From Thermococcus camini (GTDB taxonomy: Archaea > Methanobacteriota_B > Thermococci > Thermococcales > Thermococcaceae), in NCBI RefSeq assembly GCF_904067545.1, contig NZ_LR881183.1:1-64000 (forward strand): a stretch of DNA of 64,000 nt, given 5' to 3'. The position numbers were made by a program, and so were the translations under genes. Below, one piece after another: positions 1 through 64,000 of this stretch. The notes under the pieces are model-generated. The model was not told the origin of the DNA. It worked only from the letters and a program-made list of their open reading frames with translations, and searched no databases. The number at the start of each line of letters is the position of its first letter. Position 1 is the first letter of the stretch.

Positions 1-891
1 TTGATTCCGTATTTCCCGGCAGATCCTCTCGTATTCGGCCGGCTTCCCCACCATCAGGGCTTCCCTGAGGGCACGGGCGCAGAGCATCCCGAAGACTATT
101 CCCCCTGCGGTGGTCGGTTTTATCTGCAGCGCCGCGTCCCCGAGCAGTGCCACGTTACCCCTCACCCAGGGTTTTCTGATTCCAAGTCCCACCGTTCCGG
201 CCTTGAACTCAACTATCGACGTCGGCTTGAGCATCCTCACCCTGAGGAAGCGGTTGAGGGCCTCGATGCTCCCGAGGGTTCCGACCCTCGCCAGCCCCTC
301 GTTCACCGGCGCCACCCACATGAAGAAATCCTCGTTCATGTCCTTGTTCACCCAGACCTCAACGAAATCCTCCCTGAACTCTCCAACGACCTCTACTTCA
401 TAGCCGCTCAGGAACTCCGCGTCCGTCCTGGCCCCGATAGCTTTGGCAACGGAACTGTTAACGCCGTCCGCCCCAACGTAGAAGCTTGCCTCAACTTCGA
501 GGGTCTCTCCCAGGTGCTGGAGTACCGCCTTCCCGTTCCTGAACCCCTTGAAAGTCGTCGCCATGTAGTAATCCACGCCCCTCCGGGCGGCCCTTTCGGC
601 CAGGCTCTTCTCCAGGGCTTTCCTGTCCACCAGGTATGCCTGGGGGGTCTTCCTCTCTATCTCAAAGCTCTGGATCCGTGAGTAGAAGGCCGCACCGCGG
701 AGTTCGTTGAGAACGGCATCCTCGGGAAGGCCCAGCCTCTCGTAGTTCGCCGCTCCGATGATGCCCGTGCAGGCTTTACCTCCAAACGCACCCTTCTTCT
801 CGACTACAGCGACTCTGAAGTCCCTGGCGAGCAGGTTCGCAAGGTAGTTGCCCGCGGGCCCGCCACCAATGATGAGAACATCGTACTTCAT
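1..891 (-). CDS. Geranylgeranyl reductase family FAD-dependent oxidoreductase (C-terminus cut by window edge)
   Basis: The reading frame starts at ATG 891 and runs off the left end without a stop. The N-terminus MKYDVLIIGGGPAGNYLAN carries the GxGxxG dinucleotide-binding motif of FAD monooxygenase-fold enzymes. About 250 residues in, a second flavin motif (GDAALQIKPTTAGGI) is typical of the geranylgeranyl reductase family, which hydrogenates isoprenoid chains of archaeal membrane lipids or related polyprenols. The CxG element (KACTGIIG) after the first strand is also family-like. It is transcribed away from the pcp gene over a 61-bp divergent promoter. Which isoprenoid it reduces cannot be told; Thermococcales carry more than one member. 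Confidence 0.85.
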   Translation of the reverse strand, partial: MKYDVLIIGGGPAGNYLANLLARDFRVAVVEKKGAFGGKACTGIIGAANYERLGLPEDAVLNELRGAAFYSRIQSFEIERKTPQAYLVDRKALEKSLAERAARRGVDYYMATTFKGFRNGKAVLQHLGETLEVEASFYVGADGVNSSVAKAIGARTDAEFLSGYEVEVVGEFREDFVEVWVNKDMNEDFFMWVAPVNEGLARVGTLGSIEALNRFLRVRMLKPTSIVEFKAGTVGLGIRKPWVRGNVALLGDAALQIKPTTAGGIVFGMLCARALREALMVGKPAEYERICREIRNQ

Positions 892-952
892 CCTCACCCC
901 TCGTTCGAAGTAGTTTTTAAACCCTAAAAACCTAACCTTCCCGGTGAGTGGG

Positions 953-1555
953 GTGAAGGTTCTCATAACCGGTTTTGAACCCTTTGGGGGAGAGGAGATA
1001 AACCCGTCATGGAAGGCAGTTGAACGGCTTCCTGAGGAAATTGGGGGGGCGAAGATAGTTAAGCGCAGGCTGCCGGTGACCTTCAGGGGCGTCAGAGAGA
1101 TTCTGCCGAGGCTGATTGTCAAGGAGAGTCCGGACGTGGTTATCCTGACGGGCCAGGCCGGAGGGAGGCCGAACATAACCGTCGAGCGCGTTGCGATAAA
1201 CGTCATGGACAGCACGATGCCCGATAACGAGGGGTTTGCCCCGGAAGATGAGCCAGTATTTGAGGGCGCTCCTGCCGCGTACTTTGCGACCCTCCCGGTA
1301 AAGGCCATCGTTGCTGCCCTTAGGGGGGAGAACATACCGGCAGCGGTCTCCAACACTGCAGGAACGTACGTCTGCAACGCTGCCATGTTCACGGCGCTCC
1401 ACACGATAGCCGTCGCTGGAATGGAAACCAGGGCTGGCTTCATCCACGTGCCCTTTATCCCCGAGCAGGCCCTGGAAAAGCCGAGGCCCTCTATGGCCCT
1501 GGAAACCATAACGCGGGCATTTGAGGTCGCCGTTAGAACCTCGCTTGAGGTCTGA
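953..1555 (+). CDS. pcp: Pyrrolidone-carboxylate peptidase (pyroglutamyl peptidase I)
   Basis: Cytosolic cysteine peptidase (family C15) that removes N-terminal pyroglutamate. From GTG 953 the protein is 200 aa, the usual family size, and begins MKVLITGFEPFGG, the hallmark N-terminus. The catalytic Glu (VERVAIN), Cys (YVCNAAM) and His (FIHVPFIPEQ) of the triad are all present. A GGTGAG element lies 4 nt before GTG 953. An alternative in-frame GTG at 944 would add three residues and would suit leaderless translation from the TTTTTAAAC box at about 913-921. The gene stands alone. Confidence 0.93.
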   Translation: MKVLITGFEPFGGEEINPSWKAVERLPEEIGGAKIVKRRLPVTFRGVREILPRLIVKESPDVVILTGQAGGRPNITVERVAINVMDSTMPDNEGFAPEDEPVFEGAPAAYFATLPVKAIVAALRGENIPAAVSNTAGTYVCNAAMFTALHTIAVAGMETRAGFIHVPFIPEQALEKPRPSMALETITRAFEVAVRTSLEV

Positions 1556-1594
1556 AACCTTTTTAAATCCTCTTTCCTACCCCCTACAAAGCCC

Positions 1595-3601
1595 ATGAGG
1601 GTGAGGCCTATTCTAATCCTCGGCATTGATGTGATAAGTGAGAATCCGAAGAAGTTCGCGGTGGTGAGCTGGTTCAACGGCAGGCTTGAGAGAAAGGGTG
1701 AGTTCACCCTCTACAGGTTAATCCGCTTCATCCAGTCCAAGAGGCCGGATATAATAGCTCTTGACAGCGTCACTGAGCTCGGCGATGATTTGCGGAAGTT
1801 TCTTCGAGCCCTTCCGAGCGGGACGAAGCTCGTCCAGGTGACCGGAAGGCCAGGGGAACAGAGAAGCCTCCAGAGTTTAGCCAAGGAGCACGGGATAAGA
1901 ACCTTCGATAGGTTTGACCCCTACGAGGAGGCCAAGCTCTCCGCCCTTCTCGCGAGCAAGGGTGTTGGCTACGAGGTTTTAGCTTTTGAGGATGAGGTTA
2001 TAATCAAGGTAACCCGGGGAAGGAGTCACGGCAAGGGCGGCTGGAGCCAGGACCGCTATAGAAAGCGCGTCCACAACCTCGTCAGGGATAAGGTGAGGGA
2101 GATAGAGGAGGGGCTCAGAAGGGCGGATATACCCTTTGACCTCGAAACGGAGGAGCGGGACTACGGTCTGGCCAGGGGAGAGTTCCGAGTCTACGCGGCC
2201 AGGGAGGAGCTGGCAGGGCTGATAAGGCCCATGCGCGGCGGTGACGTTGAGGTGAGGATTCAGCCCGTCGAGAGGGCCGAGCTGGGCTTCGCTCCGCTCA
2301 GGGGCGAGGAGGCGATAAGAGAGAGGCGGAGCATAATCGTCGGCATAGACCCCGGCATAACGGTGGGCATAGCCGTGATAGACCTGAGTGGAAACATAGT
2401 GGCCCTTCACAGCGAGAGGAACATGCCGGTCGGCGAGGTCTTCAGGTTCATAAGCGAGATCGGCCACCCCCTTGTGGTTGCCACCGACGTCTCGCCAGCC
2501 CCGGGCTTCGTGGAGAAGATAGCCCGCTCCTTCAAGGCCAACCTCTTTGTCCCCCGGGAGAGCCTCCGCGTCCAGGACAAGAACGAGCTCCTGAGGGACC
2601 TGGGGGTAAGCGTTGATGACGACCACCAGCGCGACGCTTTAGCGGCCGCTTACAAGGCCTACCTCCGGCTGAAGCCGAAGCTTGAGCACGTGGATGCCAG
2701 ACTGCGTGAGGCCGGGCTTAGCAAGAAGGCGGACGAAGTCAAGGCCCTGGTCATTCAGGGCTACAACCTCGGAGAGGCCATGCAGAGGGTGGCGCTCCGC
2801 GAGAGGTCGAGGGCGGAGGAGAAGCCCGAAGAGGCCAGAAGGCAGGGCCCGGACGTTGAGCAGTACCTCAGGAGAATCCACGAGCTTGAACGGAGGATAG
2901 GGTTCCTTGAGAGGGAGAACGCCGAACTGAGAGAGATAATAAAGGAGCAGCGGAAGACTATAGGCAGGCTTGAGAGAAGAATAGCGGACTACGACGAGGA
3001 AGTCAGGAGGAAGGTCCTCCGCGAGAGGGAGCTTGAGGCAAAGGTAAAGCGCATAGAGGCCCTTGAGAAGCAGCTCCACGAAGCAAAGGCCGTGATAGAG
3101 AGGCTGAGCAGGGACCTTGTCCAGGTAAAGAGGATGAACGTGGTTGAGATTCGAGGCTCCGCCGTCCCTCTAAAGGTCATGAACGTCCTCAGCTGGCGCG
3201 AGCTCGAAAGACTGGAGCGCGAGATAGGTGTAAAGCGGGGCGATGTCCTGTTCGTGGTGAATCCCGCCGGTGCCGGGAGGGCCATAGCGGAGGAGCTGGT
3301 GGAGAAGGGGATCCGGGCGCTGATAACGGAAAAACCTCTGCCCGAATCAGTTCGGGTGGTTCTCAGGGAGGCCCACGTTCCATTTTTCACTGGCGATGAA
3401 CTCGACGTCAAGCGCGTCGATGAGTTCGCTGTAGTCGAGCGGGAGACCCTCGAAAAGGCCATTGACGAACTGCTCGCCAGATGGGAAGAAGAGGATAAAG
3501 AGGAGGAGGCAGAGAGGCTCCTCCGCCTGGTGGAAGAGTACAGAATAGAGCGCATGAAGGAGCTGAGGAGAAGGGCCGAGGGGGAAAGCAAGCATAGGTA
3601 G
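1595..3601 (+). CDS. DUF460 protein, RNase H-like fold with coiled coil
   Basis: Conserved archaeal protein of 668 aa (DUF460). There are two RNase H-fold-like segments: the N-terminus (ILGIDVISENPKKFAVVSW) and residues about 245-355 (IIVGIDPGITVGIAVIDL, later DDDHQRDALAAAY), the latter resembling RuvC/YqgF-type nuclease cores with Asp residues in the expected places. Residues about 400-520 are highly charged and predicted coiled coil (repeated R/E/L heptads). A C-terminal alpha/beta domain follows. The ATG at 1595 lies about 25 nt downstream of a CTTTTTAAAT box and is probably read from a leaderless mRNA. Function is unknown; nuclease activity is an inference from the fold. Confidence 0.88.
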   Translation: MRVRPILILGIDVISENPKKFAVVSWFNGRLERKGEFTLYRLIRFIQSKRPDIIALDSVTELGDDLRKFLRALPSGTKLVQVTGRPGEQRSLQSLAKEHGIRTFDRFDPYEEAKLSALLASKGVGYEVLAFEDEVIIKVTRGRSHGKGGWSQDRYRKRVHNLVRDKVREIEEGLRRADIPFDLETEERDYGLARGEFRVYAAREELAGLIRPMRGGDVEVRIQPVERAELGFAPLRGEEAIRERRSIIVGIDPGITVGIAVIDLSGNIVALHSERNMPVGEVFRFISEIGHPLVVATDVSPAPGFVEKIARSFKANLFVPRESLRVQDKNELLRDLGVSVDDDHQRDALAAAYKAYLRLKPKLEHVDARLREAGLSKKADEVKALVIQGYNLGEAMQRVALRERSRAEEKPEEARRQGPDVEQYLRRIHELERRIGFLERENAELREIIKEQRKTIGRLERRIADYDEEVRRKVLRERELEAKVKRIEALEKQLHEAKAVIERLSRDLVQVKRMNVVEIRGSAVPLKVMNVLSWRELERLEREIGVKRGDVLFVVNPAGAGRAIAEELVEKGIRALITEKPLPESVRVVLREAHVPFFTGDELDVKRVDEFAVVERETLEKAIDELLARWEEEDKEEEAERLLRLVEEYRIERMKELRRRAEGESKHR

Positions 3602-3633
3602 ATTTTTTAGTTTTGGCATCGAAAGACGGTAGG

Positions 3634-4254
3634 GTGAGCAGGATCGGGAGCGAGAGAAAAATCATCATGGCCTCGATTTTCCTCGTTTTCCTTGGTCTGA
3701 TCACAGCTGTTATGAACGGCAGGACCGACCACATCTACCGGACTGGGGTTGCTATCGTTGGGCTCTCTATTCCCCTAATCTTGCCGGTCAAGGTTCCCGA
3801 TCCGCCGGAAAGACTTCGCCCGTTTCTTGCCCCAGTATACAACGAGGGCACCATGATGATCCTTGCGGTCTTCATAGCGGTTCATGTTTCCCTCGTCAAC
3901 GTTCCCTTCACGCACTACGACCTCTTTCACAGGGACTGGAGAAACGCGGACATGATCAGCCACTTCCTCGGTGGGCTTACCCTCTGGTTGATAATAACCG
4001 AGGTGTTGGGTGAGCTGAGCGCGGGCTGGATGAGGGTTTCCAGGAGGGAGGTCGTTGTTTACTCCTTTGTGGTTTTCTATACCCTTGCCATTGGCTGGGA
4101 AGTTGCCGAAAAGCTAAGTGAGGGTTCGATAACGTTCATTCACGAGACAGCGGCCAATAAACTCAGGGATCTGGTGATGGACACCCTGGGGGCCTTATTC
4201 GGCCTCTGGATGTTGAGAAGAAAGAATTACCCGTTCAGTCTTCCGCGGGAATGA
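3634..4254 (+). CDS. Polytopic membrane protein, DUF2238/VanZ-like
   Basis: About 206 aa with roughly five to six hydrophobic segments. The pattern D-M-I-S-H-F-L-G-G in the middle, W-E-V-A-E-K after the next helix and RDLVMDTLGALFG near the end resembles DUF2238/VanZ-type membrane proteins, in which conserved His, Glu and Asp residues cluster at the membrane face. The start is uncertain: TTG 3613, GTG 3634 and ATG 3667 are all in frame, and none has a strong ribosome site. Its last 20 bp overlap the convergent wHTH gene. No function can be assigned. Confidence 0.6.
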   Translation: MSRIGSERKIIMASIFLVFLGLITAVMNGRTDHIYRTGVAIVGLSIPLILPVKVPDPPERLRPFLAPVYNEGTMMILAVFIAVHVSLVNVPFTHYDLFHRDWRNADMISHFLGGLTLWLIITEVLGELSAGWMRVSRREVVVYSFVVFYTLAIGWEVAEKLSEGSITFIHETAANKLRDLVMDTLGALFGLWMLRRKNYPFSLPRE

Positions 4255-4543
4255 GCGATAGCGCTTCCTTCAGCGCCCTCAAATAATCGCCGGTTTCTTT
4301 CGCCCCCTTCTCCGTTATCCTTACGGCCGTTCTCGGTCTGTCCGCTATCACCTTGTAAATCTTGATGTAGCCTGCTTTTTCGAGTGCCTTAAGGTGCGAG
4401 TCAAGATTGCCTGGCGTTACCTCCAGGACCTCCAGGAGGTCCCGGAAGAGCACCCTCCCCCGGGGAAGCAGGTAGAGCATCACACCTAACCTAACCGGGT
4501 TTCCGAGTGTGTGGTTCCTGCTTAGCTCTCGCAGGGCCTCCAT
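4235..4543 (-). CDS. Winged-helix transcriptional regulator (ArsR/HTH_34-like)
   Basis: A 102-aa single-domain winged helix. Residues about 10-70 give the HTH (HTLGNPVRLGVMLYLL, then VTPGNLDSHLKALEKAGYIKI as the recognition helix and start of the wing), matching small archaeal ArsR-like regulators. There is no metal-binding cysteine motif. It follows the 5132-4548 membrane protein by 4 nt, with GGTGATACC just before the ATG, so the two are co-transcribed. Such regulator/membrane-protein pairs are frequent in Thermococcales; the regulator probably controls its own operon. Confidence 0.8.
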   Translation of the reverse strand: MEALRELSRNHTLGNPVRLGVMLYLLPRGRVLFRDLLEVLEVTPGNLDSHLKALEKAGYIKIYKVIADRPRTAVRITEKGAKETGDYLRALKEALSLIPAED

Positions 4544-4547
4544 GGTA

Positions 4548-5132
4548 TCACCGCTCTATTGCTCTGAAGGCCGAGTGGAGGTACCAGAGGGTTGTGAGGC
4601 TGAAGCCCAAGGCGATTCCAAAGGCCGCCAGCACGGTTGCGTTGGAGACGGCGCTGTAGGCGAAGGGTATTAGGATGGCTGGTATCCCAAAGGCCGGGAT
4701 CATTTCCCGCTCTCTCGTAAGTGCGAACATACCCCCCACGGAGAACGAGATGAAAGTGAGCAGGGCAACCCCGATCTCGGTATCGACCGGCTTGTTTAGA
4801 GCCAGCGGCACCGCGACCCATCCGAGGAGCAGGCCCGCGACCCAGACCCCCATTATCGCCATCCCCTCCTTCCAGGAATTCCCCGTTATCCCGGCCAGTC
4901 TTACGTACCTCTTCCACACGCTGCCCGTGAACTTCATCGCAACTATAAACGCCGCCGGCCAGTAGACCAGGTTGAACTGCCACGGCAGGTCCAGTATGCC
5001 CATTATGACGTAGTAGAGGCTCATGATAACGAGCCACACCGCGAAGTTCATCGCCCCGTACAGCTTTCCCGCCGCTATGAGCTTGCCCTCGACTCTCTCT
5101 AAAACGTTCTTCAGCTCCCTTACGTCCTCCAT
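4548..5132 (-). CDS. Polytopic membrane protein paired with wHTH regulator
   Basis: 194 aa from ATG 5132, chosen because GGTGA sits 5 nt upstream and the ATATAAAT box at about 5165-5172 puts transcription start near 5142. A charged N-terminal helix (MEDVRELKNVLERVEGKL) precedes about six transmembrane segments and a short basic tail. No catalytic or transport motif is recognisable. It forms a two-gene operon with the downstream wHTH gene. The role is unknown; by analogy with similar pairs it may be a membrane sensor or the target of the regulator. Confidence 0.65.
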   Translation of the reverse strand: MEDVRELKNVLERVEGKLIAAGKLYGAMNFAVWLVIMSLYYVIMGILDLPWQFNLVYWPAAFIVAMKFTGSVWKRYVRLAGITGNSWKEGMAIMGVWVAGLLLGWVAVPLALNKPVDTEIGVALLTFISFSVGGMFALTREREMIPAFGIPAILIPFAYSAVSNATVLAAFGIALGFSLTTLWYLHSAFRAIER

Positions 5133-5198
5133 GTACTTCACCAGTTGAGAATAGGGCGTTCTGCTATTTATATCCGGGTCTTTCTCTGAACTTCAGAG

Positions 5199-5396
5199 CT
5201 AACCCCCGGCCCTTGCGAGTCTAAGTTTTTCCATGAAGCGCTCGATTTCCTCAGGACTTCCCTCTACCAGAACCCTGTTGAGGGTTATACCGTTCCTCTC
5301 GATTTTTCCAAGGAAGGCAAGCTTAACCTCTGCCCCGCTCTTCTCGCGTATTTCCTCGAGCTCGCTGAGGGGAATTGGCGTTTCAACAATCCTCAA
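5199..5396 (-). CDS. Small conserved-looking alpha/beta protein (65 aa)
   Basis: The start is set by a perfect GGAGGT at 5403-5408, 6 nt before TTG 5396, giving 65 aa beginning MRIVETPIPLSELEEIR. Longer upstream frames lack a ribosome site and run into non-coding-looking residues. The predicted order is beta-alpha-beta-beta-alpha, a ferredoxin-like size (VKLAFLGKIERNG, LNRVLVEGSPEEIERFMEKL). It lies 32 bp downstream of the AAA ATPase stop, on the same strand. No family is recognised and function is unknown. Confidence 0.55.
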   Translation of the reverse strand: MRIVETPIPLSELEEIREKSGAEVKLAFLGKIERNGITLNRVLVEGSPEEIERFMEKLRLARAGG

Positions 5397-5428
5397 GGAG
5401 GAACCTCCAGAGTGTTCAAAAGAAGATG

Positions 5429-6811
5429 TTAGAGCATCAGTAAAAGGAGCTCCCTCGGTACAAACCATACATCGTCCTTCTTTTTCAAAGGACCATTGTA
5501 TACCACAATACCGCAGGTTAACCCCGTCTTCTTCATGGTCTTGACAACTTGACGGACGCTCTTTCTCCCCCAGCCGACCTCAACCACAACTCCTGTAGTG
5601 TGTCCCTTCAAGATAAAGTCCGCACCGCCTTTTTGGGCATCGTAGTGAAGCCCCAATTTCTTCTCCTTGGCAAGCAGGTGAAGATAAAGCGCTACGGCAT
5701 CCTCAAGAAGCATGCCGAGTGTTTTTGAATCCCTTTCAAAGAGTCCAAACTCGTAAAGCACCGCACTCCTGAGCATTGGTGCCAGAAACTTATACTTCGG
5801 AGTCTTTCGAGCGACTTTGCCCAAAGAACCGTAGGCCCTTACCGGGAAGATGACTTCGAGGTCCTCAAGCTTCTCAATCATTTTTTCTACAGTCGCCTTG
5901 GCAAGCCCCAAAGTTGAGCTCAAGTCATCGTATGCTAAGCTTTCGCCGGAGGCAAGAAGAAGTAACAGACCAAGAACCTTTTCCCGTGTCGTCTCAGAAA
6001 GCCCTTCTCTCACTAAATCAACTTCAACAATCTTTCTCAGTATCTCATAAGCATCTTCAAGCGGATTCCCGGAAGTTAGGTAAATGGGTAGCGAGCCTTG
6101 AATGAGGTAATCCTCAACGTCTCTTTCAGTGAACTTTAGCAGTACTCCCCTAAGCTTCTCCTGGATTCCGGAGAAATCACAGTTGAGAAATGCGCGCTTT
6201 AAAGCCATACTAAGCTCCCCGGGAATTCTTATCCCCTTTTTCAGAAGCAGGTACTCGGTGAAGGTAAGAGGTGGCACCCTGAGCTTCTTGGCCCTTCTCA
6301 TCAAGTCGGGGTCAAGCTTAAGGGGGAGTGAGGAAGATCCGGTAACCACAATCATGAGATTGCTCGCGGAGTCATGGAGGTCTTTCACCGTAGTCCCAAA
6401 GTTCTCATCATAATGGGCTTCGTCAATGAACAGGAAGGTTGGCTGGCTGAGCTCTTCGATTCTTTCGCCGAGGAGACGCTCGTAGGCCTGAAGGAAGTCG
6501 TTCAGACTTATTCCCAACGGACGAAGCTTGTCGAGGGAGACGTAAACGAGTCTCTCCCTTGGAATTTGGGGGAGAAGCTTGAAATACATCTGGGCAAGCA
6601 TGGTGGTCTTTCCAACACCACGAAGACCGTAGAGAACCAAAAGTTTGTTCTCCCGGATTTTAAGGAATAACTCGACTTCCTCTTTAAGATCCGTGAGAGG
6701 TTTCCTTTCAGGTCTTTTTTCTCCAGTTGGGGTAAATACATACTTTCTAAGCCTTGCCTCCGCCGTGTCAATGGTTCTTCTCACAATGCTTTCTACGAGT
6801 CTTTCCTCCAC
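5429..6811 (-). CDS. Archaeal AAA ATPase with C-terminal DUF4143-like domain
   Basis: About 460 aa. The N-terminal AAA_14-type ATPase has Walker A GLRGVGKTT, Walker B FLFIDEAH and a sensor VTGSSSL. A winged-helix segment and a DUF4143-like C-terminal part follow, ending with VVVEVGWGRKSVRQV, which resembles a degenerate restriction-endonuclease-like fold. Proteins of this type are abundant, lineage-specific and poorly understood in archaea, and are often near mobile or variable regions. GTG 6811 (AGGTGAG 5 nt upstream) is preferred over GTG 6820. No DNA target or partner is evident nearby. Confidence 0.8.
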   Translation of the reverse strand: MEERLVESIVRRTIDTAEARLRKYVFTPTGEKRPERKPLTDLKEEVELFLKIRENKLLVLYGLRGVGKTTMLAQMYFKLLPQIPRERLVYVSLDKLRPLGISLNDFLQAYERLLGERIEELSQPTFLFIDEAHYDENFGTTVKDLHDSASNLMIVVTGSSSLPLKLDPDLMRRAKKLRVPPLTFTEYLLLKKGIRIPGELSMALKRAFLNCDFSGIQEKLRGVLLKFTERDVEDYLIQGSLPIYLTSGNPLEDAYEILRKIVEVDLVREGLSETTREKVLGLLLLLASGESLAYDDLSSTLGLAKATVEKMIEKLEDLEVIFPVRAYGSLGKVARKTPKYKFLAPMLRSAVLYEFGLFERDSKTLGMLLEDAVALYLHLLAKEKKLGLHYDAQKGGADFILKGHTTGVVVEVGWGRKSVRQVVKTMKKTGLTCGIVVYNGPLKKKDDVWFVPRELLLLML

Positions 6812-6921
6812 AGCCCTCACCTAAGCGTAGTCTATCACAATGGGATAAAAAGCCATCGTTTTATACTACCTACTTGATATTAAATACAAGAGTAGCTGGG
6901 CTTTATTTCTCTAAACCTTTG

Positions 6922-7893
6922 TCACTCAACCCTGAAAGTTAATCCCTTCTCCCTGGCCTTCCTCCCCACCTGAAGTCTAAAGGCACAGGCCTTGCATATC
7001 TCTCCCGTTGTCGGCTGGCCGCATATCTTACAGCGGTTCAGTTCGCTCGTCTTTTTGGTGTAGGTCTTCGCTATCAGCGGGAAGAGCTTGTCGTAGCTCC
7101 TGAGGATCTGGTATTTGGTGCCGGGGTGTTTTTCTTCCATCTCGTTGAGCCAGTCGCGGATTTCGGCACGGAAGGCTTCGACCGCGTAGGGGCACTCGCT
7201 GAAATCAACCTCTATGTTGTTGAGGACCGCGTAGAGAACTATCTCCTTCTCGGGAATCTCACGGAGGGGCTTTATCCTGGGGACAAGCTCGGGGTGTATC
7301 TCCTCGTAGTATGGGCCCGTCCTGCCCAGTCGGGCTATGTCCCCCCTCAGGATGTTCATTATGAACATCTGGACTTCGTCATCTAAGTTGTGGCCGACAG
7401 CTAATTTATCAGCTCCGACGTCTTTAGCCGCGTAGTTCAGAAGCCACCGTCTCCAGACGCCACAGTAAGAACAGGCACCGACTCTTTCCCCCTTCTCGAA
7501 GCTCCCCATTATCTCGACGGTCTCATCCAGCGTGAAGCCGATGTATTCTTTGAAGGAGTAGATGCGATGCTCTACCCCCAGCTTCTCGGCGTTCCTTCTG
7601 GCTATCTCAACGCTGGGAGGCCTGTAACCGGCTATGCCTTCATCTATCGTTATAGCAACCAGCTCGAAGGGGAACTTCTCGCGCAGCTTCGTCAGGAGAT
7701 GCATGAGAACGACGCTGTCCTTCCCGCCGCTCACACCAACGGCTATCCTCTCACCCTTCTCGATGAGGCGGTACTTCTTCACCGTCTCCTTGAACTTCTT
7801 CTCTACCATCTCGTTGAAGTGTTTCCTGCAGTAGTACCGCCCGGTGTATCTCGCATGATAGACTGCATCACGGCCGCACTTTGAACACTTCAT
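6922..7893 (-). CDS. ncsA: tRNA 2-thiolation enzyme, Ncs6/Ctu1 type
   Basis: TtcA-like PP-loop thiolase of 323 aa. There is an N-terminal zinc finger (CSKCGRDA ... YYCRKH), the PP-loop GVSGGKDS at about residue 53, a central CSYC that would bind the Fe-S cluster, and a C-terminal zinc finger (CKICGQPTTGEICKAC). The features IDEGIAGYR, NILRGDIARLGR, EIPEKEIVLYA and ECPYAVEAFRAE match eukaryotic Ctu1/Ncs6 rather than TtuA, so the expected product is 2-thiouridine at the wobble position U34. The second thiolase at 33431-34345 fits TtuA instead. GGTGAGAGG precedes the ATG. It needs a ubiquitin-like sulfur carrier encoded elsewhere. Confidence 0.87.
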   Translation of the reverse strand: MKCSKCGRDAVYHARYTGRYYCRKHFNEMVEKKFKETVKKYRLIEKGERIAVGVSGGKDSVVLMHLLTKLREKFPFELVAITIDEGIAGYRPPSVEIARRNAEKLGVEHRIYSFKEYIGFTLDETVEIMGSFEKGERVGACSYCGVWRRWLLNYAAKDVGADKLAVGHNLDDEVQMFIMNILRGDIARLGRTGPYYEEIHPELVPRIKPLREIPEKEIVLYAVLNNIEVDFSECPYAVEAFRAEIRDWLNEMEEKHPGTKYQILRSYDKLFPLIAKTYTKKTSELNRCKICGQPTTGEICKACAFRLQVGRKAREKGLTFRVE

Positions 7894-7965
7894 CCTCTCA
7901 CCGGAGGGGGGTGGGAAACCCTCTTAAAAAGGTTGGCTTCAAGCAACAGGAAAAAGATGGGGGCG

Positions 7966-9099
7966 CTATCCCGCGAGGTTCATTATCGCGGGGAGGATGT
8001 TGAGAGCCAGCAGGAAGAGGCCCACCCCTATGGTGAAGTACCTGACCGGCTTCGCGACACTCTCCGGCAGGTAGCGTTTGAACACGTCGTCGAGCATCCT
8101 CCCCCCGTCCAGCGGGACAAGCGGGAAGAGGTTCATAAGTCCAATGCCTATGTTGAGAACGTATATCCAGTAGAAGGTGAAAAACAGCGGCAGCACCAGC
8201 CAGTCGGCTCCAACCTTTGAGACCACGTTCTGCGCGGGGTAGATTCCTATGTAGCCCTTCTCGGGGTTATCCGGATGTGTCCCGAGCTTCAGTTGGAGGT
8301 TCAGCTCCTGACCTCCCCTGAGGACCGTGAGCGTGACCATCTGACCCGGCTTCGTTCCGTTCATGAAGTTTATGAAGCTCTCCATATCGGTTATCTTTTC
8401 CCCATCCATGGCGACTATAACATCCCCCTTCTGAAGGATTCCATAGGCCGGGCCGTCCTCCAGCACGCCGGACACGAGGATTCCCGAGGGCTGAAGGACT
8501 GGGGATATGGCGAAGTTGAGTATCAGAACCGCCAGGAACGCCGTTGTGACGTTGGCGAGTGAGCCGGCCCCGTAAACCCTCAGCCTGGTGCGCAGGGAGG
8601 CCCTCTCAAGCTCCTCCTCGTCCGGCTCGACGAAGGCGCCGGGTATGACGGCGAGGAGAACCAGACCCACAGATTTCAGCGGCAGGTTCTCGGCCCTCGC
8701 CACTATTCCGTGGCTCAGCTCGTGGACTACCATGACGACGGCGAGGGCTATCAGGCCGTACCAGAGGGGTATAGTTATTCCGGGGATAACGAGCTGTACA
8801 CCTCCGCCTGTTCCTCCGCTCTGGATGGTCCTCAGTGCAGTTCTCAGGAGTGCATAGAAGACGTAAACCATGCCCATAAAGCCGAGGGCGATTCCAACAT
8901 CCGCGTAGACCTTCCAGAAGCGTCTGTTCCTGCGCGAGAGACCATCAATGAACCCGAGCAGTCTCTTCGTTCTCCACATGGCGATGAACATGTCCACGGT
9001 GAGGCCCTCTTCCCTCTCCTCTCTCCTTCCGAAGATGGCATAGAGGACGAGCCAGAAGCCGATGATTCCCGCGATGACTGCCACCAGGGTGCTGTTCAT
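7966..9099 (-). CDS. Site-2 protease family membrane zinc metalloprotease with PDZ domain (M50)
   Basis: 377 aa from ATG 9099 (AGGTGG 5 nt upstream). The N-terminal membrane anchor is followed by the HExxH zinc motif in VVHELSHGIVARAE, a PDZ domain at about residues 205-285 (GPAYGILQKGDVIVAMDGE) inserted between membrane segments, and the second zinc ligand motif NLFPLVPLDGGRMLDD. Together these define intramembrane site-2 proteases, which cleave within transmembrane helices, often to release membrane-tethered regulators. It is a single gene. The substrate is unknown. Confidence 0.9.
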   Translation of the reverse strand: MNSTLVAVIAGIIGFWLVLYAIFGRREEREEGLTVDMFIAMWRTKRLLGFIDGLSRRNRRFWKVYADVGIALGFMGMVYVFYALLRTALRTIQSGGTGGGVQLVIPGITIPLWYGLIALAVVMVVHELSHGIVARAENLPLKSVGLVLLAVIPGAFVEPDEEELERASLRTRLRVYGAGSLANVTTAFLAVLILNFAISPVLQPSGILVSGVLEDGPAYGILQKGDVIVAMDGEKITDMESFINFMNGTKPGQMVTLTVLRGGQELNLQLKLGTHPDNPEKGYIGIYPAQNVVSKVGADWLVLPLFFTFYWIYVLNIGIGLMNLFPLVPLDGGRMLDDVFKRYLPESVAKPVRYFTIGVGLFLLALNILPAIMNLAG

Positions 9100-9149
9100 T
9101 TGGGCCACCTAATAGCGCTTTCATGGATGGAGTTTAAAAATTAATCGGG

Positions 9150-10034
9150 CTAGAGCCTCCCCAGGAACTTGAGTATGTACACCTTCGTCCTGACGTCGAG
9201 GAGGGAGCGGATAACGTCGGACAGGTTGCCTCTCATCGTCGGGTTCAGCCTGAACGCGGTCAGCACCTCTCTGGCCCCGCTTCTGTCGCCTCCAAAGAGC
9301 TTGAGAATCCCTATCTGGAGGAGGTGATAGCTCAGAACCCGGGGATCGTGCCTTATGTCCCCGTGCTCCTCTATCATTCTGTACCTCCCCGCCAGGTACT
9401 TGGCGAAGGAGAACTGGCCGGAGTGGATTGAGTAGTCAACCAGAGGCTCGTCTATCGCTCCGAAGCGGCATATCTTTGACATCCTCAACCACATGTCCCA
9501 GTCCTCGCAGGTCGGGAAGCTCTCCCTGAAAAGTCCCGCCTTCTTGAAGCACTCACGCCTCACAATTATCGTGGACGTTCCGGTTATGTTGTCCCTCAGC
9601 ATGTGTCTGTAGACGTCCCCGCTTGCCCGGGGGTGCTTTATCCCCAGAATCCTTCCCCGCTCCAGGTAGTAGTATGTAAACGCCGTGTAGATTAGCCCGT
9701 AGTCCCTGGGGAGCTCCCTGAAGGCCTCCATCTGGAGCTCGAGCTTGTCCCTCCTCCACCGGTCGTCATCGTCGAGGAAGGCTATGAACTTCCCCCGGGC
9801 CTTCAAAACGCCGAGGTTGCGGGCGTTGGCTATGCCCTTTCCCCGCTGGGGAACGTATCTTATCCTACCGTCCCCGAAAGACCTGATGAGTTCCCTCGTC
9901 GATTCGCTCCTGGCGCCGTCCACCACGAGCACCTCGAAGTCGTCGAAACTCTGGTTTAATACGCTCTCTATTGCCCTCCTGAGGAGCTCGTCCCTGTTGT
10001 AGGTTGGGATTATGACCGAAACAGCCGGCCTCAC
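9150..10034 (-). CDS. GT2 family glycosyltransferase
   Basis: 294 aa. The N-terminus VSVIIPTYNRDELLRRAIESVL and the DDDDRW metal-binding motif near residue 90 identify a GT-A fold family 2 transferase, with the catalytic region continuing to EDWDMWLRM. No transmembrane helix is obvious, so it probably acts at the cytoplasmic face on a lipid-linked or nucleotide-sugar substrate. Its GTG start overlaps the stop of the upstream sulfatase-like gene (GTGA), indicating translational coupling. It is the last gene of the four-gene operon 13294-9150. Donor and acceptor sugars are unknown. Confidence 0.9.
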   Translation of the reverse strand: MRPAVSVIIPTYNRDELLRRAIESVLNQSFDDFEVLVVDGARSESTRELIRSFGDGRIRYVPQRGKGIANARNLGVLKARGKFIAFLDDDDRWRRDKLELQMEAFRELPRDYGLIYTAFTYYYLERGRILGIKHPRASGDVYRHMLRDNITGTSTIIVRRECFKKAGLFRESFPTCEDWDMWLRMSKICRFGAIDEPLVDYSIHSGQFSFAKYLAGRYRMIEEHGDIRHDPRVLSYHLLQIGILKLFGGDRSGAREVLTAFRLNPTMRGNLSDVIRSLLDVRTKVYILKFLGRL

Positions 10035-11296
10035 CCGGCCACCCTCCCTCCGGTGAAGAGGCTTAGGTGCCTGAGTATCAGCTTCCTCGCCTTCCTCTCG
10101 AACTCCCCGTTACCTGACTCGACCTCCTCGAGCTTCCAGTCATCGACGTTGAAGACCGCGGTGCCCTCCCTGTGGTAGAGCTTTATCCTGTACTTCTCGA
10201 GCTCCTTCACGGCCTCGAGCTTCTCCTCGGGCAGGTTGGGGTAGGGATAGTGGGTTCCGAAGCTCTCTGCCAGGGCGTACTCCGAGGCCAGCTGGAAGTC
10301 CTTCCCCTCAACCTGGCTCAGGATAAAGGGCTTTATCCTCGCGAGGCTCACGTAGCCCTCCACCTCGCCAATCTCGCGCGGGGCCCTTATCAGGAGGGGC
10401 ACCCTAAGGAGCTCGTCGTCCAGGAAAACCCCGTGTCCCAGCCTGTTGTCCTCCCCGAGCAACTGTCCGTGGTCGCTCGTGACGACGATGACAGAGCTCT
10501 CCATCAGGTTCCTGTCCTCGAGGATCTCCATCATCTCCCTGAGCCTCTTCTCCAGGTATTCCACCTGCCTTGGATAGCCCTTCCTCCACTTTTCGACGAG
10601 CTCAGGCTCCTCGCCGAGAAGCCTGTTCACGACCGGGGCGTCGGTGAAGCCCTCGAAGATGGAATACGGCTCGTGAACCTCCATGAGGTTGATGAAGGTG
10701 TAAACCGGCCTCTTCAGCTCCATCTCTGATAGGAGCCTCTCCGTCACCTTCGCCCCCTTGTCCCTGGGCCACCCTTCGCCGTACCTGCCCACTATCCTCA
10801 GGAAAATCTTGAACGGCAGGGTGAACTTCCTCTCCTTCACCAGCGCCCACGTCAGCTCGAGGGCGTTCCCCGGCTCGTGCTTCCTGAGCACCTCGTTCAG
10901 CTCCTCCCGGTCTCTGTCCTCGATGAGGGGCCTGAGGGTGTCCCTGAACTCGTCAAAGGATTTTATGCCGAAGTCTGGGCCGATGAAAAAGTTGGCCGTG
11001 AGGAGGTAGGTGGTGTACCCGAGAGATGCCAAAACCTCGTGGAGGTACGTCCCGTCCTCCCGGAACCTCACGTCGGGCACCTTTCTCTTCCTGCCCTCGT
11101 GAACCCCGTGGTAGAGGGGATAGAGGCCGGTGAACATCGAGGCGTGGCTGGGTATCGTCCAGGGTGACGTCGCTATCGCGTTTTCGATGCTCGTGAACCC
11201 GAAGTCCCTCGTGAGGAGCCTCTCTATGCCCTTAGAGTGGTCCTTCCTCAGGGTGTCGAGGACGATGAGTATGACGTTTGGCTTACCCACGGACAT
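10031..11296 (-). CDS. Sulfatase-like alkaline phosphatase superfamily hydrolase/transferase
   Basis: About 421 aa. N-terminal VILIVLDTLRKD (first metal Asp), SPWTIPSHASMFTGLYP (nucleophile region) and VTSDHGQLLGE (second metal site) define the sulfatase/alkaline phosphatase fold. The position occupied in true sulfatases by the Cys or Ser converted to formylglycine is Thr here (T-I-P-S-H, about residue 47), so phosphoesterase or phosphotransferase chemistry is as likely as sulfate-ester hydrolysis. It overlaps the upstream GT2 gene by 14 bp and the downstream GT2 gene by 4 bp. GTG 11290 is an alternative start. Its place between glycosyltransferases suggests glycan decoration or trimming. Confidence 0.8.
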   Translation of the reverse strand: MSVGKPNVILIVLDTLRKDHSKGIERLLTRDFGFTSIENAIATSPWTIPSHASMFTGLYPLYHGVHEGRKRKVPDVRFREDGTYLHEVLASLGYTTYLLTANFFIGPDFGIKSFDEFRDTLRPLIEDRDREELNEVLRKHEPGNALELTWALVKERKFTLPFKIFLRIVGRYGEGWPRDKGAKVTERLLSEMELKRPVYTFINLMEVHEPYSIFEGFTDAPVVNRLLGEEPELVEKWRKGYPRQVEYLEKRLREMMEILEDRNLMESSVIVVTSDHGQLLGEDNRLGHGVFLDDELLRVPLLIRAPREIGEVEGYVSLARIKPFILSQVEGKDFQLASEYALAESFGTHYPYPNLPEEKLEAVKELEKYRIKLYHREGTAVFNVDDWKLEEVESGNGEFERKARKLILRHLSLFTGGRVAG

Positions 11297-12227
11297 CACT
11301 CTCCCGAACCGGCACCAGCTTTCTCGCGTCCCTTATCCTCTTGAGCTTGCGGAGGTTGCTCCCCAGGGTCAGGTCGCTCCGTATCATCTCCCTGAGGTCC
11401 CCGTTCTCTATTCTCCTCTCTCTTTCCTTAAACGCTTTGAGGTATCCGGCAACGAGGGCGTAGCCCTTGACCGGGTTCTGAAGCATCAGAAATCCTGCTC
11501 TGGCAAGGACCGACGTGAAAGACGCGCCGAGCTTGTAGTTGGACCAGCCCAGCATCTCGTAGCCCCTCAGGTGACCGAAGCGTCCCTCCGTCTCCCTGAG
11601 CTGAACCGCTATGGCATCGACCACCTGCCCGGTTCTCCACCCGAGGAACCTTGCGAGGTAGTGTGAGACGGTGTCAGGGCTTGGACCCTCGCGGTACCCA
11701 CCGACCTCCCTGAAGCACTCCCTCCTGAAGAGCCTTGGACTGCCCTTCGGCCTCTCGGGGTCGGTTCCCTCCCAGACGAGTCGTTTTCCCTTCAGATAGT
11801 AGCCGCCGCCACTCACGATTCCAAGCCGGGGGTCCCTTCTAAAGGCCTCCACAAGTTTTTCGAAAAACCTGCGCTCCAGTATGAAGTCAGCATCTAGAAC
11901 TCCTATGTAGCCGAAGGGTATGCCCCTCCCAATGGCCAGCGAGAGCGCCCTCTCGAAGCCCGCCCTGACCACCTTGGAGTAGCGGTACTTCAGGTCGTAG
12001 CCGCCGCCACCCTTCAGGTGGAGAACCTCTATCCAGTCGTGCCTTCTCGCTAACTCATCAGCTATCTTCCCCGTCCCGTCGGAGCTGTTGTCGTTCACTA
12101 TCACCCACAGCCTTGGCCTGAGGCTCTGGTTCACAACGCTCCTCGCCAGAAGGGGCAGGTTCGCCTCTTCGTTCTTTGCTGGGGTGACGAGCAGGTAGCC
12201 CCGGGTTTTCGAGCTCCTCGGCTTCAC
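11283..12227 (-). CDS. GT2 family glycosyltransferase
   Basis: 314 aa, GTG start with GGGGAGGAA just upstream. The GT-A nucleotide-binding half is LVTPAKNEEANLPLLARSV with NDNSSDGTGKIADELA. A metal-binding D-x-D (VLDADFILE) lies near residue 110 and a later segment GSPRLFRRECFREVGGYRE is typical of family 2. The C-terminus carries two short hydrophobic stretches that may give membrane association. It is the second gene of the glycosyltransferase operon. Confidence 0.88.
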   Translation of the reverse strand: MKPRSSKTRGYLLVTPAKNEEANLPLLARSVVNQSLRPRLWVIVNDNSSDGTGKIADELARRHDWIEVLHLKGGGGYDLKYRYSKVVRAGFERALSLAIGRGIPFGYIGVLDADFILERRFFEKLVEAFRRDPRLGIVSGGGYYLKGKRLVWEGTDPERPKGSPRLFRRECFREVGGYREGPSPDTVSHYLARFLGWRTGQVVDAIAVQLRETEGRFGHLRGYEMLGWSNYKLGASFTSVLARAGFLMLQNPVKGYALVAGYLKAFKERERRIENGDLREMIRSDLTLGSNLRKLKRIRDARKLVPVRESDVRG

Positions 12228-12277
12228 TTCCTCCCCTCCGATATTTTATAAAGTAAACCCGTGCATTGTGTGTTCCA

Positions 12278-13294
12278 TCATGTTATTTTTTGCATCTCCC
12301 TCGTCCAGAAGTTTACTTCTCCCTTCTTAATCCTGTTTCGGTTTGAGAGGGCGAGCCACATGGCTTCAATCATGTAGGTGACTTTGAGGGCTTTCTCCTT
12401 CTTGAAGCCGGAAGTCATGAAGAGTATGGAGTGAAGCAGGAGGTCTCCAATCCTGCCAAGAACGTAGACGGTCTTGTTTCTAGCGTTCTGCTCGAAGAGC
12501 TTGTAGAACAGATAGAGGTGATAGACCTGCTTCATGGTCTCGAACTGCTTTGATGGGAGCCTTCCCGCCGGGGCTTCCTGATGCACGAGCCTCGCATGAG
12601 GAGTCTGGTAGAGTGAGCCCGGGAAGAGCTTGTGGAGCCTGTAGGAGAAGTCCTTGTCCTCCCCTATTGCGTACCTCTTGAGGCGCTCGTCGAATTCGAG
12701 GCTTTTAAAGACTTCCTTCCGGTAGGACATGTTCGTTCCGCTGAAGCTCTCCCGGTTTATCGTCCTCGTGAGCCTGTAGGGAAGGACCTCGAAGAGGGAA
12801 ACGAGCTGTCTGTGCTCGTCCACCTCGTAGTAGCCGCGCTGGAGGAGCCACCAGATGAACTTCAGAAAACCGAACCTGATGAGGGGGTTGTTCCCGCTGA
12901 CCCTGTTGGTTATGAACCCCTGGACGCCCATGGCGTTGGGGTGCTCCTCATACACTTTGAGGAGGTTCTTTATGTAGTCTCTCTCAAGAACGACGTCGTC
13001 GTCTAGGAAGAGGAGTATCTCCCCCTTTCCGAGCTTTGCTCCCGTGTTTCTGGCATGGGGCAGGCTGGCACCAAGGGAGGTAATATGCTTCACGGCGATT
13101 CCGGCGTCTCGCATTTTCTTGAAGATGTCATCGAACTCCTCCTTCACATTCTCCCACGAGCCATCGAAGCTGCCGTTGAGGATGATAATCTCCGTAGGAT
13201 GAACTGTCTGTTCAATTATGGACTCAAGGCACTCTTTGAACTCTCTGGGACGTTTGTAGAGTGTTGATATGATAACTGATACGGACATGGACAT
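12278..13294 (-). CDS. GT2 family glycosyltransferase
   Basis: About 338 aa. SVSVIISTLYKRPREFKECLES and the DDDV motif (FLDDDVVLERDYI) identify a family 2 transferase, and GTNMSYRKEVF with GEDKDFSYRL gives the acceptor and catalytic-base region. The start is uncertain: ATG 13294, ATG 13288 or TTG 13303, none with a clear ribosome site. It heads the minus-strand glycosyltransferase operon, divergent from the sulfotransferase gene over about 115 bp. The 50-bp gap before the next gene allows a secondary promoter. Confidence 0.86.
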   Translation of the reverse strand: MSMSVSVIISTLYKRPREFKECLESIIEQTVHPTEIIILNGSFDGSWENVKEEFDDIFKKMRDAGIAVKHITSLGASLPHARNTGAKLGKGEILLFLDDDVVLERDYIKNLLKVYEEHPNAMGVQGFITNRVSGNNPLIRFGFLKFIWWLLQRGYYEVDEHRQLVSLFEVLPYRLTRTINRESFSGTNMSYRKEVFKSLEFDERLKRYAIGEDKDFSYRLHKLFPGSLYQTPHARLVHQEAPAGRLPSKQFETMKQVYHLYLFYKLFEQNARNKTVYVLGRIGDLLLHSILFMTSGFKKEKALKVTYMIEAMWLALSNRNRIKKGEVNFWTREMQKIT

Positions 13295-13410
13295 CACTAT
13301 CAAAATGAGAACCCTGGAACGATTTAAAAAGATAGCTAAGCGGATGTCGCAAACTATTTAAGTAGCCCACGTTAACGTATGTTTCGAGTGTCATCGGAGG
13401 GAGAAAGCTG

Positions 13411-14388
13411 ATGGGACCGCTCTCGTTCCTTGCTTCTAGAATCAATTATGCCCTTGATTTAATCACCGCACGCCTACACGATTTTAGAATCGAGGACACC
13501 ATAGTAATCTCTGGAACTCCCCGTTCTGGCTCCACGTGGCTCATGGAGCTTCTGGAGTCCCTTCCAGAATACAAATCCGTCTTCGAGCCATTTCACCCCT
13601 CATGGTATCCCGAGTTCAGGAAGCTTGGCATACCCTACGACCCCTACGTTCCCACATCGGAGGATTACCCGAAGCTGAGGGCATATTTGGAGAAGGTTTT
13701 TACCGGTCGGGTGGGAGCCCAATTCCCCCACAGGCAGTATCTTAGATTGGGGACCATAACCCGCCGTTTCAAGGCATCCAAGCTCATTGTTAAGTTTGTC
13801 AGGGCAAACACAATGCTTCCATGGATAGCAAACACGTTCAATCTGCGGGCTACCTACTTCATAATCCGCCACCCCTGCGCCACCATAGCGTCCCAGATTG
13901 CAACGGGCTACTATTCAAGGATAACCCCGGAACAGCTGGCCAATGAGGTGCGCAAGGTGGAGGGCCTGGAGGAACTGGCCGGGCGCGTTGCCGACTTGAA
14001 CACTGAGATAGGCCGCCTCGCCGCGGTTTGGGCCTTTGAGAACTACGTTTCCCTTGCATCGAAGGAGAAGGCCTGGTACACCGTGGTCTACGAGAGGCTC
14101 GTGAGCGAGCCCGAGGAGGAACTCCCGGCCCTCTTTGCCCACGTCGGGGAAGAGGTTCCCGGGGCGGCCTGGGAGCGGGTCGGCAGGCCAAGCATGGTCA
14201 CGAGGAGGAGCTACGGAAAGGAGTACATAGGAACCCCCAAACAGCTCCTCAAGTGGCGCGAGAAGCTGAGCGAGAGACAGGTTAAGGAGATACTCGAGGT
14301 GGCCTCGTGGTTCGGCCTGGACTTCTACACCACCGAGCCTGAACCGGATTACGACGCGCTGGCTAGGTGGGGCGTGGCCGTTGGATAA
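13411..14388 (+). CDS. PAPS-dependent sulfotransferase
   Basis: 325 aa. The 5'-phosphosulfate-binding loop SGTPRSGSTWLMELLE is near residue 31, and the 3'-phosphate-binding element RHPCATIASQI with downstream Ser is near residue 150, as in carbohydrate/lipid sulfotransferases (Sulfotransfer family). No signal peptide or membrane segment is evident, so it would use cytosolic PAPS. It is the only plus-strand gene in the 9-21 kb island and is convergent with the flippase. The PAPS-making operon at 16.7-20.9 kb is the obvious source of its donor. The acceptor is unknown, probably a glycan intermediate. Confidence 0.87.
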   Translation: MGPLSFLASRINYALDLITARLHDFRIEDTIVISGTPRSGSTWLMELLESLPEYKSVFEPFHPSWYPEFRKLGIPYDPYVPTSEDYPKLRAYLEKVFTGRVGAQFPHRQYLRLGTITRRFKASKLIVKFVRANTMLPWIANTFNLRATYFIIRHPCATIASQIATGYYSRITPEQLANEVRKVEGLEELAGRVADLNTEIGRLAAVWAFENYVSLASKEKAWYTVVYERLVSEPEEELPALFAHVGEEVPGAAWERVGRPSMVTRRSYGKEYIGTPKQLLKWREKLSERQVKEILEVASWFGLDFYTTEPEPDYDALARWGVAVG

Positions 14389-14421
14389 TCCTCATACTGT
14401 CCGCTTCCCACAGGAGGCGCC

Positions 14422-15966
14422 TCACTCATCTGAAAGGAAGCGGGAGAGGAGTCTCTTGACCGGTCCAAGGCTTACCCCCGTCCTGGCTTCAATGGCATCG
14501 AGAAGCTCGATGTCCTCCTTTTCGGCCGTTCTAAGCAGGAGTATCAGGATGGCATAGCCCGCATAAACGACGAGGGTCACTGCCACTGCGATAAGAAGGC
14601 CCCCGTTAATCCCCAGGAGTGCGGTCACCCCTACCAACCCGAGACCTGGAAGGAGTGTTTTGAGGTAATTTCCTCCAAACGGATGTATCCCCGTCTTCCT
14701 GTGGAGCCACCAGGTTCTGTACAGGTTGGCGGTGACGTACGACACGGAAGTCGCCACCGCTGCACCCTCTATGCCGTAGATGGGTATGAGGACGATGTTT
14801 AGGGCCACGTTGGCGGCCGATGCGAAGAGGTTACCGGTCAGGTTGGCGGAGGGCTCGCCAACGGATATTAGGCTCATTCCGTTGAGGCCCATCATCACGT
14901 GGAACATGAAGCCTGCCGAGAGTATCCTGAGGGCGGTGGCGGCATCTGTGTACTTGGATCCGAAGAACAGGTTGATGGCGCTCTCGGGAAAGACAAAGAC
15001 GAAGAAGAACACTGGGAACGTGAGAATGAAGACCCACCTGGTGGTTGTGCGGTACAGCTTCCTAAGCCCATCGATGTCACCACCGGTGAAGAAGGCCGTT
15101 GCTATGGGCATGTAGAGGAAGCCCATCGAGTTTAGGAACAGCGGTAAAAGCCTCGCTATCGGCGCCGCGCCGTTGTAGAGGCCAACTGTGTCGGGATCGA
15201 AGTAGTAGCCGAGCATCAGAGAATCCGTCCAGCCCATCACGTAATCGAGGATTCCGGTGAGCATTAGTGGGAGGGAGAACAGGAACAGTTCCCTTGCGAG
15301 CTCCCTGCTCAGGTAGAGCCTCCTCGGGAGCAGGCCGAGACGAAGGGACTCGCGGACGAGAAGGGCCGAGGAGAGCACCTGGGCCGTCACGTATGCGATG
15401 AAGATGAAGGTGTAGCCCGCCCCGGCCAGCAGTCCCGCCGTGAGGATTATCAAAAACAGCAGGGGCGGCAGGAGGTTTCTGTAATAGAGGTTCTCCCTCA
15501 CCCTGCCGTGCCCCCTCGAAACGGCGATGAGGAGCATCGTGAGCACCATGAAAGGGAGTGCGGGGGCCGCCAGGGGGAGGGTCGTATCTAGGTACCTATC
15601 GTTCAGGAGGGGGGCGATGTAAGGCGCCAGGAGAACCGTCGCGGCCGTCATCACCATCGAGGCGACCAGAGCCATAGTGAGCCCCGTGGAAACGAGAACC
15701 GGAATCTTGCCCTTTCTCTCCCTCAGGTGGTGAGATATCTCCCTGGGGAGGCCGCTCTGGAGGCCGAGGAGAGCCACAGTCATAGCTATGCTGAGTACCG
15801 TCATCGTCAGGGTGAAGGAGCCGTACTGATACCTATCGAAGTGCCTCGCTATGATGGCCCTGCTTAGAAACGTCAGGAACATCGAGGCTATGGTCCCGGC
15901 GAGGACTATCCCCATACCCCTGGCGACTTTATGGAGCGCGTTTCCCGTATCGCCCAACCCCTTCAC
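14422..15966 (-). CDS. Oligosaccharide flippase (Wzx/MATE-like, polysaccharide biosynthesis family)
   Basis: 514 aa with about fourteen hydrophobic segments, the count expected of the MVF/Wzx flippase superfamily. The N-terminal GIVLAGTIASMFLTFLSRAI and central LPLMLTGILDYVMGWTDSLM are typical of this family. It would move lipid-linked oligosaccharides across the cytoplasmic membrane. Its GTG start overlaps the stop of the TauE gene (GTGA), making it the translationally coupled last gene of the sulfate-activation operon. That coupling is the best positional evidence that the sulfation pathway serves an exported glycan. Confidence 0.88.
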   Translation of the reverse strand: MKGLGDTGNALHKVARGMGIVLAGTIASMFLTFLSRAIIARHFDRYQYGSFTLTMTVLSIAMTVALLGLQSGLPREISHHLRERKGKIPVLVSTGLTMALVASMVMTAATVLLAPYIAPLLNDRYLDTTLPLAAPALPFMVLTMLLIAVSRGHGRVRENLYYRNLLPPLLFLIILTAGLLAGAGYTFIFIAYVTAQVLSSALLVRESLRLGLLPRRLYLSRELARELFLFSLPLMLTGILDYVMGWTDSLMLGYYFDPDTVGLYNGAAPIARLLPLFLNSMGFLYMPIATAFFTGGDIDGLRKLYRTTTRWVFILTFPVFFFVFVFPESAINLFFGSKYTDAATALRILSAGFMFHVMMGLNGMSLISVGEPSANLTGNLFASAANVALNIVLIPIYGIEGAAVATSVSYVTANLYRTWWLHRKTGIHPFGGNYLKTLLPGLGLVGVTALLGINGGLLIAVAVTLVVYAGYAILILLLRTAEKEDIELLDAIEARTGVSLGPVKRLLSRFLSDE

Positions 15967-16703
15967 CCGCCTAGCAGTGTGAACAGTCCAATCAGCAGGA
16001 TTATCACGTTCATGGCCCTTTTAAGCTTCTCCCTGTCCGCCCTTTGGTTGACGTGGGTGCCGAGATACACCCCTGGGATGGCTCCCAGGATAAGGGCCCC
16101 CGCCAGCTGGTAGTCCGCACTGCCCATGCCCGCGTAGTTTATGAAGCTGAACGCCGACAGAGCCAGGCCGTAGGTTATCGTCACCCCAACGACGTCCCTC
16201 GGGTTGAGCTTGGCGACGTTCATGAGGGCGAAGCTGACGATGACCCCTGCACCGACGGAGGTGAACTGAACGGTCAGCCCAACTATGAAGCCGAGGAGGT
16301 AAACGTAGGCCCACCTTGGCCTCACCGGAACGCGGAATTCGCCCTTGAGAAGGCTTAGAACCGCGCTGACAACGAGTATTGCCCCCAAGAGCACGGTAAG
16401 GTGGTCGTTGAGGGTGTTCCGGTCCATCTCCCTGAGGATTATCCTGCCGAGAACTATCGCAGGAACGCTACCGGCGAAGAGCCTCGTTGCTATGTCATAC
16501 CTTATCCTGCCCTTTCTTCCGTGGAAGAAAACGCCGAAGACCCTAGTGACGGTGGCGTAGAGCAGGTCTGTTCCGACGGCGGTTAGGGGTTCAACACCGA
16601 GGAAGATTAGGGAAGGGGTCATTAAAGCCCCGCCGCCGACCCCCGTGAGGCCCACGAGAAAGCCGACGAGGAGGCCCAGTCCTACGAAGGTCGGCGGATT
16701 CAA
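15963..16703 (-). CDS. TauE/SafE family permease, putative sulfate/sulfite transporter
   Basis: 246 aa with about seven to eight hydrophobic helices. The glycine-rich GLGLLVGFLVGLTGVGGGALMTPSLI near the N-terminus and a second related repeat, FIVGLTVQFTSVGAGVIVSF, are the two signature halves of TauE/SafE proteins. The start is TTG 16703, supported by a GGGGGGT tract 6 nt upstream. It lies 15 bp after APS kinase in the sulfate-activation operon, which suggests it handles sulfate or a related oxyanion; direction and substrate are inferred from context. Confidence 0.85.
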   Translation of the reverse strand: MNPPTFVGLGLLVGFLVGLTGVGGGALMTPSLIFLGVEPLTAVGTDLLYATVTRVFGVFFHGRKGRIRYDIATRLFAGSVPAIVLGRIILREMDRNTLNDHLTVLLGAILVVSAVLSLLKGEFRVPVRPRWAYVYLLGFIVGLTVQFTSVGAGVIVSFALMNVAKLNPRDVVGVTITYGLALSAFSFINYAGMGSADYQLAGALILGAIPGVYLGTHVNQRADREKLKRAMNVIILLIGLFTLLGG

Positions 16704-16718
16704 GGCTTTACCCCCCGT

Positions 16719-17264
16719 TCACGGTAGGTAACCAAGCTCCCTGGCCTTCTCTATTACCGCCTCGACCTCTTCCTCCGGCGTCATCTTCGAGCTGTCCACC
16801 TTTACCTCGGGATTTTCAGGCTCCTCGTAAATTCCATCGTAGCCGGTCAGGCCCTTTATCTCTCCCCTAAGGGCTTTGGCGTAAAGCCCCTTGGGGTCGC
16901 GCTGGATCCTCACCTCGAGGGGAGCGTAGACGTAGACCTCCATGAAGTTTCCTATCTCCTTCCTCGCGTACTCCCTGACGGCCCTGTAGGGCGAGATCAG
17001 CGAGACTATTGCTATTACCCCGTTCCTGCTGAGGAGTTTGGCCATGTGGATAACAACGCGGTTGTGCATCTCCCTGGCTTCCTTGGAAAATCCGAGGTTC
17101 GGATAGAGGGTTTTCCTTATCGTGTCCCCGTCGAGTATCTCAACGCGGTAGCCCATCTCCCTGAGCTTCCTCGCGAGCTTTACAGCCAGAGTCGTCTTTC
17201 CAGCACCGCTCGGCCCCGTGAGCCAGATGGTGAATCCTTTTTCAAGGTTCTTCAGCTCGTTCAT
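16719..17264 (-). CDS. cysC: Adenylylsulfate (APS) kinase
   Basis: 181 aa. Phosphorylates adenosine 5'-phosphosulfate to PAPS. Motifs are P-loop GPSGAGKTTLA, LDGDTIRKTLYPNLGFSKEAREMHNRVV, and KGLYAKALRGEIKGLTGYDGIYE, all diagnostic. AGGTGG precedes the ATG. It is fifth in the operon counted from the RHH gene. With ATP sulfurylase at 19713 it gives complete PAPS synthesis. No PAPS reductase is seen in the window, so sulfation rather than assimilatory reduction is the likely use. Confidence 0.95.
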   Translation of the reverse strand: MNELKNLEKGFTIWLTGPSGAGKTTLAVKLARKLREMGYRVEILDGDTIRKTLYPNLGFSKEAREMHNRVVIHMAKLLSRNGVIAIVSLISPYRAVREYARKEIGNFMEVYVYAPLEVRIQRDPKGLYAKALRGEIKGLTGYDGIYEEPENPEVKVDSSKMTPEEEVEAVIEKARELGYLP

Positions 17265-17311
17265 TCTACCACCTCGTTTCAGCGGTTGATTGGAGGGTGA
17301 AAGATTGAAAG

Positions 17312-18742
17312 TCAGAGGATACTCCTCCCGTGCATACTGGCGAGAGGCTCCTCTACCCCGAAGAGTCTGAGCATGGTTGGGGCAAAGTCATAGATGGTCA
17401 GCTGCGTTGCCCTGCTCTCGTCAAAGCCGGGCAGATACATCGAGAACACTCCGAACTCGGAGTGGTTCGCATCGTCCGGCCCGGTGTCGTTCTCGGGCAG
17501 GTAGTTGCTCGGGTGGCCGACGGTTCCCGCCGCGCGCCAGTTGAGGTTGTCGAAGTAGACCATTATGTCCGGCTTGCTTCCCTTTGTCACCGGGTAGATG
17601 TCCTCGGGGTAGAACACCTTCGTGTCCCACCTCTCGCCGTTCGGGCCGCGTATTGACTTTATCTGCTCGGCAACCTCGTCCCTTACCTTCTCGAACCTGG
17701 ACAGCGGTATCTTTCCTTCCTTCTCCCTGCCGAGGACGTTGAGGAAGACCCTTGAGTAGTAGCCGCCCCAGCCCCAGGCGGTGGTTTCCTTCCAGTCGAC
17801 CTCAAGGCTCTCAAAGCGCTTGACCTTTCCGTCGTGGAGAACCTCGGGGTTCTTCACCTTCAGCAGGCCCTCCTCGGCCAGCCACTGGTTGACCGCGAAG
17901 TTGCCGTGCATGGCCTTTATCCCGTGGTCGGAGACGATGAAGACAGCGGTCTCGTCGAGGTCTATGAGCTTGAGGGTCTCTCCTATCTCCCTGTCAAGGA
18001 GTCTGTAGTAGTCAGGGATGACGTTCTCGTACCTGTTCCCCTTACCCGGGTAGAGGTGGTGGTTTTCATCAAAGTAGCGCCAGAATGCATGGTGGAGCCT
18101 GTCGAGGCCAATCTCAACGAAGTGGAAGTAGTCCCACTCCTTCTCCTGGATGAGGTAGCGTATTACCTCGAACCTCTTCTCCGTCATCTCCCAGATGCCT
18201 TCCTTGACCTCGTCCTTGGCTTCTCTCCTGAATGGGACGTCGAAGATGTACTCCCCAACAAGCCTCTCAATCTCGTCCTTCAGCTCCTTCGGGTACGTGT
18301 AGTCCACGCTTGCATCTGGCGTTATGAAGCAGCTCACGAGGTGGCCGTTGATCGGCTTCGGCGGGTATGTCGGAGGAACGCCCACTATTATCGACTTCTT
18401 TCCGCGCTCGCCGAGGTAGTCCCAGAGCGTCTTTTCTCTCACCTTCCTGCTGTGGGCTATCCAGTAGTCGGTGTAGGAATAGCCGGTCCTGTGCCTGAAG
18501 CCGTAGAGGCCGAGCTCACCCGGCGTTTTTCCAGTAACCATCACCATCCACATGGGGATGGTTATCGCCGGAATGCCGGTCTGCATCGGACCGTAGACGG
18601 ATTTTTCGAGGAGCTTCTTCACGTTGGGCATGTCGTCGATGAAGCGGTTGAACAGCAGCTCCGGCGGGGCGGAGTCGAGGCCTATGACGAGGACTTTCTT
18701 CGTCCGCTCCATTCCCTCCTTAACTTTCCTTTCAAACTCCAT
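17312..18742 (-). CDS. Type I phosphodiesterase/nucleotide pyrophosphatase family protein
   Basis: About 476 aa from ATG 18742, with GAGGTGAGG just upstream. KKVLVIGLDSAPPELL gives the first metal site and a Thr nucleophile region (GIPAITIPMWMVMVTG). HFVEIGLDRLHH and IVSDHGIKAMHG give the second metal site of the alkaline phosphatase superfamily. No signal peptide, so it is cytosolic. It overlaps the ribosome site with the DHH gene and precedes cysC. In this operon it may hydrolyse a nucleotide by-product of sulfation (APS, PAPS or PAP), or act on a glycan phosphodiester; the sequence alone does not decide. Confidence 0.82.
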   Translation of the reverse strand: MEFERKVKEGMERTKKVLVIGLDSAPPELLFNRFIDDMPNVKKLLEKSVYGPMQTGIPAITIPMWMVMVTGKTPGELGLYGFRHRTGYSYTDYWIAHSRKVREKTLWDYLGERGKKSIIVGVPPTYPPKPINGHLVSCFITPDASVDYTYPKELKDEIERLVGEYIFDVPFRREAKDEVKEGIWEMTEKRFEVIRYLIQEKEWDYFHFVEIGLDRLHHAFWRYFDENHHLYPGKGNRYENVIPDYYRLLDREIGETLKLIDLDETAVFIVSDHGIKAMHGNFAVNQWLAEEGLLKVKNPEVLHDGKVKRFESLEVDWKETTAWGWGGYYSRVFLNVLGREKEGKIPLSRFEKVRDEVAEQIKSIRGPNGERWDTKVFYPEDIYPVTKGSKPDIMVYFDNLNWRAAGTVGHPSNYLPENDTGPDDANHSEFGVFSMYLPGFDESRATQLTIYDFAPTMLRLFGVEEPLASMHGRSIL

Positions 18743-18747
18743 TCTCC

Positions 18748-19683
18748 TCACCTCAGGTATTCTTCAACGATCTTGAGTGCGTCTTCGATTTTATCCCTCT
18801 CGCAGACGCAGCCGAGGACTTCCCTCTTGCCGCCGGCGTTGGTTCCGAGGGATTTAATGCGTTCGATGACCTCGGCCATGTTTATCCTCCCCGCTTCCTC
18901 GCCGGAAATCCTGAAGTAAAGCTGTGCCTTTCCGTGGAAGTTCCCGTTGATAGCTACTGCGCCCCTGTAACCGAGCTCCCAGACGAGCTTTCTGGCAACC
19001 TTTGAGATAATGTTGAAGGGGCTCTCGAAGTGAACAATGGCGAAGCCGTTCCGCTCCTCGGCGTTTGAAACCGCCCCCTCGATGGCCTCCTTTATGGCTT
19101 CCGCCTTCTTCACCCACGGCTCGTATTCGAGGAGCTCCATAACGGGATAGTTCAAAAGCACTTTAACAGCTCCCTCAACCGCCTCCCGGTCCATGGCGAT
19201 ATAGTTGGAGTCGATGAGCTCGACGAGCCTTAAAGCCTCTTTCCGCGAGATTCCCTCACTTTCCAGGAGCTTTCTGACCCTCTCCAGCTCGAAGGCCTTC
19301 TCGCCCACATCCCCAACGACGCCGAGGGCGCTCCAGGCGTTCCATATTCCGAAGTGCTCCGAGACGACGAAGGAGTTAGCCGGCCAGTACTCCCCTTCCA
19401 GCGAAGGGTTTACCTGCTCGACGAGCGAATTCCCGATTCTCGGCTGGGTGTGGTGGTCGATGAAGAGGGTCGGGATCTTAACCTTCTCGACCTCGCCCGG
19501 GACGTTGAAATCCAGTACGTAGAGTCTTTCGGCCCTCTCAATGGCCTCCCATATCCTCCCGTCGAAGCGGAACTCACCTATCGGTGCCGTCATGTTGGTG
19601 AACCCTTCCATCTTCAGTGCCCTTATGAGAAGCGCCGCCGAGGTTATCCCATCGGTGTCCCAGTGGTGGACGATTAGGTTCAC
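18748..19683 (-). CDS. DHH family phosphoesterase
   Basis: 311 aa. HHWDTDGITSAALL and FIDHHTQPR are the metal-binding motifs of DHH phosphoesterases, and GTNAGGKREVLGCV near the C-terminus is the DHHA1 substrate loop, giving the NrnA/RecJ-like two-domain layout. NrnA-type members hydrolyse oligoribonucleotides and PAP. Within an operon making PAPS, PAP phosphatase activity that removes the sulfotransferase by-product is the most economical role (inference). It lies 29 bp after sat and ends inside the ribosome site of the next gene. Confidence 0.83.
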   Translation of the reverse strand: MNLIVHHWDTDGITSAALLIRALKMEGFTNMTAPIGEFRFDGRIWEAIERAERLYVLDFNVPGEVEKVKIPTLFIDHHTQPRIGNSLVEQVNPSLEGEYWPANSFVVSEHFGIWNAWSALGVVGDVGEKAFELERVRKLLESEGISRKEALRLVELIDSNYIAMDREAVEGAVKVLLNYPVMELLEYEPWVKKAEAIKEAIEGAVSNAEERNGFAIVHFESPFNIISKVARKLVWELGYRGAVAINGNFHGKAQLYFRISGEEAGRINMAEVIERIKSLGTNAGGKREVLGCVCERDKIEDALKIVEEYLR

Positions 19684-19712
19684 CTAACTCACCTCGCAAA
19701 AATAATGGAAAG

Positions 19713-20852
19713 TCACTCAACGAACGGGTTCTCGAAGCTCCTCACGACCTCAAAGACCTCAGGCCTCATCATGTACTCCGGCGGCTTTTCACCGGTCATT
19801 ATCATCTTCCTGAGCTTGGTGCCGCTTATGTGGACGTGGAACTCTTTGCTGTGGGGGCATATCTTCGCGTTGACCATGCCTCCGCACTTCCTGCAGTAGA
19901 AGGACTCGCGGATGAACATCGGAGTTATTCCCAGGTCAGGGAACTCTCCGAAGAGATCCCATGCCTCGTAGGGTCCGTAGTAGTCTCCAACGCCTGCATG
20001 GTCCCTTCCCACGATGAAGTGCGTCGCACCGAAGTTCTTCCTCATTATCGCGTGGTGAACGGCTTCTCTTGGCCCGGCATAGCGCATCTCGTAGCGGACG
20101 GTTGCCAAAGTTGCCGCATCTTTGGGATAGTAGTGCTCGAAGAGCGCCTCATAGGCCTTGATTATGACCTCATCGCGGTAGTCACCCTTCTTCTTCCTTC
20201 CGAGAACGGGGTTGATGAAGAGACCATCAACGAAGGTCAGTGCCGCTTTCTGCACGTACTCGTGACCGAGGTGGGGAACATTCCTCGTCTGGAACGCAAC
20301 GATGGTCTTCCAGCCACGCTCCTTGAAGAGAACCCTCGTCTCGACCGGCCTGAGGGTGTACTTGGCGAAGGGGTTCGGGAGCTCGTTGAGGAGCTCTATC
20401 TCTCCGCCGATGAGGTAGTCCCCCATACCCATTACCCTGGCGACGCCGGGGTGGTTGGGGTCGTCCGTCTTGAAGACCTTGACCGCGAATTCCTTCCTGT
20501 CGTAGGTGTAAATCTCCGCGACGTGCATTCTCGCTACCGGCAGGTCGTCGTAATACAGGAGTATCGCGTCGCCCTCGTCGAAAGTTTTCTCCCTCACATC
20601 AAGGACTATCGGAATGGTCCAGGGCGTGTCGTCGCTCAGGCGCATGTGGTCGAGGACGCTCTCGAAGTCGTCGCTCGTGAGGAAGCCTTTGAGCGGCGAG
20701 TAAACGCCGTGGGCGATGTTCTCGAGGTCTATAGCGCGACCATGCTCGATCTGGACGCGGGGGTATTCTTTCTGCTCGCTCAGAATCCTCTCGCGGGTCC
20801 TCTCGGCAACGAGCCTTCTGACAAGCCTTCCACCGTGCGGCTTTGAGACCAT
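19713..20852 (-). CDS. sat: Sulfate adenylyltransferase (ATP sulfurylase)
   Basis: 379 aa, the size of homo-oligomeric archaeal/bacterial ATP sulfurylases. Catalytic motifs are FQTRNVPHLGHEYV, GRDHAGVGDYYG and ISGTKLRKMI. A C-terminal zinc-like cluster is FYCRKCGGM with KICPH. It forms APS from ATP and sulfate, feeding CysC. Its ATG lies 25 bp after the RHH regulator stop, so it is probably first of the enzymatic genes of one long operon ending in the flippase. Confidence 0.95.
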   Translation of the reverse strand: MVSKPHGGRLVRRLVAERTRERILSEQKEYPRVQIEHGRAIDLENIAHGVYSPLKGFLTSDDFESVLDHMRLSDDTPWTIPIVLDVREKTFDEGDAILLYYDDLPVARMHVAEIYTYDRKEFAVKVFKTDDPNHPGVARVMGMGDYLIGGEIELLNELPNPFAKYTLRPVETRVLFKERGWKTIVAFQTRNVPHLGHEYVQKAALTFVDGLFINPVLGRKKKGDYRDEVIIKAYEALFEHYYPKDAATLATVRYEMRYAGPREAVHHAIMRKNFGATHFIVGRDHAGVGDYYGPYEAWDLFGEFPDLGITPMFIRESFYCRKCGGMVNAKICPHSKEFHVHISGTKLRKMIMTGEKPPEYMMRPEVFEVVRSFENPFVE

Positions 20853-20877
20853 AGTATCACCTCAAAAAGGAAAGACC

Positions 20878-21105
20878 TCAGTCGAGGTAGCCGAGGGCGC
20901 GAAGCCTCTCCTTGACCTTCTCTTCCTCCTCCTCGGTGAAGACCTCCTCCTTTTCCTCCTCTTCGAGGCTCGCCAGAACCTCGCGGAGGACGTAGGTGAC
21001 GTAGTCCGAAACCGAAGTGAAGCCCGTGCCCTCTATCCTGGCCTTTATCTTATCGTAGAGGGGCTTTGGTATGGAAACGGTGGTGTACTTCTTCTCCTCA
21101 GCCAT
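20878..21105 (-). CDS. Ribbon-helix-helix (CopG-like) regulator or small helical protein
   Basis: 75 aa from ATG 21105, with GGAGGT 7 nt upstream (GTG 21114 is too close to it). Residues 5-45 read as a ribbon-helix-helix: YTTVSIPKPLYDKIKARI, then FTSVSDYVTYVLREVLA. The tail is strongly acidic (EEEEKEEVFTEEEEEKVKERL). It heads the sulfate-activation operon behind AT-rich TTAATTAAATG elements, so it may autoregulate this operon. DNA binding is inferred from the fold pattern only. Confidence 0.75.
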   Translation of the reverse strand: MAEEKKYTTVSIPKPLYDKIKARIEGTGFTSVSDYVTYVLREVLASLEEEEKEEVFTEEEEEKVKERLRALGYLD

Positions 21106-21245
21106 CGCCAGCACCTCCAGTTTTAATGATATTTAATGACATTTAATTAAAAGGGCTTCGAATATTTAAAGATTTCCATTTCTTGTGGGAATGTTTGAAG
21201 GCCTTTAGATGACAATCGTTTTAAGGCTCTTCGACAATTTCACAA

Positions 21246-21304
21246 CGCGATGATGAGTGATGGGCGAACCGACCGGTGAGGAAGGAAAGGTGATCGCTGA
21301 GCAG
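21246..21304 (+). ncRNA. Candidate C/D box sRNA (weaker)
   Basis: C box ATGATGA at 21250-21256, a 12-nt guide (gtgatgggcgaa), a degenerate D' CCGA at 21269-21272, C' GTGAGGA at 21276-21282 (the same variant as in the strong sRNA at 51780), then D box CTGA at 21297-21300 after 14 nt. A GTTTTAAGG promoter-like box lies about 28 nt upstream and T-rich sequence follows. The non-canonical D' and the long second guide keep confidence moderate. Confidence 0.5.
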
Positions 21305-21305
21305 T

Positions 21306-21785
21306 TTAAGTTTCTTCCCTCTCTTCGGTGATTTTTGAGATCTCTTCAAGTGAGCTTAGTAGAACTATTCCCTCTCCACTGCACGCTTCTGCAAAATCGC
21401 TGTCAAGGGAAATAAGATACTTAACTCCATAAAACTTGCAAGTTGCTAGAATAAGGGCATCGTTTGGTAGTAGGCCGTATTTCGCCATATATTCGACGGC
21501 GAGCGTCTCGACGCTTCGGTTTATCTCAAGCTCTGTGAAAATTTCAAAGAATTTTAAAAAGTCCTTGAGTTCAGTTTGATGAGTCCTAACGAGTTCAGGT
21601 TTGTGCTTGAGGGTATACGGCCTTTCCCCTGTCAAGGCTCTGAGGTACACCATGAGTGATTTGCTGAAGACAATGCTATTTGAGTACAGAACATCAAACC
21701 TCTCCCTTACCTCTAAAATGTCGAGGTTGCCCGTTAAGTGTTCTATAATCACGTTTGTGTCCACAAAGGCACTCAAACCGTCCAT
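21306..21785 (-). CDS. vapC: PIN-domain toxin, VapC-like
   Basis: 159 aa PIN ribonuclease. The acidic catalytic residues are in FVDTNVIIEHL (N-terminus) and LLPNDALILATCKFYG with LISLDSDF near the C-terminus. VapC toxins cut RNA, commonly tRNA. Its ATG overlaps the last 13 bp of the antitoxin gene, the usual arrangement. The composition is more AT-rich than neighbouring genes, consistent with horizontal movement of such modules. Confidence 0.87.
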   Translation of the reverse strand: MDGLSAFVDTNVIIEHLTGNLDILEVRERFDVLYSNSIVFSKSLMVYLRALTGERPYTLKHKPELVRTHQTELKDFLKFFEIFTELEINRSVETLAVEYMAKYGLLPNDALILATCKFYGVKYLISLDSDFAEACSGEGIVLLSSLEEISKITEEREET

Positions 21786-21961
21786 TCGTCCTCTACCTCT
21801 CTGAGGATCTTCCTGAGGTCAATTCCTTTAAATCTCCCATGAAGTTTCTTGGCCGCGTATTCGATTTCTATTTCCCTTTCGACGATTCGTTTTATTCTGG
21901 CCATGTCAATACTCCTGAGGATCTCGTCGGGAATGTTAAGCTCGACCGTTACCTTTCCCAT
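21773..21961 (-). CDS. vapB: Antitoxin, VapB-like
   Basis: 62 aa, beginning GKVTVELNIPDEILRSIDMARIKRIVEREIEIEYAAKKL. The strand-then-helix N-terminus suits a DNA-binding antitoxin of the kind paired with PIN toxins in Thermococcales, and the C-terminus (DLRKILREVEDEW) is the expected toxin-binding helix. Its stop overlaps the vapC start. A VapB call rests mostly on size and position. Confidence 0.8.
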   Translation of the reverse strand: MGKVTVELNIPDEILRSIDMARIKRIVEREIEIEYAAKKLHGRFKGIDLRKILREVEDEWTV

Positions 21962-22063
21962 TCTCCCACCACATTAGATTACGGAGGCAATGATAAATAA
22001 CGTTTTTGTCAGCTCGTGCTTGCTTTTTGAATTAATTTTTTAAAGTCCATCTTCAACTTTTTT

Positions 22064-22124
22064 CGGGATGATGAGTTCAGCCTTGCCTGAGGCTCGTGAT
22101 GATGGAGTGACGGACTGACCGCCC
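22064..22124 (+). ncRNA. C/D box sRNA (2'-O-methylation guide; 16S rRNA target proposed)
   Basis: All four boxes are present with ideal spacing: C ATGATGA 22068-22074, 12-nt guide gttcagccttgc, D' CTGA 22087-22090, a 5-nt loop, C' GTGATGA 22096-22102, 12-nt guide tggagtgacgga, D CTGA 22115-22118, then a T6 tract near 22130. The D' guide is complementary over 11 nt to the universal 16S rRNA segment GCAAGGCUGAA, with the D'+5 rule pointing to the first G of the GG (about E. coli G902). The second target was not identified. Confidence 0.88.
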
Positions 22125-22139
22125 CTTATTTTTTGTTAG

Positions 22140-22186
22140 CCTAATAAAATTGGAAATCCTAATAAAGTTTGGAATCCTAATGGAAC
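22140..22186 (+). repeat. 18-bp tandem direct repeats upstream of CDF exporter gene
   Basis: CCTAATAAAATTGGAAAT (22140-22157) and CCTAATAAAGTTTGGAAT (22158-22175) match at 15 of 18 positions, and a partial third copy CCTAATGGAAC follows. They end just before the promoter box of the CDF gene. Copies in register every 18 bp suggest binding sites for a regulator, but they may also be neutral. Confidence 0.6.
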
Positions 22187-22207
22187 TGTCGAAAGCCTTA
22201 AACGTCA

Positions 22208-22221
22208 TGTGCATATGCACA
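22208..22221. promoter_or_regulatory. Perfect 14-bp palindromic operator at CDF transcription start
   Basis: TGTGCATATGCACA is a perfect palindrome. It lies about 10 bp after the CCTTAAAC promoter box (near 22195-22202) and 16 bp before the ATG, so a bound protein would sit at or near the transcription start and block transcription. A metal-sensing repressor is the natural guess from the downstream gene. Confidence 0.65.
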
Positions 22222-22237
22222 AAATTGTGGTGGTAAG

Positions 22238-23098
22238 ATGAAGGAGATATACAGGCCCATCTGGGTGAGTATAGTCGGCAACGTCCTCCTTGCAGTCCTC
22301 AAGCTCATAATCGGCTTCCTCTACTCCAGCATAGCTCTAATATCCGACGGTGTCCATTCATTAAGCGACGTTATCACGAGCATCATAGGCTATGTGGGGT
22401 TGAAGGTCTCATCAAAACCGCCTGATAGGGATCATCCCTTTGGGCATTCCCGCTTTGAACCTCTGGTCGCTTTCCTGATCGGTGAGGCGCTCCTCATAGT
22501 CGCCTACGAGATAGGTAGGGATGCCGTTTACAGAATCATTGAAGGTGGAACAATAGAGATCAACTCCATAATGCTCGGTGTCACGGTTCTGTCCATTCTC
22601 TCCAAGGAGGCCATGTTCCGCTATTCAGTCCACGTTGGCAGGAAGCTCAACAGTCAGATACTCGTAGCTGACGCTTACCACCACAGGAGCGACGCGCTGA
22701 GCAGCGTTGCGGTTCTCGTTGGTCTCGGAGCCCAAAAACTCGGCTTCCGGTACGGTGATTCCCTTGCCGGCCTGATGGTAGCCGCGTTTCTTGTAAAGGT
22801 CTCGATAGGGATAATCCTTGAGAACGTCCGCTATCTGACGGGACAGGCCCCGCCCTTTGAGGTCTGTGAGAGAATAAAGGAGCTTGCCCTGGGCGTCCCG
22901 AACGTTCTCGGCGTCCACGATTTGAGGGCCCACTACGTCGGCAGCAAACTGCATGTCGAGCTCCACATAGAGGTCCCCCCAGAGCTGAGCCTCAAAGAGG
23001 CCCACGACGTCAGCGAGGAGGTGAAGAGGGTTATAGAGAGCCTCCCCGAGGTTGAGGTCGCCTTCGTTCACGTGGACATAAAGGGGGTTACGGAGTAG
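22238..23098 (+). CDS. Cation diffusion facilitator (CDF) family metal transporter
   Basis: 286 aa with about five to six membrane segments in the first 200 residues and a cytosolic C-terminal ferredoxin-like domain (GVPNVLGVHDLRAHYVGSK). Metal-site motifs SDGVHSLSDV and ADAYHHRSDALSSV are the paired HxxxD signatures of CDF proteins, which export Zn, Fe, Mn, Co or Ni in exchange for protons. GGTGGTAAG precedes the ATG. It is transcribed alone, behind the palindrome at 22208. The metal cannot be assigned confidently. Confidence 0.92.
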   Translation: MKEIYRPIWVSIVGNVLLAVLKLIIGFLYSSIALISDGVHSLSDVITSIIGYVGLKVSSKPPDRDHPFGHSRFEPLVAFLIGEALLIVAYEIGRDAVYRIIEGGTIEINSIMLGVTVLSILSKEAMFRYSVHVGRKLNSQILVADAYHHRSDALSSVAVLVGLGAQKLGFRYGDSLAGLMVAAFLVKVSIGIILENVRYLTGQAPPFEVCERIKELALGVPNVLGVHDLRAHYVGSKLHVELHIEVPPELSLKEAHDVSEEVKRVIESLPEVEVAFVHVDIKGVTE

Positions 23099-23121
23099 CA
23101 GAACCCCCGTCACGGATCGCG

Positions 23122-24276
23122 TTATCGTGCCCCGACTGCCTCCCTTAAATCCTTCAAAAACGCCTCTAGATGCTCCCTCCTGACGTGGGGCATCATGACG
23201 ATCCTGATGTATCCCCGGTGGGCGCTGACACCCCAGCCGCGCTTCTTAAGCTCCTCCTCGACCTTTTCCAGATTCTTTGCCCCGAAGGACACTATGTTGA
23301 GAACCGGCTCACGGATGAGGTGAACTCCCGGGATCCTCTTGAGCTCGCCCGCGAACCACCTGCTCAGCTCCATGGCCCGCTTGACGATCTCGGTGTAGCC
23401 CTCGAATCCGAGGTGCTTTATCATCGCCCACACTGCCAGCGCCTGTGCTCCGGGTCTCGTACCCGTTATCGTTGCCTGCCAGACCTTGCCGCCAGCGAGG
23501 TACGGCGCGGGAACGCTTATCGCCTCCAGGAACCGCTTCTCGCGGAATATTATCCCTCCCGCAGGGATGGGAACCATCCCCATCTTGTGGGGGTCTATGG
23601 TTATGCTCTTGACGCCCCTCAGCCTGAAATCGAAGTCGGGGATATCGTAGCCCAGAGCCTTGGCGAAGGGAATGACAAAACCTCCAAAGGCGGCATCCAC
23701 GTGGAGGGGAATGCCATACTCCAGGGCCAGATCGCTCAGGGCCGGGATGTCGTCCACAACTCCCAGGCCGGTGGTTCCGGCGATTCCAACGATGCCTATC
23801 GTGTTGGAGGTTATCTTTTCCTCAACATCCCTTACGTCGACGGAGTGGTCCTCCCGCAGGTCTGCCCAGACGAGTTTAACCCCGAGCATCTCGCCGGCCT
23901 TGATGAAGGAGAAGTGGGCGCTCCTGGGGAGTATGAGCTCCGGCCTTTCCACATCCGCCAGGTTGCGGAACGCCCTCACGGCGAGAATGTTGGCCTCCGT
24001 CCCCCCTGAGACTATGTTCCCGTAGCCCTTTTCGAGGCCAAGAAGGCTGGACAGCATTGCTATTGCCTCTCTCTCCACCCTCTGGCTTCCAACGTGCAGC
24101 CCGGGGTCGCCCAGATTTCTGTCTATGTAACGCCGCACCACCTCCGCGGCGAATGGATGTGGATGGGTGCACATTGAGCCGAGGATCCTGCCTGAATCAA
24201 AGGTCAGGTCCTCCGACGTCTTCTCCTCCAGCTCCGCCAGAACTTCCTCTTCGCTCGCTCCTTTCTTCGGGAACAT
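23122..24276 (-). CDS. mfnA: PLP-dependent L-aspartate/L-tyrosine decarboxylase (MfnA family)
   Basis: 384 aa, group II decarboxylase fold. SGGTEANILAVRAFRN binds the cofactor phosphate, HVDAAFGGFVIPF carries the cofactor-stacking Asp, and TIDPHKMGMVP has the Schiff-base Lys. In Thermococcus kodakarensis the homologue is an aspartate decarboxylase making beta-alanine for coenzyme A; in methanogens MfnA makes tyramine. The former is the likelier role here. It is convergent with the CDF gene and stands 37 bp downstream of the antiporter stop. Confidence 0.9.
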   Translation of the reverse strand: MFPKKGASEEEVLAELEEKTSEDLTFDSGRILGSMCTHPHPFAAEVVRRYIDRNLGDPGLHVGSQRVEREAIAMLSSLLGLEKGYGNIVSGGTEANILAVRAFRNLADVERPELILPRSAHFSFIKAGEMLGVKLVWADLREDHSVDVRDVEEKITSNTIGIVGIAGTTGLGVVDDIPALSDLALEYGIPLHVDAAFGGFVIPFAKALGYDIPDFDFRLRGVKSITIDPHKMGMVPIPAGGIIFREKRFLEAISVPAPYLAGGKVWQATITGTRPGAQALAVWAMIKHLGFEGYTEIVKRAMELSRWFAGELKRIPGVHLIREPVLNIVSFGAKNLEKVEEELKKRGWGVSAHRGYIRIVMMPHVRREHLEAFLKDLREAVGAR

Positions 24277-24313
24277 GGTCTCACCAGCCTGCCCCTAGTT
24301 TTATCCCCCGAAT

Positions 24314-25489
24314 TTAAGCCTTTGCCCTCTTCAGGTAGCCCTTGAAGAACACCGGTGTTGTCAGTGCGGTGAGCATGGAGACCGCTATGACGCTCGCGAA
24401 GAGAACCTGGTCTATGAGGCCCGCGGAGAGGCCGAACGTGAGTATGGCCAGCTCGAGACTTCCCCTGCCGCCCATTCCGATACCTATCGTTATCGAGTCT
24501 CTCCAGTTCAGACCAAAGAGCCTCGCACCGAGACCGCAGCCGATGAGCTTGCCCATCACCGCCGCGAGGTAGAGCGCCGCTATGAGGGCCAGGCTTATGT
24601 CGGCAAGGGGCGGGTTGAACATCAGTCCAACGTAGATGAAGAACAGGGGTATGAAGAACTCGGTGAGAACGACCTGGAGGTCGTTTATGAGTTCGTTGAG
24701 CTTTATCCTCGTCACAACGAGCGGGTCCTTCCTCTCGCGGAGGCGGCTTATGGTGAGACCCGCGAGGTAGGCGCCTATTATCTGGTTGAGGCCTGCCCAC
24801 TGGGCTATTATGGCCAGGGTGAAGGTCAGGATGAGCGTGAAGGTGAAGAATACGTTGAGGTTCCTGACGATGGAGTAGAACCATCTGGCCCTCTTGAATA
24901 TGTACTCCGATACCAGAAGCGTTGCGGCTATGAATGCGAATATCTTGACCGTCAGTATTCCAAAGGAAGCCGCGTCGAGCCCCCCTCCCGCCAGAGCAGT
25001 GATTATACCTATGAGGTAAACCGCCATTATGTCGTCGGCAAATGCTGCCCCCATGAGTATCGATGAGACCTCCCGCTTAACACGTTCCTTCACGAGGACG
25101 CCGCTGGTTACCTCTATTGCGGTGTTTCCGAGGGTGACGCCTATGAATATCGCTGCCGTGGTTCCCTTGCCGAAGGCCTCCACCGTGAGGAATCCCAGCA
25201 GGAAGGAAAAGGCGACGCCAAGGGCCGCAACGACCACCGCCTTCTTGGTGTTCTGGGCTATGGCGGAGAAGTTGCTGGTGAGTCCCATGTAGAGCATCAT
25301 CATTATCAGCCCGAACTCGGCGAGGACCCTCAGGTCATCCGTCGGTTCGATAACTCCGAGGACGAAGGGCCCCAGGAGTATTCCAGTGAGGACGTGGGCT
25401 ATTATGGGGTGTACCTCCACTCTCTCAAAGAGCCACTCTATGCTCTTTGCGGTGACGAGAAGAATCGCGAGCGCCGCCAGGAAGTCCAC
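24314..25489 (-). CDS. CPA2-type cation:proton antiporter (Kef/NapA-like)
   Basis: 391 aa with about twelve hydrophobic helices. HVLTGILLGPFVLGVI, the unwound-helix region GNTAIEVTSGVL and AFADDIMAVYLIG (double acidic ion-binding site) identify the CPA2 antiporter family. There is no C-terminal RCK/TrkA domain, so it is a minimal exchanger of Na+ or K+ for protons. Its ATG follows the DUF131 stop by 1 bp, so the two are one transcript. Two further CPA2 paralogues lie at 39.0-41.3 kb. Confidence 0.9.
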   Translation of the reverse strand: MDFLAALAILLVTAKSIEWLFERVEVHPIIAHVLTGILLGPFVLGVIEPTDDLRVLAEFGLIMMMLYMGLTSNFSAIAQNTKKAVVVAALGVAFSFLLGFLTVEAFGKGTTAAIFIGVTLGNTAIEVTSGVLVKERVKREVSSILMGAAFADDIMAVYLIGIITALAGGGLDAASFGILTVKIFAFIAATLLVSEYIFKRARWFYSIVRNLNVFFTFTLILTFTLAIIAQWAGLNQIIGAYLAGLTISRLRERKDPLVVTRIKLNELINDLQVVLTEFFIPLFFIYVGLMFNPPLADISLALIAALYLAAVMGKLIGCGLGARLFGLNWRDSITIGIGMGGRGSLELAILTFGLSAGLIDQVLFASVIAVSMLTALTTPVFFKGYLKRAKA

Positions 25490-25490
25490 T

Positions 25491-25739
25491 TCACTCCCCC
25501 CTCGTCAGCAGGGCCGCAAGCAGCCAGAGCGCCATGAGTATTATCGCCAGTACGGCCGCGGTTCCAGCGGCCCCCCTGCCTGTTCCGAATATTATCGGAA
25601 CCGGCCCTATCATTATCACCCCGCCCCCCTCAACGTCTGCCTCTCCGCCGAGGGCAGAAACGAGGGTTCCAATGAAAACTAACAGGAAGCCGAGGAATAT
25701 AAGCGCCATCCCGCTCAGTATCAGCGTTTTCCCGTCCAT
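25491..25739 (-). CDS. DUF131 family small membrane protein
   Basis: 82 aa with two hydrophobic helices flanking the conserved GGVIMIGPVPIIFGTG turn, the signature of the archaeal DUF131 family. The function of the family is unknown. Abutment to the antiporter gene suggests co-expression. Confidence 0.83.
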   Translation of the reverse strand: MDGKTLILSGMALIFLGFLLVFIGTLVSALGGEADVEGGGVIMIGPVPIIFGTGRGAAGTAAVLAIILMALWLLAALLTRGE

Positions 25740-25819
25740 ACGGTATGGGCTTCCCTTTCACCTTTTAAAACTTAGCGTCAAACCCAAAGGGTTAAAACGA
25801 CCCGTGGGGATTCTGTAAT

Positions 25820-26515
25820 ATGCTTGTGCTCGTTGACCTCGACGACACGCTCTGCAACACCTGGGAGGCCGGCAGGTACAGCGTTCTCCGCCTGATACCC
25901 TATCTGCTCAGACGGAGGAAGTTTAGGGCGTTCTTCTACATTCTCACGGCCCGCTACAGGGAGCTGGAGCAGTCGAGGGAACTCCACACCCTCGACTTCG
26001 ATAAGCTCATTGAGAGGGTGATGAGCAAGGTCTACGCCAAAATCAGCCCGGACGAGCTGGATGAGATAACAGAGCTGGTTGATAGGGTGTTCTTCTCCAA
26101 TCTGAAGCTTTACCCGGACGCCGTTCCCTTCCTGAGGAGTCTCAAAGCTATGGGTGCGAGGCTCGTTCTCATTACGGACTCATCGACCAAGTGGCAGAGG
26201 AAGAAGCTGGAGTACCTCGGGATAAAGGAATATTTCGACGCCCTCATAATAAGCGGTGAAACCGGCCACAGCAAGCTCGAATCTCACAATTTCAGGCTTG
26301 CCCGCAGGCTCTTCCCAGATGATGAAGTTTACATGGTCGGGGACAGGGATGACACCGACATGCGCGGGGGGAAGGAGATTGGGGCGACGACGATACTGGT
26401 TCAGAGGGGTTATTTCAGTAGGAGGCTCGCCAGGCACGCCGACTACGTGGTTAAAGACCTCCTAGAGGCCCTGGAGGTGATAAAGCGTGAGCATGAAAAG
26501 CGAGCTGAAGCGTAA
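25820..26515 (+). CDS. HAD superfamily hydrolase
   Basis: 231 aa. Motif I is LVDLDDTLCNTW, motif II VLITDSSTKW, motif III Lys in HSKLESHNF, motif IV VGDRDDTDMRGG, the complete HAD catalytic set with a helical cap at about residues 20-105. It is a phosphatase of unknown substrate. The start is probably leaderless, about 25 nt after a GTTAAAAC box. It overlaps the next gene by 29 bp, so the pair is co-translated. Confidence 0.88.
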   Translation: MLVLVDLDDTLCNTWEAGRYSVLRLIPYLLRRRKFRAFFYILTARYRELEQSRELHTLDFDKLIERVMSKVYAKISPDELDEITELVDRVFFSNLKLYPDAVPFLRSLKAMGARLVLITDSSTKWQRKKLEYLGIKEYFDALIISGETGHSKLESHNFRLARRLFPDDEVYMVGDRDDTDMRGGKEIGATTILVQRGYFSRRLARHADYVVKDLLEALEVIKREHEKRAEA

Positions 26516-27113
26516 ATCCCTCCACATGACCGGCCTTCTCGTTCCGCTCTCCTACCACCTGTTCGGCAGGGAGCTTACCCTCACTCTCATAGGCATCTCG
26601 TTTTTCCTCTTCGTCGTCCTTGAGCCCTTCAGGATAATAGAGGAGCTCAGGGACAACATAAAGAGGAGGCTTAGGATATACGTCGATGAGGACGTCATCG
26701 GAAGGGTTGAGGTTCTGGAAAAGCACATAGACGAGATAACCCGCTCTCACGAGCGCTACCGTGTCGCGGCTCACATCTACTTTGCAGCTGCCTCGTTCAT
26801 AGTGGTGTACTTCTTCCCGATGGAGGTGGCGGTGGGTGCCATAACGGTCGCGACCGTCGGAGATGCCCTGGCGGCCATAGTGGGCAAGTCCCTCGGGAGA
26901 CACCGCTTCTCCAACGGCAAGAGCCTCGAGGGCAGTCTGGCCTACTTCCTAGCCGGGGTTGCCGTACTCTGGCCCCTCGTTGGCCTCCCCCTGGCCCTGG
27001 TGGGCTCTATAGCTGGAACCGTCGCCGAGTTCTACAACCTACCGCCCGACGACAACTTCTCCAACCAGCTGGCGGTGGCCTTAGCCGTTTACCTGGCTGG
27101 GTTACTCATCTGA
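26487..27113 (+). CDS. CTP-dependent polyprenol/diacylglycerol kinase family membrane protein
   Basis: 208 aa, GTG start with GGAGGTGA 6 nt upstream inside the HAD gene. About six membrane helices. The N-terminal KRKSLHMTGLLVPL and the GDALAAIVGKSLGRHRFSNGKSLEG block match the dolichol kinase/DGK1/VTE5 group, which transfers phosphate from CTP to isoprenoid alcohols. Polyprenol phosphate is the carrier for archaeal glycan assembly, so a link to the glycan island 13 kb away is possible but only inferred. Confidence 0.8.
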   Translation: MSMKSELKRKSLHMTGLLVPLSYHLFGRELTLTLIGISFFLFVVLEPFRIIEELRDNIKRRLRIYVDEDVIGRVEVLEKHIDEITRSHERYRVAAHIYFAAASFIVVYFFPMEVAVGAITVATVGDALAAIVGKSLGRHRFSNGKSLEGSLAYFLAGVAVLWPLVGLPLALVGSIAGTVAEFYNLPPDDNFSNQLAVALAVYLAGLLI

Positions 27114-27147
27114 CGGGCTAAAATCCAGAAAAGGGAGAAACGGGCGG

Positions 27148-30100
27148 TCACTCTATGGTGACCGTCGCGAACTGGGTGAAGGTATCTGCGTCGCCCCACT
27201 CCTGTCCGGGGTCGGTGTCCTTGACCGCGTCCTGGAGCGGCAGTGAATCGACGGCGGAATCGCCGGCACCCTGTCCTGTGACGTAGGCGACCACGTTTAT
27301 CTCTCCGGGCTTGACGCCGAGGGCCTTCCACGGGATCGCTATCTCGAGCGTCTGCAGTCCGTTCTCGGCCCCGCCGGTGTAGGCGTAGAAGCCCACCCAC
27401 TTGAGCTCCTCGTACTTCCAGCTTCCGTCGTTCCAGAGCATGAACTGGGCGCTGGTTATGTTGCCCGTTCCCTTGTCGCCGAAGAACTCGCCGTTCCAGA
27501 AGAAGTAGAGCTGTGCATCGACGCCCCTGCTGAAGCTCACCTTCCTGGCCCAGCTGTCCTGGCCGGTAGTGTAGCCGCCGTCCTTGTAGTCGAGGGCTAT
27601 GCCGTAGGCGATCCTCCAGGAGGCCTTGTTCTCGGTGGTTATCGCGATGTAGAGGAACTGGTCGTCGTAATCGACGTAGAGGGCCTTGAGGTTCGCTCCG
27701 TCCTGGCCGTAGCCGGTCTCATCGACCGCCACCGGCTGGACGCTCCAGTCGTCGAGGTTTCCGTCTATGGTCTTGGTTAGGTTCTTGGCGAGCTCCTGCA
27801 TGTACTTCTCCCTCTCCAGCTCCCCACTCTGGGCCTTCTCCAGCATGGCCTCCATCTCGCTGACGACCTTCTTGAGGCCGGTGTAGGCGCGGTATATCTT
27901 GAGTGAGGCTCCGAATGCGTAGTTCGGGCTGTCTATGAGCTCCTTGCCCTCATTGTAGAGCCTGAGAAGGTCCATAACCTCGTTCTCGAGTTCGTTGAGC
28001 CTCTTCGTCATGTCATCGGTCAGGGGCATGTTCTTGAGCTGGCCGTCGAGTTCGGTGTACCTGCCGTAGTCCTTCTCGAAGTGCCTGACTCCGTAGTACC
28101 TGTTGTGCATCACGAAAGCGTTCTGGAAGGCCATGAGCCTCTGGAGCTTGACGGAGACGACGCTTCCGCCCTCGATGATGTTGTCCATTCTTATGCGGAC
28201 GTAGTAGTCGGGCACGTTGTCGGCGAGCTCCTTGACTGTGGATTCGGTGCTTATTGTATCGACGATGTCGCTTATTCCGTCGTCCGCGAAGTCGTTTCCG
28301 AAGTTCCAGACGCCCTCGCCGTAGCTGAAGCCGGTCGCGACCTGGAAGCTGAACTCCTTCGCGCCCTCAAAGACGCTGACCGGGACCCTTACCTCAATGG
28401 CGTTCTCCTCGAGGTCTATTCCAACCATCGCCCCATCGACCTTCACGACCTTTCCGCTCGGGTCGATGAAGTAGAGCAGCGAGGTCAGGCTGTCCCCGGC
28501 TGGAGCGGTCGCTTTGGTCTGGCCGACGTACTGCTTTCCTCCGAGGTTGATTGCCATCTGAATGTCCCAGGCTATGACCGTCCTGGTGTCCATTCTGCCC
28601 GCGAAGGTCTCGCCCCCGCCCTTCTTGTAGTCTATCGGCACCGCTATGAAGGTCGCCCCGTTGTCGCCTATCTTGATGTTGCTCATGTCCTTGAACTTGA
28701 AGAGGAAGTAGACGTAGCGGTCGTCCTTGGTGACGCCGACCTCGGTGAGGTCAGCGTGGGAGGAGCTTCCGCCCGGAAGGTACGGGTCTTTGTCGGTCTT
28801 CTGGTCGTTCTCGGCGTCCCTCCAGATGAAGTACCCATCTTGGACGGTGTAGGAATTGGGGGTGATATCGGGGCTTACCCAGTCGTCCGGGTTGCCGTCC
28901 ACGTCTATGTTGCCCACCCAGACGACCTGTACGTTCATGGTGAACTCGTTGTTGCTCTCGCTGGCCTCGGGTATGGCGTTCTCCCTGTCCACGACGGCCC
29001 TTATCGTGTAGAGCCCGGTGGCGTTCGGCTTCCATGTGAAGGTGAACCACCTGCTCTCGCCGGCTCCAAGGCTTATCGTCCAGTTGGCCGCGAGGGTGTC
29101 GTTCACGTACACGGCAACGCTGGCGTTCTGGGCAGGCAGGGAGCCCTCGTTCCTGACGGTGACGTTGTAGACGGCGTTCCTGTTGAGGCCGACCACGCCG
29201 GGTCCGCTCATGCCGACGGTCAGGTCTGCCATCAGGAACCACTCGCCGACGAGCATGCTGGTGAAGGTGTCGGTGTCCCCCCACTCGTTTCCGATGTCGG
29301 TGTAGTCTATGGCCGGATCAACGGGGAGGCTGTCTACGGCCGAGCCGCTGCTTCCGGTTATCCAGGACATAACGGCGAACCTGGAGCGCTTTCCTCCAAG
29401 GGCGCTCCAAGGAATGGCTATCTCAAGGGTCTGAAGGCCCGTTGAGGTGTCGCCGGTGTAGGCGAAGCTCCCACCGACGCCGGAGATGCTGTTGTAGTTC
29501 CAGCCGCTTCCGGTGTAGGTGTTGAAGTTATCAGTTCCCATTCCGCTGTCCCAGCCCCACCAGAAGTAGAGTTCGTAATCAACGGCGAATCCGTTGGCGA
29601 ACTCGACGTTCCTTCCCCATGAATCGCCGCCGCTCGTGTATCCGTTGCCAGTTCCAGGGTCGACGTCTATTCCTATTCCATAAGCGACGTTCCAGCTTCC
29701 CGTGTTGTTGGTCTTGATGGCTATGTAGAGGTACTGGTCGTCCCAGGAGACGTACATCTTGTCGAGGTTCGCTCCATCCTGCCCGTTGTCCCTTCCAACG
29801 GCCACGAGGTCGGCATCGCTCCAGTCGCTCAGGTTGCCGTCTATGGTCTTGGGAGCGACGTAGAGAACCGCCATGCTGGTGAAGGTGTCGGTGTCCCCCC
29901 ACTCGTTTCCGATGTCGGTGTAGTCTATGGCCGGATCAACGGGGAGGCTGTCCACCGCTGAGCCGCCGCTTCCAGTGACCCATGCCATCACCGCTACCTT
30001 CTCCGGCTTTCCTCCCAGGGCGCTCCACGGTATCTTTATCTCGACCGTTTGGAGGCCGGTCGATGTGTCGCCGGTGTAGGCGAAGCTCCCACCGACGCCG

Positions 30101-30561
30101 GAGATGCTGTTGTAGTTCCAGCCGCTTCCGGTGTAGGTGTTGAAGTTATCAGTTCCCATTCCGCTGTCCCAGCCCCACCAGAAGTAAATCTCATAGTCTG
30201 GAGCAAAGCCGTTCGAGAACTCAACGCTTCTTCCCCAGGAATCTCCTCCGGAAACGTAACCGTTGCCGGTTCCGGGGTCGATGTCTATTCCTATTCCGTA
30301 AGCGACGTCCCAGCTTCCGGTGTTGTTGGTCTTGATGGCTATGTACAGGTACTGGTCGTCCCATGAAACATAGAGCCTGTCGAGGTTGGCTCCGGCCTGT
30401 CCGTTGTCCTTTCCAGCGGCTATGAGGTCAGCGGAAGTCCAGTCGCTGAGGCTTCCGTCTATGATTTTAGTGCCGTACATGGCGCTGACGAGGCCGCTAA
30501 ACGTGGGCACTAAACCGAGCAACAGAACGAAGGTTAACATAACTGCCGCCGTTTTCTTCAC
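27148..30561 (-). CDS. Large secreted repeat protein with three or four CBM9/DOMON-like beta domains and a CARDB-like domain
   Basis: 1,137 aa from GTG 30561, fixed by GGAGGT 7 nt upstream. Signal peptide MKKTAAVMLTFVLLLGLVPTFSG. Domains in order: beta-domain repeat 1 (about 35-245), repeat 2 (about 245-450), each opening IDGxLSDW and holding WDDQYLYIAIKTNNTGSW and GNEWGDTDTFTSM; a CARDB/Ig-like domain (about 455-565); a third, divergent IDVDGNPDDW domain; a helical stretch (about 790-910); and a C-terminal repeat (IDGNLDDWSVQPV). No catalytic domain is seen. Related domains occur C-terminal to Thermococcus amylopullulanases. Its promoter is shared with 4-alpha-glucanotransferase, so surface binding of alpha-glucans is the likely role (inference). 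Confidence 0.78.
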   Translation of the reverse strand: MKKTAAVMLTFVLLLGLVPTFSGLVSAMYGTKIIDGSLSDWTSADLIAAGKDNGQAGANLDRLYVSWDDQYLYIAIKTNNTGSWDVAYGIGIDIDPGTGNGYVSGGDSWGRSVEFSNGFAPDYEIYFWWGWDSGMGTDNFNTYTGSGWNYNSISGVGGSFAYTGDTSTGLQTVEIKIPWSALGGKPEKVAVMAWVTGSGGSAVDSLPVDPAIDYTDIGNEWGDTDTFTSMAVLYVAPKTIDGNLSDWSDADLVAVGRDNGQDGANLDKMYVSWDDQYLYIAIKTNNTGSWNVAYGIGIDVDPGTGNGYTSGGDSWGRNVEFANGFAVDYELYFWWGWDSGMGTDNFNTYTGSGWNYNSISGVGGSFAYTGDTSTGLQTLEIAIPWSALGGKRSRFAVMSWITGSSGSAVDSLPVDPAIDYTDIGNEWGDTDTFTSMLVGEWFLMADLTVGMSGPGVVGLNRNAVYNVTVRNEGSLPAQNASVAVYVNDTLAANWTISLGAGESRWFTFTWKPNATGLYTIRAVVDRENAIPEASESNNEFTMNVQVVWVGNIDVDGNPDDWVSPDITPNSYTVQDGYFIWRDAENDQKTDKDPYLPGGSSSHADLTEVGVTKDDRYVYFLFKFKDMSNIKIGDNGATFIAVPIDYKKGGGETFAGRMDTRTVIAWDIQMAINLGGKQYVGQTKATAPAGDSLTSLLYFIDPSGKVVKVDGAMVGIDLEENAIEVRVPVSVFEGAKEFSFQVATGFSYGEGVWNFGNDFADDGISDIVDTISTESTVKELADNVPDYYVRIRMDNIIEGGSVVSVKLQRLMAFQNAFVMHNRYYGVRHFEKDYGRYTELDGQLKNMPLTDDMTKRLNELENEVMDLLRLYNEGKELIDSPNYAFGASLKIYRAYTGLKKVVSEMEAMLEKAQSGELEREKYMQELAKNLTKTIDGNLDDWSVQPVAVDETGYGQDGANLKALYVDYDDQFLYIAITTENKASWRIAYGIALDYKDGGYTTGQDSWARKVSFSRGVDAQLYFFWNGEFFGDKGTGNITSAQFMLWNDGSWKYEELKWVGFYAYTGGAENGLQTLEIAIPWKALGVKPGEINVVAYVTGQGAGDSAVDSLPLQDAVKDTDPGQEWGDADTFTQFATVTIE
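29262..30188 (-). repeat. Long direct DNA repeat (618-bp period) inside the surface protein gene
   Basis: Segments at about 29262-29570 and 29880-30188 encode the equivalent parts of beta-domain repeats 1 and 2. Blocks of over 100 bp (for example 29455-29575 against 30073-30193) look identical or nearly so at the DNA level, including third codon positions, while flanking parts of the same repeats differ. The offset of 618 bp is 206 codons. Confidence 0.85.
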
Positions 30562-30605
30562 ATCATCCACCTCCATTGGGGGATAAATCCCCAGGGGTGT
30601 ACGGT

Positions 30606-30674
30606 AGTCACCCGTAGTGAGTATTATGAGAAAAAGGTTTATATGCCTTTCTTTCCATATCACCGCTAGTGATA
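30606..30674. promoter_or_regulatory. Divergent promoter with two TGM sites around one TATA core
   Basis: A perfect Thermococcales-Glycolytic-Motif, TATCAC-N5-GTGATA, lies at 30658-30674, 13 bp after the TATA-like TTTATATG (30638-30645) that serves the plus-strand glucanotransferase gene. On the other side, 16 bp from the same core, AGTCAC-N5-GTGAGT (30606-30622) is a degenerate TGM in front of the minus-strand surface protein gene. TGM is the binding site of the sugar-responsive regulator TrmBL1 (Tgr). Sites downstream of TATA are associated with repression relieved by maltodextrins. Confidence 0.85.
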
Positions 30675-30697
30675 ACAGCTTTGGTGGGTGGTTGCCA

Positions 30698-32656
30698 ATG
30701 GTGAACTTCATCTTCGGGATTCACAACCATCAGCCCCTCGGAAACTTCGGCTGGGTCTTCGAGAGCGCCTACGACCGCTCCTACAGGCCCTTCATGGAGA
30801 CACTGGAGGAGTATCCGAACATGAAGGCCGCGGTCCACATAAGCGGCCCGCTCCTTGAGTGGCTGGCCGAGAACAAGCCCGAGCACATCGAGCTAATCCG
30901 CTCACTGGTGAAGAAGGGGCAGCTGGAGATAGTCGTGGCGGGCTTCTACGAGCCCGTCCTGGCCGCCATTCCAAAGGATGACAGGATTGAACAGATAACC
31001 CTTCTGAAGGACTTTGCGAAGAAACTCGGCTACGACGCCAGGGGCGTCTGGCTCACCGAGCGCGTCTGGCAGCCCGAACTCGTCAAGAGCCTCCGCGAGG
31101 CGGGAATCGAGTACGTCATCGTCGATGACTACCACTTCATGAGTGCCGGCCTGAGCAAGGAGGAGCTGTACTGGCCGTACTACACCGAGGATGGCGGGGA
31201 GGTCATTGCGGTCTTCCCGATAGACGAGAAGCTCCGCTACCTCATCCCGTTCCGCCCGGTTGAGAAGACCGTTGAGTACCTCCACAGCATTGACAACGGT
31301 GACGAGAGCAGGGTCGCGGTGTTCCACGACGACGGTGAGAAGTTCGGTGTCTGGCCGGGGACGTACGAGTGGGTCTACGAGAAGGGCTGGCTCAGGGAGT
31401 TCTTTGACAGGATTTCGAGCGATGAGAGAATAAATCTAACGCTTTACTCCGAGTACCTCGCGAGGTTCAAGCCCCGCGGGCTGGTTTACCTCCCGATAGC
31501 CTCCTACTTCGAGATGAGTGAGTGGTCCTTGCCCGCAAAGCAGGCGAAGCTCTTCGTGGAGTTCGTTGAAAAGCTCAAGGGACAGGGCCAGTTCGAGAAG
31601 TACCGCGTCTTCGTCAGGGGTGGGATATGGAAGAACTTCTTCTTCAAGTATCCTGAGAGCAACTACATGCACAAGAGGATGCTCATGGTGAGCAAGCTTG
31701 TGAGGGACAACCCAGAGGCTAGGAGGTTCATCCTCAGGGCCCAGTGCAACGACGCCTACTGGCACGGGGTCTTCGGGGGGGTCTACCTCCCGCACCTCCG
31801 CAGGGCTGTCTGGGAGAACATAATAAGGGCCAACGGCTTCGCCTCCACAGGCAGCTTCGTCCGCGACATAGACTTTGACGGTCGTGATGAGGTATTCATC
31901 GAGGACGAGAACTTCTACGCGGTCTTCAAGCCAGCCTACGGGGGAGCCCTTTTCGAGCTCAGCTCAAAGAAAAAGGCGGTAAACTACAACGACGTTCTCG
32001 CGAGGCGCTGGGAGCACTACCACGAGGTTCCCGAGGCGGCCACTCCAGAGGAGGAAGACGGGGATGGCGTGGCGAGCATACACGAGGTCGGCAGGAAAAT
32101 CCCGGACGAGATAAGACGTGAACTTGCCTACGACGACCGCATGAGGGCCATCCTGCAGGACCACTTCCTCGACCCGGAGACGGCACTCGAGGAGTATCGC
32201 CTCAACAGGCACATCGAGCTCGGGGACTTCGTGACGGGTGCCTATGACTACAGCCTTTTTGAGGGCGGCGTCACCCTCGAAAGGGACGGAACCGTCTCCG
32301 GAAGGCCGGCGAGGGTGGAAAAGTCCTTCCGCCTGGCAGAGGACGGCTTTATCGTGGATTACACCGTGGGGAGTGAAGTCAAAGCCCTCTTCGGCGTTGA
32401 GCTGAACCTGGCCGTCCACAGCGTCATGGAACAGCCGGAAGAGTTCGAGGCCGAGAAGTTCGAGGTGAACGACCCGTATGGCATCGGAAAGGTAGGGATA
32501 GAGCTCGACAAAAAGGCAAAGGTCTGGAAGTACCCGATAAAGACCCTCAGCCAGAGCGAAGCCGGCTGGGACTTCGTGCAGCAGGGCGTCAGCTATACTC
32601 TGCTGTTCCCGGTGGATGGGGAGCTGAGGTTCAGGCTGAGGTTCAGGGAGCTCTGA
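30698..32656 (+). CDS. 4-alpha-glucanotransferase, glycoside hydrolase family 57
   Basis: 652 aa, very close to the characterised Thermococcus litoralis enzyme throughout. The start is ATG 30698 (MVNFIFGIHNHQPLG). The GH57 nucleophile Glu is in VWLTERVWQPEL (about residue 121) and the acid/base Asp in VFHDDGEKFG (about residue 212). The C-terminal half is the beta-sandwich domain (EVNDPYGIGKV, SQSEAGWDF). It disproportionates maltodextrins inside the cell, making longer glucans for phosphorylase. The TGM at 30658 predicts TrmBL1 control. It converges on the DUF257 gene with only 3 bp between. Confidence 0.96.
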   Translation: MVNFIFGIHNHQPLGNFGWVFESAYDRSYRPFMETLEEYPNMKAAVHISGPLLEWLAENKPEHIELIRSLVKKGQLEIVVAGFYEPVLAAIPKDDRIEQITLLKDFAKKLGYDARGVWLTERVWQPELVKSLREAGIEYVIVDDYHFMSAGLSKEELYWPYYTEDGGEVIAVFPIDEKLRYLIPFRPVEKTVEYLHSIDNGDESRVAVFHDDGEKFGVWPGTYEWVYEKGWLREFFDRISSDERINLTLYSEYLARFKPRGLVYLPIASYFEMSEWSLPAKQAKLFVEFVEKLKGQGQFEKYRVFVRGGIWKNFFFKYPESNYMHKRMLMVSKLVRDNPEARRFILRAQCNDAYWHGVFGGVYLPHLRRAVWENIIRANGFASTGSFVRDIDFDGRDEVFIEDENFYAVFKPAYGGALFELSSKKKAVNYNDVLARRWEHYHEVPEAATPEEEDGDGVASIHEVGRKIPDEIRRELAYDDRMRAILQDHFLDPETALEEYRLNRHIELGDFVTGAYDYSLFEGGVTLERDGTVSGRPARVEKSFRLAEDGFIVDYTVGSEVKALFGVELNLAVHSVMEQPEEFEAEKFEVNDPYGIGKVGIELDKKAKVWKYPIKTLSQSEAGWDFVQQGVSYTLLFPVDGELRFRLRFREL

Positions 32657-32659
32657 GCC

Positions 32660-33316
32660 TCATATTTTTATCGTCATTCCCTCGAGTTTCGGGTCCACCG
32701 ACTTCAGTATCTTGAACTCAGTAGCCCTGTCCTTTCTCGATATCTGGATTACAGTGGTCGCGAGGTCCTCCAGGAGCCTGACGACCGGTTCTCTGGTGCA
32801 TTCTATGACGTTGGCCTTCAGGAACTGGACTGATAGCCTCCTCTCGTCGCCGACGTATTTGGATATGGCGCTGAGTATGACCTGAACGTTCTTCGGCGAG
32901 AACTCAGATGCTACAAAGAGCTTCTCAAGGCCCACCACTGCAGTGAGAGTCGGCCCCTCGGACTCCAGGAGCCGGGTGTATATCTCCATGAACTTCTTTG
33001 CTAGAATAACCGGCTCGGAGATGTCCCTTATCCATCCAACGACTTCCCCGGTTTCTATTGTGCCACCTATCTTGATGACCTTCACGCTGTCCAGAGCCCC
33101 TTCATCCAGGCCCGCGAGCCGCGCCTTGGCCTTCAGGATATGGAGTGAGTCCAGGATGTCGATGACCACAACCTTGTATCCCCTGCCCCTGCCCCAGCTC
33201 ACAACCTGGTAGAAGCCGAAGTACTGATCCCCGCTGTCCGTCCTCTCCATGAGGACTATCTCGCCCATCCTCAGTGATTCCCAGAGGTTCACCATGAGGC
33301 CGTCGGGTACGCTCAT
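32660..33316 (-). CDS. DUF257 family protein
   Basis: About 218 aa. The N-terminal NLWESLRMGEIVLMERTDSGDQYFGFYQV and VVVIDILDSLHILKAKA pattern matches DUF257, a family nearly confined to Thermococcales and with RecA/KaiC-like strand order but no Walker A motif. The start ATG 33316 has AGGGTGAT 5 nt upstream; GTG 33325 would fall inside that site. Function is unknown. Confidence 0.85.
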   Translation of the reverse strand: MSVPDGLMVNLWESLRMGEIVLMERTDSGDQYFGFYQVVSWGRGRGYKVVVIDILDSLHILKAKARLAGLDEGALDSVKVIKIGGTIETGEVVGWIRDISEPVILAKKFMEIYTRLLESEGPTLTAVVGLEKLFVASEFSPKNVQVILSAISKYVGDERRLSVQFLKANVIECTREPVVRLLEDLATTVIQISRKDRATEFKILKSVDPKLEGMTIKI

Positions 33317-33430
33317 TTTTATCACCCTGCTACTTGTGGTGTAGATGATGTAAGAAAATATTCCGACTGGATTTAAATAGTCTTCTGTCTTACTTTTTTC
33401 TCTCGAAAACTGCCATTCGAAGGGAAAGAG

Positions 33431-34345
33431 TCAGAGTCTGAAGTTTAATGGCTCCTCCCTGCGCCAGAACCGGCAGAAAGAACAGACCTCGCCGCTGGCG
33501 GGCATGCCGCAGACCCTGCACTCTCTGAGGTCGGTCTCCTGGAGCTCCCCCTCGAAGAGTTCCTTCTTCCTGAGGTAGCCCTTCACGAAGTTTATCTTCG
33601 TTCCCGGCCTCTTCTCCTCCATCTCGTTGAGTATGCCCTTGACCTCTATCGTCGTGGCCCCAACCGCGTGGGGGCATTCCTCGATGTGGTACTCTATGCC
33701 GTTGGCGAGGGCATAAGCCACAACCTCCCTCTCGGTCAGCTCGTAGAGGGGCTTTATCTTCTTCACGAGCTTTCCGTTGAACTGCGCAGGAGTTATCGGT
33801 CCCTGTTTGGCCAGGTACTGCGTGTTCCAGTTCAGGAGGTTCGCCAGGATAAAGCCCGCCTCGTCGTCAAGGTTGTGGCCGGTGGCGACGGCATCGAAGC
33901 CGTTGTCGTATGCGAACTTGTTGAAGATGTACCTCTTCGTCAGCCCGCAGTAGGAGCATGTTGGCCTTCTCGTTCTCACCTCGCCGATGCCCTTTCCGAG
34001 CAGCTCCTTAACGCGGACGATGTGGAGGGGAACTCCCAAAGCCTCGCACTGCCTTCTGGCGTACTCCTCGCTCTTCTCCGAATACTCTCCGATGCCCAGG
34101 TTGATGTGGAGGCACTCGATGTCGTAGCCGAGCTTCTTGAGCACAAAGGCTGTAACGGCCGAGTCCTTTCCCCCGCTCACCACGACCAGAATCCTCTCGC
34201 CCGGTTTTATCAGCTTGTAGCGCTCTATGGTCCGCTTTACCTTCCTCTCGAAGTACTCGGTGAAGTGTTCTGGGCACAGGTACATCTTTGGGTAGTGGAG
34301 TTTTATAAACGCCGGCCTCTCGCAGAACTTGCACCTCATGGGCAT
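33431..34345 (-). CDS. ttuA: tRNA-5-methyluridine(54) 2-sulfurtransferase
   Basis: About 304 aa, paralogous to the thiolase at 6922-7893. N-terminal zinc finger (CKFCERPA ... YLCPEH), PP-loop VVSGGKDS, central CSYCGLTKRYIFNKFA, and C-terminal CRVCGMPASGEVCSFC. HINLGIGEYSEKSEE, GPITPAQF and EECPHAVGATTIEVKG match TtuA, which makes 2-thioribothymidine at U54 in the T-loop, a thermostabilising modification. The start is probably ATG 34345 (GGTGAG 4 nt upstream), or ATG 34339. It stands alone. Confidence 0.88.
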   Translation of the reverse strand: MPMRCKFCERPAFIKLHYPKMYLCPEHFTEYFERKVKRTIERYKLIKPGERILVVVSGGKDSAVTAFVLKKLGYDIECLHINLGIGEYSEKSEEYARRQCEALGVPLHIVRVKELLGKGIGEVRTRRPTCSYCGLTKRYIFNKFAYDNGFDAVATGHNLDDEAGFILANLLNWNTQYLAKQGPITPAQFNGKLVKKIKPLYELTEREVVAYALANGIEYHIEECPHAVGATTIEVKGILNEMEEKRPGTKINFVKGYLRKKELFEGELQETDLRECRVCGMPASGEVCSFCRFWRREEPLNFRL

Positions 34346-34385
34346 TTCTCTCACCGAAAATAGAAGAGGGTGAGGGCTTTTAACG

Positions 34386-34925
34386 TTATCCTCTCTTTAT
34401 CTTAAACGGATACGTGCCCTTCTTTTTCGCCACGATGGCGGCGTAGTAGAACTTGTCCTTTCTCCACTCGTTTGCCACGTCCTCGGTGCTCTTCATAAGC
34501 TTGATGTACACATCCTGGATGTCGTCGTACTCCCTCACGACCGGCCGTCCCTGCTTTGCTGTTCGTATCTTGATCTTCGGGACGTCTCTCTTGAGGATCA
34601 GGCCCCTCCTTTCATATTCGATTCCCCCGAACTTGCCCGCGTAGGCCCTCCCTGCGCTGTCCACGATAATCAGTGTCGCACTCTTTGGTATGCCATCCAG
34701 AAGGGCGCGTTTGTTTATCTTGACTGCGTGTTTGACCGCGACCTTGGTATTCTGCCGGTTCTTGGGAGTTATGTTGTAGTCCGGGTCCTTGAAGGTTCTG
34801 ACGATGTTGAGGCCCCTGCTGAGCTCAAGCTCCTCCTCCCATTCCCTTTCCTTCCTTCCCGAGAGAAAGAGATATGCAACCGCCGAGCCTATCACCATGG
34901 CGAGCGCTTCCACAGGATCACCCAT
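34386..34925 (-). CDS. Conserved hypothetical protein with N-terminal membrane helix
   Basis: 179 aa. One hydrophobic helix near the N-terminus (EALAMVIGSAVAYLFL), then a basic soluble domain of about 150 residues with strands ATLIIVDSAGRAYAGKFGG and KIKIRTAKQGRPVVREYDD. About 30 bp separate it from ttuA on the same strand, so it may be upstream in the same transcript. No family recognised. Confidence 0.7.
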   Translation of the reverse strand: MGDPVEALAMVIGSAVAYLFLSGRKEREWEEELELSRGLNIVRTFKDPDYNITPKNRQNTKVAVKHAVKINKRALLDGIPKSATLIIVDSAGRAYAGKFGGIEYERRGLILKRDVPKIKIRTAKQGRPVVREYDDIQDVYIKLMKSTEDVANEWRKDKFYYAAIVAKKKGTYPFKIKRG

Positions 34926-35044
34926 TTAAGCTGTCTCACTGATATTAGAAATTTTTCCCTTCTTTTCTCACAGGGTGAGAAAGTATCATGTCATGAGATA
35001 AAACCTTAAATAGTCAGTTCGTATCGGCTGTTCTGGTGAGCCGT

Positions 35045-36805
35045 ATGCGCAGGGTTTTCCTAGCTTCCCTGACATGTCTACTGCTCCTGCTTTCCGTGTT
35101 TTCCGCCGGATGCATAGGGGGAGAACGGGTCAATTCGACCCGGTCAAGTGGGACAGAGGTTGCGGTTGATGGTGATGGAATACCCGACGCGGAGGAAGCC
35201 CAATACGGAACGGATCCAAATCTAAGGGACAGCGACGGTGATGGTCTGGACGATGGCGTTGAGGTAAACGTTTACAACACATCCCCTGCAATGGAAGATA
35301 CCGACGGCGATGGTCTGGGTGACGGGGACGAAGTTTACATCTACGGTACTGATCCCCGCTCAAACGACACAGACGGTGATGGTCTGGACGATGGGGACGA
35401 GGTTCTCTCATACCTTACGGATCCTCTCAGCAACGACACCGACCGGGACGGCCTCCCTGACTACAATGAAGTCCTTCTACTCAACACCAGTCCCACTCTC
35501 GCCGACACCGATGGTGATGGTCTCTTTGATCCGGTGGAGCTGTCAAACGGCACTGATCCCCGCATTGATGATACCGATGGTGACGGCCTCGTGGACGGTG
35601 ATGAGGTCTTCATCTACCTGACCGATCCCCTTGTGAACGATACCGACGGTGATGGGCTGCTTGATGGTGCGGAAGTCCTTACTTATCGGACGGATCCCTT
35701 GAGAGGGGACACGGATCGCGACTACCTCCCCGACGGTTACGAGGTGAGCATCGGCACCGATCCAGCCTTCGACTGGAGGTACGGTTTTGGGGAGGAAACC
35801 CTTCGGGCAGGACTCAGTGCGCTTTTGAGGAGAAGTGTATCAGGTCTGGCCGGCAATTTTTCCAGCGGGCCGGTTCTTGACAGAGCCTGGGCCGTCCTGG
35901 GGTGGGTCGGTGAGAACATAGCCTACAACCACACCAAGGCAGAGTACGTGAACCTCAGCGTTTCCTTATGGGACTCCCTCAATGAAACTGCGAGGGAGAT
36001 GTACGCCAACCTAACCAGGGTTCAGGCCATCAACGACACCGCGTATTCCCTTCGGAGCGGCATATGCACGGATTACGCCCTCCTAACTGCTGGACTTCTC
36101 CTGGAAGCCAATGTCAGCCCGGTCTATGTCCTGAGCATAGACTACTGGAATCAGACGATAGGCCACGCCACCGTTGCCATCGAGGTCAATAACACTTACT
36201 TCGTCCTTGACCAGAGGCTCCCACCAATACCCCTTGGGAACTACTACTGGTACTTGATATACTCCGGAATGGGTGAGATTGAGAACGTGACGGTTTACAG
36301 AGTGTCCCTCGATGAAAGCGGCGAGGTCGTTGTGGATAACTGGACATGGAGCGGAGATGAGATTGGGAATATGGCTTACAGGATGACTGAGGACGACGTT
36401 AAGCTGATTGAGAGTCTTACCGAGGAGTACCTCCTGGAAAAGTATCCGGCCTACCACAGGGACGCTCGCCTTGCGGAGAACGTTGATAGGTACTTTGAAT
36501 CCATAGTTGAAACGGGGGAAGGGGCTGACACCTACCTCCCGTACGGCTTCACCGAGGGGTGGTATCTGAGCTGGGGATCCGGCAGTTTCTCACTCTACTA
36601 CCACCCCCTGCTGGCCGAAAAGCTCGTCCGCTATTATTGGCCGGGCCCGGGATTTGGGGGTGGTGACTGGGAGGACATCTTAAAGAAATGTGATGCCTAC
36701 TACCTGAAAATCGGATTCACGGGAAATGGCACAAGCATTGTAACACACACCGGCGATTCATTAACTTTTCCTGAACTGCTGATGGTGATGGAGGTGGCGA
36801 GGTAG
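35045..36805 (+). CDS. Secreted lipoprotein with thrombospondin type 3-like calcium repeats and a transglutaminase-like domain
   Basis: 586 aa from ATG 35045, which has GGTGA 5 nt upstream. The signal peptide ends in a lipobox (LLLSVFSAGC), so it is probably a lipid-anchored surface protein. Residues about 45-225 are eight or so repeats around DTDGDGLxDGDEV, thrombospondin type 3-like calcium-binding loops. The C-terminal part is a transglutaminase-like/cysteine-protease fold with Cys (SGICTDYALL, about residue 341), His (IGHATVAIEV, about 374) and Asp (YFVLDQRLP, about 389) in the right order. It may crosslink or cleave surface proteins. It is a single-gene unit. Confidence 0.85.
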   Translation: MRRVFLASLTCLLLLLSVFSAGCIGGERVNSTRSSGTEVAVDGDGIPDAEEAQYGTDPNLRDSDGDGLDDGVEVNVYNTSPAMEDTDGDGLGDGDEVYIYGTDPRSNDTDGDGLDDGDEVLSYLTDPLSNDTDRDGLPDYNEVLLLNTSPTLADTDGDGLFDPVELSNGTDPRIDDTDGDGLVDGDEVFIYLTDPLVNDTDGDGLLDGAEVLTYRTDPLRGDTDRDYLPDGYEVSIGTDPAFDWRYGFGEETLRAGLSALLRRSVSGLAGNFSSGPVLDRAWAVLGWVGENIAYNHTKAEYVNLSVSLWDSLNETAREMYANLTRVQAINDTAYSLRSGICTDYALLTAGLLLEANVSPVYVLSIDYWNQTIGHATVAIEVNNTYFVLDQRLPPIPLGNYYWYLIYSGMGEIENVTVYRVSLDESGEVVVDNWTWSGDEIGNMAYRMTEDDVKLIESLTEEYLLEKYPAYHRDARLAENVDRYFESIVETGEGADTYLPYGFTEGWYLSWGSGSFSLYYHPLLAEKLVRYYWPGPGFGGGDWEDILKKCDAYYLKIGFTGNGTSIVTHTGDSLTFPELLMVMEVAR

Positions 36806-36809
36806 TCCC

Positions 36810-38276
36810 TCACACCCCCATCTCTTCAATTTTTGCTTTCCAGTTCCCCGGCTTCCTGAAATCCCTCTCCGTGTAGATGCCTTCTTTCTTGAGTATGCCC
36901 CTCGCCGCTAAAAGGCCGGTTGCGGCCGCGTTCACTATGTCCCTGCTCAAACCTGCACCGTCGCCGGCCGCAAAAATCCCCTCTATGCTCGTCTCAAGGT
37001 TCTCGTTAACCTCAACCTTCATGGCGTAGTACTTGATCTCGGGCGCGTAGAGCAGGGTGTGGTCGCTCGCAACGCCCGGGAGAACGCGGTCGAGCTTTTC
37101 AAGCCCCTCTATGATGTTGGTCACGACGCGATGCGGTAAAGCCATCGCTATGTCCCCCGGCGTGACGTGTCTCAGGGTCGGTTCGACGTCGCTTCTCCGT
37201 ATTCTCGCCCACGTGCTCCTCCTGCCCCTCCTGAGGTCGCCGAGGCGCTGGAGGAGTGGTTTGCCGCCGCCTATCGTCGTTGCCAGCTGTGCTATGCTCT
37301 TCCCGTAGGCTGTGGTGTCCTCAACCGGCTCTGTCAGCTCTATCCTCGTCAGGAAGGCGAAGTTGGTGTTATTGCTCTTCTTCTCGTGCATCGAGTGTCC
37401 GTTGACGCCGACATAGGAGTCGTACTTCTCCTCGACGACGAAGCCGTTTGGATTGGTGCAGAAGGTTCTAACAAAATCGTCGTAGGTATCTGTATAGATG
37501 TGGAACTTGGGGTCGTGGTTTATGCTCGTTATCGGCTCCATCACTATCGCGGGAACCTCGACGCGAACGCCTACATCAATCGGCCCGTGCCTCGCCTCAA
37601 GCCCTATCTTCTTGGCCACGTCGTGGAACCAGTCCGCCCCGCCCCTTCCGGGAGCGACGATTATGTAGCGGGCGTTGATCGTGAAGACCTTCTTTCCCCG
37701 CTTCACCTTCACCCAGCCTTTCCCGAACTCCAAAGCTTTGGTCCAGAGGAGAAACTCGACGCCTTTGCCCTCGAGGTGCCTCTTTATGTCGGCTATGACC
37801 TCAGGGGTTCTGTCCGAGCCTATGTGCCTCTGGATTATGGGGATGAACTTCACACCCGCCTGTGCCGCCCTCTGCTCCCAGTAGCGGATCTCCTCCGCGT
37901 TGCCCTTGAAGAGGTTTCTGGGTGACCTGTGGCGCAGGAAAATCCTATCGACTTCCCAGACGAGCTGCCAGGCGTAGTTCTCATCGTCGGTCAGCTCGCT
38001 TAAGTCACCTCCTATGTCCGGGCGGAGGTTTATCGTGCCGTCGCTTAGGCCGCCTGCCCCGCCGACACCACTCATTATGTGGCAGGGCTGGCAGCCGATG
38101 CAGTAGCCAAGCTCGTACATCGGGCAGATCCTCTGCTCGACGTTGCAGCCTTCCTCTATCACCAGAATCCTAAAATCGCTCTTTTCCGCCAGCTCGTAGG
38201 CCGCAAAGAGGCCAGCGGGGCCTGCTCCTATAATCACGACATCGTAGGTCTTTCCGTTTCCCACTTCAGAAACCAT
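36810..38276 (-). CDS. Uncharacterised FAD-dependent dehydrogenase (COG2509 type)
   Basis: 488 aa. N-terminal VVIIGAGPAGLFAAYELAE binds FAD, and a second glycine-rich segment near the C-terminus (FAAGDGAGLSRDIVNAAATG) completes the site. CNVEQRICPMYELGYCIGCQPC is a four-cysteine cluster close to the flavin site, conserved in this family of archaeal and bacterial dehydrogenases. Substrate and electron partner are unknown. It is convergent with the lipoprotein gene, 4 bp apart. Confidence 0.85.
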   Translation of the reverse strand: MVSEVGNGKTYDVVIIGAGPAGLFAAYELAEKSDFRILVIEEGCNVEQRICPMYELGYCIGCQPCHIMSGVGGAGGLSDGTINLRPDIGGDLSELTDDENYAWQLVWEVDRIFLRHRSPRNLFKGNAEEIRYWEQRAAQAGVKFIPIIQRHIGSDRTPEVIADIKRHLEGKGVEFLLWTKALEFGKGWVKVKRGKKVFTINARYIIVAPGRGGADWFHDVAKKIGLEARHGPIDVGVRVEVPAIVMEPITSINHDPKFHIYTDTYDDFVRTFCTNPNGFVVEEKYDSYVGVNGHSMHEKKSNNTNFAFLTRIELTEPVEDTTAYGKSIAQLATTIGGGKPLLQRLGDLRRGRRSTWARIRRSDVEPTLRHVTPGDIAMALPHRVVTNIIEGLEKLDRVLPGVASDHTLLYAPEIKYYAMKVEVNENLETSIEGIFAAGDGAGLSRDIVNAAATGLLAARGILKKEGIYTERDFRKPGNWKAKIEEMGV

Positions 38277-38434
38277 ATTTCCCTTGCCGATGTCTCTGAG
38301 CGGCTCCTTAAAAAGTTTTTGGCAAGTTTTTGGTTAACCTGTTCAGGACGTGCGATACTTTTGACACGTAACACTCAAAAGAATCCCCGAAATCTTTAAA
38401 CACTTTCGCACATTAGTGTTTAACCGTGGGGCGT

Positions 38435-38992
38435 ATGAACACTTTGAATGCCGGGGAAAAATCCCATGAGGCCAAAGCGAAGAAGATACGGATAATCCAC
38501 AGCAAAAGGAGGCTCCTTCAGCTCAAGAGGAAGGAGGAGCTAAGTCACAACATTCGCTACATCTCCAAGGTCCCGGTGAGAATCGTCATGGATCGGGATT
38601 TCCTCGTTCTCCATCCGGGTGATCCCCTCTCCAGGCTCGTCCAGGAGCTCAGAGGGGAAGAAAGCTCTGCGGTCGTTACTGACGAGGAAGGGCGCCTCAT
38701 GGGCTTCATCACGATGAAGGACCTCCTCCACTTTTTCGAACCCCCCCGGCGGTACTCCATAGTTGGCGTTGGTCTCCTGAAGAAGTACTCCGTAAACCGT
38801 GCCTCCAACGTTGCCGACATAATGGTCAGGAGGCCTGTAACGATCCACGTCGATGAGAACCTCGGCAGGGCGATAAAGGTTATGATAGAGACCGGGAAGC
38901 ACCACCTGCCCGTCGTTGACGATGAAAACCGCGTCCACGGCGTCCTGGAGGTCAAGGACATAATCCGCCTGATACGCATAGTGTCTTCGTGA
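38435..38992 (+). CDS. CBS-domain protein
   Basis: About 185 aa. A basic N-terminal helix (KAKKIRIIHSKRRLLQLKRKEEL) precedes two CBS motifs: VMDRDFLVLHPGDPLSRLV...GFITMKDLL and IMVRRPVTIHVDENLGRAIKVM...GVLEVKDIIRLI. CBS pairs bind adenine nucleotides and gate transporters or enzymes. The promoter box CTTTAAAC at about 38394 allows a leaderless GTG 38426 or ATG 38435. The two antiporter genes that follow at 36 bp make a regulatory role in ion transport likely. Confidence 0.83.
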   Translation: MNTLNAGEKSHEAKAKKIRIIHSKRRLLQLKRKEELSHNIRYISKVPVRIVMDRDFLVLHPGDPLSRLVQELRGEESSAVVTDEEGRLMGFITMKDLLHFFEPPRRYSIVGVGLLKKYSVNRASNVADIMVRRPVTIHVDENLGRAIKVMIETGKHHLPVVDDENRVHGVLEVKDIIRLIRIVSS

Positions 38993-39027
38993 ACGCTCGA
39001 ATCCAAAGAGTCTGAGGGATGATAATC

Positions 39028-40170
39028 ATGGACGTATTCCTGGAGCTGGCGCTGATACTAGTGGTTGCGAAGCTGTTCGGCTACCTCACCCTTCGCCTCG
39101 GATTTCCAGCGGCCCTCGGACAGCTCCTCGGTGGAATCCTCATAGGGCCGTCCCTGCTTGACCTGGTGGCCTACGATGAGGGAGTGAGGCTCGTTGCCGA
39201 GCTTGGAGTTGTCATGCTCCTCTTCCTGGCCGGCCTTGAGACCGACATTGAGGAGTTCAAGCACGTCGGCCTCTCGGCCTTCATAGTTGCCGTTCTCGGC
39301 GTCATAATACCGTTCATTCTCGGCTACATTGGCGCTTTAGCCTGGGGCTACTCCGACATCCAGGCTCTCTTTCTCGGTGGAATCCTCACGGCTACGAGCG
39401 TCGGCCTCACCACGAGCATACTCATGGAGATGAAGAAGCTGAGGAGCCGTGTGGGAACGACGATTTTAGCTGCTGCCGTAGTTGACGACGTCCTCGGCAT
39501 CATAATTCTGACGGTTCTCGTGGCGATGAACACGAAGGGCAGCGTCTATCCGGTGGATGTCCTCATAATCCTCGGTGAGGTCACCCTGTTCTTTATCCTC
39601 GGCCTCCTCCTCGGCAGTCCGGCGGTGAAGGAAGCCCTCCGCGCGTCCGAGAGGATAAATCTGCCCGAGACCATAACGGCCTTCGCGATAGCCATAATGC
39701 TCATCTTCGCCTCCATAGCCGAGCGGTTCCAGCTCGCTGGAATAACAGGCGCCTACTTAGCCGGCCTCATCGTGGCGGGCAGTGCCGAGGCAAGGGAGGT
39801 GACGAGCAAGACACTGACCATCGGTTACTCCCTCTTCATTCCCGTTTTCCTCGTCAGCATAGGTGTCGAGACAGACATCCACGTTCTGGCCCACATCGGG
39901 GCGTTCGCGGCGCTTTACGCGGTTCTGGCAATAGCCGGAAAGATAGTCGGCTGCGGCATCGGTGGACTGATGACCAGGTTCAAGGGCAGAGAGGCCCTGC
40001 AGATTGGAATGGGCATGGTTCCGAGGATGGAGGTCGCGCTCATAATGGCCAACATCGGACTGAGGGAGGGTGTGTTCGACAGGGGGACGTTTTCGATACC
40101 GGTCAGCATGGTGATAATAACAACGCTTGTAACGCCTTTCCTCCTCAAGTGGGCGTTCTCGAGGGAGTGA
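39028..40170 (+). CDS. CPA2-type cation:proton antiporter
   Basis: About 380 aa with roughly twelve membrane helices. Features are LGQLLGGILIGPSLL, GILTATSVGLTTSILME and ILAAAVVDDVLGIIIL (acidic ion-binding residues). There is no RCK domain. ATG 39028 is preferred over 39019 because GAGGGATGAT lies just upstream. It sits between the CBS protein and a second antiporter, separated from the latter by 1 bp. Confidence 0.88.
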   Translation: MDVFLELALILVVAKLFGYLTLRLGFPAALGQLLGGILIGPSLLDLVAYDEGVRLVAELGVVMLLFLAGLETDIEEFKHVGLSAFIVAVLGVIIPFILGYIGALAWGYSDIQALFLGGILTATSVGLTTSILMEMKKLRSRVGTTILAAAVVDDVLGIIILTVLVAMNTKGSVYPVDVLIILGEVTLFFILGLLLGSPAVKEALRASERINLPETITAFAIAIMLIFASIAERFQLAGITGAYLAGLIVAGSAEAREVTSKTLTIGYSLFIPVFLVSIGVETDIHVLAHIGAFAALYAVLAIAGKIVGCGIGGLMTRFKGREALQIGMGMVPRMEVALIMANIGLREGVFDRGTFSIPVSMVIITTLVTPFLLKWAFSRE

Positions 40171-40171
40171 T

Positions 40172-41296
40172 ATGGAGATACTCCTCCTGATGGCCCTCAT
40201 GCTGGCAACGGCCAAACTCATAGGCTATCTCTTCGAGCGCATTGGTCAGCCGGTGGTGCTGGGGCAGATATTCGGGGGCCTTCTCATCGGGATATTCTTT
40301 GACACCAACCCGGTTATTGGCCAGTTCGCCAACCTGGGCGTCCTGCTCCTCCTCTTTATAGCGGGCCTCGAGAGTGAGCTGGAGGAGTTCAAGCGGGTTG
40401 GGAGGCAGAGCGTGGTGGTCGCGGGTCTGGGAGTCCTTGTGGCGTTCATCTTCGGGTTCTCAGTTGCTTACTTTTTCGTCCCTCTCCACGAGGCGGTTCT
40501 CTACGGCGCCATGATGACCCCGACGAGCGTCAGCATAACCGTCAAGGTTCTCATGGAGCTCAGGAGGCTCAACACCCGCGAGGGGACGACGATTTTAGCT
40601 GCTGCCGTGGTTGACGACGTCCTCGGCATCCTCATCCTCACCATTGCGATATCCATGATCAAGGGTGGCGCGGTCAACTACGCGGCCCTCTTTGAGGTTC
40701 TGATCTCGGTCTCGCTCCTCCTTTTCTTCTTTCTCTACTTCGGACCCGGCCTCGCCGACAGGGCGTTCCGCTTCATCTCGCGCATAGACCTGCCCGAGGC
40801 CGAGACTGCTTTCGCCCTGATATTTCTGATAGCCTTCGCCTTCCTTGCGGAGCACCTGAACCTCGCATCGATACTCGGCGCCTACCTCACGGGCCTCGCC
40901 CTGGGCCAGAGCTCCAAGAAAAAGTCGATAATGGACCATATGAACGTCCTGGGGTACTCCCTCTTCATCCCGCTGTTCTTTGTCGAGGTCGGCATGAGGA
41001 TAGAACTGGGCTACATCCTCCACGCGGGGGCCTTTGCGGTTCTCTACACCCTCGCGGCCGTGCTCAGTAAGGTACTCGGCTGTGGTCTCGGTGCGAGGGT
41101 CTCCGGGTTCGACTGGAACTCCTCCCTCAGGATAGGCGTCGGCATGATACCCAGGCTGGGTGTGGAGCTGGCGATGCTGGCCGTTGCCATAGCCAGCGGT
41201 GTAGTCGGCCCCGACGCCCTGACGGTGGCGATCCTCATGGTATTCGTCACGACGGTGATAACGCCGCCCCTACTCAAGTCCCTCTACACCCGGTAA
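40172..41296 (+). CDS. CPA2-type cation:proton antiporter (tandem paralogue)
   Basis: 374 aa, about twelve helices, clearly paralogous to the preceding gene: GQIFGGLLIGIFF, AMMTPTSVSITVKVLMELRRL and ILAAAVVDDVLGILIL are aligned features. A short DNA block around TTTTAGCTGCTGCCGT is also shared between the two. The tandem pair might work as a heteromer or have different ions; nothing in sequence decides. Confidence 0.88.
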   Translation: MEILLLMALMLATAKLIGYLFERIGQPVVLGQIFGGLLIGIFFDTNPVIGQFANLGVLLLLFIAGLESELEEFKRVGRQSVVVAGLGVLVAFIFGFSVAYFFVPLHEAVLYGAMMTPTSVSITVKVLMELRRLNTREGTTILAAAVVDDVLGILILTIAISMIKGGAVNYAALFEVLISVSLLLFFFLYFGPGLADRAFRFISRIDLPEAETAFALIFLIAFAFLAEHLNLASILGAYLTGLALGQSSKKKSIMDHMNVLGYSLFIPLFFVEVGMRIELGYILHAGAFAVLYTLAAVLSKVLGCGLGARVSGFDWNSSLRIGVGMIPRLGVELAMLAVAIASGVVGPDALTVAILMVFVTTVITPPLLKSLYTR

Positions 41297-41351
41297 CCCG
41301 AGTGCACACTTTGTGGCATAGCTTTATAAAACCATCACCGCAGTGGCGAAC

Positions 41352-41966
41352 ATGAGCGAGTGGCTTTCGATACTCAGTTCGGCACTCTTCATGCTCATCA
41401 TGATAGACCCAAGCGACAAGATACTCCTGGTCAGCCTCCTGAGGGAGGACTTCCACATAGAGGACATTAGAACGCTTATCGTCCGGGCGAACCTGATAGG
41501 CTTCCTCCTCCTGTTCCTCTTTGCGGTCTCGGGCCAGATAATTCTCCAGGACATATTCCACATAGACATAAACGCCCTCCGCGTTGCCGGCGGTTTCGTG
41601 CTCTTCAAGATAGGCCTCGAGGCCCTCGAAAGCGGTGGAATGCTGACCCTCAAGAGGGAGAAGAACATACTCGCCCTTGCAGCGGTTCCGGTTGCGACCC
41701 CTCTGATAGCCGGCCCGGCCGCGATAACGACCGCAATAACCCTCACCGCCGAAAAGGGCTTGTACCACGCGACCGCGGCGGTGTTCCTTGCCATAGTCTT
41801 CACGGCCCTCACGATGTTCATTACCCTCTACGTCGTCAAGAACGTCAGCAAAACGACCCTCGGCGTCTTCATAAGGATAATCGGTATGTTCACGATGGCC
41901 ATCGGAGCTCAGATGATGGTCCAGGGCGTTGTGGGGATTTACCTCCTGATGACGTCTGCTGTCTGA
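41352..41966 (+). CDS. MarC family integral membrane protein
   Basis: About 204 aa with six hydrophobic segments. [19 protein letters not shown] and [24 protein letters not shown] (the conserved Pro-rich PLxxGPA element) define the MarC/UPF0056 family, whose transport role remains unclear. CTTTATAAAA at 41320-41329 puts transcription start near the ATG, and no ribosome site is seen, so the mRNA is probably leaderless. Confidence 0.86.
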
Positions 41967-42063
41967 CGGTCTTTCGGCCCACTGCCCGGTGAACGGGCGA
42001 GGCCAAAACTCCTGGGCTAAACTTTTAACCCCTTCCGCTTTTTCCAGGAAAGGAGGGTTGAGA

Positions 42064-43377
42064 ATGAAGGTACGGCTTGAAAAAGTTAAGGGAACGCGAG
42101 ACCTGCTTCCGGAGGAGATGGCGAAGAGGAGATGGGTCTTCGAGAGAATCCGCGAGGTCTTCGAGAGGTATAACTTTCATGAGGTTCTCACTCCCACCTT
42201 TGAGTACACCGAGCTCTTCAAGCTGAGGAGCGGTGAGGAGGTTGTGGAACAGCTCTACGCCTTCGACGACAAGGGCGGACGGAACCTCTCGCTCAGACCG
42301 GACATGACGTCCAGCGTCGCGAGGCTCTACGTCAACGGCTTCCAGAACGCCCCGAAGCCCGTTAAATGGTATTACATGGCCAACATGTTCCGCTATGAGG
42401 AACCCCAGAGCGGTCGTTACCGCGAGTTCTGGCAGGCCGGGGTAGAGCTCCTCGGGAGCGATAAAGTTGAGGCAGATGCGGAGGTCATAGCGCTCTTCGT
42501 TGAGAGCTACCTGGCGACCGGCCTTGAGGACTTCACCGTGAACATAGGCGACCGCGTTCTCCTCGACGAGTTTGCCAAGATGCTCGGCGTTAAAGATGAC
42601 ATAGGCCTGATGAGGCTCATAGACAAGAAGGACAAGATGAGCAGGGGGGACTTCGCCGTCGCCCTGAGGGAGTTCGGGCTGGACGATGATGGCGTCGAGA
42701 AAGTCATGGCGCTGGTGGAGATAAAGGGCCTCCCCGAAGAGGTTCTTCCGAGGGCGGAAGAGCTCTTCACGGGCGAGAAAGCTAGGGAGGAAATCAAGCG
42801 CCTCTACGAGCTGGTCGATTTGCTCGACGCCTACGGCGTCTTGAAGTGGATAAGGATAGACCTCGGCATAGCTAGGGGCTTCGACTACTACACCAGCGTC
42901 GTCTTCGAGGCAATAGCACCGAACGACCTCGGAATCGGCTCGATTGGAGGCGGTGGCAGGTACGACAACCTTATATCCGTCTTCGGCGGAAAGCCAACCC
43001 CGGCGACGGGCTTTGCGATTGGAATCGAGCGCCTCATTCCGATACTCGAGTGGAAGGGGCTCATCCCGGAGCCGAAGCTCAGGCCCGACGTCTACGTCGT
43101 GCCCATAGGGAAGGACGCCGAGCTGAGGAGGGCCGCCGCGGAGATAACGAGCGCCCTGAGGGCCGCAGGCGTCAAAACCGACTGCGAACTAACCGGAAGA
43201 AAGCTCAGGAAGGCACTCGATTACGCTGGAAAGCTCGGGGTTCCGTACGTCGTCCTCGTTGGGAAGAAGGACCTGGCGGAAGGAAAGGTCACGGTAAGGG
43301 ACATGGAGAGCGGAGAGCAGAGGTTTGTGAAAAAAGAGAACGTTGTCGGGGAGCTGATTGAGCTTCTCGGATTCTGA
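42064..43377 (+). CDS. hisS: Histidyl-tRNA synthetase
   Basis: 437 aa from ATG 42064 (GGAGGG 5-6 nt upstream; the upstream in-frame extension lacks family features). Class II motifs: motif 1 KVKGTRDLLPEEM and FEYTELF; motif 2 FRYEEPQSGRYREFWQAGVELLG; the His-specific ARGFDYYTSVVFEA; motif 3 GFAIGIERLIPIL. The C-terminal anticodon domain starts at about residue 335 (RPDVYVVPIG). Single gene. Confidence 0.96.
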   Translation: MKVRLEKVKGTRDLLPEEMAKRRWVFERIREVFERYNFHEVLTPTFEYTELFKLRSGEEVVEQLYAFDDKGGRNLSLRPDMTSSVARLYVNGFQNAPKPVKWYYMANMFRYEEPQSGRYREFWQAGVELLGSDKVEADAEVIALFVESYLATGLEDFTVNIGDRVLLDEFAKMLGVKDDIGLMRLIDKKDKMSRGDFAVALREFGLDDDGVEKVMALVEIKGLPEEVLPRAEELFTGEKAREEIKRLYELVDLLDAYGVLKWIRIDLGIARGFDYYTSVVFEAIAPNDLGIGSIGGGGRYDNLISVFGGKPTPATGFAIGIERLIPILEWKGLIPEPKLRPDVYVVPIGKDAELRRAAAEITSALRAAGVKTDCELTGRKLRKALDYAGKLGVPYVVLVGKKDLAEGKVTVRDMESGEQRFVKKENVVGELIELLGF

Positions 43378-43389
43378 ATTTTTTATTTC

Positions 43390-43685
43390 TCAATTAACCC
43401 AGTGATGGTCCAGGTAGACGGCGACGTCTGGGCCGTAGGTGGGGTAGGCGGTTACGACCTCGTAGTAAACGTGTCCGTGGTAGTAATCCCTTTCGAGAAT
43501 GACTTTTATTTCGCTTATTCCGTATTCCCTGTACTGATAATAGGCAGGTAGTACGCTATCACCACGTAGTTCCCATCAAAGTCCGGCCGACCGTACTCAA
43601 TGGTTTCCTCGATGAGATACACCATGTCGTAGCCGTTCATCGTTTCTGGGAGCTTTCTTCCACCAACGGCCTGCCCGATGTTGCC
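43390..43685 (-). pseudogene. Frameshifted remnant, decayed cassette D of the surface-protein locus
   Basis: Reading leftwards, one frame gives ...RKLPETMNGYDMVYLIEETI... as far as VVIAYYLP near 43545. After a shift the sense continues as YYQYREYGISEIKVILERDYY... to a stop at 43390 (...VYLDHHWVN). The two frames join into one plausible C-terminal domain with a single indel. The upstream side is fused at about 43686 to a copy of the locus linker. No start codon or ribosome site. It is probably the dead remnant of a C-terminal cassette; homology to other proteins was not recognised. Confidence 0.65.
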
Positions 43686-43740
43686 TGTTTAAGTTGATCG
43701 CCAGTTTTTACTTCCACTTCACTTCGCTCCGGTGTTCTTC
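43686..43740 (-). repeat. Linker-homology remnant D
   Basis: The sequence encoding SEVEVKTGDQLKQ is nearly identical to the linker at the head of cassette B (46325-46390), including the untranslated-frame part that now supplies the last residues (KKNTGAK) of the membrane protein ending at 43719. It marks a recombination junction. Confidence 0.75.
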
Positions 43741-44270
43741 TTTTGTTCAGTTTGGCTCTTTGTTGTAGTGTTGATATAAGCAATGTATAGTGCGGTAGTT
43801 ATCACTCCTAAAATTACTGTTGTGTGATTCCTAATAACCGCTATTAGGGCCCAAAGTCCCAATAGTGTGATCATTATATCGGCTCTTCCAGGCTTTTGGC
43901 GTAAGGAGATTATTCCCAGTCCGTCCAGCAGGGCTATAGATGCTACCTTGAGGACAGTGGTAAAGTCTTTGGCATTCCCTTTGATTACCATGTAGCTTAC
44001 TTCAATAAACCAGACGAGAAGTACAATAATGTGATCACTTGGAGATCTTTTGCTTTTCTTGTTTTGGGTTCTAATCAGAGAATAGGGTATCCCAAATGAG
44101 AGAATTCCAAATCCTAAGCCTATAAGAGGAACCTCAAAGGACTTGCTAAGTGTTAGTACTTCCAGAGATAGCAGCGAAAAAGCAAAAGAAAGCTGAAGTA
44201 CTCTCTTCCAGTCAGGATAGGCCATGAGTCCTAAAATCGGAATGAGAAAGATAAGGTGAATGACGTCCAT
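43719..44270 (-). CDS. Multi-pass membrane protein, immunity-like (cassette C)
   Basis: About 183 aa from ATG 44270 (GGTGATTGCGA upstream; TTG 44276 is too close). Roughly five to six hydrophobic segments: VIHLIFLIPILGLMAYP, a Leu-rich pair, HIIVLLVWFIEVSYMVI, and two more. There is no transporter motif. It directly follows linker remnant C, in the place an immunity gene holds after a toxin C-terminus, but its cognate C-terminal domain is missing. Its extreme C-terminus is encoded by linker remnant D in another frame, showing it was truncated or extended by recombination. Confidence 0.6.
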   Translation of the reverse strand: MDVIHLIFLIPILGLMAYPDWKRVLQLSFAFSLLSLEVLTLSKSFEVPLIGLGFGILSFGIPYSLIRTQNKKSKRSPSDHIIVLLVWFIEVSYMVIKGNAKDFTTVLKVASIALLDGLGIISLRQKPGRADIMITLLGLWALIAVIRNHTTVILGVITTALYIAYINTTTKSQTEQKKNTGAK

Positions 44271-44306
44271 TCGCAATCACCCCGTAATGTAGTCAAGGTA
44301 ACCAAA

Positions 44307-44410
44307 TTGTCAAGGAAGAGTTTAAACGCATGATTACTAACTCCGGGAAGATTATACGCGAGCGTTAGTATTGAGTCACCATTAGCATTTGCTGGAATTT
44401 TGGCTTCAAT
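44307..44410 (-). repeat. Linker-homology remnant C
   Basis: About 104 nt align without gaps to 48001-48104 of the main surface gene (offset 3,694). The encoded IEAKIPANANGDSI...KLFLDN is the same in both. The copy is cut off on both sides: upstream by the end of the previous membrane gene and downstream directly before the ribosome site of the 44270 gene. No C-terminal domain remains. Confidence 0.85.
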
Positions 44411-44427
44411 TATCCTTATCATCGTCA

Positions 44428-44955
44428 TCACTTTTTGCTTACTTTCTCTTTCTCCATATTTTTGGACCTCCTGAGTTCTGTTGGGAGGAGATAAGTAATA
44501 TATATGGCAATTAAGATAACCGCTTGTATCCCGAAAATTACATGGTACCACGTTACAATGGATAGCGGTGGGATTAACACCATTGATAATGCTTTTATCG
44601 GACTCTCCTTTAGCTTTAGGTCCTCCGTTAATTCCTTTAGGAAGATAAGCACACTATCAATCTTGAAGAGTGGCAGGAATAGCCATGCCAACCACAGAAT
44701 TGCTGCAAGACCTCCCAAGAACTCCATTCCCGCCATCACTGCCGCCATTGACAACCATAACGGGGCAAACACCTTTAGTTCAAATCCAAAACGCTCATCC
44801 TCCCACCAAGGGAGCATTATAACCAGCGCCGTCAAATACAGGTTCAGCTGAAGCAACGGATAAGCAGTTTCAGCGTAACAGTCGCCGGTGTAAAATAAAT
44901 AAACCAGAGAGAGCAGGCCGATAATAGCTGGAATGTATCTGAGCAATCCCTTCAT
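44428..44955 (-). CDS. Multi-pass membrane protein, immunity-like (cassette B, second)
   Basis: About 175 aa from ATG 44955, whose AUGA overlaps the stop of the preceding gene; GGAGGC lies upstream. The long N-terminal extension in frame is spurious. Four to five hydrophobic segments (YIPAIIGLLSLVYLFY, LYLTALVIMLPWW, PLWLSMAAVMAGMEFLGGLAAILWLAWLFLPL, VTWYHVIFGIQAVILIAIYI) and a charged tail. Coupled to the 45668 gene. Nothing recognised in databases by memory; immunity is inferred from position. Confidence 0.6.
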   Translation of the reverse strand: MKGLLRYIPAIIGLLSLVYLFYTGDCYAETAYPLLQLNLYLTALVIMLPWWEDERFGFELKVFAPLWLSMAAVMAGMEFLGGLAAILWLAWLFLPLFKIDSVLIFLKELTEDLKLKESPIKALSMVLIPPLSIVTWYHVIFGIQAVILIAIYITYLLPTELRRSKNMEKEKVSKK

Positions 44956-45668
44956 GTTCCGCCTCCTTCGACGTCTTTTGTTCTTAGTGATGTCATCATC
45001 ACAAGTGTTAAGAGTAGTGCCCATACAATGGGGCCGACAATCAGCAGTAAAAGGCCTGCCCAAAGGTCCACTGTAGTCGGAACTAATTGGATGTACAAGA
45101 ATATATAAACCCACGGTGTGAGTTTGATGATTTTCTTCTTGGTAGATTCATTTTGTGAGCTAGCTAATTTGTAAAGGACAACAAATACTATCACTTCACA
45201 GATAATGAGGAAAATCCTATACACAGATGCCTCTGAGATGACGAACAGTTTGTAATTAATCCCCACAAGGCTTACGATGGCTATTATCGCAAGAAGCAAA
45301 GGGGCAACTTTACCCATATTGAAAACCATTTCCAAGAGCAAAGTCCAGCGTACGTTCCTTAAATCCAAATACACGAAAAACCAGAATGCCGGCAAACCGA
45401 CAAAAATAAGTATCCTAACAGGAAGTGAGGCTTTTATGCTTGCGGCCATCAAAAAACCTAACCAATAAAAGAAGAACCCTGCAAACTTGGGATCATCCCC
45501 AACGTATACTAAGAAAAACAGGATTAGAATTACAGGCATTGTCAGCAATCCTAGAACTTTGGTTGAATGAGCACCTTCATGATGCAAGAGAATTGCAATT
45601 CCTAACTGTGAAAGAATAAATAAAAAGAGGGACTTCCATATCCCCCTGGATGATACCCTTTCTGACAT
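44952..45668 (-). CDS. Multi-pass membrane protein, immunity-like (cassette B, first)
   Basis: 238 aa with about seven hydrophobic segments. The ATG lies 3 nt from the stop of the C-terminal cassette B gene, with GGAGGGGATGATGA upstream, so translation would follow directly. LLIVGPIVWALLLTLVMM forms the last helix. Such proteins directly after a variable C-terminal domain are candidates for immunity against a membrane-acting toxin. No homology to the A1 or C membrane proteins is evident by eye. Confidence 0.62.
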   Translation of the reverse strand: MSERVSSRGIWKSLFLFILSQLGIAILLHHEGAHSTKVLGLLTMPVILILFFLVYVGDDPKFAGFFFYWLGFLMAASIKASLPVRILIFVGLPAFWFFVYLDLRNVRWTLLLEMVFNMGKVAPLLLAIIAIVSLVGINYKLFVISEASVYRIFLIICEVIVFVVLYKLASSQNESTKKKIIKLTPWVYIFLYIQLVPTTVDLWAGLLLLIVGPIVWALLLTLVMMTSLRTKDVEGGGT

Positions 45669-45671
45669 TCA

Positions 45672-46379
45672 TCATCCCCTCCACCATGTTATAGCATACT
45701 CTTTCATCCAATTGGCAAGCCAATTGACACTTATCTGTCCGATTATTGGTTTTACCTTCTCCTTGACTCCTGGTGGAAGCTTATTGAGGGCATCTTCGAT
45801 AAACTTGATATTAGCAATAGGCTGAACTTTTGATCCAAGTTTGTACGTTAAGTATGTATCGGCAGCAATGTCTGCAACTACTGCTATGTGGTCTACTTCC
45901 ACGTAGGCACTGCTTTGAAGAGTGAAGCGCCGAATCCCAAGTTTATCAAAAGGTACGTCGTGAATTATTTTTACTGGAACCCTTGCTCCATAAATCCCCT
46001 CCACCTGAATATCATTCCGCGCATCTTCCCAATAGGGGAATATGTCCCCAATGAGAAAGATATCGGGTTTTGATATTTTGAAGTGTGCGGTGGAAGTTAT
46101 GGTGGCGTAACCTCCGGCGGGTATTGTTTTGGGATCAATGTAACTGACCACTGGTGAAGAGCTTCCTGATGGCAATTGCAGATACTTGTTTAATATTGAA
46201 ACATTAATATCCGAAACGATGTTTCCTGTCACTTTTAAGTCGTAACTGTATCCGTTGTAAATCGTTAATCGACAAGTGAGGGTTGCCTCATAGTTTCCCA
46301 TATTGTACTTGAAGTGTATTGGATCACATTCTGATGTTACATGTTTGAGTTGATCGCCAGTTTTCACTTCCACTTTCAC
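45672..46379 (-). CDS. Orphan C-terminal cassette B of the surface/toxin-like protein
   Basis: Open frame runs from an in-frame TAG at 46443-46445 to 45672 with no ATG; the only plausible start is GTG 46379, inside the linker, and there is no clear ribosome site or promoter. The first 45 residues (VEVKTGDQLKHVTSECD...YEATLTCRLTIYN) match the linker of the main protein at about 47.85-47.95 kb; upstream of GTG 46379 the match continues as PNGKGEEHWSEV. The remaining 190 residues are unrelated to the main protein's C-terminus, apart from a Trp-rich end. This is the structure of a silent C-terminal toxin cassette. The toxic activity is inferred. Confidence 0.65.
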   Translation of the reverse strand: MKVEVKTGDQLKHVTSECDPIHFKYNMGNYEATLTCRLTIYNGYSYDLKVTGNIVSDINVSILNKYLQLPSGSSSPVVSYIDPKTIPAGGYATITSTAHFKISKPDIFLIGDIFPYWEDARNDIQVEGIYGARVPVKIIHDVPFDKLGIRRFTLQSSAYVEVDHIAVVADIAADTYLTYKLGSKVQPIANIKFIEDALNKLPPGVKEKVKPIIGQISVNWLANWMKEYAITWWRG

Positions 46380-46383
46380 TTCG

Positions 46384-46413
46384 CTCCAGTGTTCTTCTCC
46401 TTTTCCGTTGGGT
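46384..46413 (-). repeat. 30-nt identical recombination tract (copy in cassette B)
   Basis: Identical over 30 nt to 47959-47988 in the main gene and encoding PNGKGEEHWS in both. Homology is interrupted upstream at cassette B, so this tract marks the left edge of the shared linker. Confidence 0.85.
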
Positions 46414-46465
46414 TCTCTGTCATAGTAAAACCCGAAGCTAATCTAAATGACACCTAGCTGCCACT

Positions 46466-46801
46466 TTATTGTATTCGATTGTCATCTAGCATCTTCGGTA
46501 GTATTGTATGAATTCCCCAGCTTGTGGAGACACTCCATAATGTTCCGAGGGAGAGAGCGAGAGTAATGTTATCTGTCACTGCCCATTCTGGAAGGAAATA
46601 TCGTGGAAAGCTAACTACAATGACTATCATGGTTTTCTCCTCAAAGGGTAGCTTTTTCTTCCAATATACGGCAAGGAATCCAACAATATAAGTGGTTATT
46701 ATAAATTGTGGGATTAAGTACTTTGTGTGATAAAACGTAATTGCTAGAGAGATAAAAAACATAAAAGCAGGGATCACAAATCTGTTCTTAACTGCTGGCA
46801 T
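46466..46801 (-). CDS. Small membrane protein, immunity-like (cassette A, second)
   Basis: 111 aa with three to four hydrophobic segments (FVIPAFMFFISLAITFY, FIITTYIVGFLAVYW, TMIVIVVSFPRYF). GAGGTGATGTAA precedes the ATG, 15 bp after the stop of the A1 gene. Second of the two membrane proteins that directly follow the main surface gene. No motif recognised. Confidence 0.6.
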   Translation of the reverse strand: MPAVKNRFVIPAFMFFISLAITFYHTKYLIPQFIITTYIVGFLAVYWKKKLPFEEKTMIVIVVSFPRYFLPEWAVTDNITLALSLGTLWSVSTSWGIHTILPKMLDDNRIQ

Positions 46802-46816
46802 TTACATCACCTCTAA

Positions 46817-47338
46817 CTATACGCACAATCCTGAAACTAGTAATACTGTCGTCACGACTGTCAAGATTGTGTATATGTTAAACACAAATTTGAACACCGC
46901 TTTTTTGAAATTCGACAAAGTGAAAAAGAAAAGACCCGTGCCCAGTCCAACTGTAATAGAAAGGAGAACACTGTGAGTGGCAAGGTACACCGCAATCAAT
47001 GGAACAACCTCAAACAAAATTAGTAACAGAGTTAGGGCGAGAATGTTTCTCGGGTTCCAGTCTTGTCTCTTTCTTCCTGAAAGGAAGTCATCAAGACGTC
47101 CGTCTATATCTATTAATGAGTAGTACCCAACACTCGTGAGATAAAATACCAACACTGGTACTAACAATCCCCATAGCTTGGAATCAGAGACTAAGAGTAT
47201 TTTTCCTGCTATGTACAATGAAAGCAAAAAGGTAATGGACACCTTGAATCCTTTTGTAGTGTCCCCGTGATATGTAAATACTCCATAAATACCGGAAAAA
47301 ACTAAGATAGAAAGAATCAGTAGCTTCTCGCCTAACAT
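46817..47338 (-). CDS. Multi-pass membrane protein, immunity-like (cassette A, first)
   Basis: About 173 aa from ATG 47338; a G6 tract lies 6 nt upstream, while ATG 47344 would have no spacing. Five to six hydrophobic segments. It starts 13 bp after the stop of the large surface protein gene, so it is co-translated with it. The position immediately after the variable C-terminus is where the cognate immunity gene is found in polymorphic toxin loci. Confidence 0.62.
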   Translation of the reverse strand: MLGEKLLILSILVFSGIYGVFTYHGDTTKGFKVSITFLLSLYIAGKILLVSDSKLWGLLVPVLVFYLTSVGYYSLIDIDGRLDDFLSGRKRQDWNPRNILALTLLLILFEVVPLIAVYLATHSVLLSITVGLGTGLFFFTLSNFKKAVFKFVFNIYTILTVVTTVLLVSGLCV

Positions 47339-47351
47339 GTTCATCCCCCCA

Positions 47352-50105
47352 TCAATTTTGGAGTTTTGGCCAAGTCCATCTAAAGAAACTAACTATATAG
47401 GGCCATGAGTTTTTTAAAGCACTTACGACTTCACCATTGCGTGCTAGTCTTAGTATTGTTATTCCCGCCTTAATATCTGCTCCAACGAGTATGACATTCG
47501 TTCCAACGTCCACTATCACGTCTTTGCTGTCCTGCTTTATGTTTATTATGTCAGTGCCTGTAAATGTAATGTCATTTCCGTTCTGTGGGGATATTATGTA
47601 TTTCAGTGATATCGAGACATAGGCTCCAGACAAGTCTTTTTCAAGGGTCATTAGTCCTGTGCGTGCTGTGTTCCTAAAGATTATTGTGGCAGTCTCGGAA
47701 CTCTGCACTAAGTTGGGATACTCAACTTCCCATGAGGAACTGAGAGTGTCCGCAAAATCTAGGTTGTCAACATGCCATTCCTTAACACCCCCAGAGTTCA
47801 AGTAGATATTCTCTTGTGTGGGGTTATAAACAAATGCCCTGCACACTAATGTGGCCTTGTATTCTATACCATTCCAGTTAAATTTAGCATCATCGCATTC
47901 AAAGCCCACTTGCTTTAACTCCGTCCCGTTCATCGGTTTCACTTCCACCCTCACTTCACTCCAGTGTTCTTCTCCTTTTCCGTTGGGTTTTCCATCGTAA
48001 TTGTCTAGGAAGAGCTTGATCGTGTGAGTGCCGACTCCAACGATGTTCCGTCTGGGCGTTATTATGGAATCACCGTTAGCGTTTGCTGGGATCTTGGCTT
48101 CGATGCCTATAGACTCATTTCCGAATTCAATGAATCCTTTAACTGTAATTGATGACCCATCGTAATTCCATGCCTTCACTTGGAGATACACTTCTCCACC
48201 ACCCTCAAGCTCAGTCGGGTAAGCGGCCAACTTAATACCGAACCTGTCATTAAAGTTTTGGATTATAATCGACTTTGTCTCGCTGGCTTCGAGGTCCCAT
48301 GGGTTGTTTGAGTTAGCGGGTCTTGAAGTGACCTTCACTTTTATACTGTGCTCACCTATAGGAAAGGCGCTTGGAACGTTCCAGGTGAGCGTCAACACGG
48401 TGCTTGACCCTCCTTTGACATACGTCTCAATCGTTTGAACCGGAGGGAGTTTGTCGTCGATTATCAGTTCTACTTTTGCATCTCTGTCATCATCGTATGT
48501 GCTGTCGAGCTGTACCTTAAAGCTGACGGTATTTCCTCTGCGGGCAGTTGATGGCCAGTCCAGTGGGGTGATTTTGATTCTTGGAGAGTCCCCATCTGGG
48601 CTAGGTTTGACTTCTATGGTACCGTTGAACTTCTTGTAGTACTGTCCCACCTTGAAGTAGCCCTCGTACTTGTAAGTTCCCTGCTTGGGATAATTGATGC
48701 GTTCAATGTACACGGTCGAGTAGTCGAATCCCTGAAGCGAAAGAGAACCGGTGAACTCTTTGAATTTACTTTCTATAAGGTTATTTTCGACTATGTACGG
48801 TACTTCAACTTTCAGAGAATAGTTGCCAGTAACGCTGAAGGGATTGAGGTTGCTAACTTTTATTTTGAATTGGACGGAGTCACCCTCTTCAATATTTCCG
48901 CTCTGAGGGATTGTTGTGACTTCAACGTCTATGTTCTTTGTGGGGTCGTATTGAAGCTTTATCGTTGAGGAGTACCCCTCAACGGCTTGGCGTATTGAAT
49001 ATTTTGAGGAAGTATCATCTGGATTTAAGCCGCTTTTTGAGTTGGTGCGATATTCTGTGGTGAACTGATACGTCACCTTAATCTTTCCGCTGACTTCCAC
49101 TTCGTAATCCCCATAAACTCTTCCGCTGATTGTACTCTCAACTGTGATGGTTTCCCCGTTGTTTATAGCTCCGATGTTTTTGGAGTACTTAAGTTCCGTT
49201 CCTTTGATATCTACCGTTACGTTTGTGGCGCTTGCTCCACTAACCGTGATGTCCATGGAGACCTTGTATGTTGCATAGTCTGTTGATACTTCGACTGGAG
49301 TGATCGCTATATGGTTTATCTCTAAGATTTTCTGATTGTCTTCTGGATTCAGGGCTATTGTGGTGATTTCATCAGCAGGGGTTATTGTGACTATGCTAGT
49401 AAAGGGTTCTGTTGATATTGTGGGCTCTTCTGTAGAGCCTGCATATACTGGCTGTACAGGGAGTTTCGGGTTTATTGGATATATCGGCTCTATGGGTTTT
49501 ATTGGTTCATCTTTTTTTCTAGTTCTATAATTCTCGCTTTTGACTATTACGACCTTTAGAGAATCTTTTAATTCGGCAACTTTCTGGTGTAACATACTCT
49601 CAGTTTCCCAATTTTCGTTTCCAGACGCTATTGCGGTTGCCAATGTGAGAACATTATCCAGTAATTTGTAGGTATTTAATGCATTGTGCCAGTAATAAGT
49701 AGTAGTATTCCAGATTAGATAATCGCCATCTGGAATAGTAACTAGCACTGTGAAGACTAAGGAACCGTTTGTGGTATGGTTGACACTCTTGATCATTCCT
49801 GTTTGGGTTACAACTTTCTCATCTTTGAGGAAGGTCAGATTACCGGATATTTTTACACCAGTCAGCAGTTCATACATTGAATCTCTCAACTGACGAGCTT
49901 TCTTCTCCATCTCCTTGTAATTCCTGGAGGAGTAAGATTTATAGAATTCAAGCCAGCCTTTGGCGAGTGTTGGGTTTATTATCTCATTGCCACTGGTCTG
50001 CTGGAATTCGGCAGAACGAGTCCACTTCCATTTTTTTGAGCGTCCATGTTTCGTACTCGTTGTATTTGAAGGCAACATCAATGAAAGCCATGGAGAAGTT
50101 TTCAA
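47352..50105 (-). CDS. Large secreted toxin-like/surface protein, main body and C-terminus (frame-shifted from its N-terminus)
   Basis: Open frame of 917 codons, but its first 31 residues are out-of-frame sequence. The real protein enters here from the 49984-50595 frame at the A7 tract 50031-50037, continuing SAEFQQTSGNEIINP. Joined length is about 1,080 aa. Order: helical region to about residue 330; Pro-rich spacer (EPIKPIEPIYPINPKLP); several Ig/CARDB-like beta domains (VTIPQSGNIEEGDSVQFKIKVS; TSRPANSNNPW); the linker IEAKIPANANGDSI...GKGEEHWSEVRVEVK at about 47.9-48.1 kb; then a C-terminal domain of about 170 residues not shared with cassette B. It may be a surface-displayed toxin carrier; no known toxin motif is recognised. 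Confidence 0.7.
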   Translation of the reverse strand: MKTSPWLSLMLPSNTTSTKHGRSKKWKWTRSAEFQQTSGNEIINPTLAKGWLEFYKSYSSRNYKEMEKKARQLRDSMYELLTGVKISGNLTFLKDEKVVTQTGMIKSVNHTTNGSLVFTVLVTIPDGDYLIWNTTTYYWHNALNTYKLLDNVLTLATAIASGNENWETESMLHQKVAELKDSLKVVIVKSENYRTRKKDEPIKPIEPIYPINPKLPVQPVYAGSTEEPTISTEPFTSIVTITPADEITTIALNPEDNQKILEINHIAITPVEVSTDYATYKVSMDITVSGASATNVTVDIKGTELKYSKNIGAINNGETITVESTISGRVYGDYEVEVSGKIKVTYQFTTEYRTNSKSGLNPDDTSSKYSIRQAVEGYSSTIKLQYDPTKNIDVEVTTIPQSGNIEEGDSVQFKIKVSNLNPFSVTGNYSLKVEVPYIVENNLIESKFKEFTGSLSLQGFDYSTVYIERINYPKQGTYKYEGYFKVGQYYKKFNGTIEVKPSPDGDSPRIKITPLDWPSTARRGNTVSFKVQLDSTYDDDRDAKVELIIDDKLPPVQTIETYVKGGSSTVLTLTWNVPSAFPIGEHSIKVKVTSRPANSNNPWDLEASETKSIIIQNFNDRFGIKLAAYPTELEGGGEVYLQVKAWNYDGSSITVKGFIEFGNESIGIEAKIPANANGDSIITPRRNIVGVGTHTIKLFLDNYDGKPNGKGEEHWSEVRVEVKPMNGTELKQVGFECDDAKFNWNGIEYKATLVCRAFVYNPTQENIYLNSGGVKEWHVDNLDFADTLSSSWEVEYPNLVQSSETATIIFRNTARTGLMTLEKDLSGAYVSISLKYIISPQNGNDITFTGTDIINIKQDSKDVIVDVGTNVILVGADIKAGITILRLARNGEVVSALKNSWPYIVSFFRWTWPKLQN

Positions 50106-50595
50106 GAAAGGCCGTCATGTTGAAGTCCTCGTTAATCTCGTCAGCGTTCTTGACGATGTAATCTTCCAACGCCTGAATCTGCTCATCAGTCCATCCTTGA
50201 GCCTTCAAAGCTTCCACAGTCTCCTGGGGGAGGCCATTCTGGCTGATGTTTTGAGCCATTTCCTTTAACTCTTCCGCAGTGTAGTACGTCTTCACGCCGG
50301 AACCCTTCAATTCCTCCAGAGCCTGCCAGATTAAGGCTGAAATGTTTGCGGCATTCTCAGCACCAAGGCGAGAGTTTTGAATCAGTTCCACGGCAATGCT
50401 TTGAACCAGGAGATTGTAAGGTCCAGAGTGGTTGAGTTTGACAACGAGTTCGGCTTCCTTGTTGAGTATCTCCCAGAATTTCTCGTACGGGTCGTTCTGG
50501 GCTTCAACGCTAGTGGCGTAGGCTGTGCCTCCTGCTGCAGCCACTATCGATCCGAGCAGGAGGATTATCAACAACACTCCTACTGCCTTCCTCAT
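49984..50595 (-). CDS. N-terminal part of the large secreted toxin-like/surface protein
   Basis: 203 codons, of which the first 186 or so belong to the joined protein. The signal peptide is MRKAVGVLLIILLLGSIVAAAGG, followed by a helical acidic domain (KFWEILNKEAELVVKLNHSG; WTDEQIQALEDYIVKNADEINEDF). The frame is broken after YETWTLKK by A7 at 50031-50037; loss of one A would join it to the 47352-50105 frame. GGTGAAATCTCA precedes the ATG, and AATTTAAAAG lies upstream at about 50625-50634 as a promoter. Whether the shift is a mutation, a sequencing error, programmed slippage or phase variation cannot be decided from one sequence. Confidence 0.72.
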   Translation of the reverse strand: MRKAVGVLLIILLLGSIVAAAGGTAYATSVEAQNDPYEKFWEILNKEAELVVKLNHSGPYNLLVQSIAVELIQNSRLGAENAANISALIWQALEELKGSGVKTYYTAEELKEMAQNISQNGLPQETVEALKAQGWTDEQIQALEDYIVKNADEINEDFNMTAFLENFSMAFIDVAFKYNEYETWTLKKMEVDSFCRIPADQWQ

Positions 50596-50784
50596 TGAGA
50601 TTTCACCATAGTACTAATAAAAGTTAGAATTTAAAAGATTTTCCTATTCAAATTTGACACACTATACTAAATGGTATGCAAAAAACGGAAACTGCACGGG
50701 GAGACATGAAGCACTACCTTCTCAAGCCCCGTTTGGAGGTATCAAAAAGGGCTTATGGAAAAAGAGCTTGGGAAACAGCAAAAC

Positions 50785-50907
50785 CTATCTCTTCAACTCA
50801 ACCCCGAACTCCTTCGCCTTCCTCCTCATTCTCCACTCCTCGAGCTTCCTCACGAACGGGCAGCGGGAGCGCCAGTGCAGGTAGGCCTTCTTCAGCCTCT
50901 CCAGCAT
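50785..50907 (-). CDS. Small basic protein, 40 aa
   Basis: Begins 10 bp after the PLD lipoprotein stop, with GGTGGT 4 nt before the ATG. The sequence MLERLKKAYLHWRSRCPFVR and the rest, ending KEFGVELKR, is a charged, mostly helical peptide with 13 Arg/Lys. GC content and codon use are like the neighbouring genes. It is probably translated as the second gene of the PLD transcript. Function unknown. Confidence 0.6.
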   Translation of the reverse strand: MLERLKKAYLHWRSRCPFVRKLEEWRMRRKAKEFGVELKR

Positions 50908-50916
50908 TTTTACCAC

Positions 50917-51699
50917 CTAATATCCTCTCCTAATCTCCTCGAAGTACTCCAAGAGCGACTCCGCAATCTCCTGGGACTCGATTCTAACGCTCACCTCGTG
51001 ATTCCAGTCCAGCGCGGCCTCGCTCCAGTTGTGGCTTCCGATGTAAACCACCCCCCCGTCTATCACCACCATCTTTGTGTGGAGGGTTACCGAGGGGGAA
51101 TCAAAGACCACATCGACCCCGTTGGAGCGGAGATAGTCGTAGGTGGCCCTGTTGTCCTCGATGCCGTTTTCGAGTATCACGTGGACGCTCACTCCCCTTC
51201 TTCTTGCCTCCACCAGCGCCCTTATCAGGTCGTTGGCGTGGTCGTAGCTGTCGGTGGGGTCGTACTTCATCAGGAACATCGTGACGTAAACGCTCTCCCG
51301 CGCACCGCGTATGTCTTCGATGACGCTCCTGTAATACGCGTCGTCCACCAGTATTTCTACTGGAGGAGATTTTTCCCCGGCCTTTGACTTCTCCAGCAGG
51401 CAGTCGCGGTACTTCTCGCGGAGTTCATCTAAGCTCTCGCTCGTCCTGTCCAGCGTCGTGTTCAAAAGCCTTAGATTCTCCAGGCAGGCTGTTAGGTTTT
51501 TCCTCAGCTCCGTCTCGGCGCTGTGGTTTACGATGTACCTGGTCTCTGTCACGGTGATGGTTTCGGTGACCGTTCTGGTTTTTCCCAGGGTGGTGGTTTT
51601 TTCCGAGGTGGCTTTCAGGGTTGACGTGCTTCCGAGACATCCGGAAGTTACGAGCATTACCGCCACCAGTATTGCCAGGAGGTACACTTTTGACCGCAT
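50917..51699 (-). CDS. Phospholipase D-like lipoprotein
   Basis: 260 aa. The N-terminus is a lipoprotein signal (LLAILVAVMLVTSGC), followed by a Ser/Thr-rich spacer and a coiled coil (about residues 65-105). One PLD domain follows: a single HxK motif, HTKMVVIDGGVVYIGSHNWSEAAL, with Ser/Asn and Glu positions downstream. A single HKD motif is the arrangement of dimeric PLD nucleases/phospholipases such as Nuc. Being lipid-anchored outside the cell, it may act on DNA or lipid head groups; the substrate is not decided. Forms a unit with the 40-aa gene. Confidence 0.87.
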   Translation of the reverse strand: MRSKVYLLAILVAVMLVTSGCLGSTSTLKATSEKTTTLGKTRTVTETITVTETRYIVNHSAETELRKNLTACLENLRLLNTTLDRTSESLDELREKYRDCLLEKSKAGEKSPPVEILVDDAYYRSVIEDIRGARESVYVTMFLMKYDPTDSYDHANDLIRALVEARRRGVSVHVILENGIEDNRATYDYLRSNGVDVVFDSPSVTLHTKMVVIDGGVVYIGSHNWSEAALDWNHEVSVRIESQEIAESLLEYFEEIRRGY

Positions 51700-51776
51700 G
51701 GATGGTCGTGGGAGAATACGCCTTAAATCTTTAGCGGGTGAAACCTTTTAACGTCCTCCTCTTACCCTGGGTGATT

Positions 51777-51831
51777 GGGATGATGAGTCTGGAGCCCCCT
51801 GATCGGTGAGGAGGTTTCGCGGGGCTGACCG
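51777..51831 (+). ncRNA. C/D box sRNA (2'-O-methylation guide)
   Basis: C ATGATGA 51780-51786, 12-nt guide gtctggagcccc, D' CTGA 51799-51802, 3-nt loop, C' GTGAGGA 51806-51812, 12-nt guide ggtttcgcgggg, D CTGA 51825-51828. GG before the C box pairs with CC after the D box. An AACCTTTTAACG promoter box lies about 30 nt upstream. The D boxes point to a C in GGGGCUCCAGAC and a G in CCCCGCGAAACC; these target segments were not placed with certainty. Confidence 0.9.
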
Positions 51832-51833
51832 AG

Positions 51834-52130
51834 ATGATAAGGGAACGCCTCTGTCGGGAGTACCTGGAGGAAATCGACCGGCTGGAGCGCTCGCTCCGGG
51901 AGCTGGAGGATGAGCTGATAGAACTCCGTATGCAGCTGAACCTCAAGGTGGACGAGGCCAACAGGCTTGCCATAGAGAACGCAAGCCTGAGGCACAGGAT
52001 CGAGATGATGGAGCGGCGCGAGAAACGGCTGGCTGAGTTCCTCCGGAAGTTGAAGATCCCCCTGATATACATCGACGAGGAGCGGTTCGAGGACGTGGAT
52101 GTGGACCTGGGCCCCGATTCGAAGGACTGA
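51834..52130 (+). CDS. Coiled-coil protein of unknown function
   Basis: 98 aa. Residues 5-75 are an unbroken amphipathic helix (LEEIDRLERSLRELEDELIELRMQ; ASLRHRIEMMERREKRLAEF). The tail IPLIYIDEERFEDVDVDLG is acidic. The ATG begins 5 nt after the D box of the sRNA and shares its promoter, with no clear ribosome site. A stop codon lies in frame at 51807-51809, within the sRNA, so no upstream start is possible. Possible gene, not fully certain. Confidence 0.6.
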   Translation: MIRERLCREYLEEIDRLERSLRELEDELIELRMQLNLKVDEANRLAIENASLRHRIEMMERREKRLAEFLRKLKIPLIYIDEERFEDVDVDLGPDSKD

Positions 52131-52185
52131 GGAAAACCTTAATAGCCCAACTTCCTTTTCTACTTCAGTTTAAGAGGTGAGGCTA

Positions 52186-54927
52186 ATGAGCATGGACATG
52201 ACCACGAGGATGTTTAAGGAGGAGGGGTGGATAAGGAAGCAGTGCCCCAAGTGCGGAAAGTTCTTCTGGACGCTCGACCCGGATAGGAAGACCTGCGGAG
52301 ACCCGCCGTGTGACGAGTACTCGTTCATCGGAAAGCCGGGGATACCAAAGAAGTACACCCTGGAGGAGATGCGCGAGAAGTTCCTGAGCTTCTTCGAGAA
52401 GCACGGCCACGGGAGGGTGAAGCGCTTCCCGGTTCTTCCCCGCTGGCGCGATGACGTTCTTCTTGTTGGAGCGAGCATAATGGACTTCCAGCCATGGGTC
52501 ATAAGCGGTGAAGCGGACCCGCCGGCCAACCCCCTCACGATAAGCCAGCCCTCAATAAGGTTCACCGACATTGACAACGTCGGAATCACGGGCAGGCACT
52601 TCACGATATTCGAGATGATGGCTCATCATGCATTCAACTACCCGGACAGGCCGATTTACTGGATGGACGAGACTGTGGAGCTTGCCTTCGAGTTCTTCAC
52701 CAAGGAGCTCGGGATGAAGGCCGAGGACATAACCTTCAAGGAGAACCCGTGGGCCGGCGGTGGAAACGCGGGCCCGGCCTTCGAGGTGCTCTACCGCGGT
52801 CTTGAGGTTGCCACACTCGTCTTCATGCAGTACAAGAAGGCGCCAAAGGACGCCGACCCGACTCAGGTTGTGGAGATCAAGGGTGACTACTACGTCCCGA
52901 TGGAGACGAGGGTTGTGGATACTGGCTACGGCCTCGAGAGGCTCGTCTGGATGAGCCACGGTACTCCAACGGCCTACGACGCCGTCCTCGGCTACGTCGT
53001 TGAGCCCCTGAAGAGGATGGCGGGTGTGGAGAAGATAGATGAGCGCATCCTCATGGAGAACTCCCGTTTGGCAGGAATGTTCGACATAGAGGATATGGGC
53101 GACCTGAGGTACCTCCGCGAGCAGGTTGCCAGGCGCGTCGGAATCAGCGTCGAGGAGCTTACAAAGGCTGTGAGGCCCTACGAGCTGATATATGCCATAG
53201 CGGACCACACCAAGGCTTTAACCTTCATGCTGGCGGATGGAGTTATCCCGTCCAACGTCAAGGCGGGCTACCTGGCGAGGCTCCTCATAAGGAAGAGCAT
53301 AAGGCACCTCCGCGAGCTCGGCCTCGAGGTTCCGTTGGCGGAGATAGTGGCGATGCACATCAGGGAGCTCTCGCCGACCTATCCCGAGTTCAAGGAGATG
53401 GAAGACGTTATCCTCGACATAATCAACGTCGAGGAGAGGCGCTACCAGGAGACCCTCAGGCGCGGAAGCGACCTAGTGAAGCGCGAGGTGGCCAAGCTCA
53501 AGAAGGCCGGCAGGGATGAGATTCCGCTCGAAAGGCTCCTCCTGTTCTACGAGAGCCACGGCTTAACGCCTGAGATAGTCGCGGAGGTGGCTCAGAGAGA
53601 GGGAATCAGGGTTGAGATCCCCGACAACTTCTACACGCTGGTCGCTAAGGAGGCGGAGAAGGCGGAGAAGAAGGCCGCCGCTGAATACGCCGTTGACTTT
53701 GAGCTGGTCAAAGATTTGCCCGACACGAGGACGCTCTACTATGAAGACCCCTTCATGAGGGAGTTTGATGCCGAGGTTCTCAGGGTCATAGACGACTGGG
53801 TAATTCTCAACCAGACCGCCTTCTATCCGGAGGGCGGCGGTCAGCCGTGCGACCTCGGTGAGCTCGAAGTTGGGGAGGAGAAGGTCAAGGTCATAGACGT
53901 TCAGAAGATAGGGAAGGTAATCCTCCACAGGGTCGAGAGGCCGGAGCTCTTCAAACCCGGCGCGAAGGTTCACGGAAGGATCGACTGGGACAGGAGAATC
54001 CAGCACATGCGCCACCACACCGGAACCCACGTCATTATGGGTGCCCTCGTAAGGGTTCTCGGAAAGCACGTCTGGCAAGCTGGAAGCCAGCTCCACACCG
54101 ACTGGGCCAGGTTAGATATTTCCCACTACAAGCGCATAACTGAGGACGAGCTCAGAGAAATCGAGCGCCTCGCGAACCGCGTCGTCATGGAGAACAGGAA
54201 GGTGACCTGGGAGTGGCTTCCGAGGACCGAGGCCGAGATGAAGTACGGCTTCAGGCTCTACCAGGGTGGAGTGGTTCCTGGAAGGGTCATCAGGGTGCTC
54301 AAGATTGAGGACTGGGACGTCCAGGCCTGCGGTGGAACGCATCTGCCGAACACAGGTCTTATAGGCCCGATCAAGATTCTGAGAACCGAGCGCATACAGG
54401 ACGGTGTTGAGAGGATAATCTTCGCCGCAGGAGAGGCCGCGGTTGACTGGATGCAGGAGACCGAGAGGCTTCTCAAGAGAACCGCCGAGACCTTCCGCGT
54501 TCCGCCCGAGAAGGTGCCGGAGACGGCCGAGCGCTTCTTCAGCGAGTGGAAGGAGGCAAGAAAGGAGGTCGAGAAGCTCAGGAAGGAGCTGGCCAAGCTC
54601 CTCGTCTACGAGCTCGAGGGCAAAGCTGAGAAGGTTGGGGAGGTTGAGTTCATCGGAGCCGTCGTTGAGGGCGCGATGGACGACCTCCGCGAGGCCGCCA
54701 ACAAGCTCAGGAAGGAGAACAGGGTGGTTGTCCTCATCAGCAGGGAGGGCCACTTCGTCGTTGCCGTTGGAGATGGCCTGGACGTAAAGGCCGGCGAGCT
54801 GGCGAAGGTGATAACGAGCGTCGCCGGCGGTGGTGGTGGCGGAAGGAAGGAGCTCGCCCAGGGCAGGGTGAAGAACCCGCTGAAGGCGGAGGAGGCAATA
54901 GAAGAGGTTAAGAGAAGGCTCAGCTGA
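52186..54927 (+). CDS. alaS: Alanyl-tRNA synthetase (archaeal type)
   Basis: 913 aa from ATG 52186 (GAGGTGA upstream). An archaeal N-terminal zinc cluster ([23 protein letters not shown]) precedes the class II core ([31 protein letters not shown]). The editing domain has [15 protein letters not shown] and [10 protein letters not shown] zinc ligands, which remove Ser and Gly from tRNA-Ala. The C-terminal DHHA1-like C-Ala region ends [14 protein letters not shown]. Single gene. Confidence 0.96.
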
Positions 54928-54961
54928 GCCAGGTTCTTTCTTCCCTTCTTCCATTAGGGGA

Positions 54962-55327
54962 GTGATTTGCATCAAGGTCAAAACCCTCACGAGAGAGATC
55001 GCCGCGCTCGCCGAGGGGCTCGGCTTGAATGCGGTTACGGAATACCGAACGCCCGACGGCACGAGGATAGACATCGCGATCCTGCGGGATGGGCGAAAGC
55101 TCCTCGCGATAGAGCTTGAAGCTTCCTTTAAGTGGTTCCCTCAAAGGCTCCTCTACGATGTTGTCAAGGCCCACCGGGCGGGTTTCCCGGAGCTCTGGGT
55201 CGTCTCGAACTTCAACTCGAAGCCCGGCTGGATCCTGAGCTACGCCGCGGAGATCGGAATCACCCTGAGAATTCTGAAGGAAAAAGAAGTCTTGGAGAAG
55301 CTCAAAGCCCGGTTGGCTCGTCTATGA
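54962..55327 (+). CDS. PD-(D/E)XK-like small nuclease-fold protein
   Basis: 121 aa, GTG start behind a GGGGA. TREIAALAEGLGLNAVTEYRTPDGTRIDIAIL has the acidic strand, followed by KLLAIELEAS (ExE-type catalytic strand), then a helix. That layout is a minimal PD-(D/E)XK/restriction-endonuclease-like core, also seen in Holliday-junction or repair nucleases. Its 3' end overlaps the convergent Nif3 gene by 26 bp. No partner or target is evident. Confidence 0.65.
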   Translation: MICIKVKTLTREIAALAEGLGLNAVTEYRTPDGTRIDIAILRDGRKLLAIELEASFKWFPQRLLYDVVKAHRAGFPELWVVSNFNSKPGWILSYAAEIGITLRILKEKEVLEKLKARLARL

Positions 55328-56054
55328 AGAAAACGTCCAACCCAAGCTTTGCCCTCACGACCTCCATGAGCGCTTTAACCCCGAGCGTCTCGGTCTTGTA
55401 GTGACCGGCAACGAGGACGCTCTGCGGCAGGTCGATGGCCGTTAGATAATCCGCGTGGGTGAACTCGCCCGTTACGAGCAGGTCGATGCCCTTTCTGTGC
55501 GCCTCCTCAAGTGCGAAGGCCCCGGCGCCGCTTATTGCCCCAATGGTTTTAATTTTGCGCTTCCCGAACTCGTAGGTCTTGACGGTGGTGTCGAGCTTCT
55601 CCGCTATTACCTGCGCCACCTTCTCGATCGGCTGCGGCTCATCGAACTCTCCATAGAAGCCCACGCTCAGCCCCCTGTACCCGCCGAAGGGGCCCCTGGG
55701 CTCAATGCCAAGAAGGCGGAGCAGCTCGACGTTGTTGCCGACCTCTGGGTGCGCATCTAGGGGCAGGTGGGCGGCGTAGAGGTTTATTCCGCCCTCCATG
55801 AGGGCCTTCAGGCGTCTGTAGTGGATTCCCGTTACGTAGTTCAGACCGCCCCATATCAGGCCGTGGTGGACAACCAGCATGTCGGCTTTTCCTTTAACGG
55901 CCCGCTCTATGGTTCTAAGCGTCGTATCGACGGCAAAAGCTATTCTCTCAACTTCCTCCTTTCCCTCCACCTGGAGGCCGTTGCTCGACTTGTCTGGGTA
56001 AGCCTGAACGTTGAGGTATTCGTCAAGGAACGCCACCAGCTCGTCGCGGTTCAT
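55302..56054 (-). CDS. Nif3-like dinuclear metal centre protein (DUF34)
   Basis: 250 aa from ATG 56054 (GAGGTGA 4 nt upstream). ADMLVVHHGLIWGG carries the two metal-binding His; YAAHLPLDAHPEVGNN and LLVTGEFTHADYL supply further ligands. Nif3/DUF34 proteins form toroidal hexamers; proposed roles include a GTP cyclohydrolase-like activity. It is divergent from elp3. Confidence 0.9.
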   Translation of the reverse strand: MNRDELVAFLDEYLNVQAYPDKSSNGLQVEGKEEVERIAFAVDTTLRTIERAVKGKADMLVVHHGLIWGGLNYVTGIHYRRLKALMEGGINLYAAHLPLDAHPEVGNNVELLRLLGIEPRGPFGGYRGLSVGFYGEFDEPQPIEKVAQVIAEKLDTTVKTYEFGKRKIKTIGAISGAGAFALEEAHRKGIDLLVTGEFTHADYLTAIDLPQSVLVAGHYKTETLGVKALMEVVRAKLGLDVFFIDEPTGL

Positions 56055-56066
56055 TTTCTCACCTCT

Positions 56067-56081
56067 ATTCACCTGGTGAAT
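56067..56081. promoter_or_regulatory. Palindrome in the nif3/elp3 divergent region
   Basis: ATTCACC-T-GGTGAAT has 7-bp perfect arms around a single base. A second, weaker repeat follows (TTCA-N5-TGAA at about 56084-56096). It lies 13 bp upstream of the nif3 ATG and about 70 bp upstream of the elp3 ATG, where a regulator could block nif3 transcription. The GGTGA arms also resemble a ribosome site, so coincidence is possible. Confidence 0.45.
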
Positions 56082-56152
56082 TATTCACTAACTGAATATG
56101 TCCAGCAAACCCTTTTAAAACCGAGCCTCAACTCCAGCCGAGAGGTGTTGAG

Positions 56153-57928
56153 ATGGGTGAGGATGAGTTTAGGAAGGCCGTTGAGGAGCTCGCGAGGGCC
56201 GTTATGAACGGCGAGATAAAGGGCCGTGAGGAGCTCAACAGGTACAAGATAGCCGTATCCAGGAAGTATCATCTCTCGAAGATTCCCGGTAACTCGGACA
56301 TCCTCAAGGCCATCCCTGAGGACAGGCGCGAGGAGTTCAGGGAACTGCTCAAAAGAAAGCCGACGAGAACGATAAGCGGCGTCGCTGTGGTCGCCATGAT
56401 GACCAAGCCCTTTCCGTGTCCACACGGCAGGTGCATCTACTGCCCCGGCGGGCCGAGCGTTGGCTCTCCGCAGAGCTACACGGGAAGGGAGCCTTCAGCT
56501 TTAAGGGCCGTCCAGAGCGCGTATCATCCATACATCATCATGATGCGCAGGTTGAAGCAGCTCACCGACATAGGGCACGACGTCGACAAGGTCGAGGTCA
56601 TCATCCAGGGAGGTACTTTTCCAGCGGTTGATCTCGACTACCAGGAGTGGTTCGTCAAGTGTGCCTTCAAAGCGATGAACGACTTCCCGCACTTTAGGGA
56701 TATAGAAAACCTCGATGAGAAGCTCGTCAGGCTAATTGTTAAGGGAGATGAGTCCGTCTTTGACGAGGACCCGAAGTTTAAGGAAGCATGGGAGAAAACC
56801 CACTCAAAGCCCTACTACTACCTCGAAGACGAGCAGAGGAAGAACGAGAGGGCTAAGGTCAGGATGGTCGGCCTGACCATTGAAACCCGCCCGGACTGGG
56901 CCTTTGAGAGGCAAATAGACAGGATGCTGAAGCTCGGAACCACGAGGGTCGAGCTCGGCGTCCAGACGATATTCAACTTCATCCACGAGCGGACTAAAAG
57001 GGGGCACGGCGTCGAGGAGATAATCAAGGCCACCCAGCTTCTCCGCGACGCAGGACTGAAAATTAACTACCACATAATGCCCGGCCTTCCGGGAAGCAAC
57101 TTTGAGCGCGACCTCTACACCTTCCGTGCCATCTTTGAGGATCCCCGGTTCCGCCCGGACATGCTGAAGGTGTACCCCACCCTGGTTACCGCAGATGCTC
57201 CCCTCTACCGCTGGTGGAAAGAGGGTAAATATCGCCCTTACCGCACGGAGGAAGCCGTTGAGCTCCTCGTCGAGGCCTACAAGCTCTTCCCCAAGTGGGT
57301 TCGCGTCATGAGAATCCAGCGCGACATACCGGTTCAGCTAATCGTTGACGGCGTCAAGCACTCCAATTTGGGTCAGTTAGTCTTCAACGAGCTGATAAAG
57401 CGCGGTATAAGGCCGAGGGAGATTCGCTTTAGGGAAGTCGGCCACATGATGGAGAAGTTTGGAATCCAGCCGGAGGTGGAGCACATAAAGCTCCTCCGCG
57501 AGGATTATGATGCCGCTGGTGGGAAGGAACTCTTCCTGAGCTTTGAGGACACTAAGAACGACATCCTGATAGGCTTCCTTCGCCTGAGGATTCCGAGTGA
57601 AAAGGCCCACCGGAGGGAGATAAACTGCTGTCCCTCAGCCATAGTCAGGGAGCTCCACGTTTACGGCCCGCTCGTGCCGATAGGCGGAAAGCCGAAGTAT
57701 GAATGGCAGCACCGCGGCTACGGAAGGGAGCTTTTGAGCGAGGCCGAGAGGATAGCTCGCGAGGAGTTCGACGTCAGGAAGATGCTAGTTATCAGCGGCG
57801 TGGGAGTCAGGAACTACTACCGGAAGTTCGGCTACCGGAAGAACGGGCCGTACGTGGCAAAGCGGCTAGATAGGGGCTACGCGGACTTTGAGACGGGAGG
57901 CCATTTCGACGGGCACCTGAACACCTGA
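56153..57928 (+). CDS. elp3: tRNA uridine(34) 5-carboxymethylaminomethyl synthase, Elp3
   Basis: 591 aa. Radical SAM motif CPHGRCIYC at about residue 90 (FPCPHGRCIYCPGGPS), then GGTFPAVDLDYQEWF, and a C-terminal GNAT acetyltransferase domain from about residue 440 (LLVEAY...; WQHRGYGRELLSEAERIA acetyl-CoA motif). It makes cm5U at wobble U34, the same base thiolated by NcsA. GAGGTG precedes the ATG, and CCCTTTTAAAACC at about 56108-56120 is the promoter. Confidence 0.95.
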   Translation: MGEDEFRKAVEELARAVMNGEIKGREELNRYKIAVSRKYHLSKIPGNSDILKAIPEDRREEFRELLKRKPTRTISGVAVVAMMTKPFPCPHGRCIYCPGGPSVGSPQSYTGREPSALRAVQSAYHPYIIMMRRLKQLTDIGHDVDKVEVIIQGGTFPAVDLDYQEWFVKCAFKAMNDFPHFRDIENLDEKLVRLIVKGDESVFDEDPKFKEAWEKTHSKPYYYLEDEQRKNERAKVRMVGLTIETRPDWAFERQIDRMLKLGTTRVELGVQTIFNFIHERTKRGHGVEEIIKATQLLRDAGLKINYHIMPGLPGSNFERDLYTFRAIFEDPRFRPDMLKVYPTLVTADAPLYRWWKEGKYRPYRTEEAVELLVEAYKLFPKWVRVMRIQRDIPVQLIVDGVKHSNLGQLVFNELIKRGIRPREIRFREVGHMMEKFGIQPEVEHIKLLREDYDAAGGKELFLSFEDTKNDILIGFLRLRIPSEKAHRREINCCPSAIVRELHVYGPLVPIGGKPKYEWQHRGYGRELLSEAERIAREEFDVRKMLVISGVGVRNYYRKFGYRKNGPYVAKRLDRGYADFETGGHFDGHLNT

Positions 57929-58048
57929 AAGGTGGTTTATGCCTCCTTGACATCAGTTTATTTTATCGCCCAGTTCTGAGGAAAAACCTTTTCTCTTCAG
58001 TAAAACTTTTAAGCACCGCTGAACAAGTATGAGCCGAGGTGTGTTTGA

Positions 58049-58624
58049 ATGGGGAAGGGCGATAAACCCCGAATGTCATATGAGGCAGCCTTCAGGGTGA
58101 AGGTTATCATTCTCGCCCTCATCTTTGGAATCGCTATATTCATGATAGTCTACTACCCCATCATCTCCCACCAGGTCGACCCATTTAAAGTGGAGTCTCC
58201 CAGGGGCCAGATACTGCTCGCCCAGAACTTCTCCATCTCGGGGGTCACATATACGAACGCCGTTCCGTTCACTGCCGAGAACAACGCCCTTGTCCTTGGG
58301 GGAAAAGATGAGCTGGACGATACTCTCACGATTACCGTGTCCACACCGCAGTGGTGCGTTGACCTGTGGGTCTGGGGAGGCTCGGCCAACGGTTGGGTGA
58401 GGAAGTACGATTGTGCGAGGGAGCTTCAGCTGAGCAAGTACGCCTTCAACAGGGTTCCCACCCATGAGGCCAGGGAAATATCCAGCTGGAGCCTGGAACC
58501 TGGATACGTTCTGGTTTTCCGCAAAAACGGTCCGATTCAGAAATATGAGCTCGTAAACTTCACCGTGACCTATGCGGGAGAAGCGGATTGGGGGGCTTTC
58601 AAAGTGTCTGTTAAAAGCTCGTGA
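58049..58624 (+). CDS. Membrane-anchored protein of unknown function (tandem paralogue 1)
   Basis: 191 aa. A short cytosolic N-terminus, one hydrophobic helix (VIILALIFGIAIFMIVYYPII, about residues 20-42), then an extracellular beta-rich domain ending ELVNFTVTYAGEADWGAFKVS. Two Cys (PQWCVDLW, KYDCARE) may form a disulfide. The following gene is homologous along its whole length. GAGGTG lies upstream of ATG 58049, with AAAACTTTTAAGC as promoter at about 58002. Confidence 0.75.
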   Translation: MGKGDKPRMSYEAAFRVKVIILALIFGIAIFMIVYYPIISHQVDPFKVESPRGQILLAQNFSISGVTYTNAVPFTAENNALVLGGKDELDDTLTITVSTPQWCVDLWVWGGSANGWVRKYDCARELQLSKYAFNRVPTHEAREISSWSLEPGYVLVFRKNGPIQKYELVNFTVTYAGEADWGAFKVSVKSS

Positions 58625-58635
58625 GGTGGTTTTTT

Positions 58636-59163
58636 ATGAAACTCTCCTACGAAACCTCTTTTCGTCTTAAGGTTCTTCTCATAGCCTCGCTCTTCGGGCT
58701 GGTGATATTCTACATCGTGTACTATCCAATAATATCCTACAACCCGGTGCCGTACGGGGTTGCATCGCCCAAAGGGCAGCTGCTGGTGATGAAAAACATT
58801 ACGTTCGGCGGCATGGAATGGGAGAACGCCGTCGATCTGTACAACAACCTGGTTCTGAAGGGTGACGAGGACTACGGGGACTACGTGGTTCTTGAGCTCA
58901 AGACCCCCGGCTGGTGCATGGACGTGGTCGTGTGGAGCGGGGCTGCATATGCGAGGAAGGCGGAGTGCGTTAGGAAGGTCACGATATCCAGGTACACCTT
59001 CCGCATACCCCCAGGCTCCTACTGGTACCTCGACGGCTCCTATCACCTGATACTCTACAAGCCGGGGGATGTTCCAAAGGACCACGAGATGGTTAACTTC
59101 ACCGTCACCTACGGTCCGAAGTCCGACTGGGGGGCCTTTAAGGCGGCCTATCCAAAGGGCTGA
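58636..59163 (+). CDS. Membrane-anchored protein of unknown function (tandem paralogue 2)
   Basis: 175 aa from ATG 58636 (GAGGTG 7 nt upstream), starting 11 bp after the previous stop. Same plan: helix VLLIASLFGLVIFYIVYYPIIS and extracellular domain with Cys in PGWCMDVVVW and RKAECVRK, ending MVNFTVTYGPKSDWGAFKA. The conserved YYPIIS, the C...C pair and the NFTVTY...DWGAFK end show descent from a local duplication. Confidence 0.75.
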   Translation: MKLSYETSFRLKVLLIASLFGLVIFYIVYYPIISYNPVPYGVASPKGQLLVMKNITFGGMEWENAVDLYNNLVLKGDEDYGDYVVLELKTPGWCMDVVVWSGAAYARKAECVRKVTISRYTFRIPPGSYWYLDGSYHLILYKPGDVPKDHEMVNFTVTYGPKSDWGAFKAAYPKG

Positions 59164-59229
59164 GGCAAAAGAAGGTACGGGAAAAGGAAGCGGTTTTGTT
59201 CTTTATCGTTTCTTTTGCTTTTCCCCGGC

Positions 59230-59862
59230 TCATGCCTGGGCCTCTGGCTTGTTCTTCATCGACCTTGCCCCGAGGGACAGCGCTATGAAGCTCACACCTG
59301 CAACTATAAGCTCAATCGCCACAAAGAGACCTATGACCCACGGGCTCCACTCGGGCCAGTTGGCGAGTATCATGACTCCTATGAAGAAGTCGATGACGCC
59401 CGAGAGGATCACTATGCCCCCGCCTTCGGTCTTGAATCCCATGAGGGCCTTGACGATACCGAAGATGAAGTACGCGCCGCCCAGTATGAACGTCAGGATC
59501 TGGGCCGATAGGAGGGGCTCCTCCAGCATTGCGGCCCCCGCTATTATGTAGAGCACTGCCAGCAGAAGCTGAAATATCCTCGTTCCCCCGCTCTCACCGC
59601 TGGTGAACAGGGCAACGGCTATCAGGATGACGCCTCCAATTATGAGGAACACTCCAAAGACTGCGATGCTTGCCAGGGTGATGAACGGCAGTATGCCCAA
59701 ACCGACGATACCGAGAACGAGCAGGACGATTCCCAGAACCAGGTACCACTGCCAGTGAGCCATCAGGCTGGCCACCTGCTTCCGGGTCATCTCATCCCTG
59801 TACTCCTCCGGGGTCATCGGCTTCTTCTCCTCATCCCCTGCGGGTTCTTTAATCTCGTCCAT
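59230..59862 (-). CDS. HdeD/DUF308-like membrane protein
   Basis: 210 aa from ATG 59862 (GGAGGT 7 nt upstream). About six hydrophobic helices in three pairs with Gly-rich turns (GIVLLVLGIVGLGILPF; GVFLIIGGVILIAVALF; GVIDFFIGVMILANWP), the pattern of DUF308/HdeD proteins. The acidic N-terminal 40 residues are cytosolic. HdeD confers acid resistance in E. coli, but the archaeal role is unproven. Confidence 0.82.
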   Translation of the reverse strand: MDEIKEPAGDEEKKPMTPEEYRDEMTRKQVASLMAHWQWYLVLGIVLLVLGIVGLGILPFITLASIAVFGVFLIIGGVILIAVALFTSGESGGTRIFQLLLAVLYIIAGAAMLEEPLLSAQILTFILGGAYFIFGIVKALMGFKTEGGGIVILSGVIDFFIGVMILANWPEWSPWVIGLFVAIELIVAGVSFIALSLGARSMKNKPEAQA

Positions 59863-59986
59863 GGGTATTACCTCCAAAACTCTTTTTTGCAAATGTAGTG
59901 TACACTTCAAACTTATAAAAACATTTCGTCGAATAGTTTTCGGAAACATCCGGTGCATTTTTAACCGGTTTTTTGAATGTATCTCT

Positions 59987-60502
59987 ATGAGATTCAAACC
60001 CAAACCCTTCAGGGAACCGGTGTCCTTCAAGTGTGAGTTCTGCCTTGACTGCTGCAGGGGGAGGCACGTGTATCTGACGTTGAATGACATAGAAAGGATA
60101 GCGAATGCCGGTCATGATCCGCAGGAGTTCGTGACGTTCTCCGTGGAAGGAAACAAAATCCGCTTCGTTTTGGCTGTAAGGGAGTGGGATCTCGGCTGCG
60201 TCTTCCACGACCCGGAGACAGGAAAGTGCTGTGTTCACGATGCGAACCCGATAATCTGCAGGATATACCCTTTCATGGTCTCCAGGAAGCCCCTCGGCGT
60301 TGAGGGAGAAAAGCCGTTCCACCACAAGGGCCAAACGCTGTGGCTCTACTACGATGAAAGCTGTCCCGGGATAAACGCGGAGGAGCCGGAAACGACGATA
60401 ACTCCAGAGGAAATAGCGAAGCTCGGCCTGAAGTTTGAGAGGGAGTTCGAGAGAACGGACATGGCAGGATTTGCTGAGCTGCTCGATGAACTCGAAAGAT
60501 GA
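59987..60502 (+). CDS. YkgJ-type cysteine cluster (zinc/iron-sulfur) protein
   Basis: 171 aa from ATG 59987; upstream in-frame residues are non-coding-like. CEFCLDCCRGRH, then CVFHDPETGKCCVH and CRIYPF give the conserved cysteine cluster of the YkgJ/FliB family. The family is proposed to bind Zn or Fe-S. A TTTTTAACC box about 28 nt upstream and no ribosome site suggest a leaderless message. Single gene. Confidence 0.83.
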   Translation: MRFKPKPFREPVSFKCEFCLDCCRGRHVYLTLNDIERIANAGHDPQEFVTFSVEGNKIRFVLAVREWDLGCVFHDPETGKCCVHDANPIICRIYPFMVSRKPLGVEGEKPFHHKGQTLWLYYDESCPGINAEEPETTITPEEIAKLGLKFEREFERTDMAGFAELLDELER

Positions 60503-60577
60503 CTCCCTTCCGTCCCGGTGGATGAGTCTTTCAGGGACAAGGAAAAGTAAATATACCTACCGGGACGAACGTTGATT

Positions 60578-61138
60578 ATGGCCGACTGGAAACCCTACCT
60601 GCTGCCTGTCCTCTTTCTCATTCAGGCGGGGATTAACATGGTGTTCTACGGCTTTCCAGCGGTCATGTTTTCAGTCGTCATTCCCGAGAGCCTGTACGGA
60701 AAGCTGGCCTGGACTCTGCCGTTCCTTATACTCTGCTACTTTGCCCTTGGAATACTGGCCCTCCACTACCTTTCCGCCTCCAGCGTCCGCAGGGGAAGGC
60801 TTCTTGGGCTTTTGTATTTCGGCGCCGGGGCGCTGGGCTCGGTCGCGGTTCTCTCGGACTCCATTCACGAGACGCCCCTTCTTCCGGCCATTTTTGCCCT
60901 CTGGCTGGCGCTGTCCCTCTTCGGAATGATCCTTCTTTTCCGTGGAATCGAGGTTTCGTGGAAGCTTTCGCTCGTGGCGATGATCCTCCTCGGCATATCG
61001 GCCCTCGTCAGCGCCTCTACCGCAGGGTGGGTCGTTGAGGACTACTACGCTCACGTTCACATAGGGGAAATCCCCGAAAACGCCACCGTTATCGTGGCCT
61101 ACCCCGAAAACGTAAGTCCTCCGAACGGGACGGGCTAA
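60578..61138 (+). CDS. Polytopic membrane protein of unknown function
   Basis: 186 aa from ATG 60578. Five hydrophobic segments: N-terminal LLPVLFLIQAGINMVF, PFLILCYFALGILALHYL, GLLYFGAGALGSVAVL, LPAIFALWLALSLFGMILLF and LSLVAMILLGISALVSA. The C-terminus after the last helix is about 40 residues and extracellular-looking (ENATVIVAYPENVSPPNGTG). AAATATACC about 25 nt upstream makes a leaderless transcript likely. No family recognised. Confidence 0.7.
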   Translation: MADWKPYLLPVLFLIQAGINMVFYGFPAVMFSVVIPESLYGKLAWTLPFLILCYFALGILALHYLSASSVRRGRLLGLLYFGAGALGSVAVLSDSIHETPLLPAIFALWLALSLFGMILLFRGIEVSWKLSLVAMILLGISALVSASTAGWVVEDYYAHVHIGEIPENATVIVAYPENVSPPNGTG

Positions 61139-61168
61139 GCTTTTAAGCTCGGTATCGAGGCTGGAATC

Positions 61169-61675
61169 ATGGAGAGGGAACTCAGATACAGACGCGCCTC
61201 CTCGTGGGAATACGATTTGATCCTCCGCGAGGCCGAGAAGTATGGCGAGTTGAAGCACTACTTCTTCGCGATAGTTGAGGGTCGCTTTAGGGACGTTTAT
61301 GCCGTTAACGAGAGGGTGTGGGCCGAGATTGAGGGTCTAAACATCAAACCCTACGCCTACGGGACCTTTGTCGGCACGATAAAGGTGGACAGAAACCTCG
61401 TCGAGAAGTTCTACCCCAACGTGGAGTTCTTCTACTTCGTTAATGTTGAGAAGAACTACGCGGTTCTCACTCCAAAAGCGGGCTTTCTCTTCACGACAGG
61501 CAAGGACGTGCCGAGGAGCGGCGTGAGGAGGTACGACTGGCAGGGGACGAAGAAGCTCGTTATCTACGATGAAAACGGAACTCTGCTCGGCATAGGGCGG
61601 ATAAATCCTGAGAGCAGGAGAAAGTTCATTCTGAACGTGACTGATGTGGGGGAGTTCATAAGGAGGAAGCGCTAG
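61169..61675 (+). CDS. Ribosome biogenesis protein NIP7 homologue
   Basis: 168 aa, close to the Pyrococcus NIP7 protein. N-terminal alpha/beta domain ([47 protein letters not shown]) and a C-terminal PUA RNA-binding domain from about residue 95 ([29 protein letters not shown]). It acts in large-subunit rRNA processing. A GCTTTTAAGC promoter box lies about 28 nt before the ATG. Confidence 0.9.
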
Positions 61676-61758
61676 CTTTTCTAACCAAACGTAATCTTTT
61701 TAAGGCCTTTTGAGTAGAGCATAATGATAACAAAAAGTAACTAAAGGGGGTGACGCTC

Positions 61759-62505
61759 ATGGTCAAGCGCGTCAAGACTGGAATCCCTGGAATGGACGAG
61801 ATACTCCACGGCGGGATTCCGGAGCGAAACGTTGTCCTTCTCAGCGGTGGACCGGGAACGGGGAAGACCATCTTCAGCCAGCAGTTCATATGGAACGGCC
61901 TCCAGATGAGTGAACCCGGAATCTACGTCGCTCTGGAAGAGCACCCCCTTCAGGTCAGGGGGAACATGGCCGGGTTCGGATGGGACGTCAGGAAGTACGA
62001 GGAGGATGGTTTGTTCGCGATGGTCGATGCCTTCACAGCCGGCATAGGCAAGAGCAAGGAGTACGAGAAGTACATAGTTCACGACCTCACCGACATCAGG
62101 GAGTTCATAGACGTCCTCAGAACGGCAGTCAAGGACTTAGGTGCCAAGAGAGTCGTCATCGACTCGGTAACAACGCTCTACATCAACAAGCCGGCCATGG
62201 CCAGGAGCGTAGTGATGCAGCTGAAGAGGGTTCTCGCCGGCCTCGGCGTCACGAGCATACTGGTGAGCCAGATAAGCGTTGGAGAGAGGGGTTTCGGCGG
62301 GCCCGGCGTTGAGCATGGTGTTGATGGCATAATAAGGCTTGATTTAGATGAGATTGACGGCGAGCTCAAGCGCTCATTACTCATCTGGAAGATGCGCGGA
62401 ACGAGCCACAGCATGAGGAGGCATCCCTTCGAGATAACGGACAGGGGAATCGTCGTTTACCCCGACAAAGTCCTGAAGAGGAAGGCTATAGTTGAGCTTG
62501 AGTAA
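61759..62505 (+). CDS. KaiC/RadA-like RecA-superfamily ATPase
   Basis: 248 aa from ATG 61759 (GGGGGTGA upstream). A single KaiC domain: [24 protein letters not shown], Walker [11 protein letters not shown], Walker [12 protein letters not shown], then [12 protein letters not shown]. Single-domain archaeal KaiC-like ATPases are thought to bind DNA or act in signalling. Its partner is the HTH gene 21 bp downstream. Confidence 0.85.
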
Positions 62506-62526
62506 AAATGAAGGGAGGTGATGAAG

Positions 62527-63030
62527 GTGGAGGTTCCCCTCAACCCGCTCGGAAGGGAGGAGATCCACAGGCTTGAGAGCATACTCCTCTTCGCGACCCT
62601 CTTCAGGCCCGAGGTCATAGAGCTCATCAAGGACCCGGCCGAGAGGCTCACCTGGGTGGACAGTCTTGCAGTGGCGGCTGGAGCGATAGCGAGGGAGAAG
62701 GCGGGGATGACGGTTGGGGAAATAGCGGAAGAGCTCGGCAGGACGGAGGCAACGATAAGGAAGCACCTCAAGGGTGAAACCAAGGCCGGCCAGCTCGTCA
62801 GGGAGACCTACGAGCTCATAAAGAAGGGCCAGCTCGACGAACTGGTCAGAAACATCGAGGTCCTTGCCGAAGGCGGCAGGCCGGCTGGGCTTGAGGAGTG
62901 CGAGGAGCTTAGGGAGAAAGTCAAGACTCTCGAGGAAAAGAACCGCGAGCTGGTTGCGAAGCTCGAGAACGTCAAGAAAATCCTGGACGACGCGCTGGAT
63001 AGGGTAAAAGAGATAGAAAAGCTTCTATGA
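62527..63030 (+). CDS. HTH regulator with C-terminal coiled coil
   Basis: About 167 aa from GTG 62527 (GGAGGT 7 nt upstream; ATG 62521 is too close to it). Residues 1-60 form a helical regulatory domain (EEIHRLESILLFATLFRPEVIELI). MTVGEIAEELGRTEATIRKHLKGETKAGQ is the HTH. A coiled coil from about residue 125 to the end follows (REKVKTLEEKNRELVAKLEN). Co-transcribed with the KaiC-like ATPase; the two probably function together. Confidence 0.8.
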   Translation: MEVPLNPLGREEIHRLESILLFATLFRPEVIELIKDPAERLTWVDSLAVAAGAIAREKAGMTVGEIAEELGRTEATIRKHLKGETKAGQLVRETYELIKKGQLDELVRNIEVLAEGGRPAGLEECEELREKVKTLEEKNRELVAKLENVKKILDDALDRVKEIEKLL

Positions 63031-63036
63031 GGTCTC

Positions 63037-63462
63037 TTACTCCTTCCCGTTCTTTCTGAGGGCCTCTTCCCATGTCATTATCATGTGGGTGTAGGTGTCG
63101 TCGTCCTCTTCGATGCCCCTCTTGATCTCGGAAACGTGGGCGTACTTGGCCTTGAACTGCTCGAGTATGTAATCGACGGCCTTCTCCGGGTCGGCCTTGG
63201 TGCCGCAGGTATAGACGTCCAGAGCAGCATAGCCCCTCTCCGGCCAGGTGTGAACCGAGATGTGGCTTTCAGCGACTATGACGACGCCGCTGACACCGGT
63301 CGGGGAGAACTTGAAGAAATAGCTTGACTTGACCTCCATGTTGCCTACCTTCGCCGCGTCGAGGAATATTTGCCTTATCCTGTCAGCGTCACCCAGAACC
63401 TCAGGATCGCAACCGGCAGCTTCAACAACGTAGTGGAACCCGATGGTCTCTATCTCGCTCAT
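63037..63462 (-). CDS. speD: S-adenosylmethionine decarboxylase proenzyme (SpeD family)
   Basis: 141 aa. The self-cleavage site is at Ser in VIVAESHISVHTWPE, generating the pyruvoyl group; the conserved His, Cys (DVYTCG) and Glu of the active site are present. It makes decarboxylated AdoMet for long-chain polyamines. Some archaeal homologues act as arginine decarboxylases, so substrate is not settled. A GGTGAG ribosome site precedes ATG 63462, and CTTTAAAAAGG at about 63497-63506 is the promoter. Confidence 0.9.
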   Translation of the reverse strand: MSEIETIGFHYVVEAAGCDPEVLGDADRIRQIFLDAAKVGNMEVKSSYFFKFSPTGVSGVVIVAESHISVHTWPERGYAALDVYTCGTKADPEKAVDYILEQFKAKYAHVSEIKRGIEEDDDTYTHMIMTWEEALRKNGKE

Positions 63463-63795
63463 GGCCTCTCACCTCTTGTTGCTCCTATTACGTACCCTTT
63501 TTAAAGTTAAGCCCTTGAGCGGGGAACTATGGGCGGGCCGTTCTGCCGTTGAACTGCTCTGAATTGGTCTGGAATGCATTGAACTGTTAAGTTCTGGCTG
63601 TTATTGAAATTTTCCGAAAGCTCCTGGGGGATTAAGCTTAGTTCCGATTTGAAGGCCATTTCATGAATTAAGCCTCCTCTCCGCCCCCTTTTGATCTGCT
63701 CATCGCTGGCCATTTCCAGGCATGAACCACTAATTTTAAAACTCATGCTTCCAACTAACGACAAGTTTTGCAAAAACTAACGACGGGGTGAAGGT
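63463..63795. other. Intergenic region, 333 bp, with two promoters and a short direct repeat
   Basis: Contains the minus-strand speD promoter (CTTTAAAAAGG) and the plus-strand secF promoter (ATTTTAAAAC, about 63733-63742). A 10-bp direct repeat, AACTAACGAC, lies at 63753-63762 and 63775-63784, just before secF. The middle part (63515-63725) is AT-rich with no convincing gene, sRNA box or tRNA. Confidence 0.6.
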
Positions 63796-64000
63796 ATGTC
63801 GAAGCCTAAAACCAAGGCAAAGCCCACGGCCGGTGATGCCGTGAGGGCAAGGAAACGAAAAACACTTGGCTTTTTAGCTGAGATGGAATACAAAAGAATG
63901 ATCCTGTACCCGTTGGTGGTATTCCTCGTGGCTCTGATTCTGCTCGCGGTTAACTTCCCCACGCTTGGAATAGACCTCCAGGGTGGTGTGGTCGTCACCG
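63796..64000 (+). CDS. secF: SecF-like protein-export membrane protein (partial, N-terminus)
   Basis: Begins at ATG 63796 with GGGGTGA upstream and runs off the right edge. A basic N-terminus (KPKTKAKPTAGDAVRARKRK) is followed by EMEYKRMILYPLVVFLVALILLAVNFP and GIDLQGGVVVT, the first membrane helix and the D-x-x-GG motif of SecD/SecF. The position and preceding motif fit SecF better than SecD, which usually lies downstream in archaea. Only 68 codons are visible. Confidence 0.75.
   Translation, partial: MSKPKTKAKPTAGDAVRARKRKTLGFLAEMEYKRMILYPLVVFLVALILLAVNFPTLGIDLQGGVVVT

Follow-up and report, generated by a model that had tools for sequence, protein, structure and literature searches.

A putative shared promoter core between two TrmBL1-type operators at the 4-alpha-glucanotransferase locus of Thermococcus camini

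The divergent gene pair and its products

The analysed window is a stretch of 64,000 nucleotides from the Thermococcus camini genome (contig NZ_LR881183.1, positions 1 to 64,000, forward strand). It contains two divergent genes, and the spacer of 136 bp between them holds a TATA box and both TGM sites (Table 1). The GH57 catalytic domain and the middle and C-terminal 4-alpha-glucanotransferase domains were all found by Pfam in the plus-strand product. The minus-strand gene is predicted to encode a large surface protein, and the GGAGGTG-like motif at its Shine-Dalgarno sequence is kept in relatives. In the 5' UTR of this gene, between TGM2 and the Shine-Dalgarno sequence, we also found the stretch TCCCCA(A/G)GGGTGT (30588-30600), mostly 80-95% conserved in 21 genomes and possibly another small inverted repeat.

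Table 1. Features of the divergent locus (window coordinates)
Feature	Position	Strand	Remarks
Secreted starch-binding-type protein, 1137 aa (predicted)	27148..30561	-	GTG start at 30561; signal-peptide-like N-terminus
Shine-Dalgarno GGAGGTGG of surface-protein gene	30567..30574	-	read from sequence
TGM2, putative weaker TrmBL1-type operator AGTCACCCGTAGTGAGT, over predicted minus start	30606..30622		TCAC-N5-GTGA core complete
Predicted transcription start region, surface-protein gene (inferred)	30612..30618	-	TATA centre minus 25-27 nt; spacing from PMC5316973, PMC6640164
BRE-like purine tract AAAAAGG for glucanotransferase	30631..30637	+	98.6% mean conservation (21 genomes)
Shared TATA box, TTTATATG on plus, CATATAAA on minus	30638..30645	both	invariant in 21 genomes with the same architecture
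BRE-like purine tract for minus gene, AAGAAAGG read on minus	30646..30653	-	94% mean conservation (21 genomes)
TGM1, perfect TrmBL1 operator TATCACCGCTAGTGATA, over predicted plus start	30658..30674		exact consensus TATCAC-N5-GTGATA, no mismatch
Predicted transcription start region, glucanotransferase (inferred)	30664..30670	+	TATA centre plus 25-27 nt; spacing from PMC5316973, PMC6640164
Shine-Dalgarno-like GGTGGGTGGT of glucanotransferase gene	30683-30692	+
GH57 4-alpha-glucanotransferase, 652 aa	30698..32656	+	ATG 30698; Pfam PF03065, PF09094, PF09095

The surface protein contains three CBM74/CBM9-like repeats of about 210 aa each and one CARDB domain (PF07705 at residues 445-541 in Pfam). 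Residues 440-547 matched the solved CARDB domains 3IDU (E 5.9e-25) and 2KL6 (E 1.5e-24), the latter being PF1109 of P. furiosus (PMC8416519). By this domain the protein can be regarded as a homologue of PF1109; when the PF1109 signal peptide was used as query, it gave no match in 94 genomes, and the likeness to PF1109 rests here on the CARDB domain. PF1109/1110 has been described as an extracellular starch-binding protein which is up-regulated on starch and occurs in the culture medium when the cells grow on starch (PMC3824201). The structure of the repeat was predicted with a pLDDT of 94.5, and its best solved match in fold was the CBM74 of Ruminococcus bromii Sas6 with maltodecaose (7UWV; E 2.9e-8, TMq 0.67, 17% identity), followed by CBM9 modules. 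The CARDB match and the CBM74-like fold together indicate that the surface protein likely binds starch. The link of this protein to maltodextrin use, which the preliminary description had derived from the promoter, is thus borne out by homology and fold, and it holds independently of the promoter.

The TATA core and the two TGM sites

The preliminary description placed a perfect and a degenerate TGM on the two sides of one TATA box, and the sequence is as described, except that the gaps are 12 bases to the perfect TGM and 15 to the degenerate one, instead of 13 and 16 bp. It also called the arrangement symmetric. Two sites, 52 bp apart, do surround one core, but the distance from the middle of the TATA box is 24.5 bp for the centre of TGM1 and 27.5 bp for that of TGM2, which makes the arrangement nearly but not exactly symmetric. 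TGM1, which is downstream of the TATA box and overlaps the inferred plus start, is the window's single exact TGM, and the 2.02 Mb genome has just one more. In TGM2 the eight inner bases (TCAC...GTGA) of the consensus TATCAC-N5-GTGATA are intact and the four outer ones are all mismatched.

With a TGM weight matrix, site 2 ranked 10th among the 63,984 17-mers of the window and scored 9.7 bits, against 23.3 bits for TGM1. The core TCAC-N5-GTGA occurs four times in the 64 kb, and under a Markov-1 model the 96 bp that precede TGM1 on its upstream side would hold one such core with P ~0.0007. When three mismatches were allowed, 19 TGM matches were counted in the window against 14.1 expected, which is not above chance; loose matching alone is therefore uninformative, and the argument is carried by the comparative test given below. 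Through a search for the two-site pattern (gap 36-42 bp) in 61 genomes of the genus, we found almost exclusively this locus, in the majority of genomes with the divergent pair and in G018, in which the partner gene is missing, and one other locus in three genomes; the reversed control pattern gave zero matches in the same 61 genomes. A chance match as the origin of site 2 was rejected on this search, on the Markov-1 probability and on the linkage with the partner gene.

The best local two-fold symmetry centre is 30641.5, exactly in the middle of the TATA box, and the locus has what characterizes a BRE-TATA-BRE promoter, a near-symmetric TATA box with a BRE on each side. In P. furiosus such cores give bidirectional transcription from a shared TATA box, for PF1918 also in vitro, and their paired starts are 49-50 bp apart (PMC6640164). 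Since the TATA box is about 25-27 bp from the transcription start (PMC5316973), both starts that we infer would fall within about 3 bp of the operator centres. We searched 42 divergent loci for a conserved separate TATA box of the minus gene and found none; on that strand the only conserved TATA-like element is the shared core, at a distance of 56-83 nt from the minus start codon. The earlier proposal that the core can also serve as TATA box for the minus gene, which a separate box would have contradicted, is supported by this result.

TrmBL1 itself is encoded in the genome (NCBIfam equivalog NF047390, 667.1 bits with a cut-off of 650), and Tyr49 and Asp50 were read from its ORF in the recognition helix by comparison with PMC4158304. 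ChIP-seq in P. furiosus detected TrmBL1 at PF0272 (a proposed 4-alpha-glucanotransferase) and at PF1109/1110, with the TGM downstream of the promoter. In the same study all nine templates with a downstream TGM were repressed by TrmBL1 in vitro, and no TrmBL1 sites were bound under glycolytic conditions (PMC4706686).

Site 2 and the partner gene in Thermococcaceae

Glucanotransferase promoters were gathered from about 80 genomes of the family, and the counts cover the genomes with a TGM at the glucanotransferase gene and a known neighbour, 43 with the surface gene as partner and 30 without it. Left out were G053, G064, G066, G067, G069 and G071 (no TGM1) as well as G051 and G034 (partner displaced or contig end), and G014 was entered by hand as partner-positive because its partner differs only in the N-terminus. 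In this genome (L104, G014:C1, upstream of 416135) the promoter and the partner are kept; the N-terminal domain of the partner is different, and for this reason its start was placed wrongly by the homology search (gap 1158). In G051 (L242, G051:C268, about 5200-7000) a transposon separates the putative bidirectional promoter from the displaced partner gene, and its serine-recombinase-like and TnpB-like ORFs suggest by eye an IS607-type element.

A second site was found 50-52 bp from the first in 43/43 partner-positive genomes and in 5/30 partner-less ones (Fisher 6e-15); the other 25 keep TGM1 and have no site 2. Among the 43 partner-positive genomes, the TCAC/GTGA core of site 2 is perfect in 22, has one mismatch in 16 and two in 5. 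With a strict cut-off (at most one core mismatch), site 2 was present in 38/43 genomes with the partner versus 3/30 without it (8e-12). The minus-facing BRE, scored as CTTT immediately after the TATA box, followed the same distribution, 43/43 versus 8/30. On the tree of the enzyme, well supported branches carry at least 12 changes in the presence of the partner gene, and the best tree has 18. In phylogenetically independent pairs, site 2 followed the partner in about 10 of 12 and opposed it in none (median sign test 0.002; 0.008 with the strict cut-off), and the value for the minus-facing BRE was 0.008.

Where the partner is lacking, as in G024, the next upstream gene reaches directly to the BRE, so the surface gene and site 2 are gained and lost as one cassette. 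As site 2 is on the partner's side of this breakpoint, part of the co-loss could reflect physical linkage instead of selection; even with such linkage, site 2 still falls in the promoter half of the partner. Four genomes of another genus (G072, G067, G071 and G069) have the surface gene elsewhere and alone. There its own TATA box is followed, just ahead of the start codon, by a near-perfect TGM, TATCACTTGAGGTGAAC or TATCACTTGAGGTGATT, with the motif TATCACTTGAGGTGAA(C) or a close variant. Judged by these stand-alone copies with their own TGM, site 2 appears to belong to the surface gene.

Whether site 2 is an operator at all was considered in the first of three other explanations, according to which transcription of the minus gene does begin at the shared core but site 2 is an initiator, a 5' UTR element or the site of another regulator, not bound by TrmBL1. 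Every outer base is off-consensus, the weight-matrix score is far under that of TGM1, and the core has two mismatches in five of the partner-positive genomes; TrmBL1 may therefore bind weakly or not at all. Conservation points the other way. In the 21 genomes of the exact architecture, the half-sites of TGM1 are 100% conserved and its 5-base spacer 82%, and the core of TGM2 is 98% conserved versus 77% for both its spacer and its flank; half-sites that are held while the spacer drifts are the pattern expected of a dimer operator and the signature of a TGM. The near-perfect TGM in the same place at the stand-alone homologues and the targeting of PF1109/1110 by TrmBL1 in vivo (PMC4706686) also speak for binding, and we consider an unbound site 2 improbable.

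The second explanation assigns site 2 to the plus gene, as a TrmBL1 activator site upstream of the BRE which would act with or against the downstream repressor site. TGMs upstream of BRE and TATA are indeed activating in P. furiosus (PMC4706686), and a few partner-less genomes (G018, G074, G077 and G084) retain the upstream site. Such a function is nevertheless disfavoured, since the site is absent where the partner is absent, in the 25 genomes mentioned above in spite of their TGM1. The stand-alone copies of the minus gene have their own TGM, and an activator that turns on a glycolytic gene during gluconeogenesis would work against TGM1; we regard this explanation as very improbable. In the last one the core works only toward the glucanotransferase; the minus-strand signals would be no more than the passive symmetry that archaeal TATA boxes commonly show, and the surface gene would have an unrecognised promoter. 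This explanation could refer to the symmetric core kept in the partner-less G011, G024 and G047 (symmetry by itself is thus no proof of two-way use) and to the reading of shared-TATA transcription in P. furiosus mainly as antisense noise (PMC6640164), but with no other conserved TATA-like element between the genes in 42 loci and the minus-facing BRE missing in 22/30 partner-less loci it is very improbable.

Other arrangements of these elements were also observed. In other lineages there is a second architecture with a GCATAAAATATTTATATACCTTTTC core, in which site 2 is at 50 bp and a further palindrome overlaps the Shine-Dalgarno sequence of the minus gene. This palindrome, of the ATTCACCTCGGGTGATA type, is TGM-like and the third such site at these loci; it was detected at a distance of 20 bp from site 2 in G013, G016, G026, G028, G042, G052, G061, G062, G073, G075, G076, G079, G080 and G086-G093, and it could double as ribosome site and operator. 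In the clade of G009, G012, G031, G037, G045 and G050, a TGM lies directly over the TATA box (AAAAGGTTATATCACC) in the promoter of the same enzyme, by its position a putative different repression geometry for the glucanotransferase.

A non-homologous double TGM with equal spacing and a symmetric TTTAAA core was found at L237:6637-6701 (G007:C1:1052636-1052700), and also at G014:C1:1302410 and G060:C1:997031. Its neighbours, named by eye, are prolidase-like and pelota-like genes. On its minus side is an ORF of 31 aa (MTPMMYVWLITVEREARQKLQKKTLKPEDAF), clear only in G007, G014 and G060 with a weak match in G056, and Rfam gave only a sub-threshold match at this locus. The presence of this second, unrelated core in three genomes suggests that the design may have arisen more than once.

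A model of joint repression and its relation to known systems

On the observed elements, their conservation and their linkage with the partner gene, we consider it probable that both genes depend on a single symmetric BRE-TATA-BRE core and that TrmBL1 represses each start until maltodextrin appears. TBP would bind the single near-symmetric TATA box, and TFB on either flank would direct RNA polymerase toward the cytoplasmic 4-alpha-glucanotransferase (plus) or the secreted starch-binding protein (minus). Each start, about 25-27 bp from the TATA centre, would be inside a TrmBL1 operator, perfect on the plus side and weaker on the minus side. The operator spacing, always 50-52 bp, is as expected from the distance between paired P. 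furiosus starts (PMC6640164). When maltodextrin is lacking, TrmBL1 would occupy both operators and block polymerase recruitment; maltotriose or maltose would release it, and the core could then fire either way. Extracellular starch capture and intracellular maltodextrin processing would thereby be induced together. The weaker operator of the surface protein suggests an earlier release, so this protein would probably be induced at a lower inducer level.

Joint repression of the two genes by TrmBL1 had already been put forward in the preliminary description. It gained support from the family-wide tracking of the minus gene by site 2, from BRE tracts on both sides that match the two-way motif of P. 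furiosus (PMC6640164), and from the TrmBL1 gene in this genome. We might further speculate, with much doubt, that the operator pair acts as one unit, in which TrmBL1 bridges both sites and closes the TATA box from both sides. TrmBL1 has been reported as tetramer and octamer (PMC4158304), which would make bridging across 50-52 bp (about five helical turns) possible. Partial release would then free one face, and the sugar level would set the direction of firing as well as the output, a maltodextrin-controlled direction switch.

Two-way transcription from a shared archaeal TATA box has mostly been read as noise. The comparative genomics here argues for a kept and regulated device, because genomes with the second gene keep the second operator and the second BRE, and genomes without this gene usually lack them. 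The locus offers a natural system of about 70 bp for studying how a symmetric TBP-TATA complex picks its direction and if this choice can be steered by a repressor, and it points to a sugar-responsive role for a large surface protein which is otherwise without assignment in this genome.

All parts of this arrangement are already known. Paired TrmBL1 operators at both starts of one core, for two coding genes of one pathway, were not found described in the literature searched, outside of which lay most subscription papers, and the same search gave one passing mention that joins TrmBL1 with a bidirectional promoter. The surface-protein repeat resembles the Sas6 CBM74 in fold, with the low identity and the CBM9 matches given above. 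The nearest system is the TGM/TrmBL1 (Tgr) glycolytic regulon of Thermococcales, which shares with this locus the operator, the regulator orthologue, the enzyme, a homologous starch-binding protein and the TGM downstream of the TATA box. However, PF0272 and PF1109/1110 of P. furiosus are listed as separate binding sites and transcription units, whereas here two TGM sites surround one core that both genes would share. The P. furiosus promoters of the BRE-TATA-BRE type (PMC6640164; in vitro for PF1918) are alike in the near-symmetric TATA box and the purine BREs on both sides, and their start-to-start distance of about 50 bp compares with our inferred starts at operators 52 bp apart. Those promoters were studied as sources of antisense RNA, with no regulator involved, while two coding transcripts with an operator each are proposed here. 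One TrmBL1-bound region between divergent genes is also present at PF1538/PF1539 (PMC4706686), as predicted for TrmBL1 binding here, but there TrmBL1 is believed to act as repressor for one gene and as activator for the other, whereas the present locus has one site per gene, both of them in the position typical of repression.
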